Origin: a virus
Strand: one strand, 5' to 3'
Virus record (IMG/VR): IMGVR_UViG_3300031873_000039
Span: 1-25,428 of that record
DNA length: 25,428 nucleotides
The number at the start of each line of letters is the position of its first letter. Position 1 is the first letter of the stretch. The position numbers and the translations under genes are program-made. Positions 1 to 25,428 of this stretch are shown here, one piece after another. The notes below the pieces were generated by a model that saw nothing but the letters and a program-made list of their open reading frames with translations, was not told where the DNA came from and made no database searches.

Positions 1-806
1 CGATCGATATGCCCACGGGCGAAGGCAAGACCGTCAAGTGGCGCAGATGGACCCCCCCAACGGCCCAAACGACCCCGAATGTCGAAGGGGTTGATGGTTC
101 CCCCGTTGTACCCAGCAAGACGGATTTGCAGGTCGATCTCGACAGGTACTCGGCCTGGGTGAAATGGACGGAGTGGCTCGACCTAATCGGCTGGAGTCAG
201 GACGCCAAACAGCTCACCGAGTGGCTTGCTGACATGGCCGCGATAACGCGCGATACGCTGGTGCGTGAAGTCCTGGCCAATTGTGCATCGAGTGTTACCA
301 TGTCGAACGGCGGGGCCACGGCGACGCACTTGAACGCAACCGACCTCGATACCGCGGTTCAAACCCTGATGGGCTACGCCGACCCGATAACACCGATGAT
401 TACGGCAGGCAAGGGAGTTGGAACAACCCCAATAGCGCCCGCATATATCGCTATTGGGCACACCGACCTTTGGAGCACCCTGATTAACGTGGCCGGGTTC
501 AGAGAGGTTCAAGTCTATGCCTCGCCCGGCGGGGCTTATGAGAACGAAGTCGGTTCGACCAGGCACATTCGTTGGCTTCTGACCCGTAACGCAAAGAAGG
601 TCAGCACCACGTACACCGTGCCCCTTCTCGGCACGAAGGCTTACGGCACGGTCAAGTTGCCGGCGGGCGAGCAAATGTTAGGTTACAAACCGCCGGAGCA
701 GTCGGGCAGCCCGACGAACGCCTGGAGTATCTACTTCTACAAGTTCTGGGCGGCCTCGAAGATTCTCGACGATACGAGAATGCTGCGCCTGATCTGCACA
801 ACCTAA
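1..806 (+). CDS. N4-gp56 family major capsid protein (5' end cut off)
   Basis: Major capsid subunit that would build the icosahedral head. The reading frame is open to the left edge, and the first ATG at position 9 lies inside the conserved block GKTVKWRRW..P..A.TTPN.EGV, so the true start is outside the window. The visible 265 residues carry the order typical of the N4-gp56 capsid family: the GKTV-(R/K)RW strand, an EGV..S...V.KTD loop, a W(V/T)..TEWLDL segment, a long helix with L....A...RDTLVREVL, and a late block with P.YIAIGHTDLW..L and a R(H/W)L..RN region. Its position at the head of the cluster agrees with a head gene. Family assignment is by recalled pattern, not by alignment. The 51-base gap to the next gene contains only a weak TGACC/GGTCA inverted repeat. 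Confidence 0.82.
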   Translation, partial: IDMPTGEGKTVKWRRWTPPTAQTTPNVEGVDGSPVVPSKTDLQVDLDRYSAWVKWTEWLDLIGWSQDAKQLTEWLADMAAITRDTLVREVLANCASSVTMSNGGATATHLNATDLDTAVQTLMGYADPITPMITAGKGVGTTPIAPAYIAIGHTDLWSTLINVAGFREVQVYASPGGAYENEVGSTRHIRWLLTRNAKKVSTTYTVPLLGTKAYGTVKLPAGEQMLGYKPPEQSGSPTNAWSIYFYKFWAASKILDDTRMLRLICTT

Positions 807-857
807 CGTCAACATAAACATTGTGACCCCTAATCAGGTCATTAAGGAGATTTCATT

Positions 858-1493
858 ATGCAACTGAAACTTGGACACTTCGAGCCGGACGGCGCGTTGG
901 TTTACATCCCCACCGGCTTCAAACCCGATTTGCTGCTTTACGTCGAATTGGGAGTAACAAACCCACTATTTATGTGGTGGTGGGGAATGATGGAAAATGA
1001 CGAGGCGTCCGGCTCAAAAGAAGGCATTTTGGACACCGCCGGAACCAAGACCAAATTGGCCGACACCGCCGGCTTTGCTGCCTACGATACGGGCAGTGCA
1101 GGTCCGACAATAGTAGATTGGTCGGGCAGTTTGACGGTTGTGGCGCGGACCAATACGGCGCACGGCACTTATGTTCGCCCGACGAGTGCCGGCACGGACA
1201 TCGACGGCAGGGTTGCCGACCGGAACGCGATTTTTGAGGCCAAAGCCGGTACGACTACAGGTTCAACGCAACCCTCCTGGCCCGTCGAAACAGGCGGAGT
1301 CAGCGCCAGTGATAACGGTGTTACCTGGGAACGTGTCAATGTATCAACATTGCGCGTCGGGTATCAAGGCTTCCGCGTAGCGGCTGCCCGGATGGCTAAT
1401 GGTCAAGAAGCCTATTACGCAGCCTTCCAGGCCGACGGCCAGAAAGACCACGGCGACGTTGACGGCTGGGCGGGCGGCATAGAAGGCGCGTAA
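858..1493 (+). CDS. Head-associated structural protein, possibly decoration protein
   Basis: Protein of 211 residues, function not recognised. It starts at an ATG nine bases after a clear AAGGAGA site at 843-849. It has no signal peptide and no membrane segment. Residues about 133-160 contain a motif of the form TGSTQPSWP-(n)-GGV.A.DNGVTWERV, which recurs in many phage head and tail surface proteins as a small beta domain; I recall it as a pattern and cannot name the family. The N-terminus is rich in aromatics and tryptophans (MWWWGMM at about residues 38-44). Placement directly after the capsid gene suggests a decoration or head-completion role, which is inference from gene order. Confidence 0.5.
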   Translation: MQLKLGHFEPDGALVYIPTGFKPDLLLYVELGVTNPLFMWWWGMMENDEASGSKEGILDTAGTKTKLADTAGFAAYDTGSAGPTIVDWSGSLTVVARTNTAHGTYVRPTSAGTDIDGRVADRNAIFEAKAGTTTGSTQPSWPVETGGVSASDNGVTWERVNVSTLRVGYQGFRVAAARMANGQEAYYAAFQADGQKDHGDVDGWAGGIEGA

Positions 1494-1497
1494 AACC

Positions 1498-1554
1498 GGG
1501 GTGCATAGATACCCCTCAGACAGAGTTCGTGGCTCCTGCGCAACGCCAGGGGCC
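1498..1554 (+). other. Two small hairpins in the gap between head genes
   Basis: The 99-base gap holds a GGGGT/ACCCC stem (1498-1502 with 1511-1515) and an 8-bp stem GGCTCCTG/CAGGGGCC (1531-1538 with 1547-1554, one G-T wobble). Neither is followed by a T-run, so they are not convincing terminators. They could be RNA-processing or stability elements that adjust expression between two head genes; that is inference. Confidence 0.3.
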
Positions 1555-1592
1555 TAAAAACAGTGTTTAATCAGTAAACAAGGAGATTTGCT

Positions 1593-2246
1593 ATGGACCC
1601 TGAATTAGCAAGCAAACCTTTAACCGAGTACACCGAAAAGGAGTTGAAAGAGGCGGCCAAGTCTTTGGGTCTGGGCCTCACAGCGAACATGCCGCGCGAC
1701 AAAATGGTGCGCGCCGTTGAAATCGAAAAGAAGAAACGGCAACTCGCCATCGAGGACGAAGCGCGCGAGCAGTTAAAGAAAGAGCGAATGGAGGCCCTCG
1801 GCTTCCAGGCGACCGAAAAGCGATTCCCCAACTTCGAGGAAATCGCAATCTACGGGGGCACTTGGCAAGGCAAACAATACCCGCCTTCCAAGAAACTCAT
1901 CGTGGAGTTTTTCAATAACGATGATCCCGACAGTAGTTTCGGCTTCACTTCCGGGGGGCACTATTTTGAGTTATTTCAGGCAGACACCAACGGCGCACCT
2001 TTGTTGAATGTTATGCCTGAGTGCCTCGTCTCAAAGGCCAAAGAGTTTCAGAGCATTTCGCTGGCGCATCGTGGCAGTCCGATATACAAAGACGTTGAGG
2101 ACACCAAGACCGGCAGAATGGCATCTCGAATTGTCGGGTACAAGCCGCGTTTTAGGTTTTCTATCGTTGGCGATGCCCCCAAAGATGCTCCGTTCGGGTT
2201 GTATTCAGAAGAATCTAAGGAGACAGTAAAGGTTAGCCAACAGTAG
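1593..2246 (+). CDS. Phage protein with N-terminal SAP/HeH-like helical domain
   Basis: Protein of 217 residues with a strong ribosome binding site (AAGGAGAT at 1580-1587). Residues 6-45 (LTEYTEKELKEAAKSLGL... NMPRDKMVRAVE) look like a short helix-extended-loop-helix or Rho-N/SAP-type domain, a fold used by phage head-completion and nucleic-acid-associated proteins. It is followed by a charged helix to about residue 72, then a beta-rich domain. The last codons overlap, antisense, the 3' end of the HNH gene by 14 bases, so the original C-terminus may have been altered when that cassette arrived. Function is not recognised; head or neck association is inferred from location. Confidence 0.5.
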   Translation: MDPELASKPLTEYTEKELKEAAKSLGLGLTANMPRDKMVRAVEIEKKKRQLAIEDEAREQLKKERMEALGFQATEKRFPNFEEIAIYGGTWQGKQYPPSKKLIVEFFNNDDPDSSFGFTSGGHYFELFQADTNGAPLLNVMPECLVSKAKEFQSISLAHRGSPIYKDVEDTKTGRMASRIVGYKPRFRFSIVGDAPKDAPFGLYSEESKETVKVSQQ

Positions 2247-2751
2247 TGTGACATTGTTTGCAGACAGGAACGACATCAAGCCAATGTTGAGGCTCGTAAC
2301 CAAGATGATGATGGTATTCGATAGCAGGCTCTACACAATAAGAGCATTGTTGGTCTTTTGCTTTGGGCAACTGTCCCATTTTAATTGCAAAATGAACGCT
2401 TGCGCGGGCTTTGTTCTGCAAGGTATGGCAAATTCTATCTTTCTTGGCTGCAAGGCGATGCGACTCTTTGTATTTGGCGGACTTGGCTGCAAGGCGATGC
2501 GACTCTTTGTATTTGGCGGATTGATGATTGACTTTGCGATACGCCTTGCCTTTGGCGCTGTGTTCATAGCGCAGCATTGCCACTTTGCCTTTGTCGCTAT
2601 GGTTATATCGATAGCGAGTCTGCTTATTATTGCTGCAAGATTTGCAATAACAAGCAAGGCAATCTTTGCGGCTTCGGTCTTTGTAAAATTGAGAAGTTGG
2701 AAGATTAGTATTGCAGTGAGAACAGCGTTTTGTTTCAATTGGTTCAGGCAT
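2233..2751 (-). CDS. HNH endonuclease with N-terminal zinc finger (cassette A)
   Basis: Free-standing nuclease of 172 residues, transcribed against the structural genes. The chosen start (cat at 2749-2751) gives MPEPIETKRCSHC, matches the start of the paralogue at 16749, and has an AGGA site just upstream. Visible parts: a zinc-finger-like CxxC..CxxC (C10, C13, C36, C39); a basic linker of 13-17-residue repeats (about 47-103), two of which are identical because of a 39-bp duplication; and a C-terminal HNH core with C136xxC139, HHH at 147-149, W157, and CxxCH at 164-168. Such small HNH proteins in phages are usually homing endonucleases that cut genomes lacking them. The stop overlaps the end of the upstream structural gene. 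Specificity cannot be read from the sequence. Confidence 0.78.
   Translation of the reverse strand: MPEPIETKRCSHCNTNLPTSQFYKDRSRKDCLACYCKSCSNNKQTRYRYNHSDKGKVAMLRYEHSAKGKAYRKVNHQSAKYKESHRLAAKSAKYKESHRLAAKKDRICHTLQNKARASVHFAIKMGQLPKAKDQQCSYCVEPAIEYHHHLGYEPQHWLDVVPVCKQCHTTVG
2443..2520 (-). repeat. Perfect 39-bp tandem duplication inside HNH gene
   Basis: Copy 1 is 2443-2481 and copy 2 is 2482-2520; the two are identical and in frame. They encode a 13-residue unit (KSAKYKESHRLAA) twice in the basic linker. Perfect identity implies a recent slippage or unequal-recombination event. Confidence 0.95.
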
Positions 2752-2778
2752 AGCTTTTCCTTCATAAAAGTTATGTTC

Positions 2779-2813
2779 AAGCGAATCGCCCCGCCAATCG
2801 GGGCCTTTCGCTT
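2779..2813 (-). promoter_or_regulatory. Two-part stem-loop in the leader of HNH cassette A
   Basis: Outer stem AAGCGA (2779-2784) with TCGCTT (2808-2813); inner stem GCCCCG (2788-2793) with CGGGGC (2799-2804); three-base internal loops and a five-base terminal loop. It lies between the candidate minus-strand promoter and the nuclease start. Cassette B has the same layout with different bases (16778-16811). On the + strand it could also act as a weak terminator, since CTTTCTC follows. Role not established. Confidence 0.55.
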
Positions 2814-2818
2814 TCTCA

Positions 2819-2847
2819 ATTCTACCGCGTTCTCCTGCCAGAGTAAA
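2819..2847 (-). promoter_or_regulatory. Candidate sigma70-type promoter for HNH cassette A
   Basis: Read on the minus strand: TTTACT (2847-2842), a 17-base spacer, and TAGAAT (2824-2819). It sits immediately upstream of the stem-loop and overlaps the ribosome binding site of the + strand gene at 2859. Moderate match to consensus; supported by the equivalent, better promoter in cassette B. Confidence 0.4.
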
Positions 2848-2858
2848 GGAGTAATTTA

Positions 2859-5489
2859 ATGACAATCCCAAGTATCCGAAATACCAATGTTTTACCGCAA
2901 GATGTCGATACGTCGGAAGAGGCCGCAAGGACTTTCAACGACGTCTATCGCGTTTTGCGGGCGCACAATCTGGCCATATTGAAATTGAGCGGCAAGGGAG
3001 AAGATAAGAAAGGCGGTGCGAAAACGAGTCCCTTCAAGAAAGTTGCGACTGCGATAGTGATGTTGTGCCTGTTGTTCGGTTCGGTCGTTTTGGCCTCTGT
3101 GCCCTGGAATCTGGAATACGCGGGCAACGCCGACCTGATGGATGCGTTTATGCGCAATCCCCAGTTCAAGAACATGGAGATGGACACAATCACCCTTGCC
3201 AACGGCGCTACGATAGACAATGCAACGAATAACGCCTTTGAGTTCAACGAGAACAGCGAGGAATTGATATTGACCTTCGGCTCCAACGCCCTCGCTTGGT
3301 CAAGCGGCAGTGGTATTGTTCTGATGGACTTCGGGCTTGTCGTTCCCAAGAGCGACCAGTTCCTCTTTGACCCCGTAACGGGGGCAGTGGGAACCGTAGA
3401 AGGCACGGTCTTTTATGACAGTGATGACGACAATCTCTATGTGCGCACGACGGCAGGGTGGGTGGATTTGACAGATGCTGGTGGAACATTCGCCGGCGGC
3501 GCCATTTCTTCCGACATTACCTTTGCCGATGATGTTGACATCTTGCCCACTACGATTATCACCGACACTTGGGCAATCAAAGTCTATGATACCGATGCGC
3601 CTGGTTATCTCGACGTACTTCGTTGGACAAATGCGACAACTCCAACTATCGTATTTGGCAACAGCACTTCAAGTTTTGCTCTTGAAAGTACGGGAGTGGA
3701 CATTTCGACAGCAGGCGCAATTACAAATGCTGCAAGCATCACCGTATCAGGAACCGGCACGTTCGACCGAGTGGGGACTTCAACCCTGGATGCCACGGGA
3801 GCACTTACTCTTGGTAACGGCACTGCCGGAGTCACCATTGATTCTTCCGTCTGGGACATTAGCGCCGCAGGCGCGGTAACGGGTCTTACTTCAATTACCG
3901 GTCTTGGCGATCTGTCCATTACAGGCGATTTGACACTGGCCACTACCAAAGTAATCAAGGGAACTACGACCACAGCCAATACGATTGCCCTACAAGTCTA
4001 TGACAATGACACCGGTCCCGCCTACAAGAACGCGATCCTTTTAACCAATGGAAATACGCCCGCCATTGCAATCGGCGACGGCAATCCCACCGTAGCTATT
4101 GATTCTTCCGATTGGGACATCTCCACGGCGGGAGTAATGACCGGAATCGGGGCAATTACCTCTGATGGCCTGATTACAGGAACGTTAGGCACAACAATCA
4201 GCGGCGCAACGGTAAGTCTAAATGCCGCTTCCAACTTTGCCGTTACAATCGGCGGCGGCACAGGCGCTATGAACATCGGAACTGATGCGACTGCTCAAAC
4301 GATTAACATAGCCACTGGGGCCGGGGTCAAGGGAACGACTCTTGGCAGCACCAATACGACATCCAGCACGGCTATACAAGCCGGTTCAGGCGGTGTTAAT
4401 GTCAATGCGTCCAATGGAACCGTTGCAACCAATATCAATACCGGCAATTCCACCGGAACTGTCAGTGTCGGCGGAACCGGAGTAATGACTATCAATGTCG
4501 GGGCTGGTGGTACGGGAGCTAAAACTATCACCATCGGTGACAGTGCATCCACCGGTTCTATTGCGATTGCCGCCGGAACCGGCGACCTTGCTCTGTCTTC
4601 CGTCGATGATGTTACTCTGAACGGTGGTTCGGGCGGGTCTTTGATTAACATAGGCACTAACACTCACGGAAACGTATTTCACATCGGAGACGACGATACT
4701 ACCGCCGATACCTTTACAATAGGTTCCGGGAAAGATACTATTGCGATTGCGGGAATATCAGTCACCATAGGAAGCACCGGAACGACATCAGCTACTTTGT
4801 TGCAGTCAGGTTCGGGCGGCGTCGGATTCAATGTAAGTAACAATCAGCCCACGGATATCGGAACTGGAACCACCACCGGCACAGTTACAATCGGCGGAGC
4901 CGGAGTCCAGGCGATTGCGATAGGCAACGGCGCAGCGGCCAAAACAGTCACTCTTGGCAGTACTAACACGACTTCGACGACCAATATCCAGGCCGGGTCC
5001 GGCGGCATTAACATCACTGGAAATCTCGTGCGCACGTCGCAGCAGTATGTCCAGAGTATTGCTTATGCCAAACTGGGAGCAACGGGTGCGGGCTGGGTGA
5101 TAGGAGCAGCCGATAATACCTCGCTGGCGACTTTGCCCGCGTCACAGACCACCGAAACAATGGTGATACCCATTACAGTACCTCTAAAGGTCGGTTGGAT
5201 AATCACCGGTTTCACTATAAGCGGGCAGATTGAAAGTGCCGGCGGCGCAGTTGTTGTTAATGCCGATTTGAGAAAAGTAGTCGCTGTTGCCGACGATTGT
5301 ACCGACGGCAGCGTCGGTGCGATAACACAGATCTCAAAGACGGCGGACTATAAAATCGTCGATAGCAAAGCTGGATTGGCGGAAACCGTTACTGCCGCGA
5401 CCTCGTATTACATTCTTGTTACGGGAACCACGGCGGGAAGTACGGACATCGCAATCAACGGTGTAACTATTACCGTGTCTGAAATTTAA
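2859..5489 (+). CDS. Large repetitive fibre-like structural protein with internal hydrophobic leader
   Basis: Protein of 876 residues with an AAAGGAG site at 2845-2851. Residues 1-55 are a polar helical segment. Residues 60-81 (KKVATAIVMLCLLFGSVVLAS) form a signal-peptide-like or membrane segment with a VLAS|VP-type end, placed internally. From about 130 to 735 the protein is a low-complexity beta-repeat region rich in G, T, N, S and I, with recurring units such as IDSS.WDIS.AG..TG and LGSTNTTS.T.IQAGSGG (three copies), expected to form a fibrous beta-structure. The last 130 residues form a non-repetitive globular tip. This layout fits an adhesin or tail/head fibre. A strong terminator follows the gene. 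Exact virion location is unknown. Confidence 0.6.
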   Translation: MTIPSIRNTNVLPQDVDTSEEAARTFNDVYRVLRAHNLAILKLSGKGEDKKGGAKTSPFKKVATAIVMLCLLFGSVVLASVPWNLEYAGNADLMDAFMRNPQFKNMEMDTITLANGATIDNATNNAFEFNENSEELILTFGSNALAWSSGSGIVLMDFGLVVPKSDQFLFDPVTGAVGTVEGTVFYDSDDDNLYVRTTAGWVDLTDAGGTFAGGAISSDITFADDVDILPTTIITDTWAIKVYDTDAPGYLDVLRWTNATTPTIVFGNSTSSFALESTGVDISTAGAITNAASITVSGTGTFDRVGTSTLDATGALTLGNGTAGVTIDSSVWDISAAGAVTGLTSITGLGDLSITGDLTLATTKVIKGTTTTANTIALQVYDNDTGPAYKNAILLTNGNTPAIAIGDGNPTVAIDSSDWDISTAGVMTGIGAITSDGLITGTLGTTISGATVSLNAASNFAVTIGGGTGAMNIGTDATAQTINIATGAGVKGTTLGSTNTTSSTAIQAGSGGVNVNASNGTVATNINTGNSTGTVSVGGTGVMTINVGAGGTGAKTITIGDSASTGSIAIAAGTGDLALSSVDDVTLNGGSGGSLINIGTNTHGNVFHIGDDDTTADTFTIGSGKDTIAIAGISVTIGSTGTTSATLLQSGSGGVGFNVSNNQPTDIGTGTTTGTVTIGGAGVQAIAIGNGAAAKTVTLGSTNTTSTTNIQAGSGGINITGNLVRTSQQYVQSIAYAKLGATGAGWVIGAADNTSLATLPASQTTETMVIPITVPLKVGWIITGFTISGQIESAGGAVVVNADLRKVVAVADDCTDGSVGAITQISKTADYKIVDSKAGLAETVTAATSYYILVTGTTAGSTDIAINGVTITVSEI

Positions 5490-5519
5490 GAATGGATGAC
5501 AGGTGGTTTTCTTCTTTCG

Positions 5520-5557
5520 GAGGGTGGCGCAGGAGTCCTCCCGCCACCCTCTCTTTT
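5520..5557 (+). terminator. Intrinsic terminator after the 876-aa fibre gene
   Basis: Perfect 10-bp stem GAGGGTGGCG (5520-5529) with CGCCACCCTC (5542-5551), a 12-base loop, then TCTTTT (5552-5557). The next gene's ribosome binding site (AAAGGA, 5559-5564) begins directly after, so this may be a partial terminator that lowers expression of downstream genes. Confidence 0.75.
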
Positions 5558-5571
5558 GAAAGGAATTGCCG

Positions 5572-6588
5572 ATGGCGATTGCCTTGAGTACGTTGCGCAC
5601 ACGGTGGCGGGCCGTAACGGGCCGCTCGTCAACAAATGATATTGCGGACGCCGATGTAAATACCCAGCTCAACGAGTATATGCAGCTGCACCTGCCTTAT
5701 GAAGTCGATCTGGATTCCATTCAGGCGGACTGGACGCAGGAAACGGATGCGGCGGACGACGGGGAATATACACTCAGCCAGGCGGTTTTAGACGTAAATG
5801 AGCCAGTGATGTGCAATGCCTCTGAATTGAGAATCTACCGGGATAAGGAGCAGTTCTTCAGGGACTATCCGCTCTATGAGAACGAGGACTTCATCACGCC
5901 GCCCACACTGGTAATAGGAACGACGAGCGCGGCGAAGGTGAAGAACTCGGCCTTCAAGTACAGGATCGGGGATTATACCTACTCCAAAGCCACTGCCGAA
6001 ACAACAATGTCCGGCGATAACGTGCCCTCAAACCATTGGGGTGCGTGGCTCCTGGAGATAGACGCCGCTGGAACAATCACTCTTACCCCCGCAGCCGCAA
6101 ACAGTACGGGTTATGATTCGATGAAGGCGGCTCTTGAAGCCCTGACGATAAGCGGGGCCAGTTACGCGGTGATGGGGTATGTTCTAATATACACGACGGC
6201 CACCTTCATACCGGGCACGACGCTGTTCTCCGCCGCCGCCGTTACCGACTATTTCGCCGACGGCGACCCTGGAATGCGCAATACGCCCAACGCCTGCTGC
6301 GTGGCCGGGGGCAAGATGTGGGTGCGGCCTCTCCCGAACGACATATACCTTCTGCGGGCGGTGCTATCGATATCGCGGCTCACGGCCCTATCACAGGACA
6401 TTGATACTGTTCACGACGACGTTCTGGCCCAACTCATCGTCTATGGCTCGGCGATGCAGTACCTCTCCGAGAAGGGCGAGTCGGAGCGCCTTGCAGAATT
6501 GATGCCTGTTTACGACTGGCACAAGAGCCAAGTTGACCGAAAGAAACTCAAACAGCAACACAACCGACAATCCATAAGGTCATTCTAA
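5572..6588 (+). CDS. Head-tail adaptor/collar-like protein with inserted beta domain
   Basis: Protein of 338 residues. ATG 5572 is preferred over an upstream TTG at 5566 because AAAGGA at 5559-5564 is correctly spaced for it. The N-terminal 90 residues (LRTRWRAVTGRSS..DIADADVNTQLNEYMQ) and C-terminal 90 residues (PNDIYLLRAVLSISR.TAL..DI...DDVLAQLIVYGSAMQYL, then a long basic helix) match the pattern of phage adaptor proteins of the P22 gp4/collar type that connect portal and tail. Between them, at about 109-230, sits a separate domain (KVKNSAFKYRIGDYTYSKA..T...W.AW..EIDAAGTIT...YVLIYT....FIPGTT.F.A..VTDYF) recurring in phage virion proteins. The adaptor role is inference from pattern and position. 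Confidence 0.6.
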   Translation: MAIALSTLRTRWRAVTGRSSTNDIADADVNTQLNEYMQLHLPYEVDLDSIQADWTQETDAADDGEYTLSQAVLDVNEPVMCNASELRIYRDKEQFFRDYPLYENEDFITPPTLVIGTTSAAKVKNSAFKYRIGDYTYSKATAETTMSGDNVPSNHWGAWLLEIDAAGTITLTPAAANSTGYDSMKAALEALTISGASYAVMGYVLIYTTATFIPGTTLFSAAAVTDYFADGDPGMRNTPNACCVAGGKMWVRPLPNDIYLLRAVLSISRLTALSQDIDTVHDDVLAQLIVYGSAMQYLSEKGESERLAELMPVYDWHKSQVDRKKLKQQHNRQSIRSF

Positions 6589-6601
6589 GGAGCTAAACAA
6601 A

Positions 6602-7054
6602 ATGAAGCGCATAGCTTTGGGCATAGTTTTGGGTTTGTGCGTTACGGCATTGATGGCTGTTAGCAGCGTGGACAACAGGCATCTCGATATGAGATACCCG
6701 GTCGGCAAGTATTCGGCCACACAAATGAGCCTTGTGGCCGCCGACGCCAACGACGTTAGAACATTGATAGCCAACGTCAACGGCCTTATTGAGCGAATTG
6801 ACATTACCAGTAGCGACGCCAATACGACCGGCGCGACTTATGTGGTTACGCTTGAAGATGAAGATGGGATGGATTTGGCGTCATTCACGGCGATTTCTAT
6901 GGATTCGGCGATTGCTACAATGAAATTGGCGACCTCGGATTCCACAGATTTCAACGCGGTTCCGTGCGCAGGTGACATTGTAATCACAGTCAATCCGACC
7001 AGTGGTCCGACAGGCGTGACGTGGACCGTCGATATAAACATCTTCGTCGAGTGA
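6602..7054 (+). CDS. Small structural protein with Sec-signal-like N-terminus
   Basis: Protein of 150 residues behind an AAGGAG site at 6588-6593. Residues 1-22 (MKRIALGIVLGLCVTALMAVSS) have the charged start, hydrophobic core and small-residue end of a Sec signal peptide. The mature part begins with a RYPVGKY segment (about residue 35) and continues as a beta-rich domain (ATYVVTLEDEDG.D, VTWTVDINIFVE) that looks like a compact sandwich. No enzyme motif is visible. It lies in an unbroken run of virion-type genes, so a virion or surface role is likely. One of five leader-like segments in this cluster. Confidence 0.55.
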   Translation: MKRIALGIVLGLCVTALMAVSSVDNRHLDMRYPVGKYSATQMSLVAADANDVRTLIANVNGLIERIDITSSDANTTGATYVVTLEDEDGMDLASFTAISMDSAIATMKLATSDSTDFNAVPCAGDIVITVNPTSGPTGVTWTVDINIFVE

Positions 7055-7058
7055 CAAT

Positions 7059-7334
7059 ATGGCCGAGTACGAGGAATTTTTAATTGGCGACCTGAAAACG
7101 GGGTTGTTCGTCGGCAAAGAACCCTGGCTTGCCCCGCCGGATGCCTTCCCCACGCTCGAAAATGTTTCCGTTGACAAGGGGGTCTTGCGAAGGCGTCGAG
7201 GCCATGAAATCATCATACCAACAGGCCTTGCAAGCCTTCCGGTAACGGGAATCAACGCAATCGCTTATTCAGGATATATTGAAGTAATTGCCTGCACGAC
7301 GCGGCAGGTGTGGCACATCCACGCCGCGAGTTAA
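7059..7334 (+). CDS. Short paralogue of the nozzle protein N-terminus
   Basis: Protein of 91 residues that aligns along its whole length with the first roughly 90 residues of the next gene: FLIGDLKTGLFVGKEPWLA and PPDAFPTLENVSVDKGVLRRR match FLIGDMRTGLFLGQEPWKA and PPDAFPTLVNAYTDKGVLRKR, and both end near TRQ(V/A)(W/Y)H. The nucleotide sequences have diverged far more than the protein, so this is an old duplication under protein-level constraint or a stub left by recombination. It ends with TAA sharing an A with the ATG of the full-length gene (TAATG), implying coupled translation. Ribosome binding site is weak. Confidence 0.6.
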   Translation: MAEYEEFLIGDLKTGLFVGKEPWLAPPDAFPTLENVSVDKGVLRRRRGHEIIIPTGLASLPVTGINAIAYSGYIEVIACTTRQVWHIHAAS

Positions 7335-10237
7335 TGACAATGGTAGTTGCAGAAGAGAAATATGAGTCATTTTTGATAGGGGATATGCGGACGGGCCTAT
7401 TCCTGGGGCAAGAACCCTGGAAGGCTCCGCCCGACGCCTTCCCAACATTGGTGAACGCCTATACGGACAAGGGCGTTCTAAGAAAGCGCAAGGGGTATCT
7501 CCTTTTCGCAAAAATCGGTTGGAATCCGATTCAACTCATCACTCAAATCGTTCACGAAGGCTACAGTGAAATCATCGTCGTCGATACGCGCCAAGCGTAT
7601 CATCTCCTCTCGGCGGGTTATCAACTGACCTATATCAGTCAGAATGGCTACGTCTGGGGCGTGCCTCTCAATTACTATACCCGGAAGGGTCTTTCGCTCG
7701 ACCCGGGCGGCGTGGCGAGAACTTATGCGCCGGCCAGAACGGCACTGCCTTGTTTCGGGCATCCGTTCAAGGTGGGGGACGTTATCCGAATCGGAGGCAC
7801 AACGAACTATTCGAGCGCCTATTTTACACTGCAAACCGGAACGTCACAAACTGAACTGGTTATCAATAAGAGCAAAGTGACTGAGACATTCGACGGGTCG
7901 GAAACGGTGGTGCGGCGGCAAACAATGCTGAGCGGAATCGGTCGCATGTGCCAGGACAGAAATGGGAACATCTATCAGGGGGGCACAGGGTTCGCCATAC
8001 GAATACTCAAAACAGATGGAAGTATTGTTGATAATTTCTTCATACCGCCCGGAGGTTGTCCGGGGATTTATTTTGATGTGATTACAGGACTGAAAATATC
8101 GAAGGATGGAGAGCATTTATACGTTGCTACGAATCTTAATGGCATAAGTGGTTATATGCAATTCTATAAATTTCGATTATCGGATGGGGCGCAAATCTGG
8201 ACGCAAAGAGTAGGTAATACGGTAAGTTATAACATTGACATAGATGCCAATGATAATGTTTACATTCAGACGCAATTTCAGACAGACCCGCCGCTTGTCA
8301 ATCGAATTATGAAAGTGGCGGCCTCAGATGGAACAGTCAGTTCGATATATCTTTTCAACGATCAGCAGGGCTTGCCGTATGATGTTCACGTGGACGATTC
8401 ATTGGGCAAGGTGATTATTGGCGGCTACCAACTGCGCAACCCGCCTGCGGGCGATTTGTTTCCGATCAATATAGTCATTTGCGATCTTGACGGCGGCGAT
8501 CCGCACACATTGGCCCTTGGCGGTTTATATGTAGAATCGGGCGTAACCCGAACCGAGACTATAGGCACAGGGTGCATTACCAGCTACAAAGGTTATATTT
8601 ACGTCATTTTATACAGTCATACGCTAAGCAAAGACCAGGTGTACAAATTGGATTCCGACCTCAACATTATTGCCCAGGTTGATGGTCCGCCTTCGGGCAG
8701 AGGGATATTCGTCGATTTTTTGGGCCATATAGTTGTTGTCAATCAGGACTACGGGGACGCTTTCGGGACAGGCGGCGAGACGGATGTCTTCTGGTTCTAC
8801 GACGCCGACCTGAATTTCATCAGTGCGGCGGATAATTTTTACCGTGATATGCTTGATTTATGGGACGCCCCGGCGGGCGGACGTTATCAGAAAGGCAACG
8901 TTGAATTCTATCCCGGCATCTTTCAAACAGAAATTGAGACGATAGAAAACTGGACTTTAACGACGGTATATCCTATGAGCAGTTACAGCATAACTAATAT
9001 CACGCTGGGCGTTGATAAATTCACGGGCGGTGAGGACGACTATTTCTGGTATCAGGAATACCGGGGCCGACTCTATATGTGCAACGGCGTTGACCCCATT
9101 TACTATCACACGCCGAATTACACCCCCCCCTATACGATTCTGCCGATGGACACAGGGGCGGTGGTGATAGAGACGTGCCGGATGCTGTTTCAGTACAAGA
9201 ACCGATTGCTCATCGTCTCACCGAAGATCGGCGGCGTATGGTATCCTCAGCACGTCTATTACACTGATGTCAACTTGGACAACGTAGGAGTGAATAACTG
9301 GTTCAAGGCCCCCACAGATGATACCCCCGTCACCGGCGGGTACATCGACGAGGTCCCCGTCATCTTTTTCCGCAGCAGTATTTGGCATATCGTTTATACA
9401 GGCAACACGGATGCACCTTACACCTGGCAGAGGCGGACTTGTGATTTCGGGGCGGCGGCCAGAATGGGGACGGCGGTTATCAAAGAGAGTCTGGCGACTA
9501 TCGGCCTGAATCGACTCTTGAGCTACGACCGTTACCAACCGCGAGAGTATGACCTGAGCGCCCGGGGAATCCTTGACCAGATGAGCGCTACAAAGGTCGT
9601 CAATTCATTCGCCCATACCTTCAAAGACCGAGAGTTTATGGGAATATGCTTTACGCGCGTGGGCCAGTCAGATCACGACCGCATACTCCTCTACAACTAC
9701 CAGGAGGACAGTTTTCACATATCGACCATTCCAGCCCACTGTCTGTTTTCGATAAACGGACCCTGGCTGCCCGATGGTGTTAGTCCGGGCAATTTCTACT
9801 TTCCCATCCGCGATCAGGACTATCGGAAGTACGAATTTGCCGGCACGAAAGATGGGCGGATTCTCTGGCTGCACCAGGGGTATCTCGATGACGGCGTGAA
9901 TATCACAACCGATATTCGTTCCGGCCAGTTCAATCCGTTTCAAAAAGAGGGGTTGAGAGCAAAATTCGGATGGCTCAAGATTCTTATCAGCGCGGCCGTT
10001 GGAGAAGGACTTGAAGTGAGTTTGTATAAAGACCATTCCGACACGGCCTTCAAAACAATCCAGGTTTGGAGCAACGGCACAACGAATCACTGGAAAACTA
10101 TCTGGGCCGACGGTGAAGTGGCCGATTTCTTTCGCGTGAAAATTGTACATATCTACCAAGCGGGCGTGTTGGGCGGCGATTTTGCGATACACGGATTCCT
10201 TTTGGGAATGAAAAGGGCGGGCAAAATTGGCCATTGA
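7334..10237 (+). CDS. Tail nozzle/tubular-like protein with propeller-like insert
   Basis: Protein of 967 residues. The start is ATG 7334, overlapping the previous stop (TAATG); ATG 7340 is an alternative. Residues about 10-55 carry GLF.G.EPW.APPDAFP.L.NAY.DKGVLRKRKGY, the entry pattern of podovirus nozzle or tail-tubular proteins. From about 205 to 490 there are repeated blades of the type GN.Y.GG...I.....DG and D.NDNVYIQTQ, suggesting an inserted beta-propeller (NHL-like). From about 565 the sequence returns to nozzle-like segments (YRGRLYMCNGVDPIYYHTP, YKNRLLIVSPK). The C-terminus is beta-rich (SGQFNPF.KEGLRAKFGWLKI). It would form the lower tail tube. The assignment is pattern-based; the propeller is inference. 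Confidence 0.55.
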   Translation: MTMVVAEEKYESFLIGDMRTGLFLGQEPWKAPPDAFPTLVNAYTDKGVLRKRKGYLLFAKIGWNPIQLITQIVHEGYSEIIVVDTRQAYHLLSAGYQLTYISQNGYVWGVPLNYYTRKGLSLDPGGVARTYAPARTALPCFGHPFKVGDVIRIGGTTNYSSAYFTLQTGTSQTELVINKSKVTETFDGSETVVRRQTMLSGIGRMCQDRNGNIYQGGTGFAIRILKTDGSIVDNFFIPPGGCPGIYFDVITGLKISKDGEHLYVATNLNGISGYMQFYKFRLSDGAQIWTQRVGNTVSYNIDIDANDNVYIQTQFQTDPPLVNRIMKVAASDGTVSSIYLFNDQQGLPYDVHVDDSLGKVIIGGYQLRNPPAGDLFPINIVICDLDGGDPHTLALGGLYVESGVTRTETIGTGCITSYKGYIYVILYSHTLSKDQVYKLDSDLNIIAQVDGPPSGRGIFVDFLGHIVVVNQDYGDAFGTGGETDVFWFYDADLNFISAADNFYRDMLDLWDAPAGGRYQKGNVEFYPGIFQTEIETIENWTLTTVYPMSSYSITNITLGVDKFTGGEDDYFWYQEYRGRLYMCNGVDPIYYHTPNYTPPYTILPMDTGAVVIETCRMLFQYKNRLLIVSPKIGGVWYPQHVYYTDVNLDNVGVNNWFKAPTDDTPVTGGYIDEVPVIFFRSSIWHIVYTGNTDAPYTWQRRTCDFGAAARMGTAVIKESLATIGLNRLLSYDRYQPREYDLSARGILDQMSATKVVNSFAHTFKDREFMGICFTRVGQSDHDRILLYNYQEDSFHISTIPAHCLFSINGPWLPDGVSPGNFYFPIRDQDYRKYEFAGTKDGRILWLHQGYLDDGVNITTDIRSGQFNPFQKEGLRAKFGWLKILISAAVGEGLEVSLYKDHSDTAFKTIQVWSNGTTNHWKTIWADGEVADFFRVKIVHIYQAGVLGGDFAIHGFLLGMKRAGKIGH

Positions 10238-10243
10238 TGAAAT

Positions 10244-10579
10244 ATGACTATCGAATTAATAAATCAACCATCCGGCATATTACCGGTGATTAACCGCGAG
10301 CGCGTAAAAGAGCGTGGAACGGCGGAAATCACAGATTATCTTCTGCTGCTTATTAAGGCACTCCAGGAAGATTTGCTCAGAAATTTCACTGCAATAATGA
10401 ACGTCCAGCTTTCAATGATGAATGTCGGGGTGTTCAACTTTCAACTGCCTGATGTGAATGGTGTTTATCCTGAAGGAGCTTGGCGACTGATGTATGTAAG
10501 TGGCGGGATCGAATTGCAGAAGAAAGTAGCCGGAGTTTGGACAACAGGTACGGGAGCAGTTGCCCGTTGGGAGTATTGA
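10244..10579 (+). CDS. Small structural protein, fibre-partner candidate
   Basis: Protein of 111 residues, not recognised. Residues 1-60 are helical (ITDYLLLLIKALQEDLLRNFTAIMNVQ, amphipathic), and the remainder is a short beta region ending WTTGTGAVARWEY. Its stop overlaps the next start as TGATG, so both proteins are probably made together. The helical N-terminus is reminiscent of the first 45 residues of the 876-aa fibre protein, where a leader segment follows in the same chain. A joint attachment role is a guess. Confidence 0.45.
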   Translation: MTIELINQPSGILPVINRERVKERGTAEITDYLLLLIKALQEDLLRNFTAIMNVQLSMMNVGVFNFQLPDVNGVYPEGAWRLMYVSGGIELQKKVAGVWTTGTGAVARWEY

Positions 10580-11283
10580 TGCGAAAAGCGATTGTCATTG
10601 TGTTATTGTTTTCAAGCACCGCTTTCGGTTTGTACACATTTCGCGGCCCCTTACGTAACACCAAAATCGGAAGTTGGACGGCCTCTCGGCTTGCCTATAT
10701 CAATGATTACAATGACGTGAACAGTGTCTTACTCCTCTCGGCCTGGATTGCAGGCACAGACAATCAGATATACCGCACGGACGACGGGGACGGCTCGTTG
10801 ACTCTCAATCTGCCACAGGACATAAATACGGTATCAACACCTCAGTTCTTCGGGGTGATTTTCACCGACCAGGATGTGGCCCCAAATACCCCAGGCGAAT
10901 TGGTCTATGATAATACAGTGACGGGATTGGCCGACGGCGCGCTCGCATGGTATGATGATGATGAAGTTCGGTACTTGGTCGATTTGAACAGCCCACCGAG
11001 CAACGATGATTATGTCGTAGCTTACGATGCTAATACTGACGCCTTCTATATGAAGGTCGATAGCGGCGGCATTGCCTGGACGACACCGGTACCGGGTAAC
11101 CCGGATGACCCTGGTGATGCGGGTGATGTTGCCTATGATACCAGTTATTTGTACGTCTGTGTGGCTGGTAATACGTGGAAGCGCGCCGCCCTATCCACCT
11201 GGGCGGGCGTATATGATGTTCTGTTGCTCGAAACGGGCGATCAGCTTCTCCTTGAAACCGGCGATGCAATGCTATTGGAGTAA
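10579..11283 (+). CDS. Structural protein with signal-like N-terminus and LLLETGD tail
   Basis: Protein of 234 residues. ATG 10579 overlaps the previous TGA; it is chosen because it directly begins a signal-like leader (MRKAIVIVLLFSSTAFG, then LYT). The body has a fibre-type segment (PQFFGVIFTDQDV.PNTPGELVYDNT) and a compact beta section with two CxxxxNTW-like strands near 205-215. The end is a short repeat, VLLLETGDQLLLETGDAMLLE, a C-terminal pattern seen on many phage tail proteins, probably an assembly or tip strand. A tail or fibre component is likely; no enzymatic motif is seen. Confidence 0.5.
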   Translation: MRKAIVIVLLFSSTAFGLYTFRGPLRNTKIGSWTASRLAYINDYNDVNSVLLLSAWIAGTDNQIYRTDDGDGSLTLNLPQDINTVSTPQFFGVIFTDQDVAPNTPGELVYDNTVTGLADGALAWYDDDEVRYLVDLNSPPSNDDYVVAYDANTDAFYMKVDSGGIAWTTPVPGNPDDPGDAGDVAYDTSYLYVCVAGNTWKRAALSTWAGVYDVLLLETGDQLLLETGDAMLLE

Positions 11284-11289
11284 CGAAAT

Positions 11290-14097
11290 ATGAAACGTTT
11301 ATTGATAGTTTTGTTGTTATGCAACTCGGTACTGGCAGTCGATACGAAATTGACGGCGTTAACGGAACTTACAACCCCGGATGTCAATGACCTCCTCTAC
11401 ATAGTCGATGACCCCGCCGGTTCGCCAATATCAAAAAAGATTACGAGGAACAATCTGATTGCAAATTGGATTGGAACGACCACTATTACTACGCTTGGCA
11501 CGATAGCAAGCGGGACGTGGAACGGAACGATAATCGGGACGGCTTACGGCGGCACTGGCGCGGCCGCCCTAACCAATCTGATAGCCTTAACAACTCATAC
11601 TACCGGCAATTATGTGGCGTCCGTAGCCGAAGGATTTGCCATTGATGGAGGCGCAGCAGGTTCCGAAGGAGCAACACTCACCATTGCCTTTGACCCCACG
11701 GAGATTACAGGCGGAACTACCTGGGACGATGGCGGAGAGGCCAGCGTGATATGGTCGTGGAATCTGACCGCCGGAGACCCATGTATAACCTTTGGCAATG
11801 GTGTTGTGAATGTCTCAACCGGTGCTTTGCAGGTGGGCGGGTTGGCCGTTCTTACCGCAAGTCCTTTCGGGTCAACGATTGATGATACAGAGATGACTAC
11901 AGAGGATTTCGGCGACTTCACAAACGCGGGCGGAGAAGATGGTTTTTCGCTGGATTCTGATGTTGTGGGTGACAGTGAGATTGACTATGCCAATGTAACC
12001 CTGACCGATTTTGACTACCAGACGGCCTGGCGAGTCTTCTACTCAGACGCCAACGGTGATGTGACGGAACTTGCCTTCGGGGCCTCTGGGGAATATCTCA
12101 AGAGCAACGGCGCCGCCGCCGCGCCGACTTGGGCAACGCCAGGGGGCAGCGGCGATATGCTCAAATCGGTCTATGACGTCCTCGAAGATGATTTCGTTGA
12201 CGGGAATGATACCCCTTATGCGGCCTCCTGGGACACCAGTATCGACGCCCCCTCTATGAACGCCGTCTATGATAAAATAGAGGCCCTTCCGGGCGGCCAC
12301 GCTGCCGTAACCGTGGTAGATAGCCAATCTGTGAATCTCACGCTTTCAACGCAGCAGATAACCGCAGACGTGAATGATAAAGATTACGGCGATGTTGTAG
12401 TCTCTTCAACGGGTTCTGTATGGGCGGTGGATAATGATTCGCACGCTCATACGACCACGACAGTCTCTGGATTGGACATTTCGGCGGATACGAACCTTGC
12501 GGTCGGTGCGCTGCTGACCTTGACAGATGATACTGTGGACGCGAACACTGCCGCCGTAGCCAATGGTGATACGAAGCATTTGGCGACCGGCGACCAGATA
12601 TATGATTTTGTCACGGGTTTAGGCTATCTCTCCACGACAATCGTATTCACGAACCCCGCGACAGATAATCTCTCAGTGGGTGACGCCGAAACATTAAATT
12701 CGATAACGACCGGAGATGAAAACCTTATTCTTGGTGCCGATGCAGGAACGGCCATAACGACAGGATCGGGGAATGTTCTGATAGGAGTGCGTACTGGAGA
12801 TACGATTGTTGATGGTACGAACAACTGGGCGCTCGGGACTAACGCTATGGGCAATGCCATAACGCCGTCCTGGAGCGTCGGAATAGGATTTGAAGCCCTC
12901 GAAGGTTCATGGGGGGGAACGAACGACTTTGTCGGTTGTATCGCAATAGGCGCATCGGCAGGCAAGAATACCGACCGGGCAAACTACCAAATTTTTATAG
13001 GAGAGGAAGCGGGTTTGGGCAGTGACATTGATGGAATAGGTTCTATTGGAATTGGATACTGTGCCCTTTACAATTTGACTGACGGCAATCGCAGCGTGGC
13101 ATTAGGATACAAAGCGGGATACAGTGCAACGACCGCCGATGACTCTGTATATCTTGGGCCATCAGCAGGTTATCGGCAAACTACACTACACGACATTCTT
13201 GTAATTGATAATCAGGACAGGGGGGCGGCGGCCACAGAGATAACCGATTCCCTCATTTACGGGGTGTTTAACGCGACGGCGGCCAGTCAGACCCTGAACC
13301 TGAACGCGGCGGTTCTGTCTCGTTATGCTCTTACATCCGGCGGTACGATTACCAGTTCCGGTACTTTTGATGTTACCGGGGCAGCCGGGATGGTGTTTGG
13401 TTCGGCTGACGTTACGGGATTCACATTTACAAGCGATGGTACGGGCAATGCTGAGTTTTCATTTCCGGCGGACATTGTAGGCGATGCCGACATAGATTGG
13501 GGAAGTGGGGCCGGGCAAATCGACCTGGCCGATCTTCCAGGCGGTATTGCCGGAGCAAGTGTCTTCGATTTCGGCGGGGCGACCTCGGTAGAGTTACCTA
13601 ATGGGGTGGACCCCGATCTGACCGTACTCGGTCAAGTCGCTATTGACACGGATGGGGCGAATGAAACGAACGATGTGACTTTGCGGACTACCGATGCGGG
13701 CGGCGATACGCAGTACGCATTGGCGCAGGTCATTAAGACTTTTCAGGCCACGATTATCAAACCGAATGATTTGGCGGATGCTACGCGGGATTTGTGCCCG
13801 ATATGGTCGAATGAAAGCGGAATGATTTTCACTGTTACGAAGATAGAGGCCTGGAGTTCTACGGATAATACGACCTTGACTCTTATGGTGCGAGATTCCG
13901 TTGGCGCTGGTGCGGCTACCGTCGATGCAGTTGAAATCGCCTCGGATGGTACGGGTATGTACTACACGACCGAGACAACAATCACAGCCGCGACCATTGC
14001 AGCCAATTATCTCGTGTATATCGACTTCGACGATACAGACGATCCGGGCTGGGTCAAGGTAAGTATTTCAGGGTATTTCAATGCTAATGTAGATTAG
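11290..14097 (+). CDS. Tail fibre/adhesin with YadA-like head repeats and signal-like N-terminus
   Basis: Protein of 935 residues with GGAG at 11277-11280. Residues 1-16 (MKRLLIVLLLCNSVLA|VDT) form a typical Sec-like leader. Next comes DTKLTALTELTTPDVNDLLYIVD followed by GT(I/W)..GTW.GT.I...YGGTG (about 70-90), a classical phage tail-fibre motif. A beta-rich shaft follows. Residues about 476-634 contain YadA-type repeats (SVGIGFEAL, GCIAIGASAG, SIGIGYCAL, RSVALGYKAGY, YLGPSAGY), which form left-handed trimeric beta-rolls in adhesins. The final 130 residues are a separate beta domain likely to be the receptor-binding tip. Trimeric fibre is the best reading; receptor unknown. Confidence 0.65.
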   Translation: MKRLLIVLLLCNSVLAVDTKLTALTELTTPDVNDLLYIVDDPAGSPISKKITRNNLIANWIGTTTITTLGTIASGTWNGTIIGTAYGGTGAAALTNLIALTTHTTGNYVASVAEGFAIDGGAAGSEGATLTIAFDPTEITGGTTWDDGGEASVIWSWNLTAGDPCITFGNGVVNVSTGALQVGGLAVLTASPFGSTIDDTEMTTEDFGDFTNAGGEDGFSLDSDVVGDSEIDYANVTLTDFDYQTAWRVFYSDANGDVTELAFGASGEYLKSNGAAAAPTWATPGGSGDMLKSVYDVLEDDFVDGNDTPYAASWDTSIDAPSMNAVYDKIEALPGGHAAVTVVDSQSVNLTLSTQQITADVNDKDYGDVVVSSTGSVWAVDNDSHAHTTTTVSGLDISADTNLAVGALLTLTDDTVDANTAAVANGDTKHLATGDQIYDFVTGLGYLSTTIVFTNPATDNLSVGDAETLNSITTGDENLILGADAGTAITTGSGNVLIGVRTGDTIVDGTNNWALGTNAMGNAITPSWSVGIGFEALEGSWGGTNDFVGCIAIGASAGKNTDRANYQIFIGEEAGLGSDIDGIGSIGIGYCALYNLTDGNRSVALGYKAGYSATTADDSVYLGPSAGYRQTTLHDILVIDNQDRGAAATEITDSLIYGVFNATAASQTLNLNAAVLSRYALTSGGTITSSGTFDVTGAAGMVFGSADVTGFTFTSDGTGNAEFSFPADIVGDADIDWGSGAGQIDLADLPGGIAGASVFDFGGATSVELPNGVDPDLTVLGQVAIDTDGANETNDVTLRTTDAGGDTQYALAQVIKTFQATIIKPNDLADATRDLCPIWSNESGMIFTVTKIEAWSSTDNTTLTLMVRDSVGAGAATVDAVEIASDGTGMYYTTETTITAATIAANYLVYIDFDDTDDPGWVKVSISGYFNANVD

Positions 14098-14110
14098 TGA
14101 AGGGGTAATA

Positions 14111-14743
14111 ATGAAACATCTTAAAACGTATTGGCGATTATGGTTGCTGGCGGGTCTGTGCGGCATCTCGCTTATTATACTTCTTTCTCCCGCAAAGGCG
14201 GCTGTTGTAAAAGGCACAAATTGTGGATTTGTTACAGTTGCCCCGACTGCTGACCCAGCCGACGGAGATACGGTTGCAGATGCTTTTGCACACGCAATGA
14301 AAGACCTTGTGCCTGTCGGTGCAACTAAAATTGTGGAAATGGGTTGGTGGTGTGATAATGATACAGAAGCAGCCAACTTTGAGGTTGGTCTGTACAGTGA
14401 TGACTCTGGAAATACTTTACCTCTAAATAGACTTTTTGTAGCGGCCACTAATGCTAAAGGAACGACTGCCGGTTGGAAGAGAGTGACGGTTGATTGGGAT
14501 ATTAGCGGATTGGGGAATGGAACGGCAGTTTGGTTAGCCCGTGAACTTGACAATACAGCAACTGCTACAAACACTAATTACACAGCTGCAGGGACTGGAA
14601 ATCACGCAAGAAGGTCTAATGCAACTACACTTCCTGACCCTTGGCTAAACTCTGATTCAGGGACACGGCTTTACGCTATTTATGCCGTGTGGGAGGCTGC
14701 ACCGGCGGCGGGTGGTCAAGTAATCATAGTGAATTGTGAATGA
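14111..14743 (+). CDS. Secreted-type structural protein of unknown function
   Basis: Protein of 210 residues with AAGGGG ahead of the ATG. Residues 1-31 (K.LKTYWRLWLLAGLCGISLIILLSPAKA|AVV) form a textbook signal peptide with an AKA cleavage-type end. The mature part is a single beta-rich domain with paired tryptophans and cysteines (MGWWCDNDTEA, GWKRVTVDWDISGLGNGT, TRLYAIYAVWEA) resembling a carbohydrate- or ligand-binding sandwich; I cannot name a family. The codon choice is more AT-rich than in flanking genes, hinting at separate acquisition. It directly follows the long fibre, so it may be an accessory fibre tip or a secreted factor. Confidence 0.5.
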   Translation: MKHLKTYWRLWLLAGLCGISLIILLSPAKAAVVKGTNCGFVTVAPTADPADGDTVADAFAHAMKDLVPVGATKIVEMGWWCDNDTEAANFEVGLYSDDSGNTLPLNRLFVAATNAKGTTAGWKRVTVDWDISGLGNGTAVWLARELDNTATATNTNYTAAGTGNHARRSNATTLPDPWLNSDSGTRLYAIYAVWEAAPAAGGQVIIVNCE

Positions 14744-14806
14744 CTTTTTAGAAGGCGAATTATGGACAATCCTGATATTGCAATTTTTGTTCAGTAAGAT
14801 GGATAT

Positions 14807-15316
14807 ATGGGAACAAAGGATTTACAATTCATAAGATTCACCCAACCCGCGATGGCTTCGCTGATACCGCAGAAACTCTTTGAGCAACTCGTTGAGGCGG
14901 ACGAACAGTTGACTCTTGACGCCCTGATTCCTATGGCGGCGGCGCAGATGTCGAATCCGAACACCTTCTTTTTTGGCATCGTCGATCCTGAAACGCGGGG
15001 CATAGTCGGCTTTCTGTGGGCCGTGAAAGACGCCTTGAGAAATCGCCTGGTTGTGTTCTGGATGAGTATCCTGCCGGAATATCAGCAGAATGGGATTCTT
15101 CACAAGTTCTTCGAGGTTTGCAAGGGAATCGTTGACCGCCTCAAGCTCGACCCCACGATTGAACTCTACAGTTTGCACCCTGGCATACCTGAACGGTACG
15201 GCGCGACCCCCGGCAAGACGAAAATCTACGAATTCGATACAACGGCGGCAGACTACGGAACGCCGAGAAGAAAGGAGGCCAACGATGACGTGGCCACGAT
15301 TGAAACTACGCAGTGA
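14807..15316 (+). CDS. GNAT acetyltransferase-like protein
   Basis: Protein of 169 residues. Strands and helices follow the GNAT order: FFFGIVDPETRGIVGFLW (beta2-beta4 region, about 45-65), VVFWMSILPEYQQNGILHKFFEVCKGIV (beta4, then an acetyl-CoA-binding-like turn Q..QNGI at about 85-95, then helix 3) and IELYSLHPGIPERYG. The pyrophosphate loop is imperfect relative to R/QxxGxG/A, so catalysis is uncertain. GNAT-like proteins next to ejection-protein genes are frequent in podoviruses and resemble the internal virion protein A class. Its end overlaps the next gene by 32 bases. Start codon has only a weak ribosome binding site. An 11-codon ATG frame at 14762-14797 precedes it and is not annotated. 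Confidence 0.5.
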   Translation: MGTKDLQFIRFTQPAMASLIPQKLFEQLVEADEQLTLDALIPMAAAQMSNPNTFFFGIVDPETRGIVGFLWAVKDALRNRLVVFWMSILPEYQQNGILHKFFEVCKGIVDRLKLDPTIELYSLHPGIPERYGATPGKTKIYEFDTTAADYGTPRRKEANDDVATIETTQ

Positions 15317-16292
15317 ACTTATCGAGCGGGATGGGTTTTGGTGCGATCCTACAAATCCATTCGCCCGATTTGGCGGCGGCGGTACAACCGTAGAGCAGGC
15401 CCCGACACACACTCAGCCCTGGGGCCAGCTTGAACAAGCCTTAGCCGGTTTAGCCGTTCCGGGCATCGGCGGGATGGAACTGGCGCAGCCGGAGTATTAT
15501 GGCGGCGAACGCTTGGCTGGAATGGACCCGAACGCAATGACCACTGCTCAAAATGCTATGTCGGGAATGGCCGGCGGGATGATGGACTTCTACGACCCCA
15601 TATATGACGCCGCAATGAACCGTTGGAACGAAGAAATCGCCCCATCGGTTATGGAGCGATTCGCAGGGATGGGCAACGCCTTGAGCGGCGGCGCGGCCTC
15701 GGCACTTTCGAGAGAGGGCGAGAATCTTATGACGGACATTTCCGCCCAGGTAGCGCCTTTGTATCAAGAGGCGATTTTCAACATGCCGCAACTGGCGTCT
15801 TGGGAGCAAGGGGCCCGTCAGCAGCCGCTCGATATTGAACGCGAAATTTGGCAGGAACAGCAACCCTATATGAACCCCTACGCCACTTATGGAAAGGACA
15901 TTCTGTCCGGCGGCGGGGCCAACGCTATGGAGAACTACGCCGAACCCCAAACCGACTGGGGCCAAATCGGCGGCACTTTAGGGGCGGCTGCAATAATGAA
16001 ATCCGACAGGCGGCTCAAAGAGAATATCAAACCCATAGAGAACGCCCTTGCTAAAATCAAGGATTTACACGGCTACACATTCACTTGGAAGAGCACTGGG
16101 GCGCGTGATGCCGGGATTATCGCTCAAGAAGTCGAAAAAGTATTGCCGGAGGCCGTCGAAGAGCTGGACGGTTTCAAAGCGATCCATTTGCCTGCCCTTG
16201 TAGGATTACTTGTTGAGGCCGTTAATGAACTTGCTCAAAAGATAGAACATTTCGATGGAGTCTCTTATGACACTTGCGGCACACCGGGATAA
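15285..16292 (+). CDS. Internal-virion-like protein with C-terminal S74 chaperone domain
   Basis: Protein of 335 residues. ATG 15285 is chosen for its excellent AAAGGAGG site (15271-15278); the frame extends upstream but only inside the previous gene. Residues 30-230 are Gly/Met/Ala/Gln-rich and helical (PIYDAAMNRWNEEIAPSVME, NALSGGAASALSREGENLM), typical of phage internal or ejection proteins. Residues 239-320 are an intramolecular chaperone domain of peptidase family S74: S240-D-R-R-L-K245 (Ser and Lys of the self-cleavage site at the family's five-residue spacing), GY.F.WK, GIIAQEVEKVLPEAV, and a closing helix LVGLLVEAVNELAQKI. Cleavage before S240 would free the first 239 residues. The last residues run into the antisense HNH cassette, so the tail of the protein is probably not original. 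Confidence 0.7.
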   Translation: MTWPRLKLRSELIERDGFWCDPTNPFARFGGGGTTVEQAPTHTQPWGQLEQALAGLAVPGIGGMELAQPEYYGGERLAGMDPNAMTTAQNAMSGMAGGMMDFYDPIYDAAMNRWNEEIAPSVMERFAGMGNALSGGAASALSREGENLMTDISAQVAPLYQEAIFNMPQLASWEQGARQQPLDIEREIWQEQQPYMNPYATYGKDILSGGGANAMENYAEPQTDWGQIGGTLGAAAIMKSDRRLKENIKPIENALAKIKDLHGYTFTWKSTGARDAGIIAQEVEKVLPEAVEELDGFKAIHLPALVGLLVEAVNELAQKIEHFDGVSYDTCGTPG

Positions 16293-16749
16293 CATCGAGC
16301 CAATGTTCAGGCGCGTAATCCAGATAGTGGTGGTAATCTTGGGCCTGCTTGCGACATTCGTGGCATTTCAATTTGCAGGTTGGCAGCAGGCGCCCAGTGG
16401 CAATGGCGTGAGCAACTGCATTTTTGGCCTTCCATCTCTCTGGGTACTGGCTTTTGTATTCGCTTTCGTAACAGTGAGCAGTTTCTTTGCCATTTTGGGT
16501 TTGCCGGTATTTGCGGGCGCTCCGGTGCTGAGATTCTCTTCCTTTTGTGGTTTGTCCATATTTTCTATTGGCCCTGTGGTGAACTTGTTTGCCGGTTGGC
16601 GTTTGCTGATAGGCTTTATTGGCGGCAATATGGCAGGTTTTACAGCAACTCCGCAAGCCATCAGGATTTTTTCGATGTTTATGAAACTCGGAAATCGGTT
16701 TGAGTTGCTTGCATTTCGAGCAAGTTTTTGTTTGAATTGCGTCAGGCAT
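16222..16749 (-). CDS. HNH endonuclease with N-terminal zinc finger (cassette B)
   Basis: Paralogue of the HNH protein at 2233-2751, 175 residues, on the minus strand. The start (cat at 16747-16749) has AAAGGAAAG just upstream. Zinc-finger cysteines C10, C13, C36, C39 match the first copy exactly in position. The linker (47-100) has three 17-residue repeats of the form Y.QT..GK...HR..RK. The C-terminal core has C129xxC132, HH at 140-141, W150, and CRKCH at 157-161. The last ten residues (after KRLH) are a run-on antisense to the S74 gene, which it overlaps by 71 bases. Expected role: homing-type DNA cleavage in co-infecting genomes. The target site is unknown. Confidence 0.8.
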   Translation of the reverse strand: MPDAIQTKTCSKCKQLKPISEFHKHRKNPDGLRSCCKTCHIAANKAYQQTPTGKQVHHRANRKYGQTTKGRESQHRSARKYRQTQNGKETAHCYESEYKSQYPERWKAKNAVAHAIATGRLLPTCKLKCHECRKQAQDYHHYLDYAPEHWLDVIPVCRKCHKRLHRNVLSFEQVH

Positions 16750-16777
16750 ATTCTTTCCTTTGCAAAGAGTATGTTCA

Positions 16778-16811
16778 AAGCCGTTTGCGGGTTACGCCCC
16801 GCAGATGGCTT
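16778..16811 (-). promoter_or_regulatory. Two-part stem-loop in the leader of HNH cassette B
   Basis: Outer stem AAGCC (16778-16782) with GGCTT (16807-16811); inner stem GCGGG (16787-16791) with CCCGC (16798-16802); four-base internal loops and six-base terminal loop. The layout copies cassette A with base changes on both sides of the stems. On the + strand TTGTTTTATT follows, so it may double as a terminator for structural-gene transcripts. Confidence 0.55.
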
Positions 16812-16816
16812 GTTTT

Positions 16817-16844
16817 ATTGTAGCAATGGAATAATGAGAGTCAA
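16817..16844 (-). promoter_or_regulatory. Sigma70-type promoter for HNH cassette B
   Basis: Minus strand: TTGACT (16844-16839), 16-base spacer, TACAAT (16822-16817), with TG one base before the -10 (extended -10). Close to consensus at both boxes. It lies about 70 bases upstream of the nuclease start and directly before the stem-loop, so the nuclease can be expressed independently of the late operon. Confidence 0.55.
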
Positions 16845-16865
16845 TTCTTTTTGAAGGGTTATACA

Positions 16866-17393
16866 ATGACAATTCTACCGAGAAATACAGGTTTTTTGGG
16901 GGGTCTGGCCGGCGGAGCAAGTGAAGGTATATCCGCTCTCGTCCAACAGAAGATGCTACAGAAGCAGTGGAACGCCTTTCTCGACAGTTACCAGGCAAGG
17001 CAATGGGGCGGGGCGGGGATAGGCGGGGCAACTCAGCCAAATCCCCAGGCTGTATTCGGTGAACCAGGTGCGCCGATGGTCGGCGCGCCAAGTCAAATGA
17101 TGGGGGGAGGCGGGCAACTTCAACAACAAAACCCGCTGATGCGTATGTTGCAAGGCCTGGGAGGCAGGATGGGTCAAATGGGGCAGGGCGTTGGGGGCCT
17201 ATTGCAGAAGTTACTCGGCGGACGGCAGCAGACACCCGGCGCGCCGATGGGAATGATGCCGGACGCGCGCATGGGAATGATGCCCGGACAAGGCGGAATG
17301 ATGGGGCCCCTAGCGGGCGGGCAAGGTGGGATGGATCCGCTCACGCTCGTTAAGTTGATACAAATGCTTAGCGGCGGATACAAAGGAATGTGA
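16866..17393 (+). CDS. Gly/Met/Gln-rich internal-virion-like protein
   Basis: Protein of 175 residues; ATG 16866 with GAAGGG at 16853-16858. N-terminal helix (FLGGLAGGASEGISALVQQKMLQKQWNAFLDSY, residues 9-42), then a low-complexity region of Gly, Met, Gln and Pro with GMMP repeats (about 125-150), ending in a short helix LTLVKLIQMLSGG. No enzyme motif. Such flexible proteins beside large ejection proteins are common in podovirus internal cores; assignment is by context. The last codons overlap the remnant HNH frame on the opposite strand. Confidence 0.5.
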   Translation: MTILPRNTGFLGGLAGGASEGISALVQQKMLQKQWNAFLDSYQARQWGGAGIGGATQPNPQAVFGEPGAPMVGAPSQMMGGGGQLQQQNPLMRMLQGLGGRMGQMGQGVGGLLQKLLGGRQQTPGAPMGMMPDARMGMMPGQGGMMGPLAGGQGGMDPLTLVKLIQMLSGGYKGM

Positions 17394-17487
17394 ATTTTTC
17401 TATGACAACATTTGCAAATAGGTACGACATCGAACCAATGTTCCGGCGAATAGCCAACAACTTCTCGGTGGCAGGATGGGCATGTTC
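17390..17487 (-). pseudogene. Remnant of a third HNH cassette
   Basis: On the minus strand, a frame without its own start encodes GYSPEHWFDVVPICKCCHRKIH (17455 down to 17390), which lines up with the C-terminal HNH core of both intact copies (GYEPQHWLDVVPVCKQCH and DYAPEHWLDVIPVCRKCH). Just before it stand a CPSC pair and five residues where the intact copies have eleven including the catalytic HH, so the active site is deleted. Zinc finger, linker, promoter and stem-loop are gone. An ATGTTC at 17482-17487, the motif that borders the intact cassettes, sits at the other edge. I read it as the scar of an internal deletion. Confidence 0.65.
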
Positions 17488-17502
17488 TAAAAGGAGACAT
17501 CA

Positions 17503-18207
17503 ATGGTAGCATTAACAGACCCGAATCAAGTTTTGCAGACGGCCCTGGGCGGGCAGAACACGGCGAATAACTTCACCGCGTCAAAAGTGGGTCCTATGCT
17601 CGGCGACCTTGTCGGTAATGCTCCGGCCCCCGTCCCGCAGCAGACAGAACTGCCCGAAATCAATATCGACGCCCTTCGTAAAATCTCCGATCCGCGCATA
17701 ATGCAAATGGCGTTCAATATGCTGATGCAGAGAGATGCGATGAAGGCGCGGGGCGGACAAGTTGGTCTAATGCCAGGGGAATATCAATTTATGACAGCGC
17801 AAGAACGCCGCGCCGCCACATTGAATAAGTATTTCGGCACAGGCAGTCAAACCGATTTGATGAAGGACCTCAAAGAGGCTCAGGACGTTATCAACGCAGG
17901 CACGGACTTCACCGGAGGAGAACGAACAATCAAGAAAGGCCACGAGCGGGCAGTCGCGGAGGCCGAGGAGAGAGTCCTTGATTTGACGCAGGAGCGCCGC
18001 AACGCCAATATCATCGCCGCCCAAAAACGAATAGCAGAGCGGGAGGCAATGGGGCCGCAGACTGAGGAAGAATCGCCGGAAGGCAGAGTCGAGCCGACAA
18101 AGAAAACCGAACCCAAAGTCCGAGTTATCAGTCCGAACGGAGTGCGCGGCTCAATACCGGCCAGCAGACTCCAAGAAGCCCTAAAGAACGGATACAAACG
18201 GGCGTGA
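17503..18207 (+). CDS. Helical internal-virion/ejection-like protein
   Basis: Protein of 234 residues with AAGGAGA at 17491-17497. The middle is helical and charged (LRKISDPRIMQMAFNMLMQRDAMK, then a probable coiled coil at about 120-180 with RAVAEAEERVLDLTQERRNANI). The last 30 residues (VRVISPNGVRGSIPASRLQEALKNGYKRA) follow a pattern V.V..P.G..G.IP...L..AL..GY, a small module common at the ends of phage internal or ejection proteins. Located directly before the 1593-aa protein, it probably belongs to the DNA-ejection apparatus. No catalytic motif. Confidence 0.5.
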   Translation: MVALTDPNQVLQTALGGQNTANNFTASKVGPMLGDLVGNAPAPVPQQTELPEINIDALRKISDPRIMQMAFNMLMQRDAMKARGGQVGLMPGEYQFMTAQERRAATLNKYFGTGSQTDLMKDLKEAQDVINAGTDFTGGERTIKKGHERAVAEAEERVLDLTQERRNANIIAAQKRIAEREAMGPQTEEESPEGRVEPTKKTEPKVRVISPNGVRGSIPASRLQEALKNGYKRA

Positions 18208-18211
18208 GAAT

Positions 18212-21200
18212 ATGGCGAATACGGCGACAACAAAAGATTTCGGCTTTGAACCACTGGCCGCAGACGATTTCGGCTTTGAGCCGGAAGATAATTTCGGCTT
18301 TCAGCCCGAACCACTCTCTTTAGGTCAGGAAATAAAGCAATCTTTCGTTATCGGCGGCGAAAGACTCGGTTCATCATTGGCGCGCGGAGTTAAGCACGGT
18401 TTAATGGCTGCGGCAAAATTGGCCCCAGGCACACGCGACCCTTTTGCTCCCGGACTCTCGCTTCCTTCATTACCCCCCTTGACGGATAAAGAAATAGCGG
18501 CTGTCTTTGAGAGTTCTGAGCCAATTCCAATAAGCGGCGGTAAGGGTACGAAAGCTGTATTTGGTGCGCTTCGTATGCCTGATAAAATCGCCGACGCCCT
18601 GGATTATTACGCCCAAGTCCGGTCAGAGAAAAGACCGCCCGTAACCTTCAAAGATGCCCCAATTGCCAGGATTATTCGGCCCGTAGTGGAGGGCGGCGTG
18701 CCCTCGATGGTTGCCGCCCTGGGTACGGGCGTACTGTTAGGGCCGGGTGCGGCGCTTGGTTTACTGGGTCTTGGGGCATTTGGCGAGGGGGCCGCCGAGC
18801 AGTTTGAGGCAGGCGGCTCGATAGCAAAAAGCACGGGTATTGGCGCTTTGTACGGGGCGGCGGAAGTTGGCGGCGAAATGCTCGTCCTTCCCCGATTCAT
18901 TAAGGGCGTCAAAGTCGGTATGCCTCTGCGCAAAGCGTTTACCCTTTTCCTGGAGAACGCCACACAGGAAGGCGTAACGGGCTTCGCTCAGCAATTCTTG
19001 GATACTTTCGGCAAGGAGACTACAAAAGGGGCAAATCTCAGAACAGCCGTCCAGCGTGGGTGGGACGCGGGCCTAAAGGCTGTGCCCGAAAACGCCTGGG
19101 TAGGCGGAGCGACCGCCCTTATTCCCGGCGGAGTTGGTGTAGGCGTCCAACAGATGCGCGGACGCAAGGCCCCCGGTGCCCCAGCAACCGTACAAAAACC
19201 GGGCGAACCGGCTCTATCGCCCGAAGAATATGAGAGTCAACGCTACAACCTGCTTCTTGAACGGGCCGGGGCGGGCGACCGGGCCGCCATCGACAAACTG
19301 AATGAAATGCAGCAAGGCGCGGCGTTGCCAACTTACGAAAACCTGCTCGACCGGATAGCACAAGGGGACCTTGCGGCGGCGGCGGAAATACAAGAAGGGC
19401 GGTATTTCAGGGGCGCAAAGCCGAAAGTTGGGCCTACCGGCCAAATGTTCCAGCAGGAAGGGGTCCCGGGCGCAGACGCCGCCCGAATTCAGGCAGGGGC
19501 GGCTCAGAAGCCGCCCAGAGGGGCTAAAATCGTTGCGCCTAAGCCCGTAGGCTTGCAAACTACCCCGACCCCTACTGTAACTACCCGCCCAACTACTGGC
19601 GGGCAAGCCCCCCAGGGCGAGATAGCAGCCGCCCCGCCCGCCCCGGCTGCGGAGAAGCAACCGAATCAAATGACGCTTGATGAGTTAAAGCAAGAATCTG
19701 CTTCGTTTGATGAAAAAATCCGAGTTGAAAAGGAAAGATTGGATACAATAGCTCCTGGGAGACAAATCTTTGGGGGCGTAGGAATAGACAATTTATCAGA
19801 GCCAGACGTTGAAAGAATGCACGCTATCGAATATGAATTAGCGCGCAGGACTGGCAAAACCATATCTCAAGCAGAGGCAAAAGAGCGAGTGATGACTAAG
19901 CGCGCGGCAAGAATAGCCGCCGCCCAGCCCGCCCCGGCTGCGGAGAAGGCAGGTAGGTTCATTGTTGTCGAGGCTGGCGGAGATTTGAAGGGTAAATGGA
20001 TTGTTCAAAATACTGTTCAGACCACATCAAAAACATTCTCTACGCAAGATGAAGCAAACGCATACGCGGAAAAATGGTCGAAACACTACGCGGAATTAGA
20101 GGCAGAAAGAGAACGCCTGAATCAACTACCGCCAGAAGTCAAAAAACCGCGCATCCGGCGCAAGGCAATAAACGCGGACGTGATGCCATATTATGAACCC
20201 AAGCAAGCCCCCCCAGGGGGCGTAGCGCCTGCGCCAGAGGGCCTTGAGGCCCAAAAGCAAAAACTTTTACCCGGTATCAGGAAGAATGTTCGGGAACATC
20301 TTCTGCCAACAGAAATGAAAACAGCAGAGGCAAAGATAAAAGTTGGCGATATTATTGGCGATGGTTTAATCACTGGCAAAGTTACTGGAGAAGGTAGTAT
20401 CAAAATGGGCAAGCAACGTCTTGCCGGATACAAAGTAGTAACGCTCGTTGGCGGGCGGGAACAGGGCCGGGCAATCGCAGAATTTATTCCCAAACAAGAT
20501 GCTCATTTGGTAATGACCGAAGAACAAGCCGCCAAAGTCATAAAAGACAAAACTCATTGGGGTTCGGGGAACAAAGGGGTAACTCAGGCCGAGTACGGGG
20601 AGATTAAGAAGCGGCAGGCAGAGGATAAGGGGAAATTGAAGGGCGGACGCGAGGCGGGCGGCACGATACTTTTCAATCCGCAGGAATGGTCGGACGCCGT
20701 AAAGATAGGGATGTACCACTTGGAGGCCGGGGCGCGGGCTTTCAACGATTGGGCGGCTAAGATGATAGGGGACTACGGGGAGAGGATAAGCCCGCACCTT
20801 CAGAATATCTGGAAGGAGATACAGCCGACGCTCCAGGCAGTTACGGGCACGAAGCCGCAAACGGTCTTTGACGTAGCAAAAGAGAAGGTCATTGCCGATG
20901 TCGAGAGCGCCAAAAGGGTGAAGGCGGTCAAAAGCGAGATTACGGCGGCATACCACAAGGCCCGCGCGCAGAGAGTTGCCAAGTACGAGGGCGTCTTAAA
21001 ACAAGCGGGCGAGGATGTTCCTATCGCCGAGGCGCATAGAAGGGCAATGGCGAGTATGGGCGGGCCGCTTATAGCAGACCGGCCTATGTACACGCCCCCC
21101 GCACTCTCAGCCGAGGAATGGGATAGCGTAGGCCGGCGAATTGATGGGATGTTCGCGCCGGGGACGGAGACGTACAAGAAAATTGAAGGTCAAGAGGCCC

Positions 21201-22993
21201 TGCGCCGATACCGGAACGGGATAGACCTACGAGACTTTGAGATAAAGCTGCTCGGCAAGGTATTCGGGCCGAGATGGGCGAAAATGGCCGGCAGGAATCT
21301 GCGAAGATACAACTGGATTCGCACGGTCGAAGATATTTTAGGGCTTCAGAAATTAGGGGCTGGGATGGACGTCCAGATGCGCCGCCAGGCGAGGTCGCTG
21401 CGCGCCCGGTATCCCTGGCTCTACACTAAGGGTATCGCCTGGAATCTTGAAGGGTATTTCAGCGCAAAGCAGGCGGCTCGACTGGAGGAGGAAACGCGGG
21501 CCAGCCCGAATCACATCGACTCCAAAGACCATAAGCTGAGATTCCTCGACGACGACGAGAATCAGCCGGAGCAGTTTTGGTCTCGTCTATCCGACAAGCT
21601 ACCGGGTTGGAAGCAGTCGAAGCGGGGCTTTGTAGTTGGATTCAATCGCCTTCAGCAAGCCCTGTGGGACTACCACATCGACCAATTCAGTAAGAACTAC
21701 GACACGACAACCGACCAGATGAAGGAGGACTTGGCCGACTATCTCAATACCTTTATGGGCGTATCCCGACCAAAGACCTGGCTCGGCCAGGCCGCCAACA
21801 GGATACTCCGCCCGATTCTATGGTCGCCCTCGTTCACCTGGTCGCGGGTGCGAACCCCTTCGCTTATCCTGACGAATCCGACAATGCGCGGAGAAGTCGC
21901 CAAGACGCTCGGCTCGTTTGTTGGGTCGGGTCTGATGTTTATGGCGGCAGCGGGATTCCTCGGCGCTTGGTTGTGGCCGAAAGAAAAGGTCGTCGAATGG
22001 GACCCCCGGAGCCCGGACTTCGGCAAAACCAAACTCGGCAATACGAGATTCGATGTGTTCGGCGATTACGGCACTTACATTCGCGCCTTGTGCCAGGCGA
22101 TAGCAGGCAGTAAGAAAACGGCGAGCGGGAAGATTATCGAGCAAGCCAGATACGAGCCGCTTCTCCAGCTTGCCCGCAACAAGCGTTCTCCGGCAGTCTC
22201 TTTAATCACGGCCCTGGCGACCGGCAAGACGTACTACGGAGGCCGGGCGTGGGAAATACCGAAGTGGCGCGAAATCAAGGCAGAGGGCGGATTGAAAGGC
22301 AAATTGGGCGAGGCGGGCGAGGCACTGACCAAAACAAAACCGGGCGAAGTTACCTATTTTATCGGGCGAGAGGCTTTGAGTTTGCTGCCGTTCTTCCTGA
22401 GCGGAATGACGGAATCGGCTTGGAACGACGGATGGGCGACGGGGCTACTGGCGGGCGGCGAGGAGTTTTTCTCCGGGTCCACGGTATCCTACAAGCCAAC
22501 GGCGTGGACTCGTTCCGATATGACGAAAGACATTGCCGCCGACGGCGCTTACGGGCTTAAATGGGACGACCTTACAGAAGGGCAGCAAAAAACTCTGCGG
22601 GGCAAGATTCCCGAAATAGAGATATGGGAGCAGAAGGCCGCCGTCGAGCGGGCGGACCGGAGCGAATACGAAACCTATAAGGCGGGCCGCAGGGTTACGG
22701 AGCGGCTCAGTCCCGACATACAAACGGCCCTTGCCGAAAGCAACGTCATCTTGGCTCTATCCCGAAAGTGGGGAGACTGGAAGGCAAATGATGAGAGATA
22801 TGAGCAATATCAGGATTATGCAACCGAAGAAATAGCCCGCCGCATCGGAGAACGGATGCGAGAACCGTCTTGGTCGGGTTTAGCGTTAGACCAAAAGAGG
22901 CGGATTATTATGGCCCGAATTGAGGCCGCGAAGGAAATTGCTCGAAGCAAGGTGCGGAAAAACCTCACGCAAGGAGAGAAGAAAGCAGGATAA
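18212..22993 (+). CDS. Very large internal virion/ejection-type protein
   Basis: Protein of 1593 residues, the largest in the window. N-terminus has three DFGFEP-type repeats (residues 9-34). Residues about 150-230 are a glycine/alanine-rich hydrophobic stretch (VAALGTGVLLGPGAALGLLGLGAF) of the kind that can cross or disturb membranes. Residues 320-830 are a Pro/Ala-rich mosaic with PAPAAEK linkers coded by a 22-bp repeat and AT-richer inserts. The C-terminal half (about 810-1430) contains segments I recall from very large phage proteins: FNDWAAKMIGDYGE, LRDFEIKLLGKVFG, and DPRSPDFGKTKLGNTRFDVFG near 1265, with hydrophobic helices around 1235-1255. No protease, kinase or transferase site is clear. 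Its place before the lysis genes fits an internal core or ejection protein. Confidence 0.6.
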   Translation: MANTATTKDFGFEPLAADDFGFEPEDNFGFQPEPLSLGQEIKQSFVIGGERLGSSLARGVKHGLMAAAKLAPGTRDPFAPGLSLPSLPPLTDKEIAAVFESSEPIPISGGKGTKAVFGALRMPDKIADALDYYAQVRSEKRPPVTFKDAPIARIIRPVVEGGVPSMVAALGTGVLLGPGAALGLLGLGAFGEGAAEQFEAGGSIAKSTGIGALYGAAEVGGEMLVLPRFIKGVKVGMPLRKAFTLFLENATQEGVTGFAQQFLDTFGKETTKGANLRTAVQRGWDAGLKAVPENAWVGGATALIPGGVGVGVQQMRGRKAPGAPATVQKPGEPALSPEEYESQRYNLLLERAGAGDRAAIDKLNEMQQGAALPTYENLLDRIAQGDLAAAAEIQEGRYFRGAKPKVGPTGQMFQQEGVPGADAARIQAGAAQKPPRGAKIVAPKPVGLQTTPTPTVTTRPTTGGQAPQGEIAAAPPAPAAEKQPNQMTLDELKQESASFDEKIRVEKERLDTIAPGRQIFGGVGIDNLSEPDVERMHAIEYELARRTGKTISQAEAKERVMTKRAARIAAAQPAPAAEKAGRFIVVEAGGDLKGKWIVQNTVQTTSKTFSTQDEANAYAEKWSKHYAELEAERERLNQLPPEVKKPRIRRKAINADVMPYYEPKQAPPGGVAPAPEGLEAQKQKLLPGIRKNVREHLLPTEMKTAEAKIKVGDIIGDGLITGKVTGEGSIKMGKQRLAGYKVVTLVGGREQGRAIAEFIPKQDAHLVMTEEQAAKVIKDKTHWGSGNKGVTQAEYGEIKKRQAEDKGKLKGGREAGGTILFNPQEWSDAVKIGMYHLEAGARAFNDWAAKMIGDYGERISPHLQNIWKEIQPTLQAVTGTKPQTVFDVAKEKVIADVESAKRVKAVKSEITAAYHKARAQRVAKYEGVLKQAGEDVPIAEAHRRAMASMGGPLIADRPMYTPPALSAEEWDSVGRRIDGMFAPGTETYKKIEGQEALRRYRNGIDLRDFEIKLLGKVFGPRWAKMAGRNLRRYNWIRTVEDILGLQKLGAGMDVQMRRQARSLRARYPWLYTKGIAWNLEGYFSAKQAARLEEETRASPNHIDSKDHKLRFLDDDENQPEQFWSRLSDKLPGWKQSKRGFVVGFNRLQQALWDYHIDQFSKNYDTTTDQMKEDLADYLNTFMGVSRPKTWLGQAANRILRPILWSPSFTWSRVRTPSLILTNPTMRGEVAKTLGSFVGSGLMFMAAAGFLGAWLWPKEKVVEWDPRSPDFGKTKLGNTRFDVFGDYGTYIRALCQAIAGSKKTASGKIIEQARYEPLLQLARNKRSPAVSLITALATGKTYYGGRAWEIPKWREIKAEGGLKGKLGEAGEALTKTKPGEVTYFIGREALSLLPFFLSGMTESAWNDGWATGLLAGGEEFFSGSTVSYKPTAWTRSDMTKDIAADGAYGLKWDDLTEGQQKTLRGKIPEIEIWEQKAAVERADRSEYETYKAGRRVTERLSPDIQTALAESNVILALSRKWGDWKANDERYEQYQDYATEEIARRIGERMREPSWSGLALDQKRRIIMARIEAAKEIARSKVRKNLTQGEKKAG
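19636..19948 (+). repeat. 22-bp direct repeats bounding an AT-richer insert in the large protein gene
   Basis: Identical 22-base copies at 19636-19657 and 19927-19948 encode the linker PAPAAEK. The 269 bases between them encode a charged helical segment beginning NQMTLDELKQE and have more A/T at third positions than the flanks. The repeats may be short homology used for module exchange. Confidence 0.7.
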
Positions 22994-22996
22994 GTA

Positions 22997-23365
22997 ATGC
23001 CCACTGAACTTTCACAGGTGCTCGACGCCATTGGCGGACTGAAGGCTAATGTGACGAACCTGACCGAAGGCGTCAAGGAACAAGGCGAAAAACTCGATGT
23101 GGTTCGCAATATAGTAGCCGCCATACGACCGGTATGTGAGGCCCACGGCAAGGAATTGAATGGCCACGCTCGAACTCTCTACGGGCTTAATGGCAATGCA
23201 GGTTTGGTCAAAGAAATGGGAATTGCGGGCGAAAGACTCGATGCCATCATGGATAATAAGAAAGAGACGGGGGCAGTATTCTGGCGCATTGGCGGCCCCA
23301 TTATTGTCGCCATTATTATTTCGGTCTGTGCAGCGGCCTGGGCGCTGTGGAACAAAATGCAATGA
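22997..23365 (+). CDS. XhlA-like coiled-coil membrane protein (lysis-associated)
   Basis: Protein of 122 residues. Residues 5-40 form an amphipathic coiled coil (LDAIGGLKANVTNLTEGVKEQGEKLDVV), followed by a polar middle and one C-terminal membrane helix (about 97-118: RIGGPIIVAIIISVCAAAWALW). This layout resembles haemolysin XhlA-type proteins and other phage holin partners, which sit in the inner membrane. It starts three bases after the large protein gene and ends in an ATGA overlap with the next small gene. Lysis role is inferred from the neighbouring holin-like gene. Confidence 0.5.
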   Translation: MPTELSQVLDAIGGLKANVTNLTEGVKEQGEKLDVVRNIVAAIRPVCEAHGKELNGHARTLYGLNGNAGLVKEMGIAGERLDAIMDNKKETGAVFWRIGGPIIVAIIISVCAAAWALWNKMQ

Positions 23366-23523
23366 GTACAATAGGCGAACATATAGCAACGATCCGGGCG
23401 GAACTCGAAGAACTTAGTGACGAGCACTCCGAGTGCGGAAATGAATGGCTCGCCATTACCGAGGCCGAAAAGGCCGTCGATGAAATAGAAAAAGTTATGA
23501 ATCAAAGAATCGGAAAGGAGTAA
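23362..23523 (+). CDS. Small acidic helical protein in lysis cassette
   Basis: Protein of 53 residues, beginning MSTIGEHIATIRAELEELSD. The ATG overlaps the previous TGA (ATGA), so it is probably translated by re-initiation. It is almost entirely helical and acidic with a single cysteine and no membrane segment. Function not recognised; it could be a chaperone or regulator of the adjacent membrane proteins. Ends with an AAGGAG-containing 3' end that supplies the ribosome binding site of the next gene. Confidence 0.55.
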   Translation: MSTIGEHIATIRAELEELSDEHSECGNEWLAITEAEKAVDEIEKVMNQRIGKE

Positions 23524-23529
23524 AGACAC

Positions 23530-23760
23530 ATGGACAGCAAACCGTGGTATATGAGCAAGACCGTATGGGCCTCGATAATCGGCACTATTGTCGGCATACT
23601 GACAATGTTCAAGGTCATTCACATCGGCGGGATTCAAGTCGAGAACATTCCCGCCGAGACCGAAGGACTCTCGCAGAGTATCGTCGGCGCGGTTGAAATC
23701 ATTCTCGGCCTGGTAGCCTTGTGGGGCCGAATTACGGCCAAAACAACCTTGACACAGTGA
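23530..23760 (+). CDS. Putative holin
   Basis: Protein of 76 residues with two hydrophobic helices (about 12-32, VWASIIGTIVGILTMFKVIHI; and 50-67, IVGAVEIILGLVALWGRITA) separated by a short polar loop, and a conserved-looking start, KPWYMSKTVWASIIG. The pattern K.WY.SKT.W......G.......L..WGRITA is familiar from small phage holin-type proteins. It would oligomerise in the inner membrane and form the lysis hole. Its ribosome binding site GGAAAGGAG lies in the end of the previous gene. No endolysin gene is next to it. Confidence 0.6.
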   Translation: MDSKPWYMSKTVWASIIGTIVGILTMFKVIHIGGIQVENIPAETEGLSQSIVGAVEIILGLVALWGRITAKTTLTQ

Positions 23761-23763
23761 TAT

Positions 23764-23949
23764 ATGAACTGGGCGGCAATCATAGTTTCCGTCGCCAAGT
23801 TGATATTGGTGTTCATATCGACCTGGACTGAACGAGACAAAGACCGGCGCGAACGGAAAGCCCGGGCGTTTAAGGACCTGACAAATGGAATCAAAGAAAA
23901 GGATGTTGCGAAGATTACTGCTGCCTACGATTATGCTCGCCGTGCTTAG
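23764..23949 (+). CDS. Short single-pass membrane protein, i-spanin candidate
   Basis: Protein of 61 residues: an N-terminal membrane helix (residues 3-20, WAAIIVSVAKLILVFIST) followed by a strongly charged helix (TERDKDRRERKARAFKDLTNGIKEKDVAKI). This is the layout of a Rz-type inner-membrane spanin, but it is shorter than usual. Its last 65 bases overlap, in another frame, the start of the lipoprotein gene, as Rz/Rz1 pairs often do. It begins three bases after the holin stop. Spanin assignment rests on topology and overlap only. Confidence 0.45.
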   Translation: MNWAAIIVSVAKLILVFISTWTERDKDRRERKARAFKDLTNGIKEKDVAKITAAYDYARRA

Positions 23950-24166
23950 TCTTGCCGGATGCTCTCGGCACGGCTGGTACGTCCGAAGTCCCCTTACAAG
24001 CGACCCGCCCGTAGTAGTTCATCCGATTCAGCCATCCGATATTTTCCCTATTGCGGCGGGCGATCTCATATCCCCCCAAAGTGGTACTCCTATAGTAGTA
24101 CAAAAGGGCGGATTCTTTGTCAGCGACTACTATATGAACGAGATAATGCGCGCCCGCGTGGAATAA
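23885..24166 (+). CDS. Lipoprotein, o-spanin (Rz1-like) candidate
   Basis: Protein of 93 residues with a charged start, hydrophobic core and lipobox LSLAG|C (cysteine at residue 26), so the mature protein is likely lipid-anchored. The mature part is proline-containing and short (SPLTSDPPVVVHPIQPSDIFP) and ends with YYMNEIMRARVE. ATG 23885 has AAGGA a few bases upstream; ATG 23903 behind AAAAGG is an alternative that gives an equally good lipoprotein. The gene begins inside the preceding membrane-protein gene in a different frame. Together they would bridge inner and outer membranes in the last step of lysis. Confidence 0.55.
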   Translation: MESKKRMLRRLLLPTIMLAVLSLAGCSRHGWYVRSPLTSDPPVVVHPIQPSDIFPIAAGDLISPQSGTPIVVQKGGFFVSDYYMNEIMRARVE

Positions 24167-24192
24167 TAAGGCGAAAATGTTCAATTTTTCCC

Positions 24193-24221
24193 TTGACAAG
24201 CCTCGCACCATCTGATAGTTT
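24193..24221 (+). promoter_or_regulatory. Candidate promoter of the distal operon
   Basis: Perfect TTGACA at 24193-24198. The -10 is weaker: TAGTTT (24216-24221) at 17 bases or GATAGT (24214-24219) at 15. It follows the last lysis gene and precedes a structured leader and a new gene set. The same preceding context (T-rich, then C, then CTTGACA) recurs at the right end of the window. Confidence 0.45.
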
Positions 24222-24234
24222 GAGTAGATGGTGC
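24205..24234 (+). promoter_or_regulatory. 9-bp dyad over the -10 region, operator candidate
   Basis: GCACCATCT (24205-24213) and AGATGGTGC (24226-24234) are perfect inverted copies separated by 12 bases that contain the candidate -10. A dimeric repressor bound here would block the promoter. The 58-aa HTH protein encoded at 25211 is one possible binder. Alternatively the dyad folds in RNA if transcription starts further upstream. Confidence 0.45.
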
Positions 24235-24301
24235 ACATAAACTCAACGAATACGGCCCGCCAGAACCTACATCCTTCTCCCCCCAGAGAAATATGTGCAC
24301 C
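24230..24301 (+). repeat. Inverted repeat interleaved with the terminator stem
   Basis: GGTGCACATA (24230-24239) pairs with TATGTGCACC (24292-24301), ten bases, no mismatch. Its arms alternate with those of the terminator stem (order A-B-A'-B'), so both can only coexist as a pseudoknot-like fold. The left arm also shares bases with the right arm of the operator dyad. Confidence 0.6.
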
Positions 24302-24330
24302 CAGGTTCTGGCGGGTATTTTTCATTTTTT
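24256..24330 (+). terminator. Intrinsic terminator / attenuator in the leader
   Basis: CCCGCCAGAACCT (24256-24268) and AGGTTCTGGCGGG (24303-24315) form a perfect 13-bp stem with a 34-base loop, followed by TATTTTTCATTTTTT (24316-24330). The ribosome binding site AGGAGA (24331-24336) starts on the next base. It can end late transcripts, and if the promoter at 24193 is active it acts as an attenuator for the genes behind it. Confidence 0.75.
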
Positions 24331-24342
24331 AGGAGAACATCT

Positions 24343-24426
24343 ATGAGGCGGCGTGAAATACACTATACCGATGCCCAAAGACAGCAAATGATGGATTGGC
24401 GACGGCACGAGGTGATGATTCTATGA
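24343..24426 (+). CDS. 27-residue ORF coupled to HNH nuclease
   Basis: ATG 24343 has an AGGAGA site six bases upstream and encodes a basic, glutamine-rich peptide (MRRREIHYTDAQRQQMMDWR and seven more residues). Its stop overlaps the next start as ATGA (24423-24426). It may be a real small protein, a leader peptide that couples translation to the nuclease, or the residual start of a gene interrupted by the nuclease. The sequence does not decide between these. Confidence 0.5.
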   Translation: MRRREIHYTDAQRQQMMDWRRHEVMIL

Positions 24427-24429
24427 TTA
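24423..24429 (+). promoter_or_regulatory. ATGA stop-start junction that sets the HNH start
   Basis: The preceding ORF stops at TGA 24424-24426, and ATG 24423 opens the nuclease frame. An earlier in-frame ATG at 24396 lies inside the small ORF and has no ribosome binding site, so 24423 (or ATG 24429) is preferred. Confidence 0.5.
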
Positions 24430-25199
24430 TGCAGTCCTCTGTCGATATCAAATCGTGTCTTTATTGCGGAAATACCTTTGTTCGGCGGATAGGGGACCGA
24501 AAGCGGTGGTCAGATCGGAAGTATTGTAGCCAAAAATGTTATCGTGCGCCTGAGCGGCTGCATACCAAAAAAGGCATTGTGAAAATTTGCGCCAATTGTG
24601 GCAAGTGTTTTTATGTAGTGCCATACCAAAAAGGGAAAAGACGATTTTGTTCAACCGACTGTTGGACGCAATCGCCCGAGGCGCGCCAAATGGCTTCAAT
24701 CGCAACCAAACGACAACGCGAAAAATATCCTTATACGGGCGAAAAAAATCCAAATTGGAAAGGAGGAGTAACCCCCGCAACAAAACTGCGATTAAACCTA
24801 TATTCGTGGAGAAAATGTGCAGCAGAAATCCGCATATTGCGGGGTAATGCATGTGAACGATGTGGTAATATAAAACATTTGGTTGTTCATCATATTCGCC
24901 CCGCGTCCCATGGCGGTTCCGATAGAGCGGACAATTTAATGGTTGTCTGTAATGTGTGTCATCCAACCGTAGAAAAAGAAAGTAATGATAAACTTCTTCA
25001 AGATGCAATATCTAAATACTGTACCGAAAGATGCACGCACAATAAGGTTGAAGTGCGAAATTGCGACATTTTGGCCTGCTCCTTATGGCCTTACAGGCCC
25101 TATCAGGAACGGGTCAAGAGCGCCACAGAGCGCTCTCCAGAGAGCAATGCTGAAACGAACGGCCTTTTTGCGGCCAGTGGCGGGCAGGTCAACGGCTGA
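24423..25199 (+). CDS. HNH endonuclease with two zinc fingers and C-terminal Cys domain
   Basis: Protein of 258 residues, unrelated in layout to the antisense HNH proteins. Zinc finger 1: C12, C15, C35, C39. Zinc finger 2: C56, C59, C76, C80. Then GEKNPNWKGG (106-115), a DNA-binding signature of HNH homing endonucleases, and the HNH core: C144xxC147, HH 156-157, D170-N171, C176xxCH179-180. Residues about 193-225 carry another module, C200...C204..KVEVRNC214....C219.LWPYR, a pattern usually found as a separate small phage protein, so this looks like a fusion. The coding sequence is AT-richer than the structural genes, suggesting transfer. It would cleave DNA lacking the insert; target unknown. 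Confidence 0.75.
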   Translation: MIMQSSVDIKSCLYCGNTFVRRIGDRKRWSDRKYCSQKCYRAPERLHTKKGIVKICANCGKCFYVVPYQKGKRRFCSTDCWTQSPEARQMASIATKRQREKYPYTGEKNPNWKGGVTPATKLRLNLYSWRKCAAEIRILRGNACERCGNIKHLVVHHIRPASHGGSDRADNLMVVCNVCHPTVEKESNDKLLQDAISKYCTERCTHNKVEVRNCDILACSLWPYRPYQERVKSATERSPESNAETNGLFAASGGQVNG

Positions 25200-25210
25200 A
25201 GGGGCATTTA

Positions 25211-25387
25211 ATGAGTAAATATCTGACCAAAGTAGAAGTTCGTCGATGGCAAAAGTATTGCCAATTGGCCAGCTGTCGCGGGGCGATAAGCGAAATTGCC
25301 CGAAAAGAAGGCGTTACCCGCCAGGCCATACACGACTCGATTGTGAACATACGCCGAAAATTATCAGAAGTATCCCAAAAGGGGTAG
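25211..25387 (+). CDS. Small helix-turn-helix protein
   Basis: Protein of 58 residues starting MSKYLTKVEVRRWQKYCQLA. Residues 28-52 (GAISEIARKEGVTRQAIHDSIVNIRRKL) form a helix-turn-helix of the sigma70 region 4 or LuxR type: a first helix, a turn at EGVTR, and a recognition helix QAIHDSIVNIRRK. AAGGGG stands ahead of the ATG. It probably binds DNA as a small regulator; the dyad at 24205-24234 is a candidate site, which is inference. No other domain is present. Confidence 0.6.
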   Translation: MSKYLTKVEVRRWQKYCQLASCRGAISEIARKEGVTRQAIHDSIVNIRRKLSEVSQKG

Positions 25388-25422
25388 TCCAAAAGATTTC
25401 TCATATTCTTGGGATTTTCTCC

Positions 25423-25428
25423 TTGACA
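25423..25428 (+). promoter_or_regulatory. Possible -35 box cut by the window edge
   Basis: TTGACA ends the window, preceded by TTTTCTCC, close to the TTTTTCCC that precedes TTGACA at 24193. It follows the HTH gene and could begin the promoter of the next operon. The -10 region is not visible. Confidence 0.2.

Follow-up and report, generated by a model that had tools for sequence, protein, structure and literature searches.

Predicted Sec-type leaders on fiber-type proteins in the late gene block of an uncultured podophage-type virus

The stretch of DNA analyzed here, referred to as the window, is a 25,428-base fragment from an IMG/VR record that begins, at its left end, partway through the gene for a major head protein (PHROG 1357). 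The region upstream is supplied by contig L003, which matches the window at 99.6% protein-level identity over this gene and encodes the terminase (PHROG 2), a P22-like portal (PF16510), and the full head protein. Reading rightward, the window begins with a 340-aa protein and a 975-aa virion protein (PHROG 3287), continues with the fiber-type genes, and ends with an S74-chaperone protein, a 1593-aa protein with a weak DarB-like match, and a small lysis block. The window is thus the late gene block of an uncultured podophage-type virus. Our first guess from the ORF sizes had been an F-type conjugation cluster, but no transfer family matched, whereas head and tail families did. The features discussed below are listed in Table 1, together with a lipoprotein-type leader in the lysis block, which is an ordinary kind of phage leader.

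Table 1. Leaders, mature regions, and neighboring features of the window and of related phages
Feature	Position	Strand	Basis or remark
Conserved 56-aa N-terminus ahead of the hydrophobic segment, 876-aa protein	2859..3026	+	76% identical to the 1077-aa L033 protein
Internal hydrophobic segment, residues 60-81, 876-aa protein	3036..3101	+	Possible internal signal or signal anchor
Repetitive fiber-type body, 876-aa protein	3102..5489	+	Sequence and L033 alignment
Sec-type leader, 150-aa protein, MKRIALGIVLGLCVTALMA	6602..6658	+	Score 4.58; AAGGAG upstream
Mature part, 150-aa protein	6659..7054	+	Predicted beta-sandwich
Sec-type leader, 234-aa fiber-type protein, MRKAIVIVLLFSSTAFG	10579..10629	+	Score 4.89; GGGAG upstream
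Mature 234-aa fiber-type protein	10630..11283	+	Residues 75-164 common to vir555 and L039 fibers
Sec-type leader, 935-aa fiber, MKRLLIVLLLCNSVLA, then VDTKL	11290..11337	+	Score 4.71; GGAG upstream
Mature 935-aa fiber	11338..14097	+	N-domain DTKL...YIVDDPAG; repeats like tail-spike PHROG 4636
Leader or signal anchor, 210-aa protein, MKHLKTYWRLWLLAGLCGISLIILLSPAKA	14111..14200	+	Score 4.41; AGGGG upstream
Mature 210-aa protein	14201..14743	+	Structure model unusable, pLDDT 38
Lipoprotein-type leader (LSLAGC), 93-aa lysis-block protein	23885..23962	+	Sequence; score 4.36
HNH-type genes, window	2233-2928 and 16222-16749	-	Motif HWLDVIPLCRKCH
HNH-type genes, L033	about 5400-6000 and 11000-11650	-	Motif HWLDVIPLCRKCH
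HNH-type gene, L004	about 6600-7300	-	Motif HWLDVIPLCRKCH

Several smaller features of the region were also observed. A 91-aa gene at window positions 7059-7334 duplicates the N-terminus of the 975-aa virion protein encoded by the next gene, at 52% identity, and is either a truncated duplicate or a separate small paralogue; its counterpart in the sister phage L033 lies at 12155. Between its portal and scaffold-region genes, L003 encodes a 105-aa protein (8418-8735) that has an N-terminal leader or anchor, MRRIFVTVILCIVSLVLG, and no family match. Minus-strand HNH-type genes sharing one motif occupy intergenic sites that differ among related phages, and the copy present in L004 is absent at the same place in the near-identical L003. 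Antisense ORFs at 2248-2859 and 16255-16854 look like membrane proteins, which is an artifact of these minus-strand genes.

An earlier note on this DNA had pointed to five Sec-leader-like segments in the structural cluster, and all five hydrophobic segments are present at the positions that it gave. Four of them stand at the N-termini of genes 6602, 10579, 11290, and 14111, and each has a positive n-region, an uncharged hydrophobic core, and small residues at -3 and -1. The fifth lies at residues 60-81 of the 876-aa fiber-type protein encoded at 2859. Genes 6602, 11290, and 14111 start at the ATG listed in Table 1, and AAGGAG serves as the ribosome-binding site of both 6602 and 2859. The ATG at 10579 lies inside a longer mechanical ORF (10480) and is the likely start, given the GGGAG upstream and a TGATG overlap with the previous stop. 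Cleavage is predicted after residue 16 or 19 of the 6602 protein and after residue 15 or 17 of the 10579 protein. All four N-terminal leaders lack a twin arginine (RR), the mark of a Tat leader, as well as a lipobox ending in Cys at +1. A Leu-Cys pair occurs in four of the five hydrophobic cores (GLCVT in 6602, LLCNS in 11290, GLCGI in 14111, and MLCLL in the 876-aa segment), although these cores do not align at the DNA level. A shared origin of the window leaders found no support in the DNA-level comparison.

The mature regions differ in what can be said of their families. The 10579 protein matches a tail protein family (PHROG 17312, 3.8e-08) and a tail fiber family (PHROG 38537, 3.4e-04), and the 11290 protein matches PHROG 4636; these were the only tail fiber or tail protein matches, with none for the 2859, 6602, and 14111 proteins. 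The 6602 protein, the 14111 protein, and the body of the 876-aa protein matched no family. A beta-sandwich is predicted for the mature 6602 protein by a low-confidence AlphaFold2 model (pLDDT 60) with unspecific structural matches. No cell-wall-cleaving domain was found in the leader proteins.

Leaders were scored with a home-made, rule-based score of the n-, h-, and c-regions, which recovers seven of eight known E. coli leaders. The four N-terminal window leaders score 4.4-4.9. Among genes of at least 90 aa in seven control phages (T7, P22, LUZ24, epsilon15, ctfne034, vir515, and vir526), leaders occur in 3 of 285, namely two Rz-type spanins and one 143-aa protein of vir515; in the other loci examined, they occur in 5 of 352 genes, three of these in vir555. 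The window has four among about 17 genes (Fisher p = 2e-4 against the controls), and window proteins shuffled with their composition kept yield leaders at a rate of 0.0014 per gene. The vir515 protein (BK063672, locus L046; 13287-13718), whose leader is MKKLFMAILGAALLVGLLALPMASGA, is encoded directly after the major head protein, a position comparable to that of gene 25132 of vir555, which is described below. These rates speak against another explanation, in which ordinary cytoplasmic fibers have hydrophobic N-termini by chance or had their starts called wrongly. Still, the score alone can mislead, since the strong-scoring ORF 16255, which was discarded, proved to lie antisense to an HNH-type gene on the minus strand.

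Next, we compared the window with its sister phage. L033 spans the left part of the cluster, and the comparison is confined to the 6602 and 876-aa proteins. Between the 6602 protein and its L033 orthologue, the mature parts are 84% identical and the leaders 22% identical, yet lysines, a hydrophobic core, and small residues at the end are all retained in the L033 leader. In the 876-aa protein, identity is 76% before the hydrophobic segment, 19% within it (residues 62-82), and 64% after it, with the hydrophobicity kept at mean Kyte-Doolittle values of 2.62 and 1.92. Signal sequences evolve in this manner, keeping the property while the sequence changes. That the property is kept at such divergence suggests function, as a functionless segment would be expected to lose it. 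Retention of the property across about 80% sequence change is also difficult to reconcile with chance N-termini.

The L033 comparison bears as well on the kind of signal that the 876-aa protein may carry. The segment is where the earlier note had placed it, but it is not an N-terminal leader, and the L033 counterpart, at about residues 60-77, is likewise internal. It may act as a signal anchor rather than as a leader that is cleaved off, and the 876-aa protein may be a membrane-spanning fiber with a cytoplasmic end. One could extend this to the whole set and read the segments as uncleaved membrane anchors that hold fibers in the inner membrane, perhaps until it collapses, as with signal-anchor-release (SAR) endolysins, or that dock tails there. 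The position of the 876-aa segment behind a conserved, polar 56-aa end in both phages is consistent with this, as is the long hydrophobic core of the 14111 protein, in which residues 3-25 are modeled as one helix (model pLDDT 38), and phages are known to use SAR domains (PMC6116005). However, 11290 and 10579 have short cores of about 10-13 residues with V-L-A or A-F-G at the end, as is typical of cleaved leaders. As an account of the set, uncleaved anchoring seems unlikely to us.

The start of the 935-aa fiber is informative in another way. Relatives of its N-terminal domain (DTKLTALTELTTP...LLYIVDDPAG) occur in several phage groups. The leaderless homologues (L011-L027) start M-A-DTKL or similar, and a leader is impossible in these related contigs because the reading frame is closed by a stop codon no more than about three codons upstream. 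Annotated homologues in Pelagibacter phage HTVC008M and Methylophilales phage Melnitz-3 start M-A-D. The 11290 leader has 16 residues, ends in V-L-A, and is followed by VDTKL, so the predicted cleavage would recreate the start of the leaderless relatives after Met removal. A wrong start call is hard to maintain here, as there is no alternative start between the leader and the DTKL domain. Tblastn searches found no leader-bearing 11290 homologues. One match to a degenerate DNA pattern for leader-bearing DTKL fibers, in L032, was due to chance, and a profile search of 399 genomes from the phylum of L032 gave one match, a false one to an apparently epimerase-like protein.

Leader-bearing fiber blocks were also observed in two other phages, both reached through mature fiber sequence and not through leaders. 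A stretch of the mature 10579 protein well away from the leader (residues 75-164) is 48% identical to a fiber of Caudoviricetes sp. vir555, and a profile built from the 10579 and vir555 fiber sequences found L039. In vir555, the matching fiber and its neighbors (38538, 40848, 41583, and 43154) have leaders, as does a 170-aa protein encoded between head and tail genes (25132). L039 has five consecutive leader genes, of 1965, 258, 608, 337, and 485 aa, two of them encoding right-handed beta-helix proteins, and no leaders on its other genes of at least 90 aa; the chance of five contiguous leaders among its 29 genes is 2e-4. The head genes of the three phages are unrelated, with a P22-like portal in the window phage (from L003), a T7-like adaptor in vir555, and an SU10-like portal and capsid in L039. 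Fiber modules may have passed between these phages, so that the three cases count as independent for the heads but possibly not for the fibers; given the common fiber domain, the leader blocks themselves may not be independent. The recorded host of vir555 (BK063671, locus L038) is Methanomicrobiales. This archaeal host looks doubtful, given a D-Ala-D-Ala carboxypeptidase-type endolysin and T7-like head and tail genes.

The recurrence of leaders on consecutive genes of vir555 and L039 is a further point against chance. Together, the L033 comparison, the control rates, and the starts of the 11290 homologues largely refute chance N-termini or wrong starts, which we regard as very improbable. The export-signal character that the earlier note had proposed, and its being out of the ordinary for fibers of tailed phages, appear to hold up, judged by the three-part build of the leaders, the contrast with the control phages and leaderless homologues, the property kept in L033, and the recurring leader-bearing fiber blocks. 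Comparison of sequences thus supports Sec-type leaders on fiber-type proteins, apparently selected as such where L033 allows a test, that is, in the 6602 and 876-aa proteins.

What becomes of the exported proteins is a separate question. The main rival to their joining virions is that they are free secreted or surface adhesins, lectins, or glycan-cleaving proteins that act on the surface or matrix of the infected cell, where they might, for example, mask receptors, loosen exopolysaccharide before release, or weaken the surface layer. Two of the L039 leader proteins are right-handed beta-helix proteins, which fits this role. Furthermore, vir555 retains a leaderless gp17-type short fiber (37057) for its tail, and its leader proteins therefore need not be virion parts. 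There are precedents for secretion in a biofilm enzyme of bacterial origin that has a tailspike fold and a Tat signal (PMC7949094) and in the signal-peptide SH-like proteins of archaeal head-tailed viruses (PMC11576556). Against free adhesins, and in favor of a virion fate, are the location of the leader genes within the virion gene block and the retention in 11290 of the domain that forms the start of ordinary phage fibers. Gene 6602 of the window and gene 25132 of vir555, moreover, sit among head and tail genes. We consider free secretion a real possibility, at less than even odds.

Our preferred explanation is that the tail-fiber-type genes 10579 and 11290, the neighboring gene 14111, and gene 6602, which encodes a small protein of the structural region, carry functional, cleavable Sec signal peptides, with Sec export before lysis; we give this a probability of about 0.6. 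Late in infection, the leader proteins would pass SecYEG and lose their leaders to signal peptidase I, and the mature proteins would take up their fold beyond the cytoplasm, at the same time as DNA is packaged into heads within it. The conserved 56-aa end of the 876-aa protein would stay cytoplasmic with its fiber across the membrane, either cleaved or anchored. The exported fibers would then meet and join tails when the envelope breaks at lysis, a step that we favor but that is unproven. Counting against this explanation, we know of no tailed phage that adds fibers outside the cytoplasm.

In general, the window proteins share features with several known systems. The fibers and spikes of podophages, such as T7 gp17, P22 gp9, and epsilon15 gp20, have a similar late-block position, and tail PHROG matches like those of 10579 and 11290. 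These fibers are assembled in the cytoplasm, and unlike the window genes, they have no leader by our score. Trimeric autotransporter adhesins (YadA type) have a Sec leader followed by a repetitive fiber body, as do the window fibers, but carry a C-terminal membrane anchor; neither a YadA-type nor another membrane-anchor family was found in 11290 using Pfam and NCBIfam. Sec-exported endolysins (Lys44 of fOg44) and SAR endolysins are likewise phage proteins with an N-terminal Sec signal used before lysis (PMC6116005), although these are cell-wall enzymes, whereas the window proteins are fiber-type. Viruses of sheathed archaea are head-tailed and encode structural-type proteins with signal peptides, the SH-like proteins, which are proposed to disturb the host sheath (PMC11576556). 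These are amyloid-like sheath mimics of 159-288 aa with a two-sheet core, whereas the window set includes long fibers; the 14111 (210 aa) and 10579 (234 aa) proteins fall in this range, a likeness of length only. Pantoea WceF, a phage tailspike-like trimer and biofilm enzyme, also has an export signal (PMC7949094), but this is a Tat signal on a bacterial gene, while the window leaders are Sec-type and lie in a phage late block. None of the nearest precedents (SAR and Sec endolysins, SH-like proteins, and WceF) is a Sec-leadered fiber block in a tailed phage.

Tailed phages are generally assembled in the cytoplasm, and export is a matter of lysis proteins and membrane morons. A partial survey of the literature, taken without subscription journals or preprints, turned up no report of Sec leaders on tailed-phage fiber clusters. 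It is conceivable, though somewhat doubtful, that in several podophage lineages part of the receptor-binding fibers is Sec-exported and fitted to cytoplasmically assembled heads and tails only at lysis, or through a membrane-spanning fiber that docks tails to the inner membrane. Blocks of Sec-leadered fiber genes in phages with unrelated heads would imply either that fiber assembly has a second branch, located outside the cytoplasm, or that a class of adhesins secreted by phages is encoded in the midst of virion genes. Each of these outcomes would alter how receptor-binding proteins are predicted from genomes.
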